NCBI RefSeq assembly: GCF_003634105.1
Contig: NZ_RBIQ01000007.1
Coordinates: forward strand, 1,488,001 to 1,552,000
DNA: 64,000 nucleotides
Source: Maribacter vaceletii
GTDB taxonomy: Bacteria; Bacteroidota; Bacteroidia; Flavobacteriales; Flavobacteriaceae
Direction of reading: 5' to 3'
The number at the start of each line of letters is the position of its first letter. Within the stretch, counting starts at the first letter, position 1. The position numbers and the translations under genes were made by a program. Shown here piece after piece: positions 1 through 64,000 of this stretch. The notes beneath the pieces are model-generated. The model ran no database searches, was not told the DNA's origin, and saw nothing but the letters and a program-made list of their open reading frames with translations.

Positions 1-520
1 TATTCCAACCTTGGTTAGAAAGCAATCTATATCTTGCAGCGGCTAACCCGCAAAAGGTAGCCATAGAAGTACCGCTAACAAAACCCGCTACCGTACTTTC
101 CGGAAGATTAAAAAGTTGTTTTAACCAATTTTCTACTACGGTTTCAAGTTTTGAACCTATAGGGGATAACACATTCATGGTTGGTGATTGGTCCCAAAAC
201 GTAGCAAGGTTTTTTGCCGCCAAACCTATAGGAACAGAACTACCACATACAAACCCAAAATATCTTCCGCCCATATTGGCTACTGTGGCCGGAGAACCAT
301 AGGTATTTAAATGTTCTAAGATAGTATTTGCTTCTGAAGTTGCTGTTGGCATATCTTCATCAAAATTGGCTAAATCTTCTAAGGCTTTTTTTGTAGGATA
401 TACATTTCTGTCGAAGACATTAGTTAAATACTCGTATCCTTTTTTTTGAGCGGTTTGGTATATGCTAACATCTTGTATATCGGCATACATTTTATCTTGA
501 ATAGTACCTTTTTTTTCCAT
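1..520 (-). CDS. PLP-dependent group II decarboxylase, N-terminal part (cut by window edge)
   Basis: The frame opens at an ATG (complement of 518-520) and runs off the left edge, giving about 173 residues. The readable part fits the start of a group II amino-acid decarboxylase (aromatic-L-amino-acid/glutamate/diaminobutyrate decarboxylase type). It has a helical N-terminus, then GSPATVANMGGRYFGFVCGS, then the WDQSPTMNVLSP and GFVSGTSMATFCGLAAAR segments that shape the PLP pocket. The PLP-binding lysine lies outside the window, so substrate cannot be judged. It is divergent from the MocR-type regulator at 622 with 101 bp between the starts, which suggests that regulator controls it. Confidence 0.8.
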   Translation of the reverse strand, partial: MEKKGTIQDKMYADIQDVSIYQTAQKKGYEYLTNVFDRNVYPTKKALEDLANFDEDMPTATSEANTILEHLNTYGSPATVANMGGRYFGFVCGSSVPIGLAAKNLATFWDQSPTMNVLSPIGSKLETVVENWLKQLFNLPESTVAGFVSGTSMATFCGLAAARYRLLSNQGWN

Positions 521-568
521 AATTAGAGATTATAATAAATTCTTATCAAAGATGTTTTAAATAAAAAT

Positions 569-610
569 ACCATAACAGATGCAGTTTTTGTAATTTTAAC
601 CAGTACAGAT
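569..610. promoter_or_regulatory. Direct repeat, candidate MocR operator
   Basis: ACCATAACAGAT (569-580) and ACCAGTACAGAT (599-610) match at 10 of 12 positions and start exactly 30 bp apart, about three helical turns. They lie in the divergent spacer between the decarboxylase and the MocR gene. MocR proteins such as GabR and PdxR are known to bind spaced direct repeats as head-to-tail dimers, so this is a reasonable operator. Binding itself is inferred. Confidence 0.45.
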
Positions 611-621
611 AATTTTTATTA

Positions 622-2055
622 ATGAAAAATACTTCCAAGACCTTCTTATATAACAATATTGCTTCCGCAATTGAAGAACAAATTAATAGTGGAGTTTTAA
701 AATTGGGGGACAAATTACCATCTGTTAGGATTCTTAAAAAAGAATATGGGGTAAGTGTAAGTACTATTTTAGAGGCATATTATAGACTAGAAGCTAAAAG
801 TTTAATAGAATCTAGACCCCGATCTGGTTATTACGTTATTTTTTCAAAAGATAAATTATTAAAAAGCCCGGAAAAGACTGCACCTAATTCTAAAGCTTCT
901 CATAAAAGTAAAGCAGAAATAATTATAGATTTTTACCAAACTATAAATGAAAAAGACATTGTAAATTTTTCATTAGGAGTACCAGCTCCTGAACTTTTAC
1001 CAGTTGCCAAACTGAGCAAAACAATGCATGAAACGATAATACATTTAAAAGCAGGAGGCACATATTATGATACAATACAGGGTAGTGAAAACCTTAGAAG
1101 ACAAATTGCACAAAGAACGCTCTTATGGGGAGGCAATTTAAAGGAAGAAGATATAGTTATTACGGCAGGTTGTACTAACGCACTGTCCTTATCATTAATG
1201 GTAGTAACTAATCCAGGAGATACTATTGTAGTAGAAAGCCCAGTTTTTTTTGGAATATTGCAATTAGCAAATACTTTGGGTTTACGTGTTATAGAGTTAC
1301 CAACAGAATCTTCTTCTGGAATGGATTTAAATGTTTTAAAAAAAGTATTGAGAAAGCAAGATGTTAAGGCCATAGTTTTAATCTCTAATTTTAATAATCC
1401 ACTTGGGAGTATTATGCCCGATTCTCATAAAAAAGAAATTGTAAAAATTATTAAAGAATACCAAATACCATTAATAGAAGATGATATTTGTGGTGAAATT
1501 TATTATGGAAAAAATAGGCCAAGTACTTGTAAATCTTTTGACGACAGTGGATTAGTAATGTGGGTTGGTTCATTTTCTAAAACTTTAGCAGGTGGTTACC
1601 GTGTAGGGTGGGTAGCACCAGGGAGATTTTTAAAAGAAATTTTGCGTTTAAAACTCTGTTTATCTTCTTCTACAACAACAATTACGCAAGAAACAATTGC
1701 TAATTTTTTAATGAAAGGAAGGTATGATTATCATTTAAGAAAGTTAAGGCAAACGTTACACGCCAATAGCCTAAAATATATTACTACAATAGGAGAATAT
1801 TTTCCAAAAGATACAAGAGTAACAAAACCACAAGGAAGTTTTCTTTTGTGGGTAGAACTTAATCCTAAAATAAATGTAAAAGAGGTATTTAATAAAGCAA
1901 AAGAAAAAGGGGTGGTTTTTAGTCCGGGTACTATTTTTACACTACAAAATCAGTATCAAAATTGTATGCGTCTTAGTTATGGTTTACCGTGGAGTATTGA
2001 AGTTGAAAAAGCTTTAAAACAATTAGGGAAACTTTTAAAAAACAGTAGCCTTTAA
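622..2055 (+). CDS. MocR-family regulator (GntR HTH plus aminotransferase domain)
   Basis: This 477-residue protein joins an N-terminal GntR winged helix (about 8-72, with LGDKLPSVRILKKEYGVS and an ESRPRSGYYV wing) to a class I aminotransferase-fold domain (about 110-470). The fold domain has the SNFNNPLG segment and a PLP-binding lysine at K320 in SFSKTLAGGYRVGW, so cofactor binding looks intact. Such proteins are PLP-responsive transcription factors. The divergent neighbour is a PLP decarboxylase and the spacer carries a 30-bp-spaced direct repeat, so local control is likely. The 3' end overlaps the convergent gene at 2035 by 21 bp. Confidence 0.9.
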   Translation: MKNTSKTFLYNNIASAIEEQINSGVLKLGDKLPSVRILKKEYGVSVSTILEAYYRLEAKSLIESRPRSGYYVIFSKDKLLKSPEKTAPNSKASHKSKAEIIIDFYQTINEKDIVNFSLGVPAPELLPVAKLSKTMHETIIHLKAGGTYYDTIQGSENLRRQIAQRTLLWGGNLKEEDIVITAGCTNALSLSLMVVTNPGDTIVVESPVFFGILQLANTLGLRVIELPTESSSGMDLNVLKKVLRKQDVKAIVLISNFNNPLGSIMPDSHKKEIVKIIKEYQIPLIEDDICGEIYYGKNRPSTCKSFDDSGLVMWVGSFSKTLAGGYRVGWVAPGRFLKEILRLKLCLSSSTTTITQETIANFLMKGRYDYHLRKLRQTLHANSLKYITTIGEYFPKDTRVTKPQGSFLLWVELNPKINVKEVFNKAKEKGVVFSPGTIFTLQNQYQNCMRLSYGLPWSIEVEKALKQLGKLLKNSSL

Positions 2056-2670
2056 TAAAAGACCTTTGTCATTGTAAATTTTCCACTCACCACTTTTTTT
2101 ACCATCAAGATAATTTCCTTCGTCATGGATTTTACCATTTTTGTAAAAAGACGTCCACCTACCGTTAGGTTTATTATTTACATAATTTTCTATATGTGAT
2201 ATTTCTCCAGAATCGTAATAAGATTTCCATTCCCCTGTAGCTCCTTCTGGATTATAGATTCTTATATATTTTAGCGTACCGTCTTTCGCATAATGCTTCC
2301 AGACACCATCTTTATTATTGTTTATATGGTTTCCTCCAAAGTATAATTGTCCGTTAAAGTGGTAGGCTTTCCATTCTCCGTCTAAAATATCATCTTTAAA
2401 AGTTTCTATTTTAAATACTTTACCGTTGCTATAATAGCGAGTCCATTTTCCGTTTTTTTTATTATTAATGAGCTGTCCTGTTAGCATTACATCTCCATTT
2501 TCAAAAAAGTCCTTTACATCTATAATTTCTTTCTCATAAGAAATAGTAACGCCTGTTTTTTCCCTGGATTTGTTACTTGTATTACAGCTCTGGAACAGCA
2601 TAGAAATTAATAGTAAAAACAGATAAGTTTTCAATGTATATTTTTTTAGAGTGAGTTCCATTCTTCCCAA
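2035..2670 (-). CDS. YwqK/MORN-like repeat lipoprotein
   Basis: The 211-residue product starts with a basic stretch and a hydrophobic signal (YLFLLLISMLFQSC) whose lipobox cysteine is at residue 29. It is therefore probably a lipoprotein. The rest is about six repeats of the form G.W..Y..NGK....Y..G...G, typical of MORN_2/YwqK-type proteins. Databases often name these 'toxin-antitoxin YwqK family antitoxin', but nothing here supports a toxin system. The first ATG lies inside the preceding gene; the ATG at 2661 (residue 4) is an alternative start. It ends inside the tail of the convergent MocR gene. Confidence 0.75.
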   Translation of the reverse strand: MGRMELTLKKYTLKTYLFLLLISMLFQSCNTSNKSREKTGVTISYEKEIIDVKDFFENGDVMLTGQLINNKKNGKWTRYYSNGKVFKIETFKDDILDGEWKAYHFNGQLYFGGNHINNNKDGVWKHYAKDGTLKYIRIYNPEGATGEWKSYYDSGEISHIENYVNNKPNGRWTSFYKNGKIHDEGNYLDGKKSGEWKIYNDKGLLLKATVF

Positions 2671-3185
2671 TTATGAGGTTCTTTTCTTCCATCCCAAAAA
2701 TACTTAAAAGGTAAGGCACTTTCTTGCCATGGCGCTAATGGGTATATATCGTAATTGTCCTTAAAATCATATAAACCATACGTAGGGTTATCTCCCCAAA
2801 AGAACTCAAACTTTACTGTTTCCTTAATCTCATTAAGATATACACTGCCAAGTATTACATGGTGGGTAGATCCGCTAACAGGTGCAGTAAATGCCTTGGC
2901 GCCTTCAATTTTTAAAATTGTACCAAGAGGGATTTTATAAATTGGGTTAGAAGATTCATAGAAATTAGAATTAGTCAGGTCTATAATATAAGGGTTTTCT
3001 AAAGAGTGTTTATGTATGGTTATATAGCATTCTTGTTTGGTTTTTAAGGCTTTATTGATAATAGTAGTATAAGGGTGCTTGTTAGATAGGTCTTTAATTT
3101 TTGTTCTAAAACTTAAATAAAAAGACCCAGCAATTAGTATACTTCCAATAATTAGTGTTCCAATAATTATGTTTTTTAAACTCAT
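2646..3185 (-). CDS. Membrane-anchored protein of unknown function
   Basis: The product has 179 residues. A single hydrophobic segment at about 5-26 (IIIGTLIIGSILIAGSFYL) is followed by a basic patch and a soluble, probably periplasmic, domain of about 145 residues rich in aromatic residues (FFWGDNPTYGLYDF, FKYFWDGRKEPHNWEEW). I do not recognise a family. It overlaps the following YwqK-like gene by 25 bp and lies just downstream of the PorP/SprF gene, so it may be cotranscribed with them. Confidence 0.6.
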   Translation of the reverse strand: MSLKNIIIGTLIIGSILIAGSFYLSFRTKIKDLSNKHPYTTIINKALKTKQECYITIHKHSLENPYIIDLTNSNFYESSNPIYKIPLGTILKIEGAKAFTAPVSGSTHHVILGSVYLNEIKETVKFEFFWGDNPTYGLYDFKDNYDIYPLAPWQESALPFKYFWDGRKEPHNWEEWNSL

Positions 3186-3195
3186 AAAAAGTAAT

Positions 3196-4128
3196 TTAAT
3201 CTATTGCATACCCATCTCCAAATTGGTAACTTAAAATAAGTCCATGGGTATTTCCTAGAGGAGAATCATTAGTTGCCAGATTGTAATTATAGATTGCTCT
3301 TACATTATCAAAGACATAAATACCTGCTAATATGTTTATAGAGTTATTGGTTCTATAGCCAGTACCAATTTCAAATTTATTTCTAAAACTTACGGCGACA
3401 TTAATATCCGCTTGTAACGCGGCACCATCTTCATATTTTAATAATACATTAGGCTTTATCATTAAATCTTGAAAACGATTGTTAAAGAATCGATATCCGA
3501 AGTAACCGTAATAAGGGCTGTTTAAGTTTATATTATCATCTGTAGCTAATGCATCTCCTAAAATATTTGGAGTAGAAACGCCAACATAAAAAGAAGCATG
3601 ATTAAATAAGAAGCCTAAACCAATAGTAGGTATAGAACCATTAATATCTTGTGCAAAATTTTGATCTCCAATAATACCTAGCTGGGTTAAATTATCTTGG
3701 TATTGTTGTAAACCAGCTGTAATGCCAAAAGATAACACTCCAGCATCATAAAGTTGCCAATAGGGTCTATTACTCTTAAAATCGAAAAATATTTTATAAG
3801 AATAAGAAGCAAAGAAACTGGTTGACGTAGTCACGCCAATTTGATCTCTAATAATACCTGCTCCTAAACCAACTTTGTTACGATTAAGAGAGCCATGACC
3901 ACTTAGAGAAAATGTTCTTGGACTACCATCAAACTGATTAAAAAAACCAGAATTACTCATGGAGAGTTCTGTATTTTCTGTTAAGCCAGCATAGGCTGCA
4001 TTTATGATAAACGGATTATAATTATATTCTGTAAATGTTGGTGTTTGTTGACTCCACATTACATTACTTGATAAGATAGACAGCAAAACACCTAGTGCTA
4101 GCGTGCCAATAGTTTTGTTTATTTTCAT
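3196..4128 (-). CDS. PorP/SprF family type IX secretion outer-membrane protein
   Basis: The 310-residue product has a signal peptide (cleavage near residue 26), then the family's opening QQTPTFTEYNYNPFIINAAYAG and a beta-rich barrel with many alternating strands (GLGAGIIRDQIG, YWQLYDAGVLSFGITAGLQQY). PorP/SprF proteins sit in the outer membrane. In Flavobacteriia they are commonly encoded next to large adhesins carrying a type B type IX sorting domain, to which they are thought to be dedicated partners. Here the partner gene lies 4 bp upstream, so the two are almost certainly cotranscribed. Confidence 0.9.
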   Translation of the reverse strand: MKINKTIGTLALGVLLSILSSNVMWSQQTPTFTEYNYNPFIINAAYAGLTENTELSMSNSGFFNQFDGSPRTFSLSGHGSLNRNKVGLGAGIIRDQIGVTTSTSFFASYSYKIFFDFKSNRPYWQLYDAGVLSFGITAGLQQYQDNLTQLGIIGDQNFAQDINGSIPTIGLGFLFNHASFYVGVSTPNILGDALATDDNINLNSPYYGYFGYRFFNNRFQDLMIKPNVLLKYEDGAALQADINVAVSFRNKFEIGTGYRTNNSINILAGIYVFDNVRAIYNYNLATNDSPLGNTHGLILSYQFGDGYAID

Positions 4129-4132
4129 TGGT

Positions 4133-7100
4133 TTAACGCTTTATTACTACGTATCCTTTTGTTTTTCCTAGAATAGTTTCTCCTTCAACTTGAATATTAA
4201 AAAAGTAGGTCCCTTCTGGTAATTGGCCAGCACCCATTTTTGTTTTTAAATTGGCATCGCCACGGAAAACGGCAGAATTATTATCGTAATTTTTTATTTC
4301 AAATACGGCATCTCCCCATCTATTGTAAATCATCACTATATTTTCAGGGTAGTATTCTATATTATCAATATGCCAGTAATCATTAATGCCATCCCCATCT
4401 GGAGAAAAACCATATTTAGTTTCATCTTCTGGAATAACTGTGGTAAAAGATTGTTCTTCACATTGTATGGCATCTCCTTTACTATTGTATGGTGTAATAG
4501 TCACATATATTTGCGTATCAAAAGGATATTCTTCCATTGGGGCATAATTTGTATTAGTTCCCATATCCAAATTATTTACAATGTCAGTTCCGCCAGGAGA
4601 GGTCCCTAACGATAAACGATAACCATCAGTTTTTTCTACTTCTTCCCAAGAAATACTACTTTCTAATGGCACCTCATTTTCACCATTAAAAGGACTGGAT
4701 AATTGGGAGCATGTAGGAACTATAATTTCGGTTTCAAAACTTTCGGATGTACATCCAACGGCTTCACCAGAGGTATTATAAGGAACAATAGAAACGTATA
4801 TTAAACTCTCAGAAGGTAAATCTTCGGCAAAAGTGTAACTAGTTAAAGAAGCTACATCTTCATTATTTACAATTTCTGTTCCGTTTGGAGATATGCCAAC
4901 TGAAATTCTATATCCATCTGCGTCAAAGCTCGGATTCCAGGAAATGTCAGTCAAAACAGAAACTTCAGTTGCATTGTTTAATGGAGACATTAAATTTGTA
5001 CAAGGTGGTATTGGCCTTACCGTAAAACTTTCTGAGGTACAACCAATAGCATCACCAACTTCATTATATGGTATAATGGTAACTGTAACTACTTCTCCTG
5101 GAGCAAAATCATCAGAAAAAGTATGTGAATTACCAGTTACTATTAAGTCGGTTTGGTTATTGGCAGTTGTATTACTTCCCGTAATACTTAATTTGTAGCC
5201 ATCTGCATTAGTTGCCGTATTCCAAGTAATTTCATTTACTTCTGTTACCACAGCGTTATTTAATGGAGCGATTAAGTTAGTACATAGTGGTACAGATTTA
5301 ATAGTGAATGTTTCTGCGGTACAACCTATGGCATCCCCAACTTCATTATAAGGAACTAATGTAACTGTAACAGTTTCTCCTTGTTCAAAATCGTTTGTAA
5401 AATTGTAAGTAGTACCTGTAGTAATATCTAAATTGGTCACATTATTTGCAGTACTACTACTTGCGGTAACAGTTAATTTGTATCCATTAGCATTACTGGC
5501 AGCATTCCATTCTATATTGGTAGCAACAGCTACATCTGTAGTGCCATTTGCGGGTGTTATTAAATTAGTACAGGTTGGAACGGGTTTTATGGTAAAGCTC
5601 TCTGAAGTACATCCAATAGCATCACCAGCTGTATTATATGGTACTAATGTTACAGTAACAGTTTCTCCTTGTTCAAAATCGTTTGTAAAAGTATAAGTAG
5701 CTCCAGAAGTAATATCTAATTCGGTTACATTATTTACAGTACTAGTACTTGCATTAACTGTTAACTTATAACCATCAGCATCAGTAATAGAAGTCCATTC
5801 TATAGTTGTATTAACAGCTACATCTGTAGCGCCATTTGCTGGTGTTATTAAATTAGTACAGTTTGGAACAGCTTTTATGGTAAAGCTTTCTGAAGAACAA
5901 CCTATAGCATCCCCAACAGAATTGTAAGGTATAATGGTTACTGTAACGGTTTCTCCTTGTTCAAAATCATTTGCAAAAATGTAAGTAGTGCCTGCAGTTA
6001 TATCTTCATCCGTAATATTGTTTGCAGTGCTACTACTTGCTAAAACAGTAAGTTTATAGCCATCTGCATTTGCGCTTGCGTTCCATTCCAGATTAGTAGC
6101 AAGAGCAACATCCACTGCTCCATTGGTAGGAGTTGTTAAAGTTGTACATGTTGGTACCGGTGGAGGAATAATTGTAAAACTTTCCGAAGAACAAGGCCCT
6201 ACAGCATCACCAGTGCTATTGTAAGGTACAATAGTAACCGTAACGGTTTCTCCTCTTTCAAAGTCATTAGCAAAATTGTACGTAGTACCTGTAGTTACAT
6301 CAAAATCTGTCAAATTATTTGCAGTACTATTACTTGCTGTTACGGTTAATTTATAGCCGTCTGTATTACTGCTCGCATTCCATTCAATACTGGTGTCTAC
6401 GGGAACATTTGTAGCTCCATTTGCTGGAGTTGCTAGTGTGGTACATAAAGGAGCACCATCGGTAGTAAAACTTTCTTCAGTACAACCAACAGCATCGCCA
6501 TTAGTATTATATGGAGTTACTGTTACATAAATAACTGTACTTTCCGGTAAATCGGAAGCAAGGTCATGTGTTAATACATTAGTTACATCTCCAGAGTAAA
6601 TATCGGAACCTCCACTAGAAGTACCTACAGATAATTTATACCCTGTAGCCGATGTTAACTCCGTCCAACTCAAATTAGTTGCTGGGTCTACGGCAGTAGC
6701 GCCATTAATTGGTGCTGTTAGCGTAGTGCAAGATGGTGGACTAGTTGAGTCGCCAGTGGTAAAAGTTTCTTCGATACAACCCGTTGCATCCCCTTCAGCA
6801 TTATAAGGAATAATGGTTACATAATGCATTCTAGCTTCTTGTAAATCAACAGGAATATCATAGGTATTAGCGCCAACAACATCTGCATTGTTTACTATTT
6901 CTATACCGCCAGAGGTAGTACCTACAATTACTAGGTAACCTGTAGCATTAGAAACGGCTGTCCAACTTAAATGGGTGTCAATTGCAATATCGGTAGCACC
7001 GTTAACAGGGCTAGTTAAGTTTGTGCAAGTTGGTGGAACAGGAATTATCTCGGTATGGAAACTTTCTTCGGTACAGCTATCTGCGTCCCCTTCATCATTA

Positions 7101-10100
7101 TAAGGAATTATAGTGACGAAAATATCACTATCTTCAGGTAGGTCGCTAGTAAAATCATAACTAGTAACATTATTTACATCTTCTGCATTAAGAATATCAC
7201 TAGCTCCAGTAGAAGTTCCAACTGTAATTTTATATCCATCCGCATTGGAAATAGGATTCCAACTCAAATCACTAGTTACGGCTACATCTGTTGCAGCATG
7301 TAACGGCTCGGTTAAACTGGTACATTCAGGTATGGTAGCAGGACTACTGGAAATAGTAAAGCTTTCTTCGGCACAAGGCCCCACAGCATCTCCTTCTGTA
7401 TTAAAAGGAATCAAGGTTACGTAGATAGTATCTCCAGTATTAAAATCTGATGCAAATTCGTATGAAGTTTCATTGGTAATGGTAATATTATCTACAATAT
7501 CATTTCCGCCTGCAGTGGTGCCCACCGTTAAGCGGTATCCTTCTGCATATAAGGCATGCTCCCATGTAATGTTGGTGTTTACAGGTACATCTGTATCGCC
7601 ATTGAGCGGAGATGTTAGTAGCGTACAATCTGGTATTGGGCAATCGCGAACATCTTGGTCAAACGTCCATCCAAAATTATCGATCATAGACTGTCTTTCT
7701 TCCTGTGCATCGCAATACGGTAAATCTTCTGCACCAAGTGTAATACCAGTAGTTAAGTTTTGCTCGGACCAAGCAATTAAAGTAGTATCATAATTTTCTC
7801 TTATGAGTGCAGTATTATCCAGCATATCTCGCATATCGGTAACACCATTAACATCCCAATCCGCTAAACTTTGGTTTAAAGCAATGGCATTATCGAACAT
7901 AGAACGCATAGTTACATTACCAGGATTCCATAAATCCATAGGTTGGTTGTATGCCGATGCATTTCTAAACATATAGTCCATATTGCTTACACCCGCTATA
8001 CGCCAGTTATTTAGGTCTTGGTTAAAGGCAGTTGCGCCACTGAACATTTCTTCCATGGTGGTTACGCCTCTAACGTTCCAATCACCAATGTTCTCATTAA
8101 AAGTACTTGCATCTTTAAACATGTCTTCCATAGTGGTTACAGAAGCTACGTTCCAAGAGTTCATGGTTTGGTTATAACTGGTAGCACCATTAAACATAGC
8201 TCTCATAGTAGTTACAAAAGAAACATTCCATGGGTCTATGTTTTGGTTAAATGCTGTTGCTCCACTAAACATTTCTTGCATAGTTAAAGCTTCGCCTGTA
8301 TTCCAATTCGATATTGGTTCATTAAAAGCCAAGGCATTTTTAAACATGGCTTCAAAATTGGTTACTACCGCAGTGTTCCAATTATTTAAATTTTGGTTAA
8401 ATACTGCAGCATCTTCAAACATAGATTCCATTAGTGTTACTGAACTAACGTTCCATGTATTTATAGGTTGGTTGAACAATGTAGCATCTTCGAACATTTG
8501 GCTCATATTTGCTACGGCACTCACATCCCAATTATCTAAAGATTGATTAAAAGTTCCTGAACCTCTGAACATGGCTGACATGTTTACAACAGAATTTACA
8601 TCCCAACTATTTAAGGGCTGGTTAAACGCAGTTGCATAGCTGAACATGTACGATGTGTTTAAAACATTGGTTACGTTCCAACTGTCAATATCTTGATCAA
8701 AAAGCGTAGAGCCGCTAAACATACTTCTCATATTGGTTACGTTACTTACGTTCCAATTACTCAATGGTTGATTAAATAATGGTGTAGTACTGAACATAGA
8801 TTCCATGTTGGTTACATTGCCAACGTCCCATGAATTTAAAGGGCTGTCATATGCTCTTGCTGTATTGAACATTCCTCTCATACTGGTAACATTACTTACA
8901 TCCCAATTATCTATGTTTTGATTAAAAAGTTCGGCTGAATTGAACATCTCCTCCATACTGGTAACATTTGTAACAATCCAATTGTTAAGTGGCTGATCAA
9001 ATAATTCTGCCCTTTGGAACATAGATCTCATTGCTGTTACATTAGAAACATTCCATGAATTAAGGGGTTGGTCAAAGGCATCAGTATTAGCAAACATGTA
9101 TTGCATTGAAGTAACGTTTTCAACATCCCAAGTATCAATATTTTGATTAAATGCCTGAGCGGCGTTAAACATATTATCCATTGTGGTTACATTGCTTACA
9201 TCCCAATTATTTAATGGTTGATTGAAAATGTATGCCTGATAGAACATATTGCTCATATTCGTAACATTACTAACATCCCAATTATTAATGTCATTGTTAA
9301 AGAGCCATGCCCTTCTGAACATACGAGACATGTTTGTCACTTGAGTTAAATTAGGGATATCTGTAGCATTGTACTCCATATTCTCACAGAAATAGAAAGC
9401 CTGATTCATACTTTGCCAGACTTGGTCACCCCATTGATCCATAGAAATAAGTTTAAGGTTATCTTTATTACTTGAATCTTGACGGAACGAAGGGAAATCT
9501 CCAATAATTGCAATGGTATAAATTCCTGGAGTTAAGTAAGTATGTGTTATATCTGTAGAAACATTATTATCATATTGCCCATCTCCCCAATCAATATTGA
9601 AATCATAGGTTAAATAATCAGGATAACCATCATTTAGCTCAATTCTATATTGATTAGCTGCGGTAGAATTGGAATCTAAATTTCTAGTATCAATAGTGAT
9701 TTTAAAAACATCGGTTCTGTTTACCCAACTCTCAACTACAGTAAAACTAATTTCTTGACAGCCTACGGCATCCCCTTCTCCATTATAAGGTACAACGGTA
9801 ACATATACTGTATCATTAGCCATAAATTCATTGGTAAAATCTAAACCAACGGTATTACCTACATCATAATTATTAGCGGTGTTTCCTCCAATAGTGGCAT
9901 AATTTCGTACGCCACCACGTTCAATTTCTAAAGTAACTTTGTAACCTGTAGCATTTGGAGCAGGATCCCAACGAATATCACTATTCGCAGGCGTAGCTGT
10001 ATCACTGGCATGTGGCATGGTAATTTCAGTACATAACACATAAGAACAATTAACGGCATCTCCTGTAATGGTCCACCCATCATCATCTATTAAACTTTGT

Positions 10101-11797
10101 CTTTGGCTTAAGGCATCACAATATTGTAAGTTTGTTGCACCTAGATTTATTCCGGAGTTTACAGTTTGTGCAGACCAAGCTATTAAAGTATTGTCATAAT
10201 TTTCTTGTGATAAACCACTATTTGACAACATATTTGCCATGTTGGTTACAGAAGAAATATCCCAAACACCCAAGTTTTGGTTGAAAGTGCTGGCAGAAGT
10301 AAACATACCAGACATATTGGTGATACTAGATGTATTCCAGCCCGTTATATCTTGATTAAAAGAACTTGCACGATTAAACATATTTTGGAAACTAGTAACA
10401 TTGCTGAGGTTCCATAAATTTAATGGTTGATTGAAACTTGAAGCCCTATCAAACATTGATGAAACATTATCTACATTAATTATATTCCAATTGTTTAGAG
10501 GTTGATTAAATACCTGTGCCCGTTGGAACATTGTAGACATGTTTGTGACACTACTAACGTTCCACCCACTTATATCTTGATTAAAAACATCTGTTTGCGA
10601 AAACATACCTTGCATATTGGTGACATTGCTCACATCCCATCCGCTAATATCTTGGTTAAAACCAGAGTTGTCTCTAAACATGTAACTCATGTTCGTTACG
10701 TTACTAACATTCCAATTGTCTAGTGGTTGGTTGTAAACTTGTCCCCAAATGTAACCATCGAACATACTAGACATATCTGTGGCATTTGTTACAACCCAAC
10801 TATTTAAAGGTTGGTTAAATGTTCTATTTCTTTGAAACATTAATGAGAAATCAAGAACAGAAGAAACGTTCCAACTTGCTAAGGGTTGGTTATATTGGCC
10901 ATGCCTGAACATACTGGACATAGTGGTTACACTACTAACATTCCAGTTGTCTATTGGTTGATTAAAACCTGAACCATCAAACATAGCTGTCATATCTGTA
11001 ACACTGCTAACGTCCCAGTTATTTAAAGGTCTATTAAAGGCATTAGTATAGGAAAATGTTTGAGACATGTCAGTAACATTGCTAACATTCCAATTATTTA
11101 TATTTTGATTAAAACGTCCTGCAGCTATAAACATTCCTTTCATAGTGGTAACTGATGAAGTGTTCCAATTATCCAAGGGTTGATTAAAAGCTGTGCTTTT
11201 AAATGTCTCGGACATATCGGTAACGGAGTTTGTTGTCCATGTATCAACAGGTCTATCAAAAATGGAACAACCAGAAAAGATTCCTGAAATATCTGTTATT
11301 GTGGAAACGTCCCAATTATTCACAATTCCGGTGAATGAAGTACCTTCTCTAAACATATTTTTTAGAGAAGTAACTTGACTTAAATTTGGGGCGTCAATTA
11401 AATCAAAATTCAAATTTTCACAACCATAAAAAGCATTTTCCATGGTTTGCCACTGAATATCTCCCCATGCAAGTATTTCTATAATTTTTAATTTATCATT
11501 AGCATTTTCATCATTAAAATAAATAGATGGGAATGTACCGCTAATGCTAACGGTATAACTGCCAGCAGTTGCATAGGTATGTGTAATAGTACCAATTACT
11601 CCAGTGTCCGATAATCCATCTCCCCAATCTACATCATAATTATAGGTAGTGTATGCAGGGTTTGTAGGTATAGTAATTTCGTTATTGGCAGAAGAGCCAG
11701 TCTCGGTATTATTGGTATTCCAAGTAGATTCAAAATTTTGTCCTAAAACGCAAAAACTAAAAAATAAGAAGAGTGTGGTGAGTATATGTTTTATCAT
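4133..11797 (-). CDS. Giant BspA-repeat / Fn3-like surface protein with type IX sorting domain
   Basis: The 2554-residue protein has a signal peptide (1-19) and a PKD-like domain (about 25-110, VDWGDG...HTYATAGSYTV). A first BspA/DUF285 repeat block (about 135-535) follows, then one Fn3-like module, a second PKD-like domain and a second BspA block (about 815-1335). Eleven Fn3-like modules of about 85-95 residues come next, of the form C..L..P.NGATDV...W....ADGYKL...PYN..GDA.GC..ESF. It ends with a gliding-motility-associated domain (SPDGDGINDYW, VMIYNRWGD, GTYFFNIQVEG), which marks type B type IX secretion. A role as an adhesin is inferred; no catalytic domain is visible. Confidence 0.92.
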   Translation of the reverse strand: MIKHILTTLFLFFSFCVLGQNFESTWNTNNTETGSSANNEITIPTNPAYTTYNYDVDWGDGLSDTGVIGTITHTYATAGSYTVSISGTFPSIYFNDENANDKLKIIEILAWGDIQWQTMENAFYGCENLNFDLIDAPNLSQVTSLKNMFREGTSFTGIVNNWDVSTITDISGIFSGCSIFDRPVDTWTTNSVTDMSETFKSTAFNQPLDNWNTSSVTTMKGMFIAAGRFNQNINNWNVSNVTDMSQTFSYTNAFNRPLNNWDVSSVTDMTAMFDGSGFNQPIDNWNVSSVTTMSSMFRHGQYNQPLASWNVSSVLDFSLMFQRNRTFNQPLNSWVVTNATDMSSMFDGYIWGQVYNQPLDNWNVSNVTNMSYMFRDNSGFNQDISGWDVSNVTNMQGMFSQTDVFNQDISGWNVSSVTNMSTMFQRAQVFNQPLNNWNIINVDNVSSMFDRASSFNQPLNLWNLSNVTSFQNMFNRASSFNQDITGWNTSSITNMSGMFTSASTFNQNLGVWDISSVTNMANMLSNSGLSQENYDNTLIAWSAQTVNSGINLGATNLQYCDALSQRQSLIDDDGWTITGDAVNCSYVLCTEITMPHASDTATPANSDIRWDPAPNATGYKVTLEIERGGVRNYATIGGNTANNYDVGNTVGLDFTNEFMANDTVYVTVVPYNGEGDAVGCQEISFTVVESWVNRTDVFKITIDTRNLDSNSTAANQYRIELNDGYPDYLTYDFNIDWGDGQYDNNVSTDITHTYLTPGIYTIAIIGDFPSFRQDSSNKDNLKLISMDQWGDQVWQSMNQAFYFCENMEYNATDIPNLTQVTNMSRMFRRAWLFNNDINNWDVSNVTNMSNMFYQAYIFNQPLNNWDVSNVTTMDNMFNAAQAFNQNIDTWDVENVTSMQYMFANTDAFDQPLNSWNVSNVTAMRSMFQRAELFDQPLNNWIVTNVTSMEEMFNSAELFNQNIDNWDVSNVTSMRGMFNTARAYDSPLNSWDVGNVTNMESMFSTTPLFNQPLSNWNVSNVTNMRSMFSGSTLFDQDIDSWNVTNVLNTSYMFSYATAFNQPLNSWDVNSVVNMSAMFRGSGTFNQSLDNWDVSAVANMSQMFEDATLFNQPINTWNVSSVTLMESMFEDAAVFNQNLNNWNTAVVTNFEAMFKNALAFNEPISNWNTGEALTMQEMFSGATAFNQNIDPWNVSFVTTMRAMFNGATSYNQTMNSWNVASVTTMEDMFKDASTFNENIGDWNVRGVTTMEEMFSGATAFNQDLNNWRIAGVSNMDYMFRNASAYNQPMDLWNPGNVTMRSMFDNAIALNQSLADWDVNGVTDMRDMLDNTALIRENYDTTLIAWSEQNLTTGITLGAEDLPYCDAQEERQSMIDNFGWTFDQDVRDCPIPDCTLLTSPLNGDTDVPVNTNITWEHALYAEGYRLTVGTTAGGNDIVDNITITNETSYEFASDFNTGDTIYVTLIPFNTEGDAVGPCAEESFTISSSPATIPECTSLTEPLHAATDVAVTSDLSWNPISNADGYKITVGTSTGASDILNAEDVNNVTSYDFTSDLPEDSDIFVTIIPYNDEGDADSCTEESFHTEIIPVPPTCTNLTSPVNGATDIAIDTHLSWTAVSNATGYLVIVGTTSGGIEIVNNADVVGANTYDIPVDLQEARMHYVTIIPYNAEGDATGCIEETFTTGDSTSPPSCTTLTAPINGATAVDPATNLSWTELTSATGYKLSVGTSSGGSDIYSGDVTNVLTHDLASDLPESTVIYVTVTPYNTNGDAVGCTEESFTTDGAPLCTTLATPANGATNVPVDTSIEWNASSNTDGYKLTVTASNSTANNLTDFDVTTGTTYNFANDFERGETVTVTIVPYNSTGDAVGPCSSESFTIIPPPVPTCTTLTTPTNGAVDVALATNLEWNASANADGYKLTVLASSSTANNITDEDITAGTTYIFANDFEQGETVTVTIIPYNSVGDAIGCSSESFTIKAVPNCTNLITPANGATDVAVNTTIEWTSITDADGYKLTVNASTSTVNNVTELDITSGATYTFTNDFEQGETVTVTLVPYNTAGDAIGCTSESFTIKPVPTCTNLITPANGTTDVAVATNIEWNAASNANGYKLTVTASSSTANNVTNLDITTGTTYNFTNDFEQGETVTVTLVPYNEVGDAIGCTAETFTIKSVPLCTNLIAPLNNAVVTEVNEITWNTATNADGYKLSITGSNTTANNQTDLIVTGNSHTFSDDFAPGEVVTVTIIPYNEVGDAIGCTSESFTVRPIPPCTNLMSPLNNATEVSVLTDISWNPSFDADGYRISVGISPNGTEIVNNEDVASLTSYTFAEDLPSESLIYVSIVPYNTSGEAVGCTSESFETEIIVPTCSQLSSPFNGENEVPLESSISWEEVEKTDGYRLSLGTSPGGTDIVNNLDMGTNTNYAPMEEYPFDTQIYVTITPYNSKGDAIQCEEQSFTTVIPEDETKYGFSPDGDGINDYWHIDNIEYYPENIVMIYNRWGDAVFEIKNYDNNSAVFRGDANLKTKMGAGQLPEGTYFFNIQVEGETILGKTKGYVVIKR
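4440..7650 (-). repeat. Eleven tandem Fn3-like modules in the giant surface protein
   Basis: Each module begins near a C-x-x-L-x-x-P motif and ends near E-(E/S)-S/T-F. The modules between about 5000 and 6450 are the most alike even at DNA level; for example the segments encoding DFEQGETVTVT recur almost unchanged. This suggests recent duplication and makes the stretch prone to recombination or assembly collapse. Confidence 0.8.
7796..9345 (-). repeat. Second BspA/DUF285 repeat block
   Basis: Units of about 33 residues recur with the core FNQPLNNWDVSNVTNMSSMF, each centred on a W-(D/N)-V and a final M-F. The block follows a PKD-like domain, exactly as the first block does. The gene therefore contains a duplicated PKD-BspA-Fn3 cassette. 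Confidence 0.8.
10190..11400 (-). repeat. First BspA/DUF285 repeat block
   Basis: Units of about 33 residues (core FNQ.L..WNVS.VT.M..MF) run without interruption. They end in YDNTLIAWSAQ and a Cys-containing closing segment; the same closing arrangement (YDTTLIAWSEQ) ends the second block. Confidence 0.8.
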
Positions 11798-11906
11798 GGT
11801 AAGTTTGGATGTTATGTGGTAACGATTAGTTTTTTCAAATATGATAAACCCTTTAGATGATTTACAGTTTTTGTTGTGAACCTTGTTTTTTTATAGGTAA
11901 ACAAGA

Positions 11907-11914
11907 CAAAAGTA
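11907..11914 (-). promoter_or_regulatory. Possible -7 box upstream of the giant surface-protein gene
   Basis: The minus strand reads TACTTTTG, a match to the Bacteroidota -7 consensus TAnnTTTG, about 110 bases upstream of the start codon. No matching TTG was found at the usual spacing, so the call is weak. The rest of 11798-11998 shows no gene or convincing structure. Confidence 0.3.
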
Positions 11915-11998
11915 AGAGTAGATGTGCGTGTAAAACAGACTGAAAACAGGGGTAGTTATTAGGCTGCAAGTAGCCTTTTTTAACTTTTTAGCACACAA

Positions 11999-12044
11999 AA
12001 AAAGCGTTAATTAAATAGAAATTTCTATTTAATTAACGCTTTTT
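11999..12044. terminator. Perfect 46-bp palindromic terminator after argH
   Basis: The sequence is an uninterrupted palindrome centred between 12021 and 12022, with 23-bp arms (AAAAAGCGTTAATTAAATAG... and its complement). On the minus strand it begins 21 bases after the argH stop and is followed by a run of U, so it should end the arginine/proline operon. The A/T flanks make it potentially bidirectional. Confidence 0.85.
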
Positions 12045-12065
12045 AAAGCCCTAAAAATGGATGCT

Positions 12066-13343
12066 TTACACTTTATTCATTTTCTCGCGAATTTCATTTA
12101 AACATAGGTTTCCTAAACTACCATCATGCGTGTGTTTAATATCTTTTTTAGGAGAAAAAGTACCTTCATTTATTTCCATTCCCATTTTCTTATAGGCATC
12201 TCTAAAAGGTATGCCACTAAGAACTAACTCGTTTAAAGTATCTACACTAAAAAGATAATCGTACTTAGGATCTTCTAAAATGCCAGTATTAACTTTTACT
12301 TCTTTTAGACTAAAAGTTAAGATATCTAAACAGGATTTTAATTCTTGTATCGCAGGGACTAGTACTTCTTTAACTAATTGTAAATCTCTATGATAACCGC
12401 TAGGAAGGTTATTTGTTATAAGAATTAATTGATTAGGTACTGCTTGTATTTTATTACACTTACCACGTACCAATTCAAACACATCTGGATTTTTCTTATG
12501 AGGCATTATACTACTTCCTGTGGTAAGTTCATCTGGGAAGGTAATAAAATCGAAATTTTGGCTCATATATAAACAAATATCCATTGCCATTTTAGAGAGG
12601 GTAGCGGCAATACTACTCATTCCAAAAGCAGTAGCCTTTTCTACTTTTCCTCTTCCCATTTGTGCAGCTACTACATTGTACTTTTGTGTAGCAAAGCCCA
12701 TTTCTTTAGTAGTAAAGCTTCTATCTATTGGGAAAGAACTACCGTAACCAGCAGCACTCCCAAGTGGATTTTGGTCAGCAATTTTATAGGCAGCATCAAT
12801 AAAATATAAATCATCTACTAAACTTTCTGCATAGGCAGAAAACCAAAGCCCAAAAGAAGATGGCATTGCTATTTGTAAATGTGTATATCCTGGTAATAAA
12901 ACAGTTTTATACTTGTCTGCAAGATTAATTAAAAGACTAAAAAGTGACTTTGTTTGCTCCTTAATTTCTTCTAATTCATTTTTTAAATACAAATGCATAG
13001 CTACCAAAACTTGGTCGTTTCTGGAACGTGCAGTGTGTATTTTTTTACCGGTATCGCCGAGCTTTTCAATTAGCAAAAACTCAATCTTAGAGTGCATATC
13101 TTCAAAAGAATCTTCAATAGTAAAAGAGCCTTTTTCTATAGATTTAGCAATAAGGTCTAATTCTTTTACAAGGGCATCGGTCTCTTTTTGGGTAAGTAAG
13201 CCTATTTTTCCTAGCATTTTAGCATGTGCAGTAGAGGCGATTACATCATATTTAGCAAGCTGCAAATCTAGTTCTCTATCATTACCTACTGTAAAGTGGT
13301 CTATTTTTTTATCGGTACTAAATCCTTTATCCCAGAGTTTCAT
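12066..13343 (-). CDS. argH: Argininosuccinate lyase
   Basis: ArgH cleaves argininosuccinate to arginine and fumarate, the last step of the pathway. The 425-residue protein has the fumarase/aspartase superfamily signature GSSIMPHKKNPDVFE, the HTARSRNDQV segment that binds substrate, and LPGYTHLQIAMPSSFG. It is somewhat shorter than the enterobacterial enzyme of about 457 residues, with the difference at the C-terminus. It is the final gene of the operon, separated from argE by a 76-bp gap containing a long hairpin, and is followed by a strong terminator. Confidence 0.95.
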   Translation of the reverse strand: MKLWDKGFSTDKKIDHFTVGNDRELDLQLAKYDVIASTAHAKMLGKIGLLTQKETDALVKELDLIAKSIEKGSFTIEDSFEDMHSKIEFLLIEKLGDTGKKIHTARSRNDQVLVAMHLYLKNELEEIKEQTKSLFSLLINLADKYKTVLLPGYTHLQIAMPSSFGLWFSAYAESLVDDLYFIDAAYKIADQNPLGSAAGYGSSFPIDRSFTTKEMGFATQKYNVVAAQMGRGKVEKATAFGMSSIAATLSKMAMDICLYMSQNFDFITFPDELTTGSSIMPHKKNPDVFELVRGKCNKIQAVPNQLILITNNLPSGYHRDLQLVKEVLVPAIQELKSCLDILTFSLKEVKVNTGILEDPKYDYLFSVDTLNELVLSGIPFRDAYKKMGMEINEGTFSPKKDIKHTHDGSLGNLCLNEIREKMNKV

Positions 13344-13360
13344 TTTTTTAAGTATTAAGT

Positions 13361-13424
13361 AATTAGTACTAAGTACAAAGTTAGTGATTAAGAAAAACTT
13401 AATACTTTGTACTTAGTACTTAAT
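13361..13424. repeat. Long inverted repeat between argE and argH
   Basis: AGTACTAAGTACAAAGT (13365-13381) and its exact complement (13404-13420) form a 17-bp stem. An inner stem ATTAAG/CTTAAT (13387-13392 with 13398-13403) closes an AAAAA loop, and AATT pairs extend the base past a one-base bulge. No U-run follows on the minus strand, so it is not an ordinary terminator. The left half resembles the element at 20226-20256 (25 of 31 bases). Confidence 0.7.
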
Positions 13425-14490
13425 TCTGTTTTAAAAATCCTTCTAATATTTTAATGTATAAATCTATACCTTCTTCAATTTCATTTACATAAATAAATTC
13501 ATCGGCAGAATGTGAACGGGTGCTATCTCCTGGCCCCAATTTTACAGATTGACAAGTTAATGCTGCTTGGTCGGATAGGGTTGGGGAGCCATAGGTACTC
13601 CTTCCTAATGCTACACCACTTTTTACCAATGCATGGTCTTTATCTATTTTGGATGAGTTTAGTTTAAGTCCACGTTCTTGAATTTCACAAGGGGCTTCAG
13701 CTTTTAATAAATCTGCAATTTCTTTATTGGTGTAGCTGTCGTTTACACGAACATCTATTACAAGTTCTACTTGTGCTGGAACTACGTTATGCTGACTACC
13801 GGCATTTATTTGTGTTACCGTAAGTTTTACATCTCCAAGAGCTTCAGAAGTTTTTTCAAATTTATAATTCTTAAACCAATCTAAAACCTCAATAGTATTA
13901 TAAATAGAATTATTATCATTAGGGTGCGCTGCATGTGATGGTGTTCCTTTTACAACAGCATCAAAAACTACCAACCCTTTTTCTGCGATTGCTAATTGCA
14001 TTAGTGTTGGCTCGCCAACAATAGCAACATCAATTTTTGGTAGACTAGGTAGTAAGCCGCGTAGGCTATTTACTCCAGCATTTTCCTCTTCAGCAGAAGC
14101 CACCATTAAAATATTATGGCTGAGGTTTTCTTTGGCATAAAAAGTAACAAATGTAGCGAGTAGTGACACCAAACATCCACCAGCATCATTACTACCCAAA
14201 CCGTATAATTTACCATCTATTACTTCTGGTAAAAAAGGATCTCTAGTGTACGCTTTATTGGGCTTTACGGTGTCATGATGTGAGTTTAATAATAAGGTTG
14301 GTTTGCTATCATCCCAATATTTGTTTTTTGCGTAAACATTATTATTTTCTCTAGTAAAAGGAATAGAAAAACTAGTGAACCATGCCTCAATTGCATCGGC
14401 AGTTTTATCTTCTTCTTTAGAAAAAGATTCTATACTTATAAGCTCTTTTAATAAAGAAATGGCTTTTTCTGTTAGTGCTTTCTGTTCCAT
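13420..14490 (-). CDS. argE: M20 deacylase of arginine synthesis (N-acylcitrulline/acylornithine deacylase)
   Basis: The 356-residue M20-family metallopeptidase carries the two-zinc motifs NSHHDT, GSNDAGGC and ASAEEENAG, with a late SHSADEF histidine. In pathways where carbamoylation happens on the acylated amine, as the neighbouring ArgF' implies, the natural substrate is N-acetyl- or N-succinyl-citrulline rather than acylornithine. It sits 1 bp after argB in the operon. The exact acyl group cannot be read from the sequence. Confidence 0.88.
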   Translation of the reverse strand: MEQKALTEKAISLLKELISIESFSKEEDKTADAIEAWFTSFSIPFTRENNNVYAKNKYWDDSKPTLLLNSHHDTVKPNKAYTRDPFLPEVIDGKLYGLGSNDAGGCLVSLLATFVTFYAKENLSHNILMVASAEEENAGVNSLRGLLPSLPKIDVAIVGEPTLMQLAIAEKGLVVFDAVVKGTPSHAAHPNDNNSIYNTIEVLDWFKNYKFEKTSEALGDVKLTVTQINAGSQHNVVPAQVELVIDVRVNDSYTNKEIADLLKAEAPCEIQERGLKLNSSKIDKDHALVKSGVALGRSTYGSPTLSDQAALTCQSVKLGPGDSTRSHSADEFIYVNEIEEGIDLYIKILEGFLKQN

Positions 14491-14491
14491 C

Positions 14492-15271
14492 TTATAATGT
14501 TATTGTTGTAAATAAGCTAGCATTTGGTTGTATCATTTCAATATTTCCTAAACAGACTTTACCAACGTTATTTTGTAATGCATGAAAGCAATTTTCTAGT
14601 TTAGGAAGCATGCCATCTGCAATTATTTTTTGTTCTAAAAGCTCTTTGTATTTGTTAGAATCTATATGTTTTACCACAGAATCTTCATCTTCAATACGCA
14701 TTAAAACTCCTTTTTTTTCAAAGGAATAGTATAAAGTAGTATTATATAATTTGCTCATCCCAATTGCTACTTCAGATGCTATAGTATCTGCGTTTGTATT
14801 TAAGATGTTTCCTTCGCCATCATGAGATAAGGCGCAAAAAACAGGAGTTACACCAGAGGTAATAAGTGTGTTTAAAAAATCTGCATTTATACCATCTATA
14901 TCGCCAACAAAACCAAAATCTACCTCTTTTACAGGCCTTTTATGAGCTTGTATAACATTACCATCGGCACCACTTAAACCTATAGCATTAGTTCCATTTG
15001 CTTGTAAGCTTGCAACTATGTTTTTATTAGTTAACCCGCCATAAACCATGGTAATTATTTCTAAGCTTTTAGCATCTGTAACTCTACGACCATTTACCAT
15101 TTGGGATTCTATTCCTAGTTTGGATGCTAATTGCGTAGCTAGTTTACCCCCACCATGTACTAGTATTTTTGCTCCTTTTAGTTGAGAAAAAAAGGTTAAA
15201 AATTTAGCAAGTTCTGTTTTGTTTTCAATTACATTACCTCCTATTTTTACGATAGATAGTTTCTCTTTCAT
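14492..15271 (-). CDS. argB: N-acetyl(succinyl)glutamate kinase
   Basis: This 259-residue amino-acid kinase phosphorylates the gamma-carboxyl of N-acylglutamate. It has KIGGNVIEN at the N-terminus, LVHGGGKLATQLASKLG for substrate and phosphate binding, an NTNADTIASEVA segment and DGMLPKLENC. The stop overlaps the next unit tightly, with argF' ending on the same base, which implies translational coupling. By pathway context the substrate may be N-succinylglutamate, as in Bacteroides. Confidence 0.92.
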   Translation of the reverse strand: MKEKLSIVKIGGNVIENKTELAKFLTFFSQLKGAKILVHGGGKLATQLASKLGIESQMVNGRRVTDAKSLEIITMVYGGLTNKNIVASLQANGTNAIGLSGADGNVIQAHKRPVKEVDFGFVGDIDGINADFLNTLITSGVTPVFCALSHDGEGNILNTNADTIASEVAIGMSKLYNTTLYYSFEKKGVLMRIEDEDSVVKHIDSNKYKELLEQKIIADGMLPKLENCFHALQNNVGKVCLGNIEMIQPNASLFTTITL

Positions 15272-16209
15272 TATAGGTTTTCTAATATTTTTTTAAGTAC
15301 TATTTGTGCAGCGTACGTTCTATTATTTGCTTGTTGTATAACTATAGATTGTTCACTGTCTAAAACAGCATCGTTAACTACGACATTTCTACGAACAGGT
15401 AAACAGTGCATAAATTTTGCTTTGCCTAATTTTTCTTTAGTCATCATCCAAGATTCATCTTGATTTAAAACTTTTCCATAATTGGCATAACTACTCCAGT
15501 TTTTTACCGAAACAAAATCGGCATTTTCTAAAGCTTTTTCTTGGTTATTTTCTATGGTTACACCATTTGTAATTTTAGGGTCTAACTCGTATCCTTTTGG
15601 GTGTGTTAAAACAAATTCTGCATCTTGTAACTGCATCATTTCTATAAAAGAATTAGCTACTGCATGTGGTAATGCTTTAGGGTGCGGTGCCCAGGATAAA
15701 ACTACTTTGGGTCTTTTCTTTGTTTTATTTTCGTCTATGGTAATAGCATCTGCTAAGCCCTGTAAAGGGTGCCCAACAGAGCTTTCCATATTTAAAATGG
15801 GAACAGAAGCATATTCTTTAAAGCCATTTAAAACCACTTCGGCTTTGTCTTTTTCTTTGTCTGTTAGTCCTGCAAATGCTCTAATGCCAATAATATCGCA
15901 GTATTGAGAAACAACCTGAGCAGCTTCTTTTATATGTTCTGATGTGCCTTGGTTCATGATAGTACCATCTTCATATTCTAATGCCCAACCTTCGTTACCA
16001 AAGTTCATAACCATTACTTCTAAACCTAAATTTGTTGCAGCTTTTTGCGTGCTTAAACGGGTACGTAAAGAGTTATTAAAGAAAAGAAGACCAATAGTCT
16101 TATTTGCACCAAGAGCAACATTGGCTTTTGGGTTTTTTTTAAGGTTTTTAGCTTCTTCTACTAGTTTTGGAAGAGAATCAATATCGTTTATAGAAAGATA
16201 GTTTTTCAT
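15271..16209 (-). CDS. argF': N-acetyl/N-succinyl-ornithine carbamoyltransferase
   Basis: The 312-residue transcarbamylase has NNSLRTRLST for carbamoyl phosphate, HPLQGLADA, and HCLPVRRN, a hallmark of the acylornithine-using branch rather than classical OTCase. As I recall the literature, the residue at about position 90-92 sets acyl choice: Glu favours acetyl, while Pro (native in B. fragilis) or Ser favours succinyl. Here it is Ser90 (GTSEHIKEAA), which suggests succinylornithine. That reading relies on remembered mutational work and needs an alignment. Confidence 0.9.
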   Translation of the reverse strand: MKNYLSINDIDSLPKLVEEAKNLKKNPKANVALGANKTIGLLFFNNSLRTRLSTQKAATNLGLEVMVMNFGNEGWALEYEDGTIMNQGTSEHIKEAAQVVSQYCDIIGIRAFAGLTDKEKDKAEVVLNGFKEYASVPILNMESSVGHPLQGLADAITIDENKTKKRPKVVLSWAPHPKALPHAVANSFIEMMQLQDAEFVLTHPKGYELDPKITNGVTIENNQEKALENADFVSVKNWSSYANYGKVLNQDESWMMTKEKLGKAKFMHCLPVRRNVVVNDAVLDSEQSIVIQQANNRTYAAQIVLKKILENL

Positions 16210-16234
16210 TTAAAAGGTATTAAAGTGTAACCTA

Positions 16235-17002
16235 TTATTCTTGGGTTACTTTTGTAAAATTACTTTTATTATTAATGGCGTCTAGAATAAAATTTTCTTT
16301 TAATCCGTTTACAATCCATGTTTCAATATTCGCTTTTTGAGCTATGGTTGCAGCCTCAATTTTAGATTGCATTCCGCCAGTACCATGCGATGATTTTTCA
16401 TCACTAATTTCATTCTTTAATATAGTTAAATCACTAACCGCAGTAATAGTTTTTGGTAGGTTATTATTAATAGATTCCTTTGTGTAAATACCGTCTGTAT
16501 TGGTTGCAATTAGTAACAAATCGGCTTGTAATAATGCTGCCGTAAGTGCTGCTAACTTATCATTATCTCCAAATTTTATTTCATCGGTAGAAACGGTATC
16601 ATTCTCATTAATAATTGGAATAAAGTTGTTAGATACTAATACATCAATAGTGTTTTTAATATTGATTTGCGATTCTTTTTTTTCAAAATCTGAATAAGAT
16701 AATAAACATTGCGATGTAAAAAGGCCTAGTTCTCTAAAGTTCTCTTGAAAAATTCGCATAAGGTGGGGTTGTCCAATAGATGCTAAAGCTTGTTTAACAT
16801 TAATTTCTTCTCCGTTATGCTCTAGTTTTACGAACTGTTTAGCTGCAGCAATAGCTCCGGAACTAACAATTATAAATTCGTAGTCTTCTTTTAAACTAGC
16901 AACTTGCCTTCCAATATCCTCGATTTTACCTCTAGAAATATGGTCGGTTTCTTTAGTTAGGGTATTAGAACCAATTTTAAGTAAGATTCTTTTTTTCTTC
17001 AT
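16235..17002 (-). CDS. proB: Glutamate 5-kinase, short form without PUA domain
   Basis: ProB makes gamma-glutamyl phosphate, the first step to proline. The 255-residue protein is just the amino-acid kinase domain: LLKIGSNTLT, IVSSGAIAAAKQF, NENDTVSTDEIKFGDNDKLAA, and GTGGMQSKIEAA. The C-terminal PUA domain of the E. coli enzyme (about 367 residues) is absent. It lies between argF' and proA in the mixed operon. Confidence 0.92.
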   Translation of the reverse strand: MKKKRILLKIGSNTLTKETDHISRGKIEDIGRQVASLKEDYEFIIVSSGAIAAAKQFVKLEHNGEEINVKQALASIGQPHLMRIFQENFRELGLFTSQCLLSYSDFEKKESQINIKNTIDVLVSNNFIPIINENDTVSTDEIKFGDNDKLAALTAALLQADLLLIATNTDGIYTKESINNNLPKTITAVSDLTILKNEISDEKSSHGTGGMQSKIEAATIAQKANIETWIVNGLKENFILDAINNKSNFTKVTQE

Positions 17003-17042
17003 GCCTATTTTTTCATCTTCCTTGATTATAAAGAGAATGCCT

Positions 17043-18239
17043 TTATCTTATTTGCCCATTACCTAAAATGTACCATTTATTGGTTACTAAATGCTGTAAT
17101 CCTATTGGTCCACGTTGGTGTAATTTATCGGTACTTATCGCTAGTTCTCCTCCTAAGCCAAATTGCCCACCATCTGTAAATCTTGTAGATGCATTGTGGT
17201 ACACAGCAGCAGTATCTACCAACTGCATAAAGGTATTAGCGGTATCTTTATTTGCGGTTATAATTGCTGCGGAATGACCGCCTCCGTATTTGTTAATTTT
17301 AGTAATTGCATCTTCTAAAGAAGGGACTTGACCAAAAACAATTTTATAATCTAAGAACTCCTGATACCAAATATTTTCATCTTTAATGGTTGATGTTCCT
17401 TCTAGTGATGAGAAAGCTTCGTCTGTAATAATTTCAACGTTACTTTTCTTAAGTTCAGCCATTAAGTGTTGCACAAATTGTTGTTTTCTTGGTAAATTTG
17501 CTGCTATAAGTACTTTGTCTAATGCATTACATGCCGATATTTTTGTTGTTTTTGCATTTATGATAATATCTAGTGCCATTTGCAAATCTGCCTCAGTATC
17601 TATATAAACAAAATTGTTGCCACGCCCACTAATAATAACAGGGCAAGTGGCATATTGTTTTACAAAAGCAATTAGTCTTTCCCCTCCTCTTGGTACAATT
17701 AGATCTAGTTTTTGGGTCGGATTTTCTAAAAATTCTTGTGTTTGTTTTCTATCAAATTGTAAATAAGTAACCCAGTCTTTGGCGCAATTATGTACATCTA
17801 AAGCTTTGTGCCATAAATTTACTAACACCAAATTACTGTTTACGGATTCTTTACCACCTTTTAAAAGTATTTTGTTTCCAGATTTAAATGCAATACCTGC
17901 AGCTTCAATAGTAACATCTGGTCTAGATTCGTAAATAATTAAAATAGTCCCAAAAGGAGCTGTTTTATTACTTACTTGAATACCATTGTCGTGCGTGAAG
18001 GCAAAACGTTCAACCCCTAAAGGGTCTGGCTCGTTAGCAAGTTGCTTTAAGGATAATACCATGCCGTCTATTTTATCCTGGTCTACCTTTAGACGATCAC
18101 GCATAGAAATATCATCGCCGTTATAGGATTCCAAATCTGTGATATTAGCTTTTAATAATTCCGATTTATGCTCTAGAATTAGCTCTGCCATAGTTAGCAG
18201 GACAGCATTACGTTCTTGTATGTTTAATAGAATACTCAC
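17043..18239 (-). CDS. proA: Gamma-glutamyl phosphate reductase
   Basis: ProA reduces gamma-glutamyl phosphate to glutamate semialdehyde. The 398-residue ALDH-like protein shows APFGTILIIYESRPDVT, LKGGKESVNSN, the PRGGERLIAFV segment, and the catalytic-cysteine region KTTKISACNALDK. C-terminal STRFTDGGQFGLGGE and HQRGPIGL are family hallmarks. It shares its first base with the end of argD, so the two are translationally coupled. Confidence 0.95.
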   Translation of the reverse strand: MSILLNIQERNAVLLTMAELILEHKSELLKANITDLESYNGDDISMRDRLKVDQDKIDGMVLSLKQLANEPDPLGVERFAFTHDNGIQVSNKTAPFGTILIIYESRPDVTIEAAGIAFKSGNKILLKGGKESVNSNLVLVNLWHKALDVHNCAKDWVTYLQFDRKQTQEFLENPTQKLDLIVPRGGERLIAFVKQYATCPVIISGRGNNFVYIDTEADLQMALDIIINAKTTKISACNALDKVLIAANLPRKQQFVQHLMAELKKSNVEIITDEAFSSLEGTSTIKDENIWYQEFLDYKIVFGQVPSLEDAITKINKYGGGHSAAIITANKDTANTFMQLVDTAAVYHNASTRFTDGGQFGLGGELAISTDKLHQRGPIGLQHLVTNKWYILGNGQIR

Positions 18240-19384
18240 TATAATTCTTCTTTAAGTGCATTAAAAAATATATCTATATGTTCTTTGGTACAATTTAGGG
18301 CTGGTAAAAAACGTAGTAATTTTTTATTCATAGCACCTCCTGTGAAAATATGCTGGTCATAAATCATTTTTTTGCGTAGTTCTCCTACTTCAAAATCGAA
18401 TTCGATTCCGAGCATTAAACCTTTCCCTTTAATACTTTTTATTTGCGGAATTTCTTTAGCTTTTTCATTAAAATAAGCACCAATTTTAGCTGCGTTTTCT
18501 ATTAAATTTTCATTCTCTAAAACTTCTAAAACAGCTGTTGTAGCAGCGCAAGCCAAATGGTTGCCACCAAAAGTAGTTCCTAACATACCATAAGAAGCTT
18601 CTATGCTTTCATGAATAAGTACTCCACCAACAGGAAAACCATTTCCCATTCCTTTAGCAATACTAATAATATCTGGTTGTATACTTTGGCTACGCTCAGC
18701 ATCCCAATGGTGCTGAAAACCAAAGAATTTACCACTTCTTCCAAAGCCACATTGTACTTCGTCAGCAATAAGAAGAGCACCATTTTCTTTAGCTAACGTA
18801 GCTATTTTTTGAAAAAATTCTGAAGTAGGTTCTTCTAAACCACCAACACCTTGAATAGCTTCTAAAATAACAGCACAAACATCTCCTTTTTCTATTTCGG
18901 CTGTAAAAGCAGTAATATCATTAAAAGGTAAAATAGTTACTTTTTGTTGCTTGTTAAGAGGTGCGTTTATTTTCTCATTATCTGTTGCTGCAACGGCAGC
19001 AGAAGTTCTTCCGTGAAAGCCGTTTTTAAAGGCAATTACACGAGATTTTCCTGTTTTAAAAGAGGCCATTTTTAGAGCATTTTCATTTGCTTCGGCTCCT
19101 GAATTACAGAGGAATAAATTATAATCTTCACAACCAGATAACTTTCCTAATTTAGTAGCAAGTTTTACCTGTAAAGGGTTTTGTACTGCGTTACTATAAA
19201 AGCCAATTTTATCTAATTGGGATTTTATTTTTTCTACATAATGAGGGTGCCCATGACCAATAGAAATTACAGCGTGCCCACCATAAAAATCTAAATATTC
19301 TTGCCCTTTATCATCTGTAACGACCATTCCTTTTGCAGAAATAGGAGTTACATTGTAAAGTGGGTAAACATCAAATAATTTCAT
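18239..19384 (-). CDS. argD: N-acetyl(succinyl)ornithine aminotransferase
   Basis: This 381-residue class III aminotransferase converts N-acylglutamate semialdehyde to N-acylornithine with glutamate. Visible motifs are GHGHPHYVEKI, CNSGAEANENALKMA, GFHGRT, ADEVQCGFGRSGKFFGFQH and the PLP lysine in DIISIAKGMGNGFPVGG. It lies between proC and proA, so it is presumably needed by the arginine branch while encoded among proline genes. Confidence 0.93.
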   Translation of the reverse strand: MKLFDVYPLYNVTPISAKGMVVTDDKGQEYLDFYGGHAVISIGHGHPHYVEKIKSQLDKIGFYSNAVQNPLQVKLATKLGKLSGCEDYNLFLCNSGAEANENALKMASFKTGKSRVIAFKNGFHGRTSAAVAATDNEKINAPLNKQQKVTILPFNDITAFTAEIEKGDVCAVILEAIQGVGGLEEPTSEFFQKIATLAKENGALLIADEVQCGFGRSGKFFGFQHHWDAERSQSIQPDIISIAKGMGNGFPVGGVLIHESIEASYGMLGTTFGGNHLACAATTAVLEVLENENLIENAAKIGAYFNEKAKEIPQIKSIKGKGLMLGIEFDFEVGELRKKMIYDQHIFTGGAMNKKLLRFLPALNCTKEHIDIFFNALKEEL

Positions 19385-19424
19385 AATATATACTTTCCTT
19401 TTTAAGAGTGCGCTGTGAGCAACT

Positions 19425-20219
19425 TTACCCTTTTTTAATTTGATTTATTTTTTCGAATGATGCTACAATTCCTTGAATTAAGGAAGAACTTAGGCCTTGG
19501 TGTTCCATTTCATTTAATCCTTCAATAGTGCATCCTCCTGGAGTGGTTACACGGTCTATTTCTTCTTCTGGATGATTGCCAGATGCTAATAATAAACCAG
19601 CAGCACCATCACAAGTATGTTTTGCTAGTTCTTGGGCTTCTTTAGCTTCAAAACCTAATTGTATAGCTCCTTGGGTAGTAGCACGTATTAAACGCATCCA
19701 AAAAGCAATTCCGCTTGCACATATTACGGTAGCTGCTTGCATTTGCTCTTCCGGAATAACCATAGAAGCTCCTACCTTATCAAAAATAGATTGTGCAATA
19801 GCAATTTTGCTTTTGCCAATAGCATTACTACACATGCAAGTCATAGATTTACCTACCGCAATAGCAGTGTTTGGCATGCTTCTAATAATATTTTTATCAC
19901 TTCCAACAATAGATTCTATACGCGAAATGCTAAATCCAGTAATTACAGAAATTATTATATGGTTTGCAGTCAATAAATCTTTTACATCTTCTAGTATAGC
20001 TTCTAAATGACGTGGCTGAATAGCAAATATTAAGACGTCAGAATTTTTAACAGCTTCTCTGTTATCACTTGTTAAAACTACTTTATCATAACTAGCGTAT
20101 TCTTTAATGTCATCTAGATTTCTTTTGGTAAGGTACATAGAGCTAGCTCCGTTACTATCTAATATTCCTTTACCAATGGCTAATCCTAAATTCCCAGTTC
20201 CTATGATTGCTACTTTCAT
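19425..20219 (-). CDS. proC: Pyrroline-5-carboxylate reductase
   Basis: ProC reduces pyrroline-5-carboxylate to proline. The 264-residue protein opens with the nucleotide-binding IIGTGNLGLAIGKG and has FAIQPRHLEAIL, IRSMPNTAIAVGKSMTCM, and the C-terminal signature HPEEEIDRVTTPGGCTIEGLNEME. The upstream spacer to argC holds a short repeat element. With proA and proB here, the operon encodes the whole glutamate-to-proline route. Confidence 0.95.
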   Translation of the reverse strand: MKVAIIGTGNLGLAIGKGILDSNGASSMYLTKRNLDDIKEYASYDKVVLTSDNREAVKNSDVLIFAIQPRHLEAILEDVKDLLTANHIIISVITGFSISRIESIVGSDKNIIRSMPNTAIAVGKSMTCMCSNAIGKSKIAIAQSIFDKVGASMVIPEEQMQAATVICASGIAFWMRLIRATTQGAIQLGFEAKEAQELAKHTCDGAAGLLLASGNHPEEEIDRVTTPGGCTIEGLNEMEHQGLSSSLIQGIVASFEKINQIKKG

Positions 20220-20225
20220 ACTTTT

Positions 20226-20256
20226 AGTATTAAGTGGTTAGTACAGAGTATTAAGT
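20226..20256. repeat. Short repeat element, second copy
   Basis: The 31 bases match 13351-13381 at 25 positions (shared core AGTATTAAGT..TTAGTAC) and, like that copy, lie in a gap of the same operon. On the downstream side GTATTAA/TTAATAC can form a small hairpin. The function is unknown. Confidence 0.55.
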
Positions 20257-20313
20257 TTTTAATACCTTAAAATTGTACAACTTTGATGGTTTAAATTTTA
20301 TTTTTTTACTCGT

Positions 20314-21288
20314 TTAGAATACTCCTGCTTTTAGATTAAGTCCTTCACTTTCATTAAACCCAAACATTAAATTCATGTTCTGTACTGCTTGCCCAGATGC
20401 ACCTTTTAAAAGGTTATCTATGGCAGAAGTAATTAATAAAGTATCACCATGTTTATGTAAATGAATATGGCACTGATTGGTGTTTACAACTTGCTTTAAA
20501 TTAATAGCTTCATCAGAAATTTGTGTAAAAAGTGCATCTTTATAAAAATCACTAAAAATAGCTTTGGCACTTTCTAAATCTCCATCATATTTAGTATAAG
20601 CAGTTGCTAAAATTCCTCTTGTAAAGTTTCCTCTATTAGGAAGAAAAAACAACTCTCCAACATTTTCTTGCAAGCTTTCTAAGCTTTCACCAATTTCTCC
20701 TAAATGTTGGTGTGTAAACGGTTTGTACCAAGATACATTATTATTTCTCCAGCTAAAATGGGATGTCGCAGATGGGCTAACTCCTGCACCAGTACTGCCA
20801 GTAACTGCATTTATATGTACATCTTGTTGTAATTTGTTTTCTTTTGCTAATGGTAATAATGCCAATTGAATAGCAGTAGCAAAACATCCTGGGTTAGCAA
20901 TGTTCTTTGCTTTCTGAATTTCCGATTTTCTTAATTCTGGAAGCCCATAAACAAACGTTCTTTCGTTTAAAGTTTCATCCGCATTTAACCTAAAATCATT
21001 ACTTAAATCTATAATCTTGGTGTCTTTAGAAAATGCATGTGCATTTAAAAACTTGGTAGAATTACCATGTCCTAAACAAAGGAAAACCAAATCTACATTT
21101 AGATTTACATCACCAGTAAAAGCAAGGTCAGTAACACCCAATAAATCGCCATGAGCACTGGTGATTTTTTTACCAGCTCTTGTGGTACTATACACAAAAT
21201 CTATTTCTGCTTGCGGATGATTTAATAAAATTCGGATGAGCTCTCCACCCGTATAACCAGAGCCACCAATAATTCCTACTTTAATCAT
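20314..21288 (-). CDS. argC: N-acetyl-gamma-glutamyl-phosphate reductase
   Basis: ArgC reduces N-acylglutamyl phosphate to the semialdehyde. The 324-residue protein begins VGIIGGSGYTGGELIRIL (NADP binding), has LSNDFRLN, the active-site cysteine in ANPGCFATAIQLALLPL, and GSTGAGVSPSATSHFSWRNNN. It overlaps argG by 8 bp, which indicates translational coupling. Confidence 0.95.
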   Translation of the reverse strand: MIKVGIIGGSGYTGGELIRILLNHPQAEIDFVYSTTRAGKKITSAHGDLLGVTDLAFTGDVNLNVDLVFLCLGHGNSTKFLNAHAFSKDTKIIDLSNDFRLNADETLNERTFVYGLPELRKSEIQKAKNIANPGCFATAIQLALLPLAKENKLQQDVHINAVTGSTGAGVSPSATSHFSWRNNNVSWYKPFTHQHLGEIGESLESLQENVGELFFLPNRGNFTRGILATAYTKYDGDLESAKAIFSDFYKDALFTQISDEAINLKQVVNTNQCHIHLHKHGDTLLITSAIDNLLKGASGQAVQNMNLMFGFNESEGLNLKAGVF

Positions 21289-22471
21289 TTTGTTGATTTA
21301 CGTGGTTATATATTTTACCAGAATTTGAAAGTATTTTTATAAATCCTTTAGCATCATCTGCTGTCCATCCTTTATTAACTTCACCGTAACTACCAAAGGC
21401 ATCGGTCATTAAATCGTGTTTAGAAGAAATTCCGTTTAATCTAAACTGGAAAGGGTATAAGCTTAAGAAAACATCCCCAGAAACATTCTTTTGTGTATCT
21501 GTAAGGAAGGCTTCAATATTTCGCATTACTTCGTCTAAATAATTTCCTTCATGTAATAACATTCCGTAGAAATTACCCTGTTGTTCTTTTTGGTATTGTT
21601 GCCATTTGCTAAGTGTGTGTTTTTCTAGTAAATGGTGTGCTTTTATTATTATTAATGCAGCGGCAGCTTCAAAACCAACTCTACCTTTTGTACCAATAAT
21701 AGTATCACCAACATGAATATCTCTGCCAATAGCGTATTTAGAAGCCATTGCTTCTAGTTTTTCAATATTTGCAACTGGGTTATTTTTTTCTCCATCAATA
21801 GCAACTAATTCTCCTTTTTCAAAAGTAAGTTTTACATCTGTAGGTTCTTTCTCTTGTAATTGGCTAGGATAAGCACTATCTGGTAGTGCATTTTTAGAAG
21901 TTAAGGTTTCTTCACCACCAACAGAAGTTCCCCAAAGCCCTCTATTTATAGAATATTTTGCTTTTTCCCAAGAGTAGTCAACACCGTTTTCTTTTAGGTA
22001 AGCAATTTCAGCTTCTCTAGATAACTTGTTATCTCTAATTGGAGTAATAATTTCAATCTCTGGAGCAATGATTTGAAAAATCATATCAAACCTTACTTGG
22101 TCATTTCCAGCGCCAGTACTACCGTGGGCAATATATTCTGCACCAATTTTTTTAGCATAATTTACAATCTCAATAGCTTGTACTATTCTCTCTGCACTTA
22201 CAGAAAGTGGGTATGTATTGTTTTTTAATACATTGCCAAAAATTAAATACTTAACCACTTTGTCATAGAAAGTCTGTACGGCATCTAAAGAAGTATAACT
22301 AGTAGCTCCTAAATCTATAGCTTTAGAATTAATAGTAGCTATTTCTTCTTTAGAAAAACCACCAGTATTTACACTTACAGCATGTACCTCAAATCCTTTG
22401 TCTTTTGATAAATATTTTGCACAGTAGGATGTATCTAAACCTCCACTATATGCTAAAACTAATTTTTTCAT
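21281..22471 (-). CDS. argG: Argininosuccinate synthase
   Basis: ArgG condenses citrulline and aspartate using ATP. The 396-residue protein has the PP-loop LAYSGGLDTSYC at the N-terminus, HGSTGAGNDQVRFD for aspartate/citrulline binding, and WGTSVGGEETLT. It is the second gene of the operon, after the GNAT gene. Confidence 0.95.
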   Translation of the reverse strand: MKKLVLAYSGGLDTSYCAKYLSKDKGFEVHAVSVNTGGFSKEEIATINSKAIDLGATSYTSLDAVQTFYDKVVKYLIFGNVLKNNTYPLSVSAERIVQAIEIVNYAKKIGAEYIAHGSTGAGNDQVRFDMIFQIIAPEIEIITPIRDNKLSREAEIAYLKENGVDYSWEKAKYSINRGLWGTSVGGEETLTSKNALPDSAYPSQLQEKEPTDVKLTFEKGELVAIDGEKNNPVANIEKLEAMASKYAIGRDIHVGDTIIGTKGRVGFEAAAALIIIKAHHLLEKHTLSKWQQYQKEQQGNFYGMLLHEGNYLDEVMRNIEAFLTDTQKNVSGDVFLSLYPFQFRLNGISSKHDLMTDAFGSYGEVNKGWTADDAKGFIKILSNSGKIYNHVNQQND

Positions 22472-22505
22472 TCTATATATTATTTACTCCCGTAAAACGG
22501 AAAAT

Positions 22506-23135
22506 CTATTTTTGTTTCTTTTTTAGGAATAATTGTTCCTTAATCTTTTTTAACCTTTGAAAAGCCTTGCTATTTACTTTTTCTGGTTCTTGTATTTTTT
22601 CTTTTTTTGATGTTGCTTTTGGGTCATGTAACATTCCGGTACAAAGACACATTTTTCTTTCGGTACGAGTTAAGATGTCAAAATTCTTACAGGTTTGGCA
22701 CCCTTTCCAAAATTCTGGGTCATCGGTAAGCTCAGAAAAAGTAACAGGTTTATATCCTAGCTCATAATTAATTTTCATTACCGCTAATCCGGTAGTAATA
22801 CCAAATATTTTAGCATCAGGAAATTTTTCTTTAGAGAGGTCAAAAACCGCTTTTTTAATTTTTTTTGCTAGCCCTTGATTTCTATAGTCAGGGTGAACAA
22901 TAAGTCCAGAATTGGCAACAAATTTTTCATGCCCCCAAACTTCTATATAACAGAAACCTGCAAATTTATCGCCATCTAAAGCAATTACAGCATTACCATT
23001 CTCCAATTTTTTTTGAATATATTCTGGAGTACGTTTTGCAATACCGGTACCTCTTACTTTTGCAGATTCCCCAATGGTATCGCAAATAAGTTGAGCGTAT
23101 TTAAAATGTGATGTATTAGCAATTACAATTTTCAT
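22506..23135 (-). CDS. GNAT acetyltransferase, candidate N-acylglutamate synthase
   Basis: The 209-residue protein has a GNAT fold (about 1-135) with the acyl-CoA pyrophosphate loop at HPDYRNQGLAKKI (81-93). A compact cysteine cluster follows (C146, C149, C163, C165), resembling a small zinc site, and the tail is Lys-rich. It is the first structural gene of the Arg/Pro operon, and no argA or argJ homologue is in the operon. It may therefore supply N-acyl (perhaps N-succinyl) glutamate. I recall similar proteins being assigned this role in Bacteroidetes, but that is unchecked here. Confidence 0.75.
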   Translation of the reverse strand: MKIVIANTSHFKYAQLICDTIGESAKVRGTGIAKRTPEYIQKKLENGNAVIALDGDKFAGFCYIEVWGHEKFVANSGLIVHPDYRNQGLAKKIKKAVFDLSKEKFPDAKIFGITTGLAVMKINYELGYKPVTFSELTDDPEFWKGCQTCKNFDILTRTERKMCLCTGMLHDPKATSKKEKIQEPEKVNSKAFQRLKKIKEQLFLKKKQK

Positions 23136-23185
23136 TGAATGCTTGTTTTATTAAAAATAATGAATAACTTATTGTTTTCGAGAAG

Positions 23186-23207
23186 GGAAATGGACTCACC
23201 TATTTCC
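23186..23207 (-). promoter_or_regulatory. Leader hairpin downstream of the Arg/Pro leader peptide
   Basis: On the minus strand GGAAAT (23207-23202) pairs with ATTTCC (23191-23186) around a 10-base loop. Loop bases GGTGAGT (23200-23194) can instead pair with ACTCGCC (23242-23236), which overlaps the Thr and first Arg codons of the leader peptide, with one G-U pair. The two pairings compete, as in attenuators. No strong U-run follows, so the mechanism (termination or translation) is open. Confidence 0.45.
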
Positions 23208-23224
23208 ATAAATATTACACACCC

Positions 23225-23308
23225 CTACGGGCGGCGGCGAGTGGGAACAAAAGAACATGCTGAAGCAGTTGCCCAGATGTTTACATATGTATGTGCTTTT
23301 GTTTTCAT
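23225..23308 (-). CDS. Arginine/proline leader peptide (27 residues)
   Basis: An ATG lies about 8 bases downstream of a well-matched -7 box and opens a 27-codon frame that stops 89 bases before the GNAT gene. The peptide ends Val-Pro-Thr-Arg-Arg-Arg-Pro-stop. The three arginines are consecutive CGC codons, which look rare here because AGA and CGT dominate the neighbouring genes. The operon makes arginine and proline, the two residues packed at the peptide's end. This matches the logic of leader-peptide attenuation: ribosomes stall when charged tRNA-Arg or tRNA-Pro is scarce. The coding is seen directly; its regulatory role is inferred. Confidence 0.75.
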   Translation of the reverse strand: MKTKAHTYVNIWATASACSFVPTRRRP

Positions 23309-23315
23309 TAGACAC

Positions 23316-23344
23316 CAAATGTACAAATTATACTGAAACAACAA
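23316..23344 (-). promoter_or_regulatory. Bacteroidota-type promoter of the Arg/Pro operon
   Basis: On the minus strand TTG (23344-23342) is followed after 18 bases by TACATTTG (23323-23316), an exact match to TAnnTTTG. Transcription should begin only a few bases before the leader-peptide ATG at 23308. It lies directly behind the end of the upstream glycosyltransferase gene, with no terminator between. Confidence 0.7.
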
Positions 23345-23354
23345 CACTAACTGT

Positions 23355-24719
23355 TTAATTTTTACAAAAAAGGCGCTTTTTGTTACGTTGTGTTACTAAT
23401 TCATAAATGAAAACTCCAAATACTGTAATATATTCAATACTAAGAAGGCTTAAATTTTCTTTAAAATCTGGCTGACCATAAGCCCAATAACTTAAAATTA
23501 CTGCAGCAGACCAGATTATGGCATATTTATAATTAGTGAATAAGCTAACAAGAACCAAAAAAATTATATACCAAGGATGCACTGTTGGAGAAATAAAATA
23601 ATAAATAGTTAGCGTAAATAACATGGAGGCTATAAGTGTATTTAAATCTTTGTTTTTTTTTAAAAAAGTAAAAAGGAGTACCGTAATTATGGTAACTATA
23701 GGGGTTATTTTTCCGTAAGATTTTATTAGTTCCCAAGGCTTAGCATCTAAAAATGTTATAGCAATATATTTTATAGTATTATAAATACTTGCGTTAAACT
23801 CAAAATTAGAGAACCAAAGCCCTACAGTTTCGGAGTAATTAGTAATAAATTCAGAAGAATAAAAAGGCATTAAAAGAGTAGCAGTGGTTATGCCAACTAT
23901 GCCGTAAAACTGGACACTTTTTTTAAATTTAAAATGGGTTAAAAACAATGGTAAAAATAAAAGAGGAACCAATTTCACCATAATAGAAAGGGCATAGACT
24001 ATAGCACTAGATTTCCATTTGTCTATAGATAATAAATATAAAGACCAGATAAAGAAGAAGAGCATAACACCTTCAAAATGTAAATTTCCAGTAAGTTCTA
24101 TTAGTACTAATGGGTTTAAAAAATACCAGAATATTAAATGCGGAGAACGATTAAGGTTTTTTAAAAGTTTACGTCCAAAATAAACAATACCAATATCTGC
24201 AAGAACAATAGTAATTCGCATTACAATTACAGAGCCAAGTATTGTTTTACCACCCAAAAAAGCTGTAATTGCAAATATTAGCTGGTTTAAAGGCGGGTAA
24301 TTACTATAAAATTTTGGACTTAAATCTCCCATGCCTTTATATAACTCATGAGCATTAGCAATTATTAAGTCTTCTTGTTCGATAAGTACTTTAGGTAAAT
24401 ATAAATAAGGGTTTTTAAAATTGTTTATTAGTTCTCCGTCCCAAATAAAACGATAAAAATCTTGAGATAAGTTTGGTTCAGCTATAAGAAAAACGAGCCT
24501 AAAAAGGATTCCTGCACCTAATAAGAATTTAAAATTCCATTTTTGAAATTGTATAATTTTATAGCAGAGGAAAAATAATGCAATACTGAGGGTAAGAAGT
24601 TTTATAAAGTCTTCTCTATGTAAATTATAAGCAAAGGATGCATATAAAGTAATGCTTGCTAGTACAAGTAGGATAGAATATTTATGTAGCTTCCAATGGG
24701 AAGTGAGTTGCCTCCACAT
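23355..24719 (-). CDS. Polytopic GT-C type glycosyltransferase (mannosyltransferase-like)
   Basis: The 454-residue protein has about 10-12 hydrophobic membrane segments and a conserved early periplasmic-loop motif, SQDFYRFIWDGELINN, with acidic residues expected in polyprenol-phosphate-sugar-using GT-C enzymes. It resembles the GT87/MptB-like mannosyltransferases. Donor and acceptor cannot be told. Two GT2-type enzymes are encoded a little upstream on the same strand, so a shared role in surface glycan or glycolipid synthesis is plausible. Confidence 0.75.
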   Translation of the reverse strand: MWRQLTSHWKLHKYSILLVLASITLYASFAYNLHREDFIKLLTLSIALFFLCYKIIQFQKWNFKFLLGAGILFRLVFLIAEPNLSQDFYRFIWDGELINNFKNPYLYLPKVLIEQEDLIIANAHELYKGMGDLSPKFYSNYPPLNQLIFAITAFLGGKTILGSVIVMRITIVLADIGIVYFGRKLLKNLNRSPHLIFWYFLNPLVLIELTGNLHFEGVMLFFFIWSLYLLSIDKWKSSAIVYALSIMVKLVPLLFLPLFLTHFKFKKSVQFYGIVGITTATLLMPFYSSEFITNYSETVGLWFSNFEFNASIYNTIKYIAITFLDAKPWELIKSYGKITPIVTIITVLLFTFLKKNKDLNTLIASMLFTLTIYYFISPTVHPWYIIFLVLVSLFTNYKYAIIWSAAVILSYWAYGQPDFKENLSLLSIEYITVFGVFIYELVTQRNKKRLFCKN

Positions 24720-24772
24720 ACGTAAGTTGGTTTATTGCAATATACGAATAACCCAATAATAGAGATTGTTTT

Positions 24773-25222
24773 TTAGTTAGGTTTTGAATATGGATTTTTA
24801 AAATTAAAAACACTAGAGCTTGCTCCATTTTTTTGAAGCTCGGCAAGTTTTTCTACTGCTTCTTCTACTGTTGGATATTTTCCTTCAGGAATCCACCACA
24901 TAGCGGTACTTACATTTCCATAATTTTTAAACCACTCTTTACGTCTTCTTAAAAAATCACTGTGTACCGTCTTATAAACATAGTTTCCTAAAGCTTCTAC
25001 ATTTTCCCAGACAGATATGTTTATTATAACTTGAACGTCATTATATGGGTTAAGTTTTGTTGCGTTATTAGTCTCGTCTTTTAATCGCCATATAAAGCCA
25101 TCACTATTTTCTGCAAGGGTATTTATAGTATCTAAGTTATCTACAAACTCTTTCATTATAGGGTCGTCTATAGTTACTCCTTTTATTCTAGCAACATTAA
25201 TTTCTGCTAATTGGTATTCCAT
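24773..25222 (-). CDS. DUF3291-domain protein
   Basis: The 149-residue product matches the DUF3291 pattern: YQLAEINVARIKG at the start, DGFIWRL near residue 45, ISVWENVEALGNYVYKTVHSDFLRRRKEWF, and MWWIPEGKYPTVEEAVEKLAELQ. The fold is related to small dimeric alpha/beta-barrel (ABM/EthD-like) proteins. Function is unknown. It lies 17 bp downstream of the AlkB-like gene. Confidence 0.75.
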   Translation of the reverse strand: MEYQLAEINVARIKGVTIDDPIMKEFVDNLDTINTLAENSDGFIWRLKDETNNATKLNPYNDVQVIINISVWENVEALGNYVYKTVHSDFLRRRKEWFKNYGNVSTAMWWIPEGKYPTVEEAVEKLAELQKNGASSSVFNFKNPYSKPN

Positions 25223-25239
25223 TATATTCTAATTTTGTT

Positions 25240-25845
25240 TTAAGAAGCTTCTATGGTTCTAAAAGTTAAATTTATTCTAGGGGTAAATACTTTTTTTGTA
25301 GGTGGTAAACAGTGTAACCAATTTTTTTGGGTTGTTCCTTTCATTGCTAATAAACTCCCTTTTTCTAGAACAATACTAATTTTTTGTTTAGTGTCTTTAT
25401 GCTTAAAAAGAAATTTTCTTTCGGCTCCAAAACTAAGAGAGGCTATAGTGCCATATTTCTTTAAATCTTTTTCACCATCACTATGCCACGCCATGCCTTC
25501 TTCGCCATTATGGTAAAGATTTAATAAGCAAGAATTATAAGTTTCTCCAGTCTTATCTTCAACAAGATTTTTTAGTTCTAAAAGCTCTTTTGTCCATGGT
25601 AAAGAAATTTTTGTGCTATTAGAATAGGTGTATTCAAAAGATTTTTCTGCGTACCAGGCTACTTTACGTTTTGTAAAAATGCGTTTTCCAAAAATTACTG
25701 CTTCATCTGGTTTCCACTCAATGGTATTGTAGAGAGTATTAAAATAATATTGACATTTAGAAAGGTCTAAAATAGTACCATAATAAAATACTTCACCATC
25801 AAAAGGTAAAATATTTGGAGTAGAATCCGTATTAAATAAATCCAT
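25240..25845 (-). CDS. AlkB-like 2-oxoglutarate/Fe(II) dioxygenase
   Basis: The 201-residue protein carries the AlkB-type iron site: HSDGE (His and Asp) in the middle and the distal His in WLHCLPPTKK. The 2-oxoglutarate-binding arginines lie in the C-terminal PRINLTFR. NLYHNGEEGMAWHSD and ASLSFGAERKFLFKHK are typical of the AlkBH2/3-like branch, which repairs alkylated bases in DNA or RNA. Substrate is inferred from family. Confidence 0.85.
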   Translation of the reverse strand: MDLFNTDSTPNILPFDGEVFYYGTILDLSKCQYYFNTLYNTIEWKPDEAVIFGKRIFTKRKVAWYAEKSFEYTYSNSTKISLPWTKELLELKNLVEDKTGETYNSCLLNLYHNGEEGMAWHSDGEKDLKKYGTIASLSFGAERKFLFKHKDTKQKISIVLEKGSLLAMKGTTQKNWLHCLPPTKKVFTPRINLTFRTIEAS

Positions 25846-25901
25846 TTTCTAGCGTTAGATTATTGCAATCTAAGAAAAAGAATGGTTAAAAGGAATCCAA
25901 T

Positions 25902-27386
25902 TTATGCTCTAGCAGTAAGCGATTTAAAAAAGACGTAGCCAAAGCCTAGAAATAGCATAAAATGAAAAGGAAAAAGACCAAAATCATTTAACGGTACAGC
26001 GCTATACATTCCAAAAAGAAAATATAACATAAGTGCCGCTTCTAATATCATGTTTGGAGAAAGTTTTTTGGTTAGGTATTTATTTCCTTTCCAACTATCT
26101 GTAAGGTTGTTTAAGTTAAATTTAGGAGTACGTACAAACTCACTCCTTTTTCCCATATGCCCTTCTAAAACAGCAATAGAATTATGTAAAGAAAAGCCTA
26201 AAGCAATAGAGAAAAAGGTAAAAAATAGTTTTATATAATCAATAAAATTATCAAAACTACTGCCTTGTATGCTTTTATAGGTAAACCAATAACAGATAAA
26301 TAGAATTATAGTACTTACAATAAAGAAACTTGTAACTTCAAAAACCCACCCTAAATGTCCATAACTATTTTTAATGTAAAGCATAGGGATACTTAACAAA
26401 GCAACTATAAAAACGCACAAAAACATAGAACTGTTAAGCAAATGCATTACACCATGAAACTTAGTTTTAAAAGGAATGTTTTTAGAAGAAACAACACTTG
26501 TAACGGTTTTTCTAAAGTTTTCTGCACCACCTTTATTCCATCTAAATTGTTGGGAACGAGCAGCGCTAATTACAACAGGTAATTCTGCCGGAGTTTCTAC
26601 ATCTTCTAAATATTTAAACTTCCAGTTTTTTAATTGGGCTCTATAGCTTAAATCTAAATCTTCAGTAAGTGTATCTCCTTCCCAGTTACCAGCATCTAGA
26701 ATACAATCTTTACGCCAAATACCTGCAGTACCATTAAAATTAATAAAGTGTCCTTTTGCGTTACGGCCAACTTGTTCTAAAGTAAAGTGTGCATCTAAAG
26801 CAAAAGCTTGTATACGAGTTAAGGTAGAATAGTCTCTATTTATATGCCCCCAACGCGTCTGTACAACACCAATTTCTTCATCTTTAAAATAGATGACAGT
26901 CTTTTTTAACCAATCTGGGTCTGGTAAAAAATCGGCATCAAAAATGGCAATAAAATCTCCTTTTGCAATTTCTAGCCCTTCTTTTAAAGCACCAGCTTTA
27001 AATCCTTGTCTGTTTTCTCTTCTAATGTGTTTTATGTCTAAGCCAGTAGCTTGTAATTTTGTTATATGCTTTGCTGTGTCGTGAACAGACTCATCTGTAG
27101 AATCGTCTAAAACCTGAATTTCTAATTTGCTTTTTGGGTACTCTAATTTTGCAATATTTTCTAACAATCTGTCCATTACATATTCCTCATTATAAACAGG
27201 AAGTTGTATGGTAACAAACGGAATTTCTTTTGGGTCTAATAGGTTGTATTTTGGAGCGGTTTGGTTTCTTCTTTTATAACCTAAGTAATTAACTAATAGG
27301 TTAAGCTGAGCTAAACTGTAGAAGAATATCAACAATAACGCAATGCTGTAAATACCAATAATGATGTAAGCAATTGTTAGTCCCAT
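25902..27386 (-). CDS. Processive GT2 glycosyltransferase, membrane-bound
   Basis: The 494-residue protein has one N-terminal membrane helix and a GT-A catalytic domain with LPVYNEEYVMDRLL, DDSTDES, FDADFLPDP (DxD), TEDLDLSYRAQ and QQFRWNKG (the QxxRW motif). Four or so C-terminal membrane helices follow. This architecture is shared by cellulose-synthase-like and glucosylceramide-type processive enzymes. It ends 1 bp from the small GT2 gene, so the two are coupled. Confidence 0.88.
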   Translation of the reverse strand: MGLTIAYIIIGIYSIALLLIFFYSLAQLNLLVNYLGYKRRNQTAPKYNLLDPKEIPFVTIQLPVYNEEYVMDRLLENIAKLEYPKSKLEIQVLDDSTDESVHDTAKHITKLQATGLDIKHIRRENRQGFKAGALKEGLEIAKGDFIAIFDADFLPDPDWLKKTVIYFKDEEIGVVQTRWGHINRDYSTLTRIQAFALDAHFTLEQVGRNAKGHFINFNGTAGIWRKDCILDAGNWEGDTLTEDLDLSYRAQLKNWKFKYLEDVETPAELPVVISAARSQQFRWNKGGAENFRKTVTSVVSSKNIPFKTKFHGVMHLLNSSMFLCVFIVALLSIPMLYIKNSYGHLGWVFEVTSFFIVSTIILFICYWFTYKSIQGSSFDNFIDYIKLFFTFFSIALGFSLHNSIAVLEGHMGKRSEFVRTPKFNLNNLTDSWKGNKYLTKKLSPNMILEAALMLYFLFGMYSAVPLNDFGLFPFHFMLFLGFGYVFFKSLTARA

Positions 27387-27387
27387 T

Positions 27388-28077
27388 TTATTTCATACTA
27401 TATTTAAATATCCAACCTAATATTTTTATGCCTGCAAATATACTACCTTTTACTGTTCCTGACACTTTTGAGATGCCAATTCTTTTTTTGTAACGTACTG
27501 GTACTTCGGTATATGCTATTTTCTTTTTTAAAGCTTTTAATTGCATTTCTACGGTCCAACCATAGGTTTTATCTTCCATATTTAAAGATAATAGTGTATG
27601 GTACTTTATAGCTCTAAACGGCCCTAGGTCTGTAAATGTTGCCCTAAAAAACAACTTCATTAAACTGGTTGCTAACCAATTGCCGAAAATTTGTTGTGGT
27701 GTCATGCTACCTTCTTCTCTTAATTCTTTTACCCTAGCACCTACCACAAAGTTTACTTTTTTATCTATAATTGGTTGTATTATTTTAGTGAGTTCTTCAG
27801 GGTAATCTGAATAATCACCATCTATAAATACAATTATATCTGGTTTTACTTCTTGCGTACTTACATATTTCATACCTGCTAAACAGGCATAACCGTAACC
27901 CATTTTTGTTTCTGTTAAAACCGTAGCTCCTGCATTTTTAGCATTTTCTACGGTATTGTCTGTAGAATTATTGTTAACCACAATAACTTCGGAGACTAAA
28001 GATGGTATTTCTTTTATTACATGTGCAATAGAATCTGCTTCATTAAAAGCAGGGATAATAACTTTTATATTGGTCAT
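27388..28077 (-). CDS. GT2 glycosyltransferase, dolichyl-phosphate-mannose-synthase-like
   Basis: The 229-residue protein has a GT-A fold with IPAFNEADSIAHVI, VNNNSTDNT, the DxD site in VFIDGDYSDYPEE and a C-terminal amphipathic end, but no clear membrane domain. It resembles the DPM1/DPG synthase branch of GT2, which makes polyprenyl-phosphate sugars. It could supply the donor for the polytopic GT-C enzyme encoded downstream, an inference from neighbourhood only. The start shares a base with the end of the YwqK-like gene. Confidence 0.82.
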   Translation of the reverse strand: MTNIKVIIPAFNEADSIAHVIKEIPSLVSEVIVVNNNSTDNTVENAKNAGATVLTETKMGYGYACLAGMKYVSTQEVKPDIIVFIDGDYSDYPEELTKIIQPIIDKKVNFVVGARVKELREEGSMTPQQIFGNWLATSLMKLFFRATFTDLGPFRAIKYHTLLSLNMEDKTYGWTVEMQLKALKKKIAYTEVPVRYKKRIGISKVSGTVKGSIFAGIKILGWIFKYSMK

Positions 28078-28562
28078 TAATACAAATCAGATAGTTTATT
28101 TTCTTTCTTAAAACTTGAAAAGCTAGTCCATTCTTTTATTCTTTTACCATTAGAATATCTTACGGCAGCAGTTATTTTTTGATTTTTATACTTTAAACAG
28201 TACCCATTTTTTACTCCATTGGTAAGCTGGCATTTATGGACAATAGCTCCTTTAGTATCATAAAAAAGCCACCATTTAATCATTTGTCCGTTTTCATAAT
28301 TACCTTCTCTTAAACGAACATTATGTTTGCTGTAAAAATACCAATAGTCTTCTTTTTTACCATTGTAATAATGTCCTTGTTTAGAAACAACCCCATTTTC
28401 ATGGTAAAATTTCCAATATCCTGTTTTTGTATTGTTTTTGAGCCAACCTTCGGACTTAATTTTTCCTGTTTTATAAAATTCCTTTTGATAAGTAGCGTAT
28501 TCTTTTTCTTTTAGGTTAAGAAAAAGGCAAAGAAGAGCCATCATTGGTATTTTAAAAATCAT
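28077..28562 (-). CDS. YwqK/MORN-like repeat protein
   Basis: The 161-residue product has a short hydrophobic N-terminus (possible signal, about 1-16, no lipobox) and four to five MORN_2-type repeats (GYWKFYHENG, DYWYFYSKHN, KWWLFYDTKG). It is the second such protein in the window. It is squeezed between the ferredoxin and glycosyltransferase genes with overlaps of a base or so, which implies cotranscription. Function is unknown. Confidence 0.7.
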   Translation of the reverse strand: MIFKIPMMALLCLFLNLKEKEYATYQKEFYKTGKIKSEGWLKNNTKTGYWKFYHENGVVSKQGHYYNGKKEDYWYFYSKHNVRLREGNYENGQMIKWWLFYDTKGAIVHKCQLTNGVKNGYCLKYKNQKITAAVRYSNGKRIKEWTSFSSFKKENKLSDLY

Positions 28563-28563
28563 T

Positions 28564-30162
28564 TTATTTTTTATTAACTAATTCCATTAAATCAACATCA
28601 TTCCCTAGTAACACCTCGGTAGGATTAATACGTCCTTCTTCAGGACCATTTTCTAATTTTAATACTCCTCTTGGGCATACCGCAGAACAAACCCCACAAC
28701 CTACACAACTAGAACGCACAATGTTTTCTCCTTTTTGTGCATACGCTCTAACATCTATACCTTGTTCACAATAGGTAGAACAGTTGCCACAAGAAATACA
28801 CTGACCTCCATTGGTCGTGATTCTAAAACGAGATTTAAAACGTTGTACAAAACCTAAATATGCAGCTAAGGGGCAACCAAATCTACACCATACTCTATTC
28901 CCAAAAATAGGATAAAAACCAGTACCGATAACTCCTGCAAATACAGCACCTATTAATAAACTATATAGATTTTGAATGCTTTGTACTTTTAAGGAAAGTA
29001 TATCTTTGATTATTACTATAGTTCCAGTTTCTGCAAAAAAACTATACAGGGTTAAACCCGTCATTATCACTGCAAAAAGTAGCACTCCATGTATTAGCCA
29101 ACGTTCTACTTTCCAGGAAAATAAAGATTTACTAGAATGTTGTCTGTAAGGATCTCCTAAAGTTTCTGCAAGTCCGCCACAACCACAAACCCACGAACAA
29201 TACCATCTTTTTCCAAAAAAGTATACCATTACGGGAACTATAACTAAAGTTAGAACAATACCCCAAATAAGAATAAACATTCCTATACCTCCACTATTAA
29301 TTAGTGATTTTAAATTCCATTGAAAAAAGAAATCATAGTCTAGAGGAAAGGCATTTTTAAAATCGTAGTAAGGCATTTGCAAACGCACCATTATCTCTGG
29401 AATTAAGAAAGCAAACACAATCTGAAAAAATAATACAGATGTGGTACGTACAATTTGATACATATTATGGCGGTATTTTATATACATACGTACTGCCATA
29501 ACGGTCATAACCGCACAATACATAAAACCATAAACAAACCAATGCCCGGCAGGATTACCACTAAGAAATTCACTAATTGGATCTACAATGAATGTCCAAT
29601 TTACAGCATATTCTGAGCGGAAATAAAGGATTAGATAAAAACCAACTAAAAAGACAAGTACCATCCAAGCAATCCATTTACGATTTGTTGCACTTTCGTG
29701 GTAAATTCCGTCATTTTTAATGCCTTTTTTTCCTAGTAAAATAACGTTTGGTAAAATAAACATAAGCGCGCCAATAATGCCAAGTCCAAAGGTTAAAAAC
29801 CACATTGTACCTTTATTGTTTGCTATATAGCCGCTGCCAGATTTTTTGCCAATGTAGGCAGCCATATCATGAGGGTTGGTATATATTATTTTTTTGTATT
29901 CTTTGTTTTTTTTGTGTTTTGCGTTAGCACTTTCTAAAGCATTTACAACAATAGGAGATAAGGATAACATGCTGTTAAAATCTTTATCCACTAAATTCTT
30001 CTGTAAGTTTTCAATAAAAATTTCGCTTTTTATTTTTTTCTCTACTAGAATTTCATCAAATAATTGTTGGTTAACCGTAAATTTCCCAATTACAGTTAAG
30101 GCAGTAAAAATTCCTAAACCAATTAGGAATACTACAAGACCTATGTTTTTTATTGCTTTCAT
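28564..30162 (-). CDS. Membrane polyferredoxin (NapH/CcoG-like 4Fe-4S protein)
   Basis: The 532-residue protein has an N-terminal membrane helix, a periplasmic region of about 90 residues and six or so further helices. Cytoplasmic cysteine motifs follow (CSWVCGCGG and WCRFGCPLAAYLG), as in NapH/FixG-type proteins. The C-terminus has two 4Fe-4S ferredoxin motifs, CISCGNCSTYCEQG and CVGCGVCSAVCPRG. It should move electrons across or along the membrane. The FAD oxidoreductase encoded immediately upstream is a likely partner, though acceptor and donor are unknown. Confidence 0.85.
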   Translation of the reverse strand: MKAIKNIGLVVFLIGLGIFTALTVIGKFTVNQQLFDEILVEKKIKSEIFIENLQKNLVDKDFNSMLSLSPIVVNALESANAKHKKNKEYKKIIYTNPHDMAAYIGKKSGSGYIANNKGTMWFLTFGLGIIGALMFILPNVILLGKKGIKNDGIYHESATNRKWIAWMVLVFLVGFYLILYFRSEYAVNWTFIVDPISEFLSGNPAGHWFVYGFMYCAVMTVMAVRMYIKYRHNMYQIVRTTSVLFFQIVFAFLIPEIMVRLQMPYYDFKNAFPLDYDFFFQWNLKSLINSGGIGMFILIWGIVLTLVIVPVMVYFFGKRWYCSWVCGCGGLAETLGDPYRQHSSKSLFSWKVERWLIHGVLLFAVIMTGLTLYSFFAETGTIVIIKDILSLKVQSIQNLYSLLIGAVFAGVIGTGFYPIFGNRVWCRFGCPLAAYLGFVQRFKSRFRITTNGGQCISCGNCSTYCEQGIDVRAYAQKGENIVRSSCVGCGVCSAVCPRGVLKLENGPEEGRINPTEVLLGNDVDLMELVNKK

Positions 30163-30203
30163 TTTAAATGCTTTATTGTTGTACCTATTGTAAATAGTTA
30201 TGT

Positions 30204-31550
30204 TTAGGCTTTGCTAAAAATTCTTTTCCAGCTTTTTTTCTTTGGAGTTATGTTTGTACCGTTTTCTTGATTATATTTTTGCAGGATTTCTTTTTCGTAT
30301 TTTGCGTAAAACTCGGGGTCAAAATTTGCATCTTTAAGATATTCTAAAACATATTCTATACTTCTGCTTTCAGTTAACCAGCGGTCAAAAATGGTATGGC
30401 GCATACGAATGCCAAAAGTATTTATACCTAGAAAGGCTTTGGTGTTTTTATGGTAAGCAATGGTTACGCAAATTTTTTCTTTTCCATGTCTCCAATGAAA
30501 ATGTTGTTCTTCTTCTTTTTTTCCACGTTCGCTAAATACCCAACCATAAGTCTGGTATTCTAAATCTAAAAATTTAGCAGAGTTAAACCAATGGCCAGGT
30601 TTATATTCTGTAGGGTTGCCGCAAATGGTTTGCGCAAGAGTTTCCCCCATCATTCTACCAGTATACCAAACTGCTTCTATAGGTCTTCGGTTACCAATGC
30701 CTTCATGTTGTTCTGCGCAATCGCCAATGGCATAAATATTAGGAATTGTAGTTTCTAACATTCTATTTACTTTTACGCCTCTACCTAATTCTATTCCAGA
30801 ATCCTTTAAAAAATTAATATTAGGCGAAACACCAGCAGTTAAGCCAACTACAGTACATTCTATAGTATCACCCTTATCGGTAGTAATTGCTCTGGCATTG
30901 CCATTTTCATCTGATAAAATCTCAACTAAATTAGTTTCTAAACGTAAGTCTATATGGTGTTCTAAAATATGTTCATTTATCATTTGGGATTCTCCGTTAG
31001 GCAAAACCCCGTTCCAAAAACTATTTTCACGAACTAAGAATGTAACTGGAATATCTCTACTACGAAGCATTTCGGCCATTTCTATACCTATTAAGCCTCC
31101 GCCAACAATAACAGCTCTTTTGCAAGTTTCTTTATTAGGTGCATTTTTTTCTAAAGTATCTAAATCTTGTTTGGAATATAACCCTTGTACACCACCCAAA
31201 TCTTGCCCTGGCCACCCAAATTTATTTGGTTTAGAGCCTGTGGCTATAATTAATTTATCATAAACTATATCGGTGTTATGTTTAATTTTTAGGGTATTGT
31301 TTTTATGGTCTATAGAGGTTACGTAGCCTTTAACTAAATTTATTCTATTCTTTTTCCAAAACCAGTTTTCATAAGGTTGCGTATGTTCAAATTTCATGTG
31401 ACCCATATACACATACATAAGAGCAGTTCTAGAGAAAAAATAGTCTGTCTCTGCAGATATAATAGTAATTTTTTTGTTGGATAATTTTCTAATATGGCGG
31501 GCAGCAGTTACCCCAGAAATACCATTACCTATAATGACTATATGTTCCAT
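30204..31550 (-). CDS. NAD(P)/FAD-dependent oxidoreductase
   Basis: The 448-residue flavoprotein has the FAD Rossmann motif IIGNGISGVTAARHI at the N-terminus, a second nucleotide-binding motif VIVGGGLIGIEMAEML, and the closing FAD motif NIYAIGDCAEQ. It belongs to the rubredoxin-reductase/NirB-N-terminal-like group of pyridine nucleotide-disulfide oxidoreductases. It is the first gene of the minus-strand set, 41 bp before the polyferredoxin, so the pair may form an electron-transfer module. Confidence 0.85.
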   Translation of the reverse strand: MEHIVIIGNGISGVTAARHIRKLSNKKITIISAETDYFFSRTALMYVYMGHMKFEHTQPYENWFWKKNRINLVKGYVTSIDHKNNTLKIKHNTDIVYDKLIIATGSKPNKFGWPGQDLGGVQGLYSKQDLDTLEKNAPNKETCKRAVIVGGGLIGIEMAEMLRSRDIPVTFLVRENSFWNGVLPNGESQMINEHILEHHIDLRLETNLVEILSDENGNARAITTDKGDTIECTVVGLTAGVSPNINFLKDSGIELGRGVKVNRMLETTIPNIYAIGDCAEQHEGIGNRRPIEAVWYTGRMMGETLAQTICGNPTEYKPGHWFNSAKFLDLEYQTYGWVFSERGKKEEEQHFHWRHGKEKICVTIAYHKNTKAFLGINTFGIRMRHTIFDRWLTESRSIEYVLEYLKDANFDPEFYAKYEKEILQKYNQENGTNITPKKKSWKRIFSKA

Positions 31551-31822
31551 AAATTTGATTGGTTATTTGGTTTAAGTCGAAGTTACTTATAAAAACTTAA
31601 CTAAATTTTAGAAATTATTTTTGTGATAACTGTGTGATACTTTTAAAGTTTCTTTGGCAACAGAAAGAAAAACGAAGCTTTGTTAAGTTTTAAAATTTAG
31701 AACGACAGAGCTATAAGAAATTTACATCTAAGTTTAATATAATGTGAATTATTACAACTAGAATTATAGTTTTAGTCGTGTTTTTCTTTTAAAAAGCAAA
31801 TAAATAATATAAAATAGTTAAA
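31551..31822. other. 272-bp divergent spacer without a recognised gene
   Basis: It separates the flavoprotein gene (minus) from the DUF547 gene (plus) and presumably holds both promoters. A TATTTTTG match to TAnnTTTG lies at 31616-31623 on the plus strand, but no TTG stands at the usual distance. I see no RNA gene, repeat or clear operator. Confidence 0.4.
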
Positions 31823-32536
31823 ATGAAAAAAGTAGTAATCTTGGCAGTATTATGTCTAATAAGCTATAAAAGTAATGCCCAAAGCACAGATGTATTTTTT
31901 ACAAAAGCAGATAATTTTTTTAGTAAGCATGTAAAAAATGGAAGAGTAGCATATTCAGAAATAAAAAAGGATACAAAAGAATTAAATGAAATCTTAAATA
32001 TAGCAAATGGTCTTAAGTTAGATAAAGAGAATGCTAAAGAGTACCAAGCGTTTTGGATAAATGCTTATAATCTTAATGTAATAAATAGTGTTGTAGAAAA
32101 TTACCCAATTAAATCACCGTTAGATAAAGCAGGTTTTTTTGACAAGAAAAAGCACAACGTAGGAGGTAAAAACATTACACTTAATGATATTGAAAATAAG
32201 CTATTAAGAGGAAATTTTCCTATGGAACCTCGTTTTCATTTTGTATTAGTTTGTGCTGGTTTAGGATGCCCTCCAATAATTAATAAAGCATATAAACCTA
32301 GTACTTTAGAAAAGCAGTTGCAAATGCAAACAAACAAAGCTTTAAATGATCCCAGTTTTATTCAGGTAAATAAGAATAAAGTGAAAATCTCTCAGATTTT
32401 TGAATGGTATAAAGGAGATTTTACTAAAAATGGTTCTTTAGTAGATTACATTAATCAATATAAAAAAGAAAAATTGCCAATGAAAGCTAAGGTATCTTAT
32501 TACCCTTACGACTGGACCTTGAACGATTTAAAATAA
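31823..32536 (+). CDS. DUF547-domain secreted protein
   Basis: The 237-residue product has a signal peptide (about 1-20, VVILAVLCLISYKSNA) and the DUF547 core: EYQAFWINAYNLNVINSVVENYPI, LNDIENKLLRGNF, RFHFVLVCAGLGCPPI (conserved cysteine) and a C-terminal WYKGDF. DUF547 is thought to have a papain/transglutaminase-like fold, but I know of no defined activity. It heads a plus-strand set of envelope genes. Confidence 0.82.
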   Translation: MKKVVILAVLCLISYKSNAQSTDVFFTKADNFFSKHVKNGRVAYSEIKKDTKELNEILNIANGLKLDKENAKEYQAFWINAYNLNVINSVVENYPIKSPLDKAGFFDKKKHNVGGKNITLNDIENKLLRGNFPMEPRFHFVLVCAGLGCPPIINKAYKPSTLEKQLQMQTNKALNDPSFIQVNKNKVKISQIFEWYKGDFTKNGSLVDYINQYKKEKLPMKAKVSYYPYDWTLNDLK

Positions 32537-32560
32537 AATTAACAACCTAAAAAAAAGATA

Positions 32561-33436
32561 ATGAAATTAGTTAAACAATATGCTCTTGTATTAGCAGCTC
32601 TTTTAGTTACTAGTATAAATATAGCACAGGATGATGATCAGGAAAAAAGTAATATTCAACAATACACCCCTTCTAAATTAATTGGAAAAGGACAATTAGA
32701 TATTAAATGGTTTAATAATTTGTACACACAAACAGAAAGTACTTTTAGTAGCGGAAAAGAAGCAAGACAAACTTTTTTTACATCTACATTAGAGGCATAT
32801 ACAGGAGTTGGTGAAAATAATAGGTGGAATGTTGGGGCAATTTTTGAATTTCGTTCAAACGTTATTGGAGGTAGAGATGCATTAGATGTTTTTAAGTTTG
32901 ATGGAGAAGACAATACAGCCCGTTCTGGTTTAACTTCTATTGCACCTTCTATAAAATTTGTACCATTTAAATCGGTAAGTAATTTTAGTATTCAGAGTTC
33001 TATTTTTATTCCTTTAGTAGATAATGAGACAGAAAATGGTGTTTTTCTTGACCAAAAAGGGTATACATGGCAAAATAGATTCTTTTACGATTATACATTC
33101 CCAGGAGATAAATGGCAATTATTTACAGAATTAAATTCTGAATTAAATTTTGGAGATAAAGAGGAGAGTTTTGCAAATAACAGTTTAAACCTTACGCCAG
33201 GTGTGTTTTTAAGTTATTTTCCAAGCTCTAAGTTTACAATATTAGGATTAGTACAACATTCCCAACGAATAGATTTAGGAAATAATTTTACACAAGATTT
33301 TACTGCAGCTGGTGGTGGTGTTAAATACCAATTAACAGATGCTTTAAATTTAGAAGCTTTATACACAAATTTTTTAAGAGGAAGCAACACCGGTTTAGGA
33401 CAAACTTTTAATTTGGGACTTAGAGTTATCTTATAG
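32561..33436 (+). CDS. Outer-membrane beta-barrel protein of unknown function
   Basis: The 291-residue product has a signal peptide (about 1-22) and alternating amphipathic strands (WNVGAIFEFRSNV, NFSIQSSIFIPLV, KFTILGLVQHSQRI). It ends LNLGLRVIL, consistent with a barrel-type protein. There is no plug or SusC-like feature. It lies 24 bp downstream of the DUF547 gene, and no closer family is recognised. Confidence 0.6.
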   Translation: MKLVKQYALVLAALLVTSINIAQDDDQEKSNIQQYTPSKLIGKGQLDIKWFNNLYTQTESTFSSGKEARQTFFTSTLEAYTGVGENNRWNVGAIFEFRSNVIGGRDALDVFKFDGEDNTARSGLTSIAPSIKFVPFKSVSNFSIQSSIFIPLVDNETENGVFLDQKGYTWQNRFFYDYTFPGDKWQLFTELNSELNFGDKEESFANNSLNLTPGVFLSYFPSSKFTILGLVQHSQRIDLGNNFTQDFTAAGGGVKYQLTDALNLEALYTNFLRGSNTGLGQTFNLGLRVIL

Positions 33437-33478
33437 AAAAAAATAATTACTGTATTTTAGGAGTCTTAATCATTAGGA

Positions 33479-34477
33479 ATGAAAAAAATAGGGCTCCTTT
33501 TTTTGTTATTGCAAATTTCTTGCGCCAGTCAAAAAAGTGCTAAAATTAATGGGGTAAGTTTTGTCTCTTCAAGAGAAAAAGCTACACAAGAAAATGTAAA
33601 TAATGTTTTAAATATTTATGCGAACCATGCTGCAGTAATGCCTTTTGGTTTTATAAGAGACATTAATTCTCCCGAGATTTTTTTTAATACAGAAAGACAG
33701 TGGTTTGGAGAAACAAAAAATGGAGCAGAACAATATGTAAATATCTTACATAAGAATAAGGTAAAAGTAATGCTTAAGCCTCAAATTTGGATAAGGAGAG
33801 GAGAGTTTACAGGAACTCTTAAAATGAAAACGGAGCAAGATTGGGTTGCATTAGAAAACTCTTACGAGAAATTTATTATTACCTATGCCCAGTTAGCTAA
33901 AGAAAGTAAAATAGAATTGTTTTGTATAGGTACAGAATTAGAGCAATTTGTTGTGCATAGACCTGATTATTGGAGACAGCTAATTACAAAAATTAGAAGT
34001 ATTTATAAAGGTAAATTAACTTACGCAGCAAATTGGGATGAGTACCCTAAAGTACCTTTCTGGAAAGAGCTAGATTTTATAGGGGTAGATGCTTATTTCC
34101 CCCTGTGTGAGTCTAAAACACCCACTGTAGAAGAGTTAAAGCAAGGGTGGCAACCTTGGAAGATTAAAATGAAAGCAATATCTGATAGTAACAATAAACC
34201 TATAATTTTTACAGAATACGGGTATAGGAGTGTAGACTATACTGCTAAAAAACCGTGGACTGTAGATCGTACAGATGAAGCAGTTAATTTAAAAGCACAA
34301 GCCAATGCTAAAGAAGCAATTTTTTCAGAATTTTGGCAAGAAGATTGGTTTGCGGGAGGTTATGTGTGGAAATGGTTTTTAGATTATAAAAATGTAGGAG
34401 GAGAAAAGGATAATAGATTTACACCTCAGAATAAACCAGCCGAAAAAATAATAAAAAGTTTTTATAAGAATAATTAA
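33479..34477 (+). CDS. Lipoprotein with glycoside-hydrolase-like TIM barrel (GH113-like)
   Basis: The 332-residue product has a lipobox (LLLQISCAS, Cys about 15) and a TIM-barrel pattern: VMLKPQIWIRRGEF, ELFCIGTELEQFV with a candidate acid/base Glu, FIGVDAYFPL, and KPIIFTEYGYRS with a candidate nucleophile Glu. The final strand is AGGYVWKWFLDY. This resembles GH113-type beta-mannanase and phage GTA TIM-barrel domains. Substrate is unknown. It is 1 bp from the next lipoprotein gene. Confidence 0.75.
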   Translation: MKKIGLLFLLLQISCASQKSAKINGVSFVSSREKATQENVNNVLNIYANHAAVMPFGFIRDINSPEIFFNTERQWFGETKNGAEQYVNILHKNKVKVMLKPQIWIRRGEFTGTLKMKTEQDWVALENSYEKFIITYAQLAKESKIELFCIGTELEQFVVHRPDYWRQLITKIRSIYKGKLTYAANWDEYPKVPFWKELDFIGVDAYFPLCESKTPTVEELKQGWQPWKIKMKAISDSNNKPIIFTEYGYRSVDYTAKKPWTVDRTDEAVNLKAQANAKEAIFSEFWQEDWFAGGYVWKWFLDYKNVGGEKDNRFTPQNKPAEKIIKSFYKNN

Positions 34478-34478
34478 A

Positions 34479-35207
34479 ATGAAAAATTACATTCTTTTTA
34501 TATTCTGTGCTTTCTTAGTTAGTTGTTCTGAAGATTTAGAAGAGACAAAGGAAACATTACAAAGTAGTTTAGAAGGAAAAGATTTTGTTATTGATAATGT
34601 AATTGCCTGTGCAGCTAGTGGCAAAAATGAATCTAAAGTAAGTATATTTTTATACCCTAGACCAAGGGCTATAAACATACAGTGTTATGCAACACCTACA
34701 GAAACCCACGATAAGAACAATTATAGAAACTACACAAAAATAAAAAGCTCATTATCCAATGTTTTTAATGGATATTTAATGAAGTTTGATATTGATTTTG
34801 ATTCCGAAAAATGGGTTATTGTTACTTTTGAGGAAGAAGGGAAAACGCATTTATGCAATCCTATAAGGCTAAAGCAATTTACAAAACCTACAGAGTATTT
34901 AACAGACAACGTTACCATAGATGCCAGTACTCAAATGCCAAGTTTTACATGGGAAGATGGTAGTCTTTTAGATACTAAAATTTATTTTCAAGTTGTCTCT
35001 AGCGCAGAAAACAACCTTTTGTCTGGTACTTATACTTTTAATAACCATTTTATTTATTATAATTTAGATAATGTAGTATTAAATGTAACCAGAGATAATC
35101 CGCCAGAATTAAATAATAATACCAATTACAATTTTACTTTAATGGGGGTAAGTGAAGATAATTGGGTAAATTTATTTTCTGAAAAACCTTTTACCACGCA
35201 ATTTTAA
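34479..35207 (+). CDS. Lipoprotein of unknown function
   Basis: The 242-residue product has a lipobox at LVSCSED (Cys 16) and a beta-rich body with no motif I can assign (PSFTWEDGSLLDTKIYFQVVSS looks like an Ig/Fn3-like strand set). It is coupled to its neighbours by gaps of 1-2 bp, so it is probably part of the same envelope unit as the glycosidase-like and barrel proteins. Confidence 0.6.
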   Translation: MKNYILFIFCAFLVSCSEDLEETKETLQSSLEGKDFVIDNVIACAASGKNESKVSIFLYPRPRAINIQCYATPTETHDKNNYRNYTKIKSSLSNVFNGYLMKFDIDFDSEKWVIVTFEEEGKTHLCNPIRLKQFTKPTEYLTDNVTIDASTQMPSFTWEDGSLLDTKIYFQVVSSAENNLLSGTYTFNNHFIYYNLDNVVLNVTRDNPPELNNNTNYNFTLMGVSEDNWVNLFSEKPFTTQF

Positions 35208-35209
35208 TT

Positions 35210-36478
35210 ATGAATAAAAGTATTCTTGTTCTATTCCTATTTTTTATGGTAGCCATAGGTAACGCTCAAGAAGAGCAGCTTAGTATCTCTAAAGTAGAAA
35301 TAACAGGAGCAAAGAGAACCAAGGTTTCTTTTGTGATGAACTTAATAAAAGTAAAAGAAGGTGTAAGTTTAGATTCTACTCAATTAGTAGAAGACATTGC
35401 ACATTTAAAAAGATTAGCTTTTATAGCAAATGCAACTTTTGAGGTAACTAAAAGTATAGATAATACCTGTAAAGTAATTTATCATTTAGAAGAGAATATA
35501 ACTTTAATTCCGTTTGCAAATTTATTTAGTTCATCTAATGATAATTTTGCTTTCAGGCTTGGTTTGCAGGAGTTTAATTTATTTGGCCGTGGTGTTACTT
35601 TAGGTGGTTTTTATCAATATGATGTTTTTAATTCTTATGGTGTTAATATTAGAGCGCCATATTTGTTTAGTACTAAATTAGGTTTAGCATTTAGCTATAA
35701 AGACTTAACTACACAAGAACCTGTTTTTTTTGATGATACTACTGCAGATTATAAGTATAATAATAAAGGTGCAGAGCTTTTAGGATTATATCAAATAAAC
35801 TTTAAAAATAGAGTAGAGCTTGGTTTTAGTCTGTTTAGAGAAGATTATAATTATATTTCTGGAGCAACAAACGCTTCGGTGCCTCAAGAATTAAAGGTAA
35901 ATAAGCACTTATTTAAGTTTATTTATAATTATTCAGACATAAAATATCATTATCAATATTTATCTGGTTTTAGAAGTAATCTTAATTTTCAATACGTAGG
36001 TAGTCCAAATATAAATTTGCCAGAATTTTTAATAGGTTTTAATGATTTTGCTTTCTATAAAAGAATTAAAGAAAAAGGTAACTGGGCCAGTAGAGTTCGT
36101 TTAGGATTGGCAACCAATGTAAATACACCTTTTGCACCATTTACAGTAGATAATAACATAAATATAAGAGGAGTAGGTAATACTATAGATCGTGGTACCG
36201 CGGCAATAATTATTAACTCAGAGTATAGGCACACCCTAATAGATAAAGATTGGTTTGTTCTGCAAAGTAATATATTTGTAGATGGCGGTTCTTGGAGAAA
36301 TCCGGGAGGAGATTTCGGCGATTTTAGTGACGACCAAAACTTGCGTATTTACCCAGGAGTAGGATTGCGCTTTATGCATAAAAAAATATTTAATGCCATT
36401 TTTAGGATAGATTATGGCTACGGAATTACTAAAAATTCCTCTCACGGATTGGTTTTTGGTATTGGCCAATATTTTTAA
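35210..36478 (+). CDS. Small BamA-like outer-membrane protein (one POTRA plus barrel)
   Basis: The 422-residue product has a signal peptide (about 1-19), a single POTRA-like domain (about 22-95, ISKVEITGAKRTKVSFVMNLIKVKEG) and a surface-antigen-type barrel. Its last strands are NAIFRIDYGYGI and GLVFGIGQYF, with the terminal Phe expected for Bam-assembled barrels. It is about half the size of a true BamA, so it is probably an accessory Omp85 or patatin-like-lacking relative. Function is unknown. Confidence 0.72.
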   Translation: MNKSILVLFLFFMVAIGNAQEEQLSISKVEITGAKRTKVSFVMNLIKVKEGVSLDSTQLVEDIAHLKRLAFIANATFEVTKSIDNTCKVIYHLEENITLIPFANLFSSSNDNFAFRLGLQEFNLFGRGVTLGGFYQYDVFNSYGVNIRAPYLFSTKLGLAFSYKDLTTQEPVFFDDTTADYKYNNKGAELLGLYQINFKNRVELGFSLFREDYNYISGATNASVPQELKVNKHLFKFIYNYSDIKYHYQYLSGFRSNLNFQYVGSPNINLPEFLIGFNDFAFYKRIKEKGNWASRVRLGLATNVNTPFAPFTVDNNINIRGVGNTIDRGTAAIIINSEYRHTLIDKDWFVLQSNIFVDGGSWRNPGGDFGDFSDDQNLRIYPGVGLRFMHKKIFNAIFRIDYGYGITKNSSHGLVFGIGQYF

Positions 36479-36536
36479 TAGGAATAAAAATTTAATTACT
36501 TTTTTTAAAACCTATACTACATTTAAAAAAGTTATA

Positions 36537-36544
36537 TAATTTTG
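36537..36544 (+). promoter_or_regulatory. Possible -7 box upstream of the amidase gene
   Basis: TAATTTTG matches TAnnTTTG 47 bases before the amidase start, in the only sizeable gap (113 bp) of this plus-strand set. No TTG lies at the usual distance, so support is weak. Confidence 0.3.
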
Positions 36545-36591
36545 ATGTAGAACTTTAAAAAGTTAGGCATCATTTTTGAATCCTTTTTTAT

Positions 36592-37641
36592 ATGAAATTT
36601 ATCTCTCTCTTTTTTTTAAAAAACGTAATAACGTTTGTTCTTCTATGCTTCTCTTTTAGTGTTGTAGCTCAAAAAGATTCTTTGGAGACTGTTATTGCAG
36701 AAAAAGGAGAAGGTATATATGCCCTGTTACGAAAAAAAGGAGTTAACCCATATGAAACTTTTGATGCCTTTGTAGCGCTTAATATAGATAATATTAGAGA
36801 TAGTATTCATGTATACGAAGGGCGTACATATAAAATACCAAATGTAGAAGCAAAAGTAGCGTTAGAAGAAACAAAAAAAGCAATCCCTAATGTTCTACCA
36901 AAGACAGGAAAAGGATATGCTATTTTTGGAAAAAAGTATAGAAAAGTACCTATTAAAAGTAGCAAATTAAAAAATGCCGTTTTTTATTTAGTTGCAGGTC
37001 ATGGAGGGCCAGATCCAGGGGCTATGGCAACTTATGCAGGTAAGCCTATTGCAGAAGATGAATACGCTTATGATATAACTTTAAGATTGGCAAGAGAATT
37101 AATTTCGCATGGAGCACTTGTTTATATTATTATAAGAGATAATAATGACGGTATAAGAGATAAACGGATTCTAAAAATAGACCATGATGAGGTTGCGTAC
37201 CAAAATAAAGTTATTCCGCTAAACCAAGTTGCTAGATTAAAACAGCGTGTAGATATTGTAAATGAATTATACACAAAACATAAAGGACAATACCAACGTT
37301 TAATTGTTACACATGTAGATAGTAGAAGTAAGGGTCAAAATATAGATGTTTTCTTTTACCACCATGAAAAAAGTAAAAGTGGTAAAAATTTAGCAGAGAA
37401 TATTCATAAGACTTTCCAAAAAAAATATAAAAAGTACCAGCCAAATAGAACGTACTCAGGTACTTTTGAGCATAGAACAGAGTTATACATGGTAAGAAAA
37501 ACATGGCCGGCAATGACTTTTATAGAAATTGGTAATATTAGAAATAAGAAAGACCAAAAAAGAATTCTAGAACCAGATAATAGACAAGCACTTGCAAAAT
37601 GGATAAGTGAAGGAGCTATTTTAGATTTCCAAAAAAGATAA
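36592..37641 (+). CDS. N-acetylmuramoyl-L-alanine amidase (Amidase_3)
   Basis: The 349-residue product has a signal peptide (about 1-26) and a LysM-like module (about 30-85, GEGIYALLRKKGVNPYETFDAF). The Amidase_3 zinc domain contains FYLVAGHGGPDPGA (first His), the catalytic-region Glu in AEDEYAYDITLRLA, THVDSRSK and FIEIGNIRNKKD (terminal Glu). The second canonical His is not obvious in the usual SIHAN motif, where VTHVD stands instead. It should cut peptidoglycan stem peptides in the periplasm. Confidence 0.85.
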   Translation: MKFISLFFLKNVITFVLLCFSFSVVAQKDSLETVIAEKGEGIYALLRKKGVNPYETFDAFVALNIDNIRDSIHVYEGRTYKIPNVEAKVALEETKKAIPNVLPKTGKGYAIFGKKYRKVPIKSSKLKNAVFYLVAGHGGPDPGAMATYAGKPIAEDEYAYDITLRLARELISHGALVYIIIRDNNDGIRDKRILKIDHDEVAYQNKVIPLNQVARLKQRVDIVNELYTKHKGQYQRLIVTHVDSRSKGQNIDVFFYHHEKSKSGKNLAENIHKTFQKKYKKYQPNRTYSGTFEHRTELYMVRKTWPAMTFIEIGNIRNKKDQKRILEPDNRQALAKWISEGAILDFQKR

Positions 37642-37701
37642 TAAAAATTAAATTTTAAGAGGGTAAAATTACCTTTTTAATAAAGAATTAGTGTCTCTAA
37701 C

Positions 37702-37732
37702 AAAAATTAGTTAACTTAGTTAACTAATTTTT
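37702..37732. promoter_or_regulatory. MarR-type operator upstream of the propionyl-CoA operon
   Basis: AAAAATTAGTTAAC (37702-37715) and its exact complement GTTAACTAATTTTT (37719-37732) are separated by TTA. The core ATTAGTTAAC-N3-GTTAACTAAT recurs at 60549 and 60678. It precedes a -7-like TATTTTG near 37753, so a bound repressor would cover the -33 region. Confidence 0.75.
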
Positions 37733-37797
37733 AAGTACTTTTGCTATAGTTATATTTTGTATAAAAAGATAGAAGTAAAAAAATAAACCTAAAAAAT

Positions 37798-38277
37798 ATG
37801 GGCAACTATCGTATCACTATTGATAAAGAAGAAATTTTAATTGATAAACAAGCAGTAGAAAAAATAGATGTAAGTAGTATTAATGATACTCATTTTCATG
37901 TATTAAAAAATGCAAAAGCGTATAATGTAGAGTTAATTAATTCTAATTTTTTAGAAAAGGAAGTAACTATTGCTGTAAATGGGAATACACATGTTCTTAA
38001 AATAGAAGATAGTTATGATCAAATGGTTAAAGAGATGGGATTGTTTTCTAATGCTTCTCAAAAATTAAATAATGTAAAAGCTCCAATGCCTGGTCTTATT
38101 ATAGATATTCTGGTAGAAGAAGGACAAGAAATAGAAGAAGGAACTCCATTAATAGTATTATCTGCAATGAAAATGGAAAATATAATCTTATCGCAAGGAG
38201 AAGGTACTATAACATCTATTTCTGTTAAAAAAGAAGATGCAGTAGAAAAGGGTCAAATAATAATTGAGGTAGAATAA
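37798..38277 (+). CDS. Biotin carboxyl carrier protein of an acyl-CoA carboxylase
   Basis: The 159-residue product ends in a biotinyl domain (about 90-159) with VKAPMPGLIIDILVEEGQ and the attachment site SAMKME, whose target lysine is K125. It is followed within 8-30 bp by the biotin carboxylase and carboxyltransferase genes and then methylmalonyl-CoA mutase, so it serves a propionyl-CoA carboxylase. A palindromic operator lies upstream. Confidence 0.92.
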   Translation: MGNYRITIDKEEILIDKQAVEKIDVSSINDTHFHVLKNAKAYNVELINSNFLEKEVTIAVNGNTHVLKIEDSYDQMVKEMGLFSNASQKLNNVKAPMPGLIIDILVEEGQEIEEGTPLIVLSAMKMENIILSQGEGTITSISVKKEDAVEKGQIIIEVE

Positions 38278-38285
38278 TATATAGC

Positions 38286-39758
38286 ATGAAGAAAATAGTA
38301 ATAGCCAACCGAGGAGAAATAGCATTGCGTATCATGAAAACTGCCCAAAAAATGGGTATTAAAACTGTTGCAGTATATTCAGATGTAGACCGTAATTCGC
38401 CTCATGTAAAATTTGCAGATGAAGCAGTTCTTTTAGGAGCAGCACCATCATCAGAGTCTTACTTAGTAATGGAGAAAATTATTGATGCAGCAAAAACAAC
38501 AGGAGCGCAAGGAATTCACCCAGGATATGGATTTTTAAGTGAAAATGCTGTTTTTGCGCAAATGGTAAAAGATAACGGACTAATCTTTATTGGCCCCAAA
38601 CCTCATGCTATAAAAGTTATGGGTAATAAATTGGCAGCAAAAGAAGCGGTAAAAGATTATAATATTCCAATGGTTCCAGGCATAGAAGAGGCCATTACAG
38701 ATATAGACTTAGCTAAGAAAATAGCAAAACAAATAGGCTTTCCTATACTAATAAAAGCATCTGCTGGTGGTGGTGGTAAAGGAATGCGTGTTGTAGAAAC
38801 ATTAGAAGAACTTCCAGAACAAATGGAAAGAGCCATTAGTGAAGCCATTGCTGCTTTTGGTGACGGAGCTGTTTTTATAGAAAAATATGTAACCTCACCA
38901 AGACATATAGAAATACAAGTACTAGCAGATAATCATGGGAATGTTGTGCATTTATTTGAAAGAGAATGTAGCGTACAACGTAGACACCAAAAAGTGGTAG
39001 AAGAAGCACCATCTATTGTATTAACTCCAGAGATTAGAAAACAAATGGGAGAGGCGGCTATAAAAGTGGCAAAAGCTTGTGACTATGTTGGGGCAGGTAC
39101 GGTAGAATTTCTTTTAGATGGTGATAAGAATTTTTATTTCTTAGAAATGAATACTAGGCTGCAAGTAGAACACCCTGTAACAGAGTTAATTTCAGGACTA
39201 GATTTGGTAGAACAACAAATTAAAGTAGCCCGTAATCAAGAGTTAGAATTTACCCAAGAAGACCTTAGTATAAACGGTCATGCCTTAGAGATTAGAGTCT
39301 ATGCAGAAGACCCGTTAGATAATTTTATGCCAAGTATAGGAACATTAGAAACATATATAAGGCCAACAGGAGAAGGCGTTCGTGTAGATGATGGTTTTGA
39401 ACAAGGTATGCCAGTTCCTATTTACTATGATCCAATGTTATCTAAGCTTATTACTTATGGCAAAAATAGAGATGAGGCAATACAGTTAATGATAAAAGCA
39501 ATAGAAGGGTATAAGATAGAAGGGGTTTCTACCACCTTACCTTTTGGAAAATTTGTTTGCGAACATGAGGCTTTTCAATCTGGTAATTTTGATACACATT
39601 TTGTAAAAAAATATTATAATCCAGAAAGTTTAGAAAAAGAATTTTCTGAAGAGAGAGAAGTAGCTGCCGAAGTTGGTTTGTGGTTATATCTAGAAAATCA
39701 GAAAAAGATTAAAACGAGCAAAGTACTAGCATCTAACTGGAAAAAAAATAGAATCTAG
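38286..39758 (+). CDS. Biotin carboxylase subunit of propionyl-CoA carboxylase
   Basis: The 490-residue ATP-grasp protein carboxylates biotin on the carrier protein. It shows [29 protein letters not shown], the glycine-rich [13 protein letters not shown] loop, and [33 protein letters not shown] and EIRVYAEDP complete the active site. It is slightly longer than AccC (about 449 residues) because of a C-terminal extension. It functions with the carrier gene upstream and the carboxyltransferase downstream. Confidence 0.92.
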
Positions 39759-39787
39759 TTTTTCTAAAGAAAGGTAAAAAGCATACA

Positions 39788-41329
39788 ATGAAAGACAATC
39801 AAACAATATTACAAGATAAGTTAAAAGCCTCTAAATTAGGTGGAGGTCAAGAGCGTATAAAAAAACAACATGCAAAAGGGAAACTAACAGCGCATGAGCG
39901 AATACATTTTTTATTAGACGAGGGTTCTTTTGAAGAAATGGGAGCTTTAGTAACACACCGTACTAAGGATTTTGGTATGGATAAGCAGGTTTTTTATGGA
40001 GATGGTGTAGTCACTGGATACGGTACAATTAATGATAGGCAGGTATATGTTTTTGCACAAGATTTTACTGTTTTTGGAGGGGCTTTATCCGAAACGCATG
40101 CAGAAAAAATATGCAAAGTAATGGATATGGCTATGAAAATAGGTGTGCCATTAATTGGATTAAATGATAGTGGCGGGGCACGTATTCAAGAAGGCGTTAG
40201 ATCTTTGGGAGGGTATGCCGATATTTTTCATAAAAACGTAATGGCTTCTGGGGTAATTCCTCAAATTTCAGCTATTATGGGACCATGTGCAGGTGGCGCA
40301 GTTTACTCCCCTGCAATGACCGATTTTACGTTAATGGTAGAAAACTCTAGTTATATGTTTGTTACAGGCCCTAATGTAGTAAAAACAGTAACTAATGAAG
40401 AAGTAACATCAGAAGAATTAGGAGGAGCAAGTACACATGCTACTAAATCTGGAGTTACCCATTTAACTGCAGCTAATGATATTGCATGTATAAACCAAAT
40501 AAAGCAATTGGTGAGTTATATGCCCCAAAATTGTGAAGATACCCCAGCACAATTACCTTATGAGTTAGGAGAAGAAGTAAGAGATGTTTTAGAAGAAATA
40601 GTACCAGAAAATGCAAATCAGCCTTATGATATGCGCCATGTAATTAACGGTATTATTGATGAAGAGTCATTCTTTGAAATTCATAAAGATTATGCAGAAA
40701 ATATAGTTGTGGGTTTTGCTAGAATTGCAGGAAAAAGTATAGGAATAGTAGCAAATCAGCCAATAAGTTTAGCAGGGGTGTTAGACGTTGAGGCTTCAAA
40801 AAAAGCTGCAAGATTTACGCGTTTTTGCGATTGTTTTAATATTCCTTTATTGGTCTTAGTAGATGTTCCAGGGTTTTTACCCGGAACAGATCAAGAGTGG
40901 AATGGGATTATTACTAATGGGGCAAAATTATTATATGCTTTAAGTGAAGCTACTGTACCAAAAATCACTGTAATTACTCGTAAAGCATATGGCGGAGCCT
41001 ATGATGTAATGAATTCTAAACACATAGGTGCCGATATGAATTATGCTTGGCCAGGAGCAGAAATTGCTGTGATGGGAGCAAAAGGAGCTAGTGAAATTAT
41101 TTTTAGAAAAGAGATAGCTTCTGCAGAAGATCCAGAAGCAAAGCTTATAGAAAAAGAAAAGGAGTATGCAGATAAATTTGCAAATCCGTATAGTGCAGCA
41201 GAAAGAGGTTTTATAGATGAGGTTATTTTGCCTAAAGATACACGTAGAAAACTTATTAAAGCTTTTGCAATGTTAGAAAATAAAAGCGTTAAATTGCCTA
41301 AGAAGAAACATGGAAATATTCCTTTATAA
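39788..41329 (+). CDS. Propionyl-CoA (acyl-CoA) carboxylase carboxyltransferase subunit
   Basis: The 513-residue protein transfers CO2 from biotin to an acyl-CoA. Both crotonase-type halves are present: [21 protein letters not shown] with [15 protein letters not shown], and [21 protein letters not shown] with [36 protein letters not shown]. These closely match PccB-type subunits. The mutase genes that follow support propionyl-CoA as substrate. Confidence 0.93.
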
Positions 41330-41377
41330 GTATATAACTTAGAGGAGAGTTCCCTGCATTTTTAAATAATAAAATTT

Positions 41378-41405
41378 GAGGCAGACCTCGGAGCATTTAA
41401 ATCTC
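41378..41405. other. Small hairpins in the pccB-mutA spacer
   Basis: GAGGCAGACCTC (41378-41389) forms a 4-bp stem with a CAGA loop. GAGCATTTAAATCTC (41391-41405) and CTCGATTATTGAG just after it can also fold. The spacer (99 bp to the ATG) is the longest inside this operon and is locally richer in G and C. The role is unknown; it could be an mRNA processing or stability element. Confidence 0.35.
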
Positions 41406-41428
41406 GATTATTGAGTAAAAAGAATAGA

Positions 41429-42805
41429 ATGAATACAAAAACGATGTTTAAAGAATTTTCGGAAACATCTTCTAAAGAATGGACTTCTATTATTGAGGGA
41501 AATTTAAAAGGAGCTAGCTTTGAAGAAACTTTGGTATGGAAATCTGCAGAAGGGATACAAGTAGCTCCTTTTTACCATAAAGATTTAATAGGTGCAGAAA
41601 CACGAACACCACTACAAACTGAAACTTGGAAAATAGGTCAGTTAATCTCTGTTATAGATGCAGTTAGCGCAAATAAACAAGCTATAAATTTTTTAAATAG
41701 TGGCGCAGAAAATTTGAGTTTTTATATTACATCCGAAGAAATAAATATAAGTATATTACTTTACGAAATCGATTTAGATAAAACTTCAATTTACTTTAAT
41801 CTTCCTTTTTTATCCTCAAATTATATTAAAGACATCATAAATTTTGTGGGAACATCTATAAATAATGTGTTTTTTAATATTTCGGTATTAAGTAATCTTG
41901 CTAAGACAGGAAACTGGTATACATCTAAAGAAACCGATTTTAAAATTTTAGATGAAATTGTAGATTTAGGAGTGTCAAATGTTTTAATGGTTAATGCAGC
42001 GCCTTACCAAAATGCAGGAGCAAATATGGTAGAGCAGTTAGCAATTTCAATAGCGCATGCAAATGAATATTTATCTTTTTTTGACACAAGAGAAAGCCTA
42101 GAGAAAATAAAAACAGTTACTATAAAAGTTGCTATTGGCACCAATTATTTTTTTGAAATAGCAAAACTTAGAGCACTTCGTATTTTATGGAATGTTTTGC
42201 AAGAGGGTTATAATACAACAATGCAATTACATATTATAACAGAGCCTACGAAACGAAATAAAACATTATATGACTATAATGTAAATATGCTTAGAACTAC
42301 AACAGAGGCAATGTCTGCAGTATTAGGAGGGGCAAATACAGTATTTAATATGCCTTATGATGCTATTTTTCATAATAGTAATGATTTTGGAGATAGAATA
42401 GCCTTAAATCAACTTTTGTTATTAAAAGAGGAAAGCTCTTTAGATAAAGTAAATAACCCTGCAGATGGTTCTTATTACATAGAAAATATTACAAATCAGT
42501 TAGCAGAAAAAGCATTAGAGTTATTTAAAGAAATAGAAAAAGGTGGCGGCTTTTTAGAATCCTTGCAAAAAGGAGAACTTCAGAAGTTAATAAGCAATAG
42601 TTCATTAAAGGAACAAGAAAAATTTAATACAAATGAAGAGGTTTTAGTTGGCACTAACAAGTACAGAAATCTTATGGATAAAATGAAACAAAATTTAGAT
42701 TTTGAACCATTCGCATCAGATATTTTAAAAAATACCGAGGTAGAACCTATTGTAGAGAGAAGGTTAGCAGAAAAACTAGAACAAGAAATATTAAAAGATG
42801 AGTAG
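41429..42805 (+). CDS. mutA: Methylmalonyl-CoA mutase small subunit, short form
   Basis: This is the non-catalytic partner of the mutase. The ATG at 41429 gives 458 residues; an in-frame TTG at 41411 would add six. The TIM-barrel half is recognisable ([75 protein letters not shown]). The C-terminal cobalamin-type domain found in longer small subunits (about 620 residues) is missing. It overlaps the large-subunit gene by 8 bp. Confidence 0.88.
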
Positions 42806-44963
42806 AAAAGATTTTCAACATATAACCTTAAAGGCAAAATCTAAAAAATCAACTTCTATAACGGAGAAAGAAAAACATACTACTGCAGAAGGTATTGCAA
42901 TTAAAAAGCACTATGAAGAAGATGCAATTAAAGGGGTTCCGCATTTAAACTTTGTTGCAGGAACAGCCCCTTTTCTTAGAGGTCCTTATGCAACAATGTA
43001 TGTACAACGTCCTTGGACAATAAGACAATATGCAGGTTTTTCTACTGCAGAAGAAAGTAATGCCTTTTATAAAAGAAATTTAAAAGGAGGTCAAAAGGGA
43101 TTATCTGTGGCCTTTGATCTACCAACACATAGAGGATATGATAGCGACCATGAAAGGGTTGTTGGTGATGTAGGTAAAGCAGGTGTAGCAATAGATTCTG
43201 TCGAGGACATGAAAATTTTGTTTGACAGTATTCCGTTAGATAAAATGTCTGTTTCTATGACAATGAACGGCGCTGTATTACCAATTATGGCGTTTTATAT
43301 TGTAGCGGCGGAAGAACAAGGGGTAGATGCTAAATTGCTTTCTGGAACAATTCAGAATGATATTTTAAAGGAATTTATGGTGCGTAATACCTATATATAT
43401 CCGCCAAAACCATCTATGCAAATTATTTCCGATATTTTTGAATATACCAGTAATAATATGCCCAAGTTTAATAGTATTAGTATATCTGGTTATCATATGC
43501 ACGAAGCGGGAGCTACCGCAGACATAGAGTTGGCGTATACTTTAGCAGATGGTTTAGAATATATTAAAACAGGGCTTGCTGCAGGAATGAAAATAGATGA
43601 CTTTGCGCCAAGACTTTCTTTCTTTTGGGGTATAGGAATGAACCATTTTATGGAGATTGCTAAAATGCGTGCAGGTCGTATGTTATGGGCAAAATTGGTA
43701 AATCAATTTAATCCAACAAATAAAAAATCATTAGCATTACGTACACATTGCCAAACTAGTGGATGGAGCCTTACAGAGCAAGACCCATTTAATAATGTGG
43801 CAAGAACAACTATAGAAGCTGCGGCAGCTGTTTTTGGAGGCACACAAAGTTTACATACAAATGCATTAGACGAGGCAATTGCACTCCCTACAGACTTCTC
43901 GGCACGAATAGCAAGAGAAACGCAAATATATTTACAAGAAGAAACTAAAATAACGAAGACAGTAGATCCATGGGCTGGTAGTTACTATGTAGAAAGTTTA
44001 ACCAATGACCTTGTTGCAAAAGCGTGGGAATTGTTAGAAGAAGTAGAAGGCCTTGGAGGAATGACAAAAGCTATTGAAGCTGGTATTCCTAAAATGAGAA
44101 TAGAAGAATCTGCTGCAAGAAAACAGGCGCGTATAGATAGTGGACAAGATATTATTGTTGGGGTAAATAAATATATATTAGAAGAGGACGATGAACTTCA
44201 AATATTAGAGGTAGATAACGCTGAGGTACGCCGTAAGCAATTAGAACGATTAGCTGCCTTGAGGAGTAATAGGAATTCTGCAAAAGTAAAAGAGGCTTTA
44301 GATAAGCTTACACAAGCGGCAGACTATAAAATGAATTCCCCTTCTAAGATTACAAATAAAGATGAATTTAATTTATTAGCTTTAGCTGTAAATGCAGCAA
44401 GAGAAAGAGCTACATTAGGAGAAATAAGTGATGCCTTAGAAAAAGTTTTTGGGCGCCATAAAGCAATAATAAAAGCAATATCTGGAGTGTATTCTAAAGA
44501 AATTAAAAACGATGATGGTTTTGAAAAAGCCAAAAAAATGACCGATGCTTTTGCAGAGCAAGACGGACGTAGACCAAGAATTATGATTGCCAAAATGGGG
44601 CAAGATGGTCATGACCGTGGAGCAAAAGTTATTGCAACAGGTTATGCAGATATTGGGTTTGATGTAGATATAGGACCTCTTTTTCAGACTCCAGAAGAAG
44701 TAGCAAGACAAGCGGTAGAGAATGACGTTCATATTTTAGGAGTATCTTCCTTGGCTGCAGGTCACAAAACACTAGTTCCTACAGTTATTGAGGAATTAAA
44801 AAAATATGGTAGAGAAGATATTATGGTAATAGTTGGGGGAGTTATACCTAAGCAAGACTATCCTTTTTTACTAGATGCAGGAGCTGTAGCCGTTTTTGGG
44901 CCAGGCACAAAAATAAGTGCCGCTGCAATACAGATATTAGAAATTTTATTAGATAAAGATTAA
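42798..44963 (+). CDS. scpA: Methylmalonyl-CoA mutase large (catalytic) subunit
   Basis: The 721-residue enzyme turns methylmalonyl-CoA into succinyl-CoA with adenosylcobalamin. The TIM-barrel domain (about 50-560) has [34 protein letters not shown] and [19 protein letters not shown]. The C-terminal B12 domain has the cobalt-ligating His in [13 protein letters not shown] and [10 protein letters not shown]. With the carboxylase genes it completes propionyl-CoA to succinyl-CoA, apart from an epimerase, which is not in this window. It converges on the MarR gene with 8 bp between. Confidence 0.95.
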
Positions 44964-44971
44964 GTTTGTTT

Positions 44972-45490
44972 TTAGGCTTTCTCTGCATCAATAAGTTTGT
45001 GAAAAGATTTAATCTTTTCATCCTCATTAACTAATTTAGTAGTGCATTGTTCTAAAAACCTAAGAAATGAGTCTTTTTCTTCAGAAGAGAATCCTTCGGT
45101 AAGGAAATGAATAACACCTAGTCTAGAGGGTTGTGTTTTATCTATTAAAGCAATTCCTTTTTTAGTTAATCTAAGACGTTTTTTTCTACGGTCTTCGTTA
45201 TCTTCAAACTGTTTTATCAATTTCTTATCTAAAAGTACATTGATAAGGTTAGTTATATTTGCTCTAGAAACGTTTAAAGACTCTGCTAGTTCACTAGCCA
45301 TAAGGTCTTTAACGTGTTTTTCTCTTTTAAAAAAAGGAAGGTTCGGATTTCCTGAAAGGTGTAATAAGATAAGCCATTGTTGTGTGGTAAGACCAACTTT
45401 TAAATAGACATCATCCCCTATTTTTTTGAGCTGATTTGCTAAGTCAAAAATACTTAATACTATTGATTCTTCTATACTTTTATTAATCAT
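44972..45490 (-). CDS. MarR-family regulator, candidate repressor of the local regulon
   Basis: The 172-residue protein has a MarR winged helix: TTQQWLILLHLSG, DLMASELAESLNVSRANITNLINVLLDKKLIKQFEDNEDRRKKRLRL with the acidic-basic wing DRRKKR, then C-terminal dimerisation helices. It sits between the propionyl-CoA operon and the nitrilase-like gene, both of which have ATAGTTAAC/ATTAGTTAAC palindromes upstream. MarR proteins bind palindromes of about this size and are usually released by a pathway ligand. No copy of the site was seen before its own start. Confidence 0.88.
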   Translation of the reverse strand: MINKSIEESIVLSIFDLANQLKKIGDDVYLKVGLTTQQWLILLHLSGNPNLPFFKREKHVKDLMASELAESLNVSRANITNLINVLLDKKLIKQFEDNEDRRKKRLRLTKKGIALIDKTQPSRLGVIHFLTEGFSSEEKDSFLRFLEQCTTKLVNEDEKIKSFHKLIDAEKA

Positions 45491-45541
45491 GGCGCGTTTA
45501 GTTTTTAGTAAAAATGGCGAGCAAATATATAATTTATATAC

Positions 45542-46555
45542 TTAATTATACAGTTTGTTAACTACATTTAATTGGGTTTTAATAAATAACTCTTTATTAG
45601 GTTTTTTTCCTTCAAAAGAATTTGAAGGATAATGACTCATATTAGTGTAGGAAGGTGCGTACAATTCAAATCTTTGTCTTGCAATATAGTTTTGCATAGA
45701 TATTTTAGAACGATAATCTCTTAGTGCATTAATGTCTATATAGCTGTTTGCTACCATACTATCTCCTGTACCTGCTTCAGAAAGTACGTTTCCTTCAAAA
45801 TGTACAATTTTAGATAACCCATCAGTACTTGCAAACGGAAAGTCTATTCCAGAAATACCTGCAGAGTTTGCAGAAATGGTATAGGCCATATTTTCAATAG
45901 AACGTGCTCTTTTTGCAATATCCTTGTGGGTTAAATTTGGGCTTCCAGCTTCAGAAGAAGAATGTAAAAATATTTCAGCTCCTCGCATCATTAAACAACG
46001 AGCAATTTCTGGGTATAATATTTCTTCAGATGCTATACAGGCTAGTTTTCCAAGTTTTGTATCTGCAACAGGAAACAAAGATTCTTCCCCATATATTTCT
46101 AAGTATTTGTCTAAAACATCATGCGGAGTAGGAGCAAACATAGAATTTAAACGTCTATATTTTAAAATAAGTTCTCCTTCATCATCTATAATAAAGCTAC
46201 TTTGAAAATATAAGTCTGGAAAATTTTCATCTAATTCATAAAAATTACCAGATAAAAAAATAGATTCTTTTTTACAGAACTCTTTCATTTGAGTAAAGAG
46301 AATGTCATCTGTGGTAATACATGCTTTAGTATGCCACTCTTCTATAGTTTCACCAAAAGGGAAGCTTGTTAAAAAATATTCTGGTAGAACCACAAGCTTT
46401 AAATCTGGTCCTATAAATTTTTTTGAGCCACTAGTTTGTGCTAATACGGTGTTTAATGTTTTTTGCATTAAAGCATGGGCTGTCTTCTTATCTTTACAAG
46501 AATTTATAGCAGCGCATTCTATTTGTAGCGCTAAAGCTTTGTATCTTTTTATCAA
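45542..46555 (-). CDS. Nitrilase-superfamily protein with substituted catalytic residues
   Basis: The 337-residue protein has the carbon-nitrogen hydrolase fold. The catalytic Glu is kept (VVLPEYF, E59). The usual YRK lysine is Arg (KYRRLN, R135) and the nucleophile position is Ser (GKLACIASEEILYPE, S176). An ungapped alignment to the common K-I-G-x-x-x-C-W-(D/E)-x-x-x-P-E block puts S176 where Cys should be, with a Cys at 173. Either it uses different chemistry or it is not a hydrolase. A partly symmetric operator lies upstream. Confidence 0.8.
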   Translation of the reverse strand: MIKRYKALALQIECAAINSCKDKKTAHALMQKTLNTVLAQTSGSKKFIGPDLKLVVLPEYFLTSFPFGETIEEWHTKACITTDDILFTQMKEFCKKESIFLSGNFYELDENFPDLYFQSSFIIDDEGELILKYRRLNSMFAPTPHDVLDKYLEIYGEESLFPVADTKLGKLACIASEEILYPEIARCLMMRGAEIFLHSSSEAGSPNLTHKDIAKRARSIENMAYTISANSAGISGIDFPFASTDGLSKIVHFEGNVLSEAGTGDSMVANSYIDINALRDYRSKISMQNYIARQRFELYAPSYTNMSHYPSNSFEGKKPNKELFIKTQLNVVNKLYN

Positions 46556-46590
46556 TGGGTATATTTTTATATGATTTTCTTAAAGTTACA

Positions 46591-46619
46591 CAAAATAGTT
46601 AACATTATTAACTATTTTG
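46591..46619. promoter_or_regulatory. MarR-type operator upstream of the nitrilase-like gene
   Basis: CAAAATAGTTAAC (46591-46603), spacer ATT, then ATTAACTATTTTG (46607-46619): 12 of 13 arm positions are complementary. It shares the AGTTAAC core and 3-base spacer of the sites at 37702, 60549 and 60678. A -7-like TAACTTTA follows on the minus strand. Confidence 0.65.
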
Positions 46620-46663
46620 CTTAAGAAATTCAATTCTTTTCGTGTTAAAAAATTGTAAGTTTT

Positions 46664-47776
46664 TTAATTTGTAAGTTTAAATTCTAATTCTTGGATAGGG
46701 GTGTTTTTTGTAGGCTCTGTTTTTTCAATAATTTGCCAACTTATTCCTGCAGTATCTTTAAAAACAAAAGCATTTTCTCCAAATTCATTCTTTAGTATTT
46801 GGGTAGGATTTAGTTCGTGTTCAGAAACTAATTTATGAACCATTTTTAGCTTGGGAGTATAAAAAGAATGTAGTGTTATTCCTTTTTCTCCTATTCTTTG
46901 CTTTGCAGATTTGTTTGTTTTATCTCCCCTTGGAATAAAGAATTTCATTTTTCCACATATATTATTTGGTGAAACAAAACCTTGGTACCAATGACTATAA
47001 CCGGGTTCCATTTGAAAAACTCTTTTAGGGCCTTTTAGCCAATCGCCATCAATTGCAGGTTTATCTTCTGCTTGTAAACCTAAGGCGGAAGATAAATAGG
47101 ATATTTGTTCTAAGGATGTGGCGTTAATTACAAAGTCATGATGGGTAAACTCACTTGTTTTTAGTGGTGTGTCTTCTTTAATGGTGCCATAACCAGGAAT
47201 TTTATACCCATATCGTTGAAAGAAAATATGGTTAAAAAATTCGCCATAAACTGCATTTTCACGTACTATAACGGGTCTATTAAAAAAATCTCTTTCGCCA
47301 GTATTTAATCCAAATAAGTCATCTGCGACTGGTTCTGTTGGCAGCCATGGCTTTTTCCCAACTTCTCTTGCTGTTTGGTAAATATCGTACAATCTAAAAA
47401 TATCATTAGTACGCATAACAGCAATTCTTGTTCCTATAGTTTCTACAGGAGCATAACCAATACCATCTCCAAGAGGTTTTTCCCATTCTAATATACGTAA
47501 CAAGCCATGGCTATCTATATCTCCATTTTGTAAGCGATACGAAGTAAGTTTAGAGTTTACCCCATATAATTTTTTAGCATCTTTAGCAGAAAAAGAAGAA
47601 CTATCTACTACTTTAAAACCAAAATCTCCAAAATATTTTTTTGCATGATTTGCGTTTTCAACACCTATCATTACTTCATAAAGACCACTAATACCAGTAT
47701 CTGGAATCTCTTGGGTCATAGTTTTTGTAGTCATAAAATGTATTGTTAATAATAAGGCATATTTTTTTAAAAACAT
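46664..47776 (-). CDS. VOC-superfamily protein (glyoxalase/dioxygenase fold)
   Basis: The product is up to 370 residues. ATGs at residues 15 and 20 (47734, 47719) are plausible real starts, since the conserved region begins ISGLYEVMIGVENANHAKKYF. Two VOC modules can be traced: the first to about residue 190, the second from THHDFVINATSLEQISYL to FVFKDTAGISWQII. VOC proteins bind a metal and act as dioxygenases, isomerases or glyoxalases; the activity here is unknown. It lies 11 bp after the MDR gene and should be cotranscribed with it. Confidence 0.75.
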   Translation of the reverse strand: MFLKKYALLLTIHFMTTKTMTQEIPDTGISGLYEVMIGVENANHAKKYFGDFGFKVVDSSSFSAKDAKKLYGVNSKLTSYRLQNGDIDSHGLLRILEWEKPLGDGIGYAPVETIGTRIAVMRTNDIFRLYDIYQTAREVGKKPWLPTEPVADDLFGLNTGERDFFNRPVIVRENAVYGEFFNHIFFQRYGYKIPGYGTIKEDTPLKTSEFTHHDFVINATSLEQISYLSSALGLQAEDKPAIDGDWLKGPKRVFQMEPGYSHWYQGFVSPNNICGKMKFFIPRGDKTNKSAKQRIGEKGITLHSFYTPKLKMVHKLVSEHELNPTQILKNEFGENAFVFKDTAGISWQIIEKTEPTKNTPIQELEFKLTN

Positions 47777-47787
47777 AATTAGTGTTT

Positions 47788-48789
47788 TTAAGAGTGAATA
47801 TTAAGAATTAATTTCCCGAAATTTTCTCCAGTATATAGCATTTGTAATGTTTTAGAAAAGTTTTCTAACCCTAGAACAGTATGCTCTTTTACTTTAATTT
47901 GTCCGTCATTAATCCATTCAGCAATTTCCTTAACTGCAGATGGCCATTGCTCTACATAGTCAAAAACAATTATGCCATTCATTTTTCCTCTAGCAGTAAC
48001 TATTTTCATATAGTTTTTTGGACCATAAATATTTGCCATATCATTATATTGCGAAATGGCACCGCATATAACTACACGCGCACCACGAGCTAAGTTTAAA
48101 AGGGCAATATCTAATGTAGGCCCGCCAACATTATCATAGTAAATATGAACCCCGTTTGGAGCATATTTTTTTAATTGTTGGTCAATGTCTTCTGTTTTGT
48201 AATTTATTGCATAGTCAAATCCACATTCTTCTAATAAGAATTTACATTTAGCATCACTTCCTGCAGAACCAATAACGGTACAGCCTTTAATTTTAGCAAT
48301 TTGCCCAACCGTAGAACCTACAATGCCTGCTGCTCCAGAAATATATACAACATCACCAGAAACAGGTTCTCCACTTTTAAGGAGTCCAAAGTAGGCGGTC
48401 ATTCCTGGCATACCCAATATACCTAAATGGTGTGAAAGTTTACTTCCAGAAATATTTATGTGGCTTAGTCCTTCTCCATTAGAAATACAATAGTTTTGCG
48501 CTCCTAATAAACCAGAAACATAATCCCCTTCTTTAAATTTAGGGTTTTTAGATTGTATAATCTTTCCTGCAGAAAACGTTCGTACAACGGCTCCAATTTC
48601 TATGCCTTTAATATATGTGGTTCCTTCATTCATCCATCCTCTAATAGCTGGGTCTAGAGAAATATCATGAATTTCAATTAATATTTCCCCTTCTTTAATT
48701 TCTTTTAACTCCTCTGTTTTTATATCAAAATTTGTATCTTCTATTTCTCCTTTTGGCCTATTCGCTAAAATTACTTTTGTATTTTTCAT
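47788..48789 (-). CDS. NADP-dependent MDR oxidoreductase (CurA/PTGR-like)
   Basis: The 333-residue zinc-independent medium-chain dehydrogenase begins ILANRPKGEI and has SLDPAIRGWMNEG, the NADP motif SGAAGIVGSTVGQIAKIKGC, and YYDNVGGPTLDIALLNLARGARVVICGAIS. These fit the leukotriene-B4 dehydrogenase/CurA branch that reduces activated C=C bonds of enones. It is divergent from the alpha/beta-hydrolase-like gene across a spacer with AGTTAAC half-sites, so it probably belongs to the MarR regulon. Confidence 0.88.
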   Translation of the reverse strand: MKNTKVILANRPKGEIEDTNFDIKTEELKEIKEGEILIEIHDISLDPAIRGWMNEGTTYIKGIEIGAVVRTFSAGKIIQSKNPKFKEGDYVSGLLGAQNYCISNGEGLSHINISGSKLSHHLGILGMPGMTAYFGLLKSGEPVSGDVVYISGAAGIVGSTVGQIAKIKGCTVIGSAGSDAKCKFLLEECGFDYAINYKTEDIDQQLKKYAPNGVHIYYDNVGGPTLDIALLNLARGARVVICGAISQYNDMANIYGPKNYMKIVTARGKMNGIIVFDYVEQWPSAVKEIAEWINDGQIKVKEHTVLGLENFSKTLQMLYTGENFGKLILNIHS

Positions 48790-48880
48790 TTGTTTACTAT
48801 TTATATAAGTAGGGTTGTTTACTTCATTTTTAATAGAAGCATGTTAAAAGTGCTTCAATTTATTCTAAATTTACAAAAAA

Positions 48881-48917
48881 ATAGTTAACATTGTAAATAA
48901 TTAACTATATTAACTAA
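48881..48917. promoter_or_regulatory. Degenerate MarR-type operator half-sites in a divergent spacer
   Basis: ATAGTTAAC (48881-48889) matches a perfect half-site. On the other side TTAACTATATTAACTAA (48901-48917) contains two direct TTAACTA half-sites. The spacing differs from the 3-base spacer of the strong sites. It lies 24 bases before the hydrolase-like start and 92 bases before the MDR start. Confidence 0.5.
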
Positions 48918-48940
48918 AAATTTTAATTAATACTTTTATT

Positions 48941-49978
48941 TTGATAAGGAGAAGACAAGTTACCGTAGAGAATAAAACCATGAATTTTTATATTTTGGGT
49001 GCTGGTCCTGCGTTGGTTATGTTTCATCCGTCTCCACATTCGGCAGAGTTACTTTTGCCATTGGCTAAAGAGTTGGCTTTAGATTATACAGTAATCTGTG
49101 TAGATACCCCTGGCTATGGAAAATCGGATGCTTTACCTAATACACCCAATAACTTATCTGATTATACAAAGGTGTTACATGATTTTTTTAAAAAAATGGG
49201 TATAGAACTCCCTATTTTATATGGTTCTGCAACAGGTGCGCAATTAGCAATACGTTATGCTTTAGATTTTCCTAATGAAGTTTCTCATATCTTTTTAGAT
49301 AATGCTGCGCATTTTAATGAGGTTTTAAGAAAGCGCATTTTAAAACATTATTTTCCAGATTTAACACCAGAAATAAACGGGAGTCATATTAGGAAAATAT
49401 GGGAGATTACAAATAAAATGTTTCAATTTTTTCCGTGGTGTTTTAATGAAGAAGAGTATGCGCTACATAGACCACAAGTACCAAAAGAAGTTTTACATAC
49501 CATAGCACTAGATTTTTTTAAAGCAGGAGAAAATTATTTTCTAGCGTATAAAACTGCTTTTATGCATGAAAAGGCTGAGTATGTACAGCAGTTAAAAGTC
49601 CCTACTACAATTTTTAGGTGGAAAGGAAGTATCATTAAAAAGTATATAGATGACTTGTTAGCTTTTGAATTTCCAAGTTGTGTAGAAACTGTTTCAATTC
49701 CAGAGGGGCATGCAGAAAGAAACATAGAAATGATTAAGCAATTACGGAGTAAAGTTAATGGATTGCCTAATTATAATTTGCCAGATGCATTTAATATAGA
49801 GCCCAATGAAAAAGAAAAAAGTATTGGTTTAATACCAAGAAAAGATATTCCGAACATTTTAGAAAATGGATCTCATTTTATGGAAGCTTGGATACTACTT
49901 AAGAAATATAATCCAGAATTAAATGCTGTAGAATTACAAAATTTAATGATAGATTGGTTTACAAAAAGCAAAAATTAG
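48941..49978 (+). CDS. Alpha/beta-hydrolase-fold protein with Ala at the nucleophile position
   Basis: The 345-residue protein starts with a TTG here; the ATG at 48980 would cut the conserved first strand. The fold is clear: GAGPALVMFHPSP oxyanion-hole strand, CVDTPGYGKSDALP, and the nucleophile elbow LYGSATGAQLA (95-99 GSATG). The elbow consensus is G-x-S-x-G, so the nucleophile is replaced by Ala97. The catalytic His seems kept (PEGHAERN, H257), while the usual acid position reads RWKGS. It may be a non-hydrolytic family member. It is the first gene of a three-gene plus-strand unit. Confidence 0.8.
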   Translation: MIRRRQVTVENKTMNFYILGAGPALVMFHPSPHSAELLLPLAKELALDYTVICVDTPGYGKSDALPNTPNNLSDYTKVLHDFFKKMGIELPILYGSATGAQLAIRYALDFPNEVSHIFLDNAAHFNEVLRKRILKHYFPDLTPEINGSHIRKIWEITNKMFQFFPWCFNEEEYALHRPQVPKEVLHTIALDFFKAGENYFLAYKTAFMHEKAEYVQQLKVPTTIFRWKGSIIKKYIDDLLAFEFPSCVETVSIPEGHAERNIEMIKQLRSKVNGLPNYNLPDAFNIEPNEKEKSIGLIPRKDIPNILENGSHFMEAWILLKKYNPELNAVELQNLMIDWFTKSKN

Positions 49979-49982
49979 AAGT

Positions 49983-50732
49983 ATGAAATCTATATATAAA
50001 TTCTTAGGAATAAAGTTTCCTGTCTTTCTTAGTTCTAGTGCCTCTGGAAAAAGTAAAAAAGAGGTTTTAGGTAAGGATTCTCTGTTAATAGGGGAGTGGG
50101 ATAATTTTCAACAATACTGGCAAGAAAATACGGAGGAAGAAATTCATGGTATTAAAACAGATGATAAACACAGACACTTGTCATTAAAAATAAAAGAGGT
50201 AGAAAAAGGAACTTTTTTAATTGAAGTAAGAGAAGGCAGAAACGGAACTGTTTTTATTGAAAACTTACATTTTACCCAAGAAGATATAAATAAGAATAAT
50301 GTTGAACTTAAAGGGGATACTCTTTTTATACAGGGCGAAAATCATTTTAAAAATAAAGACGCCTATAAATTTATTAGGGTAAGAAAATTTTCTGGTTGGA
50401 TAGAATATCCTATTACAGAGGATAATATGCATCATCAAGGAAATCTTGAAATACATGATCAGGGTGGTATGGCAGCGTTAGATGTTGATGGTGTAGATTA
50501 TACAGTAGAACTAACCCAATTAATTTATGGAAAAAAATTAGAAATAATGAAGCTTGCTATTTATGACATGCCTTTAGATAAAGTAGGTATAAATAGTACT
50601 TCTATTAGTTATACATGGGTAAACCCAGATGCAAAAAGGATAGGTATAAACCTAAGAAAAGTTATTTCTGGGTGGACGCTTATTGAGCCAGGTTTTGGTA
50701 ATCAAAATACTTGGAGAGAAAAAGAAGAATGA
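49983..50732 (+). CDS. Protein of unknown function in the MarR regulon
   Basis: The 249-residue product has no signal peptide or membrane segment and looks beta-rich, with regular alternating strands up to the C-terminus. I do not firmly recognise it. The opening LIGEWDNFQQYWQEN followed by HRHLSLKIKEV faintly recalls the start of CpcT/CpeT bilin-lyase-like barrels; this is a weak impression only. It is 4 bp after the hydrolase-like gene and shares ATGA with the SDR gene, so the three proteins are made together. Confidence 0.5.
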   Translation: MKSIYKFLGIKFPVFLSSSASGKSKKEVLGKDSLLIGEWDNFQQYWQENTEEEIHGIKTDDKHRHLSLKIKEVEKGTFLIEVREGRNGTVFIENLHFTQEDINKNNVELKGDTLFIQGENHFKNKDAYKFIRVRKFSGWIEYPITEDNMHHQGNLEIHDQGGMAALDVDGVDYTVELTQLIYGKKLEIMKLAIYDMPLDKVGINSTSISYTWVNPDAKRIGINLRKVISGWTLIEPGFGNQNTWREKEE

Positions 50733-51472
50733 AAGTTTCCTATAAATCAAAAGATAATTATATAGTTGTTATTGGGAGTAATAGTGGTATTGGAATAGCT
50801 TTGGTAAAACAACTTTTAGAAACCGGTGCAATAGTTATTGGAGCAGATATACAGGAGAAATCTAAAGTGCCTTTCAATGAAAATTACTTGTATTATAAAG
50901 TGAATCCTCTAGACTATAATTCTGTTACAAGTTTAGTAGATTTTGTAAAAGAAAAAACGAATAAAATTGTAGGTTTAATAAATTTATCTGGCGCAATTAC
51001 CCATTTTAAATCTATTGAAGAAATAAGTATAGAAGAGTGGAACCATACGTATGATATTAGTTTTAAAAGCTGTTTTAACTCTTGCAAAGCATTTTTACCA
51101 CTTTTAAAAAGTACACCGAATTCTGCAATTGTAAATATGTCTTCTGGACTAGCATTTATAGGGCAAAAAAACTATGGCCCTTATACCGCAGGGAAAGCAT
51201 CGGTTATTGCTTTTAGTAAAACTCTAGCAGCAGAAGTAGCTCCAGAAATTAGAGTAAACACAGTTGCTCCTGGAGCGGTAGATACTAATTTCATTTATAA
51301 AGAAGACGGTTCCACTCGTTTTAATAAAGAACAATATGAAAAAATTGTTCCCCTAGGTAGTATAGGTACACCAGAGGAAATTAGTTCTGTTATTTTGTTT
51401 TTACTAAGTGACGGTGCAACACATATGACAGGGCAATGTTTACATGTTAATGGTGGCGCAGGAATGCATTAA
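50729..51472 (+). CDS. Short-chain dehydrogenase/reductase (classical)
   Basis: The ATG at 50729 overlaps the previous stop (ATGA) and gives 247 residues. The classical SDR motifs are intact: VVIGSNSGIGIALV for NAD(P), LINLSGA (NNAG equivalent), IVNMSSG with catalytic Ser, YGPYTAGKAS with Tyr and Lys, and VNTVAPGAVDTNF. It should oxidise or reduce an alcohol/ketone pathway intermediate. It converges on the minus-strand SDR with 1 bp between the two stops. Confidence 0.9.
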   Translation: MKVSYKSKDNYIVVIGSNSGIGIALVKQLLETGAIVIGADIQEKSKVPFNENYLYYKVNPLDYNSVTSLVDFVKEKTNKIVGLINLSGAITHFKSIEEISIEEWNHTYDISFKSCFNSCKAFLPLLKSTPNSAIVNMSSGLAFIGQKNYGPYTAGKASVIAFSKTLAAEVAPEIRVNTVAPGAVDTNFIYKEDGSTRFNKEQYEKIVPLGSIGTPEEISSVILFLLSDGATHMTGQCLHVNGGAGMH

Positions 51473-51473
51473 T

Positions 51474-52247
51474 TTATCCCATAGTGCCTTTTACCAAACC
51501 ACCATCTACAGAAATAGTTTGCCCTGAAATATAACTACTATGCGGCGATAAAAGCCAAAGCGCTAGGGATGCAAAATCTTCTGGTTTTCCAATTTTTTCC
51601 ATAGCAGTTTGTTTCGCTACAGAAGCCCTAATTTCAGATTCCGGAATTCCTTTAAGTTCGCTGTTTTTCTTAAACAAGTTTTCCATACGCTGCGTAGCGT
51701 GGAACCCAGGGCCTAAAATATTTAGTGTAACACCGGAGGTTCCTATTTCTTGGGATAATGTTTTTACATAACCAACAACAGCTAATCGCATAGAATTACT
51801 TAATACTAAATTCTCTACAGGCTGTTTAACAGAAACACTTTCAATATAAAGCAAACGACCATATTGTTGCTCTATCATTTTAGGAAGTAAAGCTTGTGTT
51901 AAAGCAATTTTCCAGCGTACAACAGTTTTATAAGCTTCATCCCAATCCGATAGTTTTGTATCTAAAACAGGCATTGCAGGAGGCCCGCCAGAATTAATAA
52001 CAGCTCCGGTTAAAACTCGTTCTCCAATTACATGTAGAATAGTATCTAGTACTTTTTCATCTGATAAATCCCCAGGAATTATTTCAATAGTAGCACTTAT
52101 TTTTTGTAGCTCTTTAAGTTTTTCAAGAGTTCGTGCAACTGCAATTACCGTCGCATTTTCAGCAATTAACTGTTCTGTAATTGCTTTACCAAAACCACTA
52201 GTGGCTCCGCCAACTAAAAATAATTTATCCTTAAGATGTAGGTTCAT
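51474..52247 (-). CDS. SDR-family protein lacking the Tyr-x3-Lys motif
   Basis: The 257-residue protein has the Rossmann motif LVGGATSGFGKAI and GAVINSGGPP. The active-site stretch reads YIESVSVKQPVENLVLSNSMRLAVVG: the catalytic Tyr is missing and Arg154 stands about where Lys belongs. The C-terminal ISGQTISVDGG is normal. I recall a conserved SDR subgroup with the same LSN..R pattern, so this is probably a divergent enzyme rather than decay. It overlaps the transporter gene by 17 bp. Confidence 0.82.
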   Translation of the reverse strand: MNLHLKDKLFLVGGATSGFGKAITEQLIAENATVIAVARTLEKLKELQKISATIEIIPGDLSDEKVLDTILHVIGERVLTGAVINSGGPPAMPVLDTKLSDWDEAYKTVVRWKIALTQALLPKMIEQQYGRLLYIESVSVKQPVENLVLSNSMRLAVVGYVKTLSQEIGTSGVTLNILGPGFHATQRMENLFKKNSELKGIPESEIRASVAKQTAMEKIGKPEDFASLALWLLSPHSSYISGQTISVDGGLVKGTMG

Positions 52248-53133
52248 GTTGTTTGTTAATTAATTTTTTAAAAATAAAAATAACAGCTACTGCAATAATA
52301 CACATAACTACCCCATAAACGCCAGCAGTTGCTGCCATTTTAGGTTCATTTAGTAAGTTAGCAGATAAAGCTATTGTCATTCCTAATACATTGTTTTGCA
52401 TACCGCTTTCAATAGCAATAGTTGCAGCTCTTTTGGTAGATATTTTTAAAAATTTAGCACTAAAATACCCAACAGAAAGCGTTGCAATATTTAATAAAAT
52501 TACGCCTAAAAAAGATGCTTTAATAAAATACCAACTATTTCCTATTTCTTCTAGCTTCATAATCATTAAAACAAGTGCTAGAATAATAACAATTATAGAG
52601 CCCCAAGAAATAGCTGCTTTACTTTTTTTAGAAAAAAGAGGGAATTTATGATTAATATACATTCCGATAAGAACAGGAAGAGCTGTCAATTTAAAAATAT
52701 TAAATACTGTGGCTCCAAAAGGGAGTTGTATATTCTTAAAGGCTGCTCCTAATATAGCATCCAAAGAAAAATTTAGTATAAAGGGAATAGTAAAAATGGT
52801 TACTAAGCTAGATATTGCGGTAAGGCTTATAGACAAAGCAGTATCTCCTTTTGCTAAATGAGAAAATAAATTAGATACAGCGCCGCCTGGGCAACAAGCA
52901 ACAATCATTAATCCCATAGCAACCATAGGTTGCATAGGTACAATAGCAATAATTGTAAATGCAATAACGGGAACAAATACTATTTGGTTAAAGAGCCCTA
53001 TAAATACTGCTTTAGGAGCTATACCTACTCGTTTAAAGTCCGTAATAGTAAGTGTTAACCCCATTCCTAACATAACAAGAAATAAGATAGTCTGTAAAAT
53101 GACAGGGATATAAGATAAGAGTTGCGCTGTCAT
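52231..53133 (-). CDS. BASS-family (bile acid:sodium symporter-like) transporter
   Basis: The 300-residue protein has about nine membrane segments and the family's ACCPGGAVSNLFSHLAKGDTALSISLTAISSLVT sodium-site region, with ESGMQNNVLGMTIAL as the second half-site. BASS proteins import organic anions, including keto acids and bile acids, with sodium. In the minus-strand catabolic operon it may bring in an acidic substrate or intermediate. Confidence 0.88.
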   Translation of the reverse strand: MTAQLLSYIPVILQTILFLVMLGMGLTLTITDFKRVGIAPKAVFIGLFNQIVFVPVIAFTIIAIVPMQPMVAMGLMIVACCPGGAVSNLFSHLAKGDTALSISLTAISSLVTIFTIPFILNFSLDAILGAAFKNIQLPFGATVFNIFKLTALPVLIGMYINHKFPLFSKKSKAAISWGSIIVIILALVLMIMKLEEIGNSWYFIKASFLGVILLNIATLSVGYFSAKFLKISTKRAATIAIESGMQNNVLGMTIALSANLLNEPKMAATAGVYGVVMCIIAVAVIFIFKKLINKQHEPTS

Positions 53134-53145
53134 TTATATTTTATT

Positions 53146-54066
53146 CTAGTTGTTTTTCCAAGCATTTAATATGGTATTGGAAGAAGCAGACCAAACCGCT
53201 TCATGACTACCAAGATACTCTAAAATTTGTTCTAAATATTTAATTCTATGTGGTTGTCCTAGCACCCATGGATGAATATTTAAACTTAATATTCTTCCGC
53301 CTTGTGTTTTGGTTTCTTGTAATAGAAACTGAAATGCATCTTGTACTTGATGTGCCCAATCTTCAGCAGAATGAAGATTGTTTAATATTATAAAATGGTC
53401 GTCTAATTCTGTAGTTAATGGCATGGCTGTTAAGTTACCATTTTTTGTTTTAAAATTATAAGGCATTTCGTCATTTACCCAATCGCAAAAATAATCTATT
53501 CCATTTTCAGCTAATATATCTGGAGTGTTTTCCGATTCGTTTTTAGCGGGACTAACCCAACCTTTAATGTCTTGTCCTGTTAGGTTTCTTAGTCCATCTA
53601 AGGAGCGTTTTACTAATTCTTTTTCTTCGTCTAGATTCTGACCTCCATAATGTAATTTATCCATGTCATAACCATGACACAATATTTCATTTCCTCTATC
53701 TTTTAATGTTCCTGTTAAATAAGGTAAACGTTCTGCTAATCTGGTGTTCATAGCAAAAGTGGAAGTTACATTGTATTTATCTAGCGCTTTAAAAAAGCGG
53801 TAGATACCAACTCTATTCCCATAATCTCTTAAACTGTAATGTCTTAAATCTGGATACGGTTTTGTCATTCCCCCAGGGACTTTAAAAGGAATTCCTTTTT
53901 GGTTTAGCGGAAAAAATTGAACTCCCACATTAACCCAAAGCGCTATTTTTTTATCGTTAGGCCAAATAATAGGTTTTCTATTGCTAAGCATGTCCCAATC
54001 ATAACGATTGTGATCCATACCATAGGAACGTTCTGGATACTCTAGGTAGGTTTTATCTAGCGCCAT
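53146..54066 (-). CDS. PuuE-like polysaccharide-deacetylase-family hydrolase (copy 2)
   Basis: The 306-residue protein has the NodB-type TIM-like fold but no TFDDGP metal motif; VNVGVQFFPLN stands there. SLRDYGNRVGIYRFF, ILCHGYDMDKLHYGG, GWVSPAKNESENTPDILAENGIDY and SLNIHPWVLGQPHRI match the PuuE allantoinase/cyclic-imide hydrolase branch, which opens cyclic amides or imides. It overlaps copy 1 by 14 bp. The two are clearly different, so they may form a hetero-oligomer or act on successive substrates. Confidence 0.82.
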   Translation of the reverse strand: MALDKTYLEYPERSYGMDHNRYDWDMLSNRKPIIWPNDKKIALWVNVGVQFFPLNQKGIPFKVPGGMTKPYPDLRHYSLRDYGNRVGIYRFFKALDKYNVTSTFAMNTRLAERLPYLTGTLKDRGNEILCHGYDMDKLHYGGQNLDEEKELVKRSLDGLRNLTGQDIKGWVSPAKNESENTPDILAENGIDYFCDWVNDEMPYNFKTKNGNLTAMPLTTELDDHFIILNNLHSAEDWAHQVQDAFQFLLQETKTQGGRILSLNIHPWVLGQPHRIKYLEQILEYLGSHEAVWSASSNTILNAWKNN

Positions 54067-55003
54067 ATTTTTTGGTTTTTTGGTTGATGTCTTCTAAAGA
54101 TGCATCATAATAAGTATCTAAATAATAAGAAGCAATTTCTTTTCCTGTAGTTACCCAAACATCTGGATGTCCTGTTATATATTCTAAAGCTTCCTCATAT
54201 GCTTTGATACGATGTGCATTTGTAACCTGATAATTGTGCGTTGGAATACACATTATAGTGCCACTTTCTGCTCCTTCTGCATAAAGACGGTCAAAATTAT
54301 CTTTAAGTTCTTGTCCATACCTACGTGGAGTTATTTTCTGTACCAAGTAAGCTATAGTATCATTCATTTCTAAAGAATAGGGGATAGAAGCAAAACGTTT
54401 TCCACTTCTTAGATTTATAGGTGTAGGTTGGTCGTCATGGAATAGATCGCAAGAATAAAAGCCAGCCTCATCCCCAAAAAGTTCAGTGCCTACCTCTGCA
54501 AATAAATCTAAAGTATTCTCAGAATGAGAAAGAGCAGGAGCTAAATAACCAGCACATTTTTGTCCAGTGTGTTTGTATATAGTTTCTATAGAATCTTTTA
54601 TCATGTCTCTTTCCTGAGACGCAGACATTCCATAAGTATATCTTGTGTTATATATACCATGACTAAAGAATTCCCAATTACGTTCTTTACACAGTTCTAT
54701 TATTTCTGGATGATGATCGCATAAGGCAGTAGAAAGAGATATTGAACCACGAATACCATACTTTTCTAAAAGTTCCATTTGGCGAATATGCCCAACTCTA
54801 TTTCCCCAGTCTCTGCTAGTATATCCGGGTAGAGCAGGGCTAGGTTGAGGCCAAGGTTTTCTAAAAGGATTATCTGGCGGATTTAGTTCATAAAACTCAA
54901 TATTTGGAGCCACCCAAAAGGCAACTTTAGCTCCATTTGGCCATTTTATTTTTGGTCTGTTTTCATAAGGCCAATAATCGTAATATCCTGGGTCTTCCTT
55001 CAT
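54053..55003 (-). CDS. PuuE-like polysaccharide-deacetylase-family hydrolase (copy 1)
   Basis: The 316-residue protein shares the same fold and lacks TFDDGP (WVAPNIEFYELN). It has SRDWGNRVGHIRQMELLEKYGIRG, EFFSHGIYNTRYTYGM, GYLAPALSHSENTLDLFAEVG and CIPTHNYQVTNAHRI. Relatives with this pattern include allantoinase PuuE and bacterial cyclic-imide hydrolases. Located 2 bp after the isochorismatase-like amidase gene, it could open an imide or lactam ring ahead of that enzyme. Confidence 0.82.
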   Translation of the reverse strand: MKEDPGYYDYWPYENRPKIKWPNGAKVAFWVAPNIEFYELNPPDNPFRKPWPQPSPALPGYTSRDWGNRVGHIRQMELLEKYGIRGSISLSTALCDHHPEIIELCKERNWEFFSHGIYNTRYTYGMSASQERDMIKDSIETIYKHTGQKCAGYLAPALSHSENTLDLFAEVGTELFGDEAGFYSCDLFHDDQPTPINLRSGKRFASIPYSLEMNDTIAYLVQKITPRRYGQELKDNFDRLYAEGAESGTIMCIPTHNYQVTNAHRIKAYEEALEYITGHPDVWVTTGKEIASYYLDTYYDASLEDINQKTKKYGAR

Positions 55004-55005
55004 AA

Positions 55006-55668
55006 TTATATACTATTTAACCAAGTAAAAACTTCATTCACTTCACGAACATCGCAATATTTTAAAGACAAATCAGTAAGATTTGCATAATGGTAACTTT
55101 CGTGTTTATCTGCAACACATTCTTCAGGGATTATAGTTCTATATCCTCGGGATAGAGAATCTACTCCAGCAGCTCTAATACAACCAGAAGTAGAGCCACC
55201 AGTAAGGATAATAGTATCTACTTGGTGCCAAACTAATAAAGATTGTAAAGGAGTTTCAAAGAATGGAGAAGGCATTTTTTTCTCATAAAAAACATCGGTT
55301 GTTCGGTCTAAAATTAACCTATCATCTAGCTCAGACCTTTCAGAACCAAATTTTATATTTTGTAAACTATCGGGTGTATCTGTTCGGGTTCCCCAGATAC
55401 CAGCATCCGCTGCAGTATCCATATAAGCAACATTGGTCCAAACTACGGGCCAGCCTAATTTTCTAAATTTTGCTGCTAGTTCATTTACATAATCTAACTG
55501 TTTTGGGTCATTTTCATATGCAGTTTTAAAAAGATCTGTGCGTGTATAGGCTTTCTGAATATCTATATTAACTAAAGCTGCTTTTTTTCCAAAACCAAAA
55601 CGCTTACGAGCTGGGTTTGCTTTTACTTCAAAATAAAGTTCTTTTGCGGTTTTATCTGTGGTTTGCAT
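55006..55668 (-). CDS. Isochorismatase-family amidase (N-carbamoylsarcosine/maleamate amidase-like)
   Basis: The 220-residue protein keeps the cysteine-hydrolase triad: D36 (LVNIDIQKAY), K130 (FYEKKMPSPFFET) and C163 (GGSTSGCIRAAGVDSLSRGYR). GSTSGCIRA is the pattern of N-carbamoylsarcosine amidases and of NicF, which releases ammonia from maleamate. Its place between imide-hydrolase-like and LeuCD/CoA-transferase genes suggests hydrolysis of a maleamate-like half-amide, an inference from family and context. Confidence 0.85.
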   Translation of the reverse strand: MQTTDKTAKELYFEVKANPARKRFGFGKKAALVNIDIQKAYTRTDLFKTAYENDPKQLDYVNELAAKFRKLGWPVVWTNVAYMDTAADAGIWGTRTDTPDSLQNIKFGSERSELDDRLILDRTTDVFYEKKMPSPFFETPLQSLLVWHQVDTIILTGGSTSGCIRAAGVDSLSRGYRTIIPEECVADKHESYHYANLTDLSLKYCDVREVNEVFTWLNSI

Positions 55669-55691
55669 GTTTTTCTTTTTTAAGTGGGTAA

Positions 55692-56126
55692 TTACCTTTT
55701 AATTTTTTTCTTAACCTTAGAGGATTGCATAGAAATAATAACCCAATTGTTAGCTTGTTTTTTCCACACTGCGGTAAGTCTATATTCTCCTTCATCAAAC
55801 CCTTTAAATTTTCTTTTGTTGATGTAATTGGTTAAAACCACATTAGTATCAATTTTTAAAAAGACTATGTCTGCGCTTTCATAACTTTCAAAAGCATTTG
55901 TAATATTTGCTAAAGCTTCTTTCTTACTATATTTTTTTCCGCTTTGGGAAGTAAGAATAAGGTTTTCATGGTATATTTTATTAGCTAAATCTACATCACT
56001 ATTAAGATGCGCATTTTTCAAATTTGTAATCTGAAGTTGTATTTCCTCTTTTTCAATTGCATTTATTTCTTGAGATATACAATATGTAGAAATAAATAAA
56101 GTACATAAAATAACAAGTAACCTCAT
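55692..56126 (-). CDS. Secreted NTF2-like (DUF4440) protein
   Basis: The 144-residue product has a signal peptide (about 1-19, LLVILCTLFISTYCISQ) and a SnoaL/DUF4440-like domain (NAHLNSDVDLANKIYHENLILTSQSGKKYSKKEALANI, with the final strands LTAVWKKQANNWVIISMQSS). Function is unknown. It lies 3 bp downstream of the CoA-transferase gene. Confidence 0.7.
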   Translation of the reverse strand: MRLLVILCTLFISTYCISQEINAIEKEEIQLQITNLKNAHLNSDVDLANKIYHENLILTSQSGKKYSKKEALANITNAFESYESADIVFLKIDTNVVLTNYINKRKFKGFDEGEYRLTAVWKKQANNWVIISMQSSKVKKKIKR

Positions 56127-56129
56127 AGC

Positions 56130-57308
56130 TTAATCAGTTTTAATAATTCCTTCTGCAATCATTTTTTCAATAGTAGCATCATCAATATTTAGTCCTTTTA
56201 GAACTTCAGCCGTATGTTCTCCAATTTTAGGAGGATCTAACCTTTTTTCTACACGGGTACCTTTATATTCTATTGGAAACTTTGGTAGCTTGGTTATTTT
56301 ACCGTCTCCTAAATTTACTTCCATAAGGCTATTACCTTTATTTAGTTGTTCATCTTCAAAAAGATCTTCTGGCCTGCTAATTGGAGCAAAAGGAATATGT
56401 CCTTTTTCACATTTTTCTATAATTTCTTGTTTGGTAAATTGTCTAATCCTTTCTTCTAGTTCAGGTATAAACCATTCGCGTTCATCAATACGCAGATTAT
56501 TTGTTTTTAACCTTTCATCTGAAAGCCAATCTTGCCAGTTAAATACTTCGCAAAACCGCTTCCAATGTTTTTCACTTATAATACCTATGAATGCTTTGTC
56601 ATTGTCTTTGGTATCAAAAACTTTATAAATAGACCATGCACTTACTCTAGAAGGCATTGGCGGAATTTTATAATCTATTTGAGAAGAATATGCCATGTGT
56701 TGCCCCATTAAAAAAGCACAAGTTTCAAACAAAGCAGATTTTACAAAACCACCTTCTCCGGTTTTTTCGCGTTCGTATAATGCTTGCAGAATACCAATAT
56801 AACCAAACATCCCGCCAGTAATATCTATTACCGATGTTCCTGCACGTAATGGGTCTCCTTCTCTACCAGTCATATAGGCTAGACCTCCCATCATTTGAAC
56901 AACCTCATCCATTGCATGACGCTTCTCATAAGGACCACTTAAAAAACCTTTAAGAGAGCAATAGATGAGGCCTTTATTCAAATGTTTTAGATCTTCATAA
57001 CCAAGTCCTAAACGATCCATTGTTCCAGGGCCAAAATTTTCTACAACAACATCATATTCTTTTACTAAATCGTAGATTATTTTTCTCCCTTCTTTAGACT
57101 TAATATTTACAGCAAGACTTTTTTTATTTCTATTATAAAACCAAAAATAACCTGTACCAAAACCTTGTAGTCTACGTGTACTGTCTCCATGAACAGGTTC
57201 TACATGTAACACATCTGCACCCATATCTGCTAACATAAGTCCGGCACAAGGGCCCATAACTGCATGTGTAAATTCTAATACTTTTATACCTTTTAAAGGA
57301 CCACTCAT
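56130..57308 (-). CDS. Class III (CaiB/BaiF) CoA-transferase
   Basis: The 392-residue protein starts LKGIKVLEFTHAVMGPCAGLMLADMGADVLHVEP and has NKKSLAVNIKSKEG, VVVENFGPGTMDRLGLGYEDL, and the catalytic Asp D162 in RAGTSVIDITGGMFGY. It moves CoA between carboxylic acids. In the operon with a LeuCD-like hydro-lyase and an HMG-CoA-lyase-like enzyme, the acceptor may be a substituted malate, as in citramalate CoA-transfer. The substrate is inferred. Confidence 0.9.
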   Translation of the reverse strand: MSGPLKGIKVLEFTHAVMGPCAGLMLADMGADVLHVEPVHGDSTRRLQGFGTGYFWFYNRNKKSLAVNIKSKEGRKIIYDLVKEYDVVVENFGPGTMDRLGLGYEDLKHLNKGLIYCSLKGFLSGPYEKRHAMDEVVQMMGGLAYMTGREGDPLRAGTSVIDITGGMFGYIGILQALYEREKTGEGGFVKSALFETCAFLMGQHMAYSSQIDYKIPPMPSRVSAWSIYKVFDTKDNDKAFIGIISEKHWKRFCEVFNWQDWLSDERLKTNNLRIDEREWFIPELEERIRQFTKQEIIEKCEKGHIPFAPISRPEDLFEDEQLNKGNSLMEVNLGDGKITKLPKFPIEYKGTRVEKRLDPPKIGEHTAEVLKGLNIDDATIEKMIAEGIIKTD

Positions 57309-57869
57309 TTATTTTTTATTTAAAGATTTATAAAAAGTTTCTGGAGCATCTTCAATTTGTGTATCTAGTGTAGCGTTCCATCTATTTAGAAACCCGAACA
57401 TAGAAATAACACCTACTATTTCTACAATTGCCTCACTGTCATAATGCTTTTTTAGTTCTGTAAAATCTTCATCAGTGGTTTGGTTGGGAACCATGCTACC
57501 AGTAACAGCAATATTTAAAGCAGCTTTTTCCGCTTCCGAAAAAAGAGGAGAGGTTTTATATTCCCATAGGTTTTCTAATTTTTCTTTTTCTACACCTTGC
57601 TCATTGGCACCATAAGCGGTATGTGCGCTACAGTATTGACAACCACTTACTTTACTAGATAAATGGCCAATCATTCTTTTAAGTCCGCCACTAACTTTTC
57701 CTTCTGCATAAACAGCTTTTGCTAGCTGAAAAAAGGAGGATAATATATCTGGTTTATGCGCCATTATTAATCCGTCATTAGGTAAAAAACCCATCCATTT
57801 TTCAGCATTTGTAAAAAGTGAACCTAATTCACTTTCCTTAGGGTTATTTATAGGGTCTATTCTACTCAT
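57309..57869 (-). CDS. Carboxymuconolactone-decarboxylase/AhpD-like protein
   Basis: The 186-residue helical protein has the CMD/AhpD redox motif VSGCQYCSAHTAYGANEQG (CxxC..H) in the middle and a C-terminal half ALNIAVTGSMVPNQTTDEDFTELKKHYDSEAIVEIV. Members are peroxidases or decarboxylases. The motif favours an AhpD-like thiol activity, but its part in this pathway is unclear. It lies between leuD-like and CoA-transferase genes with 0-2 bp gaps. Confidence 0.82.
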   Translation of the reverse strand: MSRIDPINNPKESELGSLFTNAEKWMGFLPNDGLIMAHKPDILSSFFQLAKAVYAEGKVSGGLKRMIGHLSSKVSGCQYCSAHTAYGANEQGVEKEKLENLWEYKTSPLFSEAEKAALNIAVTGSMVPNQTTDEDFTELKKHYDSEAIVEIVGVISMFGFLNRWNATLDTQIEDAPETFYKSLNKK

Positions 57870-57871
57870 TT

Positions 57872-58381
57872 TTATAGGGTATAAGTTCCGTTTTTCTTTA
57901 AATAGTTCACTAATCCACCTTCTTTTAAAATTGCAATCATTATATCTGGCAATTTGGTAGCAGCGTATGTTTTATTAGCAGAAAGGTCTGTAACTTTTCC
58001 ATTTTTTAAATCTATAGATAGTTCTGCTCCTTTTTGAATATTGTGTTTGCCAATTTCTAAGACAGGTAGTCCAATATTTATTGCGTTTCTAAAGAAAATA
58101 CGAGCAAAGTCTTCTGCAATAACAACAGAAACTCCTGATTGTTTTAGTGCTAAAGGAGCTTGTTCTCTAGAAGAGCCACAGCCAAAGTTTATACCAGCAA
58201 CCAAAATATCTCCCTGTTGTACAATTTTATTAAAATTAGGGTCTAAATCTTCTAATACATGATTAGCTAAGGTTGATAAATCTAATGTTTTGGTATATTT
58301 TCCTGGGATGATACGATCGGTATCAATATGATCACCATATACATGTGCTTTCGCCTCTATTTTAGTATTTATTGTGCTCAT
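57872..58381 (-). CDS. LeuD-like hydro-lyase small subunit
   Basis: The 169-residue swivelling-domain protein has YGDHIDTDRIIPGKYT, ILVAGINFGCGSSREQAPLALKQSGVSVVIAEDFARIFFRNAINIGLP. These are hallmarks of the small subunit of isopropylmalate isomerase and its relatives (homoaconitase, dimethylmalate/citraconate/maleate hydratases). It pairs with the large subunit 1 bp upstream. No leuA or leuB lies nearby, so a catabolic hydratase is more likely than leucine synthesis. Confidence 0.88.
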   Translation of the reverse strand: MSTINTKIEAKAHVYGDHIDTDRIIPGKYTKTLDLSTLANHVLEDLDPNFNKIVQQGDILVAGINFGCGSSREQAPLALKQSGVSVVIAEDFARIFFRNAINIGLPVLEIGKHNIQKGAELSIDLKNGKVTDLSANKTYAATKLPDIMIAILKEGGLVNYLKKNGTYTL

Positions 58382-58382
58382 A

Positions 58383-59618
58383 TTATATAAGGTATTTTTT
58401 AGGGTTCACTATTTTTCCTTCAATTGCAGATGCAGCTACAGTAGACGGGGCGCCTAAGAAAATATTAGATTTTGGGTTTCCCATTCTACCTCTAAAATTT
58501 CTATTGGCAGCAGAAATTACTACTTCTCCATCTGCAGGTACTCCTTGGTGTGTACCAACACAAGGGCCACAGCCAGAAGTTATTAAAGATGCTCCTGCTT
58601 CTATTAAGGTGGTCATAGACCCATTACTAATAGCATCTAATAATACACTTTGGGATGCTGGAGCAATAACCATACGTACATCTGGATGTATTTTCTTGCC
58701 TTTTAATATTTTGGCAGCTATATTAAAATCCTCTAAGCGTCCGTTACAACAGGTTCCAATAAAGGCATAGTTAATTTTTGTTCCTTCGTAGTTAGAAATA
58801 TTATGTACATTATCTGGAGATTCTGGAGCACTAACTTGAGGTTCTAAATCAGAAACATCAAAATCAAAAGTTTTAATATATTCCGCGTCATCATCCGGTG
58901 TAATTCCACTAAAATCATAGTCTAACTCTAAACCTTTAGGATGAACTATTCCAGTTTTTGCACCCATTTCTGAAGACATATTAGCAATAGTCATTCTACT
59001 AGCAAGACTTAACCCTTCAAAAGCTTCACCACAAAATTCAATGGCTTGGTAGGTAGCTCCGGAAACGGTTATTTTACCCACTAAGAATAGAATTAAATCT
59101 TTAGCAGTAACACCATCTTGTAATTTTCCGGAACAATGAACTTTTATAGTTTGTGGCACTTTTAACCATATTTTACCGGTCATCATAACGGCTGCTAAAT
59201 CTGTAGATCCTACTCCACAAGCGAATGCATTTAAAGCGCCATATGTTGGAGTATGAGAATCTGCACCTACAAAAATATCTCCCGGTTTTACATATTGGTT
59301 TTCTACCATTACTTGGTGGCATATGCCTTCTCCAATCTCAAACAATCGCATGCCTTGTTCTTTGGCAAAATCGCGCATCATTTTATGGAGATTTGCTATG
59401 CGTTCATTAGGAGATGGTGCAGCATGATCTATAATTAAGGCACATTTTTCTGGGTTAAAAACCTTTTTTCCACCCATTGCTTTAAATGCCTTAATAGTTA
59501 AGGGGCCAGTAGTATCACTAGCCATACAACCATCTACATCACTAATTACAAGTTCACCAGCATAAACTTTATTACCTACATGGTTAGATATTATTTTTTC
59601 TGAAATTGTCTGTCCCAT
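58383..59618 (-). CDS. LeuC-like hydro-lyase large subunit (aconitase superfamily)
   Basis: The 411-residue protein is the short, HacA/LeuC2/DmdA-like type (bacterial LeuC is about 466). Iron-sulfur ligands are visible as FIGTCCNGRLEDF and SGCGPCVG (CxxC), with VGADSHTPTYGALNAFACGVGSTDLAAVMMTG for substrate binding. Together with LeuD it should interconvert a malate-type acid and its unsaturated cis-diacid. It shares its first base with the lyase gene end, indicating coupling. Confidence 0.88.
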   Translation of the reverse strand: MGQTISEKIISNHVGNKVYAGELVISDVDGCMASDTTGPLTIKAFKAMGGKKVFNPEKCALIIDHAAPSPNERIANLHKMMRDFAKEQGMRLFEIGEGICHQVMVENQYVKPGDIFVGADSHTPTYGALNAFACGVGSTDLAAVMMTGKIWLKVPQTIKVHCSGKLQDGVTAKDLILFLVGKITVSGATYQAIEFCGEAFEGLSLASRMTIANMSSEMGAKTGIVHPKGLELDYDFSGITPDDDAEYIKTFDFDVSDLEPQVSAPESPDNVHNISNYEGTKINYAFIGTCCNGRLEDFNIAAKILKGKKIHPDVRMVIAPASQSVLLDAISNGSMTTLIEAGASLITSGCGPCVGTHQGVPADGEVVISAANRNFRGRMGNPKSNIFLGAPSTVAASAIEGKIVNPKKYLI

Positions 59619-60529
59619 TAGTTCATTTTAATGTCTTTGTTATTTAATAATTGGTATAACTGTCCTGGTAATTTATTTCCTATGGTAGTTTCCAATTCTC
59701 TACTAATTTCAGCTATCTTGTTAATGTCTATACCTGTTTTATAACCCATTTGGTGTATCATATGTACACTATCTTCGGTAGCTATATTGCCAGTAGCATT
59801 TTTAATAAATGGACAGCCACCTAGACCTCCAAATGCAGTGTCAAAAATTTGAACTCCAGCTTCTATTGCAGCATACAAATTCGCATAACCTTTATTTTCT
59901 GTATTGTGTAGATGTAGAACTACAGGAATATTACCTGCTTTTTCTACAACTTTTTGCATCAGATTTCCTAACTGTTTAGGATTTCCCATTCCTGTAGAAT
60001 CTGCAAGAGCTAGTTCATCTATTCCAGTATCCAAATGATGGTCAACCATATCTAATACATGATTTTCATCTATAGATCCTTCATATCTACATCCAAAAGC
60101 ACACTGAATACCACCACGAACAGTTATATTATTTTGTTTGGATAAATTAACCATGTTACGAAAAGCCTTTTTTGCTTCGGAAAGTGTTAGTCGTGCATTT
60201 TTTTGACTATGTGTATCACTTGCAGATATAGAACAAGAAAGATGATTTAGTCTAGCAGCAATACCACGTTCTACTCCTTTTACATTTAAAACTAAACCGC
60301 TATAAATAACATCCGATTTTTTAACTAATTGTTTACAAAGTTCTTCTGCATCTGCCATTTGTGGAACTAGCCTAGGGTGTACAAAAGAAGCAACTTGAAT
60401 GCGTTTAACACCAGCATTCACTAACTGGTTTATATAATCCAGTTTCTTTTGCGTAGGAATAGTTTTAGATAGGGTCTGAAAACCGTCTCTTAAACCCTGT
60501 TCTTCTATAATAATGTGTCTATTATTCAT
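59618..60529 (-). CDS. HMG-CoA-lyase-like aldolase
   Basis: The 303-residue TIM-barrel protein has EEQGLRDGFQTL (the usual EVGPRDGLQ, with Pro changed to Leu), the metal-region CSISASDTHSQKNARLT, LADSTGMGNP, HLHNTENKGYANLYAAIEAG and the cysteine loop FGGLGGCPF. HMG-CoA-lyase relatives split 3-hydroxyacyl-CoA thioesters at a C-C bond. As first gene of the operon with LeuCD and a CoA-transferase, it may cleave a citramalyl- or dialkylmalyl-CoA rather than HMG-CoA itself. Confidence 0.87.
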   Translation of the reverse strand: MNNRHIIIEEQGLRDGFQTLSKTIPTQKKLDYINQLVNAGVKRIQVASFVHPRLVPQMADAEELCKQLVKKSDVIYSGLVLNVKGVERGIAARLNHLSCSISASDTHSQKNARLTLSEAKKAFRNMVNLSKQNNITVRGGIQCAFGCRYEGSIDENHVLDMVDHHLDTGIDELALADSTGMGNPKQLGNLMQKVVEKAGNIPVVLHLHNTENKGYANLYAAIEAGVQIFDTAFGGLGGCPFIKNATGNIATEDSVHMIHQMGYKTGIDINKIAEISRELETTIGNKLPGQLYQLLNNKDIKMN

Positions 60530-60548
60530 ATAATAAATAGTAACAACT

Positions 60549-60575
60549 AAATTAGTTAACTAAGTTAACTAATTT
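60549..60575. promoter_or_regulatory. MarR-type operator before the lyase-led operon
   Basis: AAATTAGTTAAC (60549-60560), spacer TAA, GTTAACTAATTT (60564-60575): a perfect inverted repeat with the same core as 37702-37732. It lies 20 bases upstream of the lyase start codon on the minus strand, where a repressor would block transcription. Confidence 0.75.
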
Positions 60576-60677
60576 TATTGAAACAGCCTATTTTAAAATG
60601 AAAAAGTAGGTTTTGAATGAAAAAAAATTAAGTTGTATGTAGTATGTTTTGTATAATAATAAGCTAATGTGCTAAAA

Positions 60678-60700
60678 ATTAGTTAACTTAGTTAACTAAT
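60678..60700. promoter_or_regulatory. MarR-type operator before the aldehyde dehydrogenase
   Basis: ATTAGTTAAC (60678-60687), spacer TTA, GTTAACTAAT (60691-60700): a perfect inverted repeat identical in its 23-bp core to the site at 37706-37728. Its last base is the first base of the -33 TTG of the plus-strand promoter. Confidence 0.75.
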
Positions 60701-60727
60701 TGATATTCTAATTAAGAAATAGTTTTA
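60700..60727 (+). promoter_or_regulatory. Promoter of the aldehyde dehydrogenase gene
   Basis: TTG (60700-60702), 17-base spacer, TAGTTTTA (60720-60727), one mismatch from TAnnTTTG, 25 bases before the ATG. The operator abuts the TTG, which fits repression by steric blocking. Confidence 0.5.
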
Positions 60728-60752
60728 TGAGAGCTATTTAAAAATATTTAAA

Positions 60753-62174
60753 ATGATGAAAATAAGAAATCCATATACTGGAATTTATGATTATAATTTA
60801 AAGACTGATACTATAGCTGAAATTCAAGATAAATCAAAAGAACTCAGAAATAATAAAAAGGCTTGGCAAAATGCTGGGGTAGTATATAGAGCACAAATTC
60901 TTCAAAAGTGGAAGAAGAGTATAGAAAAATATGAAGAAGAAATTGTATTAGCTTTAAGTGAAGATACTGGTAGAAATTATATTTCTAAATATGAAGTAAA
61001 AGGTATTTTAGGGATGATAGATGGTTGGTGTTATAAAGCCCCGTTAATTATGAAAGAAATAGAACCACGCCCCTCTGTTTTTGACCCAGCGGTAAAAATT
61101 GTAGAAAAAAGAGTCTCTTTTGATTTAGTAGGTGTAATAGGACCTTGGAACTTTCCTATAACACTTTCTCTTATAGATACTATACCGGCACTAATGGCTG
61201 GTTCTTCGGTTTTATTAAAACCAAGTGAAGTTACACCAAGATATTTAGATCCTTTGGAGAAAAGTATAAAAGAGGTTCCGGAATTAGATGGGGTATTAAA
61301 ATTAGTAAGAGGAGGAGCAGAAGTTGGCAAAGAAGTTGTAAATAGTACAGATGCTATTTGTTTTACAGGGAGTGTTGCTACTGGTGAGCATATTGCCATG
61401 GCATGTGCAAAGCGTTTAATTCCTGCTTTTTTAGAATTAGGAGGAAAAGACCCAGCAATAGTTTTGGAAGATGCCGATTTGGAAATTGCAACCGATGCTG
61501 TTTTACGTTCTGCAGTAGGAGCAACAGGGCAAGCATGCCAATCTTTAGAAAGAATTTATGTGCAAGATAAAATTTATGATGACTTTTTAAAATTATTAAT
61601 TAAAAAAGCAGAACAGGCTACATTAAATACCGAAGAAAAATCTAAAGGGCAAATAGGTCCTATTATATTTGAAAAGCAAGCAACAGCAATTCAAGACCAA
61701 ATAAATGATGCAAATAATAAAGGAGCTACTGTGCATTGTGGCGGTAAAATAGAAAATCATAATGGAGGATTATGGTGTAGACCAACAGTTTTGTCTAATG
61801 TAAATCATACCATGAATGTGATGTCCCAAGAAACATTTGGACCACTAATACCTGTAATGTCTTTTTCTACAATAGAAGAGGCAATAACGTTGGCAAACGA
61901 TTCTGAATTTGGATTATCTGCATCTTTATTTTCTAGTAATACGGATGTAATTAATAAAGTGTCTTTTGAAATTGAAGCAGGTGCAATTAGTATAAATGAT
62001 GGAAGTTTAACAAATAGGATTTTTGATGCAGAGAAAAATGCCTTTAAAAAATCTGGTTTAAATGGTTCTAGAATGGGAGATGCTGGATTATTAAGGTTCT
62101 TTAGAAAACGTACATTGCTTATCCAGACAGGAAAACCACAGAGCATAAAAGATTTTGAAGAAATAAAGTTGTAA
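60753..62174 (+). CDS. NAD(P)-dependent aldehyde dehydrogenase
   Basis: The 473-residue ALDH has GVIGPWNFPITLSLIDTIPALMAG, LKPSEVTP, CFTGSVATGEHIA, the general-base Glu in FLELGGKDPAIVLEDADLE and the catalytic Cys in GATGQACQSLERIYV. It oxidises an aldehyde to an acid. Its own start region has an operator identical to those of the propionyl-CoA and lyase operons, so it is probably part of the same pathway. The second codon is also ATG, giving an alternative start. Confidence 0.92.
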   Translation: MMKIRNPYTGIYDYNLKTDTIAEIQDKSKELRNNKKAWQNAGVVYRAQILQKWKKSIEKYEEEIVLALSEDTGRNYISKYEVKGILGMIDGWCYKAPLIMKEIEPRPSVFDPAVKIVEKRVSFDLVGVIGPWNFPITLSLIDTIPALMAGSSVLLKPSEVTPRYLDPLEKSIKEVPELDGVLKLVRGGAEVGKEVVNSTDAICFTGSVATGEHIAMACAKRLIPAFLELGGKDPAIVLEDADLEIATDAVLRSAVGATGQACQSLERIYVQDKIYDDFLKLLIKKAEQATLNTEEKSKGQIGPIIFEKQATAIQDQINDANNKGATVHCGGKIENHNGGLWCRPTVLSNVNHTMNVMSQETFGPLIPVMSFSTIEEAITLANDSEFGLSASLFSSNTDVINKVSFEIEAGAISINDGSLTNRIFDAEKNAFKKSGLNGSRMGDAGLLRFFRKRTLLIQTGKPQSIKDFEEIKL

Positions 62175-62200
62175 AAATCAGCTTATCAAGATTAATTTAG

Positions 62201-62239
62201 AAACAAAAAAACATGGACATTGTCCATGTTTTTTTGTTT
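62201..62239. terminator. Bidirectional terminator between the ALDH and TonB-receptor genes
   Basis: ACATGGACA and TGTCCATGT flank a single T, and the symmetry extends through A6/T6 and C/G to 39 bases. U-runs follow on both strands. It lies 27 bases after the ALDH stop. Confidence 0.85.
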
Positions 62240-62258
62240 TAAAAAGAGTAATAAAATT

Positions 62259-62293
62259 AAAGACACCTTGAAAATCATAAACAAGATGTCTTT
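62259..62293 (-). terminator. Terminator of the TonB-dependent receptor gene
   Basis: On the minus strand AAAGACATCTTG pairs with CAAGGTGTCTTT (12 pairs, one G-U) around an 11-base loop, followed by a U-rich tract. It begins 28 bases after the receptor stop. On the plus strand the G-U pair becomes a mismatch, so it is best suited to the minus strand. Confidence 0.75.
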
Positions 62294-62320
62294 AGCACTA
62301 ATTAACTCAAAAAAATAATT

Positions 62321-64000
62321 TTAGAATGTATACCCTAAGGTAAATAATACCCTTTTTGGGTTTTGGAATACTGCAGAAGATATTCTTCCTATACCATCTG
62401 GATTAGCTTGCAACTCTCTTAAACTAGCATCTCCATCCTGTCCGCCAACTACAAGTTGTCTTGCATTAGCGCCATCGAAAAGGTTCTTAATACGCATGCT
62501 AATTTTTAATTCATCTGTGCCTAATGGGAATGTATAATACGCACCAAGATTGTATTCAGACATTGTAGGAAGTTCAACAAGATTTAATACATCTGCATAA
62601 GCTCCTGAGTATGTTACACCTCCAAAATCTGCACCCCATCTATCTGTACCATATCCAATATTTAAATTATAAATGGTAGAAGGTCTATTTTGCGCCTTTA
62701 ATCCACCAATATCAAAGGCTTGTAAGCCATTTTCGGTAGTAACAAGATTAAGCCCATATATGTTATCAGGATCTGTGCTAGAACTTAATGGTACTAAGAA
62801 TTTTTTATATTCAGAATTAGAAAGTGTTACCGCTCCCCTTAATAAAAGCCCTTTTATCGTTTTTGGTGTATATACTGCGGAAAGTTCTCCACCAAAGATT
62901 TTATTAGAACCAGCAGGTTCTTCTACCCATTCACCAAGATCACCATTGAAAATAGTTGCGGTTCTATTGTCTATAGTAGTATTGAACATGGTTATATCTA
63001 AAGTTAAATCACCTAGACCTGCTCTATAACCTATTTCTAGATTATTAACAATTTCATTTTCATCTGGTAAAATAGTTGTCAAGTTAATAGAACCTGGTAA
63101 TGAAAACGCTCTAACATAATTGGCATAAATAGCAGAAGATTCTCCTAATAAATAATTAGCACCTATAGAATACGATAAATCATTAAATTTTAATTCGTTT
63201 TCTTCAAATGTAGCAGGATCGTAATCAACACCTGTTAGTCTTATTTCTTGTGGATCATTGTTGAATCTAGTTTTTAACCAATCGTAACGAAAAGAAACGT
63301 TAACACTTAATTTTTCGTTAAATACCATTTCATCTCCTATAAAAAAGGCTGTACTTGTTTCCTGTCTATTAGAAGAAGTATTAGAAACATAAGAAGTTGG
63401 TGGTAAGGAAGGGTCGCTAAAAGATCCATTAGAAAAACCAAAAGCACTTGCTACGTTTGGATTTCTAAAGGTTACGTTTGTTCCATATATGAAATTTAAA
63501 CCCAAACGATCTCTTTCTGCTGTGCTATAATACACACCTCCACTAATATTATGCTCAGCGTTAGCTCCTTTAATTTGCTTAGAAATTCTATGTTCAGTAA
63601 TCCAATCTCTATTTTGGTTATCTGCTGCACCATTAAATCTACTTACTGTTGTGTTTACGTCATAAAAAGTAGAGAAGTTAAATTCATTTATATCTAGATA
63701 TTTAAAATCATTATATCTAAACCTTTCATTCCAGAACCATCCGTTTCCTAAATCAATATTAAAATCTACTCCAACAGTCGTACCTATTGTTTTTTCTTTA
63801 TTTCGTCCTGGATTATCTCTAAGAGCAACACCATTAGCATCAGTAGCCGTAGAAGTATCAAAGAAAGCATTTCTTACCCCAATTTCACCAAAAACTGTAG
63901 TAAGGTTTCCTGCATCATTAAAAAATGTGTTAGCTGGGTGCCAGCCTTCTAATATTTTGCCGTTTTCTAAATCCCAAGGACCATCTGTTATGTTTTGAAA
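62321..64000 (-). CDS. TonB-dependent receptor, C-terminal barrel (cut by window edge)
   Basis: The frame is open from the right edge (64000) to the stop at 62321, giving 559 residues of beta-barrel. The GTG near 63535 is internal, not a start. Typical features are DWITEHRISKQIKG/NHISGGVYY-type strands, NLEIGYRAGLGDLTLDITMF, the GGELSAVYTPK turn, LKISMRIKNLFDG and the C-terminal FTLGYTF ending in Phe. The plug and TonB box are outside the window. It imports large or scarce molecules through the outer membrane, and it lies next to the catabolic regulon, but no operator is visible in the window. Confidence 0.9.
   Translation of the reverse strand, partial: FQNITDGPWDLENGKILEGWHPANTFFNDAGNLTTVFGEIGVRNAFFDTSTATDANGVALRDNPGRNKEKTIGTTVGVDFNIDLGNGWFWNERFRYNDFKYLDINEFNFSTFYDVNTTVSRFNGAADNQNRDWITEHRISKQIKGANAEHNISGGVYYSTAERDRLGLNFIYGTNVTFRNPNVASAFGFSNGSFSDPSLPPTSYVSNTSSNRQETSTAFFIGDEMVFNEKLSVNVSFRYDWLKTRFNNDPQEIRLTGVDYDPATFEENELKFNDLSYSIGANYLLGESSAIYANYVRAFSLPGSINLTTILPDENEIVNNLEIGYRAGLGDLTLDITMFNTTIDNRTATIFNGDLGEWVEEPAGSNKIFGGELSAVYTPKTIKGLLLRGAVTLSNSEYKKFLVPLSSSTDPDNIYGLNLVTTENGLQAFDIGGLKAQNRPSTIYNLNIGYGTDRWGADFGGVTYSGAYADVLNLVELPTMSEYNLGAYYTFPLGTDELKISMRIKNLFDGANARQLVVGGQDGDASLRELQANPDGIGRISSAVFQNPKRVLFTLGYTF

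Follow-up and report, generated by a model that had tools for sequence, protein, structure and literature searches.

The question raised by this locus is whether a short reading frame ahead of the arginine/proline operon of Maribacter vaceletii serves as a leader peptide that senses the amino acids made by the operon. We examined the frame in the window, by which we mean the whole stretch of 64,000 nucleotides that was analysed, and in the corresponding loci of relatives.

The frame, its promoter box and the operon

The sequence-only reading of this DNA had described a 27-codon frame ending in Pro-Thr-Arg-Arg-Arg-Pro, placed directly after an exact TAnnTTTG promoter. The frame is present exactly as claimed, with ACT CGC CGC CGC CCG TAG as its final codons, and the box, TACATTTG, was confirmed as an exact match ending 7 nt upstream of the ATG (Table 1). 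TAnnTTTG is the Bacteroidota −7 consensus. Since the box lies only 7 nt from the ATG, the mRNA would start at the frame or just ahead of it, and the first leader ORF is probably leaderless or nearly so. In the aligned loci of clade A, TAC(A/T)TTT(G/A) is present in 16 of 16, at 7 nt from the ATG in 15 of them and at 8 nt in L012. In the wider family, an automatic rule located TAnnTTT(G/A) at most 20 nt from the start in 90 of 132 loci, most often at 4 nt (39 loci) or 7 nt (31 loci). The other 42, our own locus included, were missed, partly owing to the loose rule for the upstream ORF that is described below. A box 4-9 nt upstream of the ATG was found for 102 of 707 upstream ATGs in total, a count that includes the leaders themselves.

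Table 1. Positions, in the window, of the leader features and operon genes
Feature	Position	Strand	Basis
Promoter box TACATTTG, fits TAnnTTTG	23316..23323	-	exact match; box kept in aligned clade A loci
Leader ORF (candidate), 27 codons, MKTKAHTYVNIWATASACSFVPTRRRP-stop	23225..23308	-	translated from sequence; conserved in relatives
Putative sensor codons CGC CGC CGC (Arg) and CCG (Pro)	23228..23239	-	sequence; relatives
Hairpin H1, CGCCC-GTAG-GGGTG, spanning last Arg codon, Pro codon and stop	23220..23233	-	predicted
U-rich spacer between H1 and H2	23208..23219	-	sequence
Hairpin H2, GGAAAT-A-GG-TGAGT-CC-ATTTCC, loop UGNGU, covarying stem	23186..23207	-	predicted; covariation
GNAT-family acetyltransferase, first gene of the operon	22506..23135	-	homology
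argG	21281..22471	-	
argC	20314..21288	-	
proC	19425..20219	-	
argD-type aminotransferase	18239..19384	-	
proA	17043..18239	-	
proB	16235..17002	-	
argF' (N-acylornithine carbamoyltransferase)	15271..16209	-	
argB	14492..15271	-	
ArgE/DapE-family deacylase	13420..14490	-	
argH-size lyase (PF00206)	12066..13343	-	

The arginine run of the frame stands out from its surroundings. The sequence CGCCGCCGC occurs once in the whole 64 kb, both strands counted, and no Arg-Arg-Arg run is present in the 53 window ORFs of at least 150 codons. In these same ORFs CGC accounts for 31 of 569 Arg codons (5.4%) and AGA for 301, which bears out the remark that CGC is uncommon nearby. The assignment of the operon to arginine and proline also holds, with both arg and pro genes lying downstream (Table 1).

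In three genomes (G002, G442 and G698, loci L305, L306 and L307, respectively) the first gene is a different ORF of 194-200 aa, and the leader and its hairpins still precede argG. This ORF has a distant GNAT match (25-26% identity over part of it) in G002 and G698; for the first ORF of G442 no GNAT match was detectable, though its start looks alike by eye. Because the element formed by the leader and its hairpins stays with the arg genes in these genomes, it goes with the operon rather than with the GNAT gene.

Conservation of the element and of its arginine codons

Of 149 relatives, 83 have a GNAT orthologue. With a first rule, based on CGN-CCN, an Arg-Pro frame was detected in 58 of 70 upstream regions, and in 56 of the 60 that belong to Flavobacteriaceae. 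Among the 12 misses of this rule, L018, L040 and L063 have, by eye, an Arg-rich leader with an altered ending, and the fourth of the four misses within the family, L064, is a genome that has the operon and lacks the element. When the frame was sought by its position beside the loop motif of H2, it was found in 132 of 140 family loci (these 60 and 80 more), all 132 having at least two Arg in the last 16 codons; the conservation of the frame and of its Arg/Pro run, which the sequence-only reading had proposed to look for in the 5' regions of relatives, was therefore observed. The H2-loop rule failed in L149, L160, L162, L023, L055, L059, L063 and L064. From these, L149 and L160 match the model described next, L023 and L055 sit in alignment A1, L059 and L063 have an Arg frame, L162 retains only the upstream ORF (ORF1, see below) and L064 has nothing.

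Model R1 and alignment A1 hold 53 of 58 rows; the near duplicates L006 and L042 were left out, as were L059, L065 and L067. R1 matched 79 of 80 held-out family loci with an E value of 4.6e-5 or better (the miss was L162), although closer relatives are over-represented among these loci because they were picked from the best-scoring listed part of 268 GNAT matches, mostly one per new genus, with some from genera already in the model set. The model matched 255 of 397 family genomes, its own included, and 160 of 237 sampled genera. In our own genome there is a single match (E 1e-17), the next one having an E of 1.8. An overlap made by eye gave 248 genomes with element and GNAT gene, seven with the element only (four of them weak) and 20 with the GNAT gene only, that is, 20 of the 268 GNAT-bearing genomes are without a model match.

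The search of the class for the element outside the family returned 6 of 295 genomes, namely our own, three of the same family and two others. These two (L308, of only 879 nt, and L309) were taken as chance matches, given that the operon proteins were unmatched in their regions. In Rfam, the window had no match at gathering score, and positions 23100-23420 had none up to an E of 5. Arg-/Pro-rich frames upstream of the gene, accompanied by hairpins that look different by eye, were observed in L065 and L067, which belong to another family (f2), and in L058 and L060-L062, of a third family (f15), where AGG/AGA codons are used too, for example in ERPVLTIGIGRFSPLDRFRREPNRQ.

The arginine codons of the leader are both abundant and of one kind. 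Near the end of the first 56 leaders, Arg makes up 227 of 923 residues, compared with 2.6% in flanking genes, and 217 of these 227 codons are CGN, nearly all CGC or CGU, compared with 47% in flanking genes; in the 132 leaders CGN accounts for 535 of 568 Arg codons (94%), against 67-76% in matched controls. The leader frames were chosen by their CGN count, which inflates the Arg and CGN figures, and for this reason the same selection was applied to the controls. At least three CGN codons near the end were found in 124 of 132 real leaders, in 55 of 627 frames from the reverse strand, in 13 of 633 from elsewhere on the same strand and in 34 of 609 from shuffled leader regions. Arg reaches 27% at the leader end against 6-10% in matched controls, and Pro 16% against 3-5% (132 leaders). 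Outside H1 lies the Arg codon at the second position before Pro; it has CG at bases 1 and 2 in 52 of 56 leaders, while its base 3 varies (CGT 33, CGC 17, CGA 2). One tRNA-Arg reads both CGU and CGC. A fixed CG with a variable third base is as selection acting on Arg codons would predict, and the N-terminal part of the peptide varies freely among relatives. Small frames are common, so that a chance short frame without function might be considered; however, the matches in 160 of the 237 sampled genera, and an Arg content and codon bias above the matched controls, make this extremely improbable.

The ending of the peptide bears on a different explanation, in which a nascent peptide ending in Arg-Arg-Pro-stop would, at high levels of free arginine, arrest the ribosome on the stop codon of the leader, and codon identity would matter less. 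Such an arrest is known from TnaC, which invariably ends in Arg-Pro-stop, and from the fungal arginine attenuator peptide, and the leaders resemble TnaC in that 113 of 132 end in Arg-Pro-stop and 107 in Arg-Arg-Pro-stop. Nevertheless, the invariance seen in TnaC is not found here: 19 of the 132 leaders have another ending (for example RRTFVRA, RRPLGV or RRT), as does L063 (RRRLLA), and the Arg codons and hairpins stay. Arrest by the peptide is also difficult to reconcile with a freely varying N-terminal part and with a strong preference for CGN, which would not be expected if only the residues mattered, and we consider it very unlikely.

Many relatives carry a further Arg-rich frame upstream, ORF1, typically MKNLKNKIRC..PGLPVRNRRR, in series with the leader frame, which is then ORF2. 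A loose rule finds ORF1 in 64 of 132 loci and a strict rule, which demands a start codon and a promoter box, in 36 of 132; the loose rule gives false picks, and what it took for ORF1 at our own locus was the end of the adjacent gene. Judging from these predicted frames, a second Arg-rich leader ORF is present upstream in a quarter or more of relatives. In two-ORF loci, ORF1 lies directly after the promoter box. In the 64 loose cases, which form a mixed set, ORF2 has an ATG, GTG or TTG 30 or 31 codons from its stop 39 times and 9 codons from it 20 times, and a search for terminators between ORF1 and ORF2 gave just three weak candidates. ORF1, with its Arg-rich end, may act as a first checkpoint in many relatives.

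The two hairpins and the output step

The order leader ORF, H1, U-rich spacer and H2 is common to the loci read. In A1, 91.5% of the H1 cells are paired, no two-sided change is seen and the outermost pair is open in 14 of 53 sequences; in the held-out alignment H1 is predicted as well, with double changes from C-G to A-U in 6 of 79 sequences. By eye, L018, L040 and L063 have other hairpins at this place. For H2, two-sided changes occur in 7 of the 8 pairs predicted in the first alignment fold, and the covariation score of H1 and H2 together (0.251) is above all 500 shuffles (0.127). Because H2 stems with one more bulge base are wrongly placed in the held-out alignment (A4, made with MAFFT), with the result that only the inner H2 pairs are predicted from it, we scored H2 locus by locus. 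The stem forms 6 of 6 pairs in 112 of 131 loci, against a shuffled mean of 34.5 and a maximum of 52 (2000 shuffles), and it does so with 57 distinct stem sequence pairs. The loop reads U-G-N-G-U, and GG/CC changes to GA/UC in some loci. Taken as a whole, our own leader folds no better than its shuffles (z −0.65).

Other structures and roles were considered and not adopted. A pseudoknot between H1 and H2, in which CGCC would join GGTG in the loop of H2, is a candidate for the competing pairing that a trp/his-type attenuator has between antiterminator and terminator. It can pair in 97.6% of A1 cells, but its columns hardly vary and it is impossible by eye in L018 and L063. The 7-bp pairing ACTCGCC/GGTGAGT that appears in the fold of our own locus was discarded since the sisters L041 and L042 differ at a paired position and have an identical loop. 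No T tract follows H2 in clade A, which argues against H2 as a terminator. Control of the translation start of the first gene by H2 is also unlikely: across 131 loci, H2 lies 42-164 nt from the mapped start (median 49), and in the three genomes whose first gene differs it lies 101-210 nt away. Such a variable distance speaks against direct masking of the start.

As a separate observation, the H2 loop at 23192-23201, AGGUGAGUCC, resembles the complement of the 3' end of the 16S rRNA, AGGUGAUCC, with one extra base. This could reflect an anti-Shine-Dalgarno contact or be a coincidence; the resemblance is absent in L048, L055 and L063. Passages of PMC6847099 describe Bacteroidota as a phylum without Shine-Dalgarno sequences.

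Within the element, conservation is highest in the loop and stem of H2, and the pairing of H1 fixes the terminal Pro codon. Both facts would suit an RNA-only switch or a protein-binding site, such as an arginine or protein aptamer formed by H1 and H2, with the ORF as a by-product of GC-rich sequence. We regard this as quite unlikely, given that the Arg codon outside H1 keeps its CG in 52 of 56 leaders with base 3 varying, that such frames are seldom obtained from shuffled leader regions (34 of 609, compared with 124 of 132 real leaders), that start codon positions cluster, and that ORF1, a separate frame away from H1 and H2, ends in Arg runs as well.

The leaders of other amino acid operons in the same genome provide a direct comparison. 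Leader peptides MRNKTTHHHFHTGCQAR, MRNNKTNIWWWSNLRKTS and MKITKTLVSIIIVPLLG lie upstream of hisG (L220, G000:C2), trpE (L223, G000:C7) and ilvD (L221, G000:C2), respectively, and each is followed by a hairpin of 11-13 pairs with a T tract (−15.6 to −19.6 kcal/mol). By this architecture the three are classic attenuators, which indicates that regulation by leader peptides is in use in this genome. Like the arg leader, each has a short ORF in which codons for the amino acid that the operon makes are clustered (HHHFH, WWW and SIII), and the his and trp ORFs also start 7 nt after a box, TAnATTT(A/G). Unlike them, the arg leader has its codons at the end of the ORF, under H1, and a conserved H2 in place of a strong terminator: H1 has about 5 bp (−7 to −9 kcal/mol) and H2 reaches −6.1 kcal/mol. 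A strong terminator between the Arg run and the first gene, taken as at least seven pairs plus five T in eight, was found in just 2 of 131 loci by a scan that covered 160 nt; of the his, trp and ilv terminators used as controls it recovered two, and that of ilvD, judging by its position, lies further out. Because strong terminators are present in the his, trp and ilv leaders and in just these two arg leaders, the arg leader is, as far as its predicted structure tells, no textbook attenuator. The proposal of leader-peptide attenuation therefore stands for the conserved ORF with Arg codons upstream of the operon, but not for a terminator of the usual strength. The two conserved hairpins and the additional upstream Arg ORF of many relatives were not part of that proposal.

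An ordinary attenuation of the trp/his type, in which H1 and the U-rich spacer would form a weak intrinsic terminator that a stalled ribosome blocks, could still be proposed. H1 is the sole terminator-like site flagged by a pattern scan of 23000-23500, T is raised after it (in 117 anchored loci the share of T is 0.61-0.80 at positions 9-12, compared with 0.35 overall), and the three other leaders of the genome are of the terminator kind. However, H1 falls far behind these three leaders in pairs and in folding energy, the most T-rich stretch does not begin at its stem, and just the two loci mentioned above reach seven pairs plus five T in eight. We therefore find this alternative rather unlikely.

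The reading that we prefer, with a probability of about 0.65, is that the arginine/proline operon has a cis-acting leader with this frame as its sensor, and that stalling of the ribosome at the Arg codons would allow expression. When charged tRNA-Arg, and perhaps tRNA-Pro, is plentiful, the ribosome would reach the stop codon and leave, H1 would form, and the transcript would end prematurely or be degraded. If charged tRNA-Arg runs short, the ribosome would stall on the Arg run and cover the 5' arm of H1, which would stay open, and the operon would be expressed. The ribosome covers roughly 12 nt downstream of its A site, so that with the A site on the first Arg codon it would extend over the Pro codon, and hence over the 5' arm of H1, and would stop short of H2. 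Passages of PMC4833913 quote the 12-nt reach for a stop codon. Being out of range of such a stalled ribosome, H2 has no evident part in a switch based on ribosome position, which counts against this model.

Since no strong terminator is conserved, the output step is a guess. For the step that turns expression off, a strong intrinsic terminator can be set aside; the likeliest candidates are termination by Rho, degradation of the RNA and a weak terminator made of H1 and the U tract, with H2 as an accessory. By analogy with Salmonella speF (PMC6386406, in the passages available), Arg codons together with Rho and an RNase can regulate an operon without an intrinsic terminator: according to these passages, the Arg codons of the leader ORF orf34 are a ribosome pause site, there is no intrinsic terminator, a hairpin lies downstream of the stop codon, and Rho and RNase G set the output. 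Consecutive Arg codons (107 of the 132 arg leaders end in Arg-Arg-Pro) and the absence of an intrinsic terminator are common to both systems. In contrast, speF encodes an ornithine decarboxylase of gamma-proteobacteria and its leader peptide (DUF2618) has its Arg codons at positions 12-13, whereas the arg leader serves a biosynthetic arg/pro operon and has its Arg run at the stop. As far as the same passages describe orf34, neither its core HIRRT nor its place before speF is found in the arg leaders, and the peptides look unlike by eye.

Proline codons and related leaders

The sequence-only reading had proposed a leader for arginine and proline together. Its arginine part is well sustained by the conserved Arg codons, and its proline part moderately. 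The proline share near the leader end (16% in 132 leaders) compares with 3.5% in window ORFs, and Pro codons are enriched beyond the terminal one; the terminal Pro codon itself is largely dictated by H1, and has been lost in several lineages. Six leader loci have no proA, proB or proC in the operon (L018, L043, L049, L059, L063 and L212). In the four of them that pass the H2-loop rule, the final 16 codons hold 0-1 Pro, whereas 128 loci with pro genes average 2.55 (p 0.0004 by a one-sided Mann-Whitney test, or 0.005 without the terminal Pro; for ORF1, p 0.023 on the mixed set given by the loose rule; kinship ignored throughout). In a matched comparison, to which L059 and L063 were added by hand, in which the relatives L200 and L048 were used twice and kinship was again ignored, the two ORFs together contain fewer Pro than those of the closest relative with pro genes in six of six cases (1/4, 1/4, 1/3, 1/2, 0/3 and 1/4). 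When ORF2 is counted by itself, five have fewer and L049 has the same number. Contrary cases are L205, L153 and L208 (a congener of L018 that has proC), each with a single Pro in total. On these counts it is plausible that the leader also reads the proline supply.

A more far-reaching version of this reading is possible, though we hold it as doubtful. The element would be a hitherto unrecognised regulator of the whole family, with sensor codons and stop inside H1 and with H2, through its UGNGU loop, as the effector that replaces the terminator by binding Rho, a nuclease or a dedicated protein; Arg and Pro would be read together, the Pro codons tracking the pro genes, and two ORFs would act in series in many genera.

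Bacteroid-trp RNA lies upstream of trp genes and is linked to a leader peptide. The available passages of PMC2864571 present it (RF01692) as a cis-regulatory RNA candidate in Bacteroidota; the arg leader differs in its operon and in having no Rfam match. For Flavobacterium psychrophilum, of the same family, passages of PMC9723704 report strong clues for leader-peptide attenuation upstream of amino acid operons; in these passages no arginine leader is named, and arginine is mentioned once, in relation to cyanophycin. The suggestion that such a leader would be new in Bacteroidota must therefore be narrowed, since leader peptides had already been proposed there; an arginine leader peptide in Bacteroidota was not found among the open papers searched, as judged by titles and the beginnings of abstracts. 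Within the literature searched, the leader-peptide kind of control is known, and the arg leader, its hairpins, the double ORF and the joint reading of Arg and Pro appear to be new.

Arginine operons are usually seen as controlled by repressors or T-boxes. If the preferred reading is true, a ribosome-based sensor of Arg, and perhaps of Pro, would be an added regulatory route for a whole bacterial family, and it would offer a natural test of leader peptides that work without a strong terminator in a phylum described in the passages of PMC6847099 as without Shine-Dalgarno sequences. The lower number of leader Pro codons in operons without pro genes would serve as a comparative handle.

Two-ORF arg leaders also have a counterpart in the mgtCBR leader of Salmonella as regards their layout. 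That leader controls a virulence/Mg2+ transport operon and senses other signals, and we know of no Arg run in it. According to passages of PMC3641672, in which the term 'proline codons' is present, it has two leader ORFs in series, as the two-ORF arg leaders do. In two-ORF loci such as L027, L029, L030 and L032, with no obvious hairpin ahead of it, a conserved stretch resembling ACGTAATTTTAATTTTTT lies immediately 5' of the start of ORF2.
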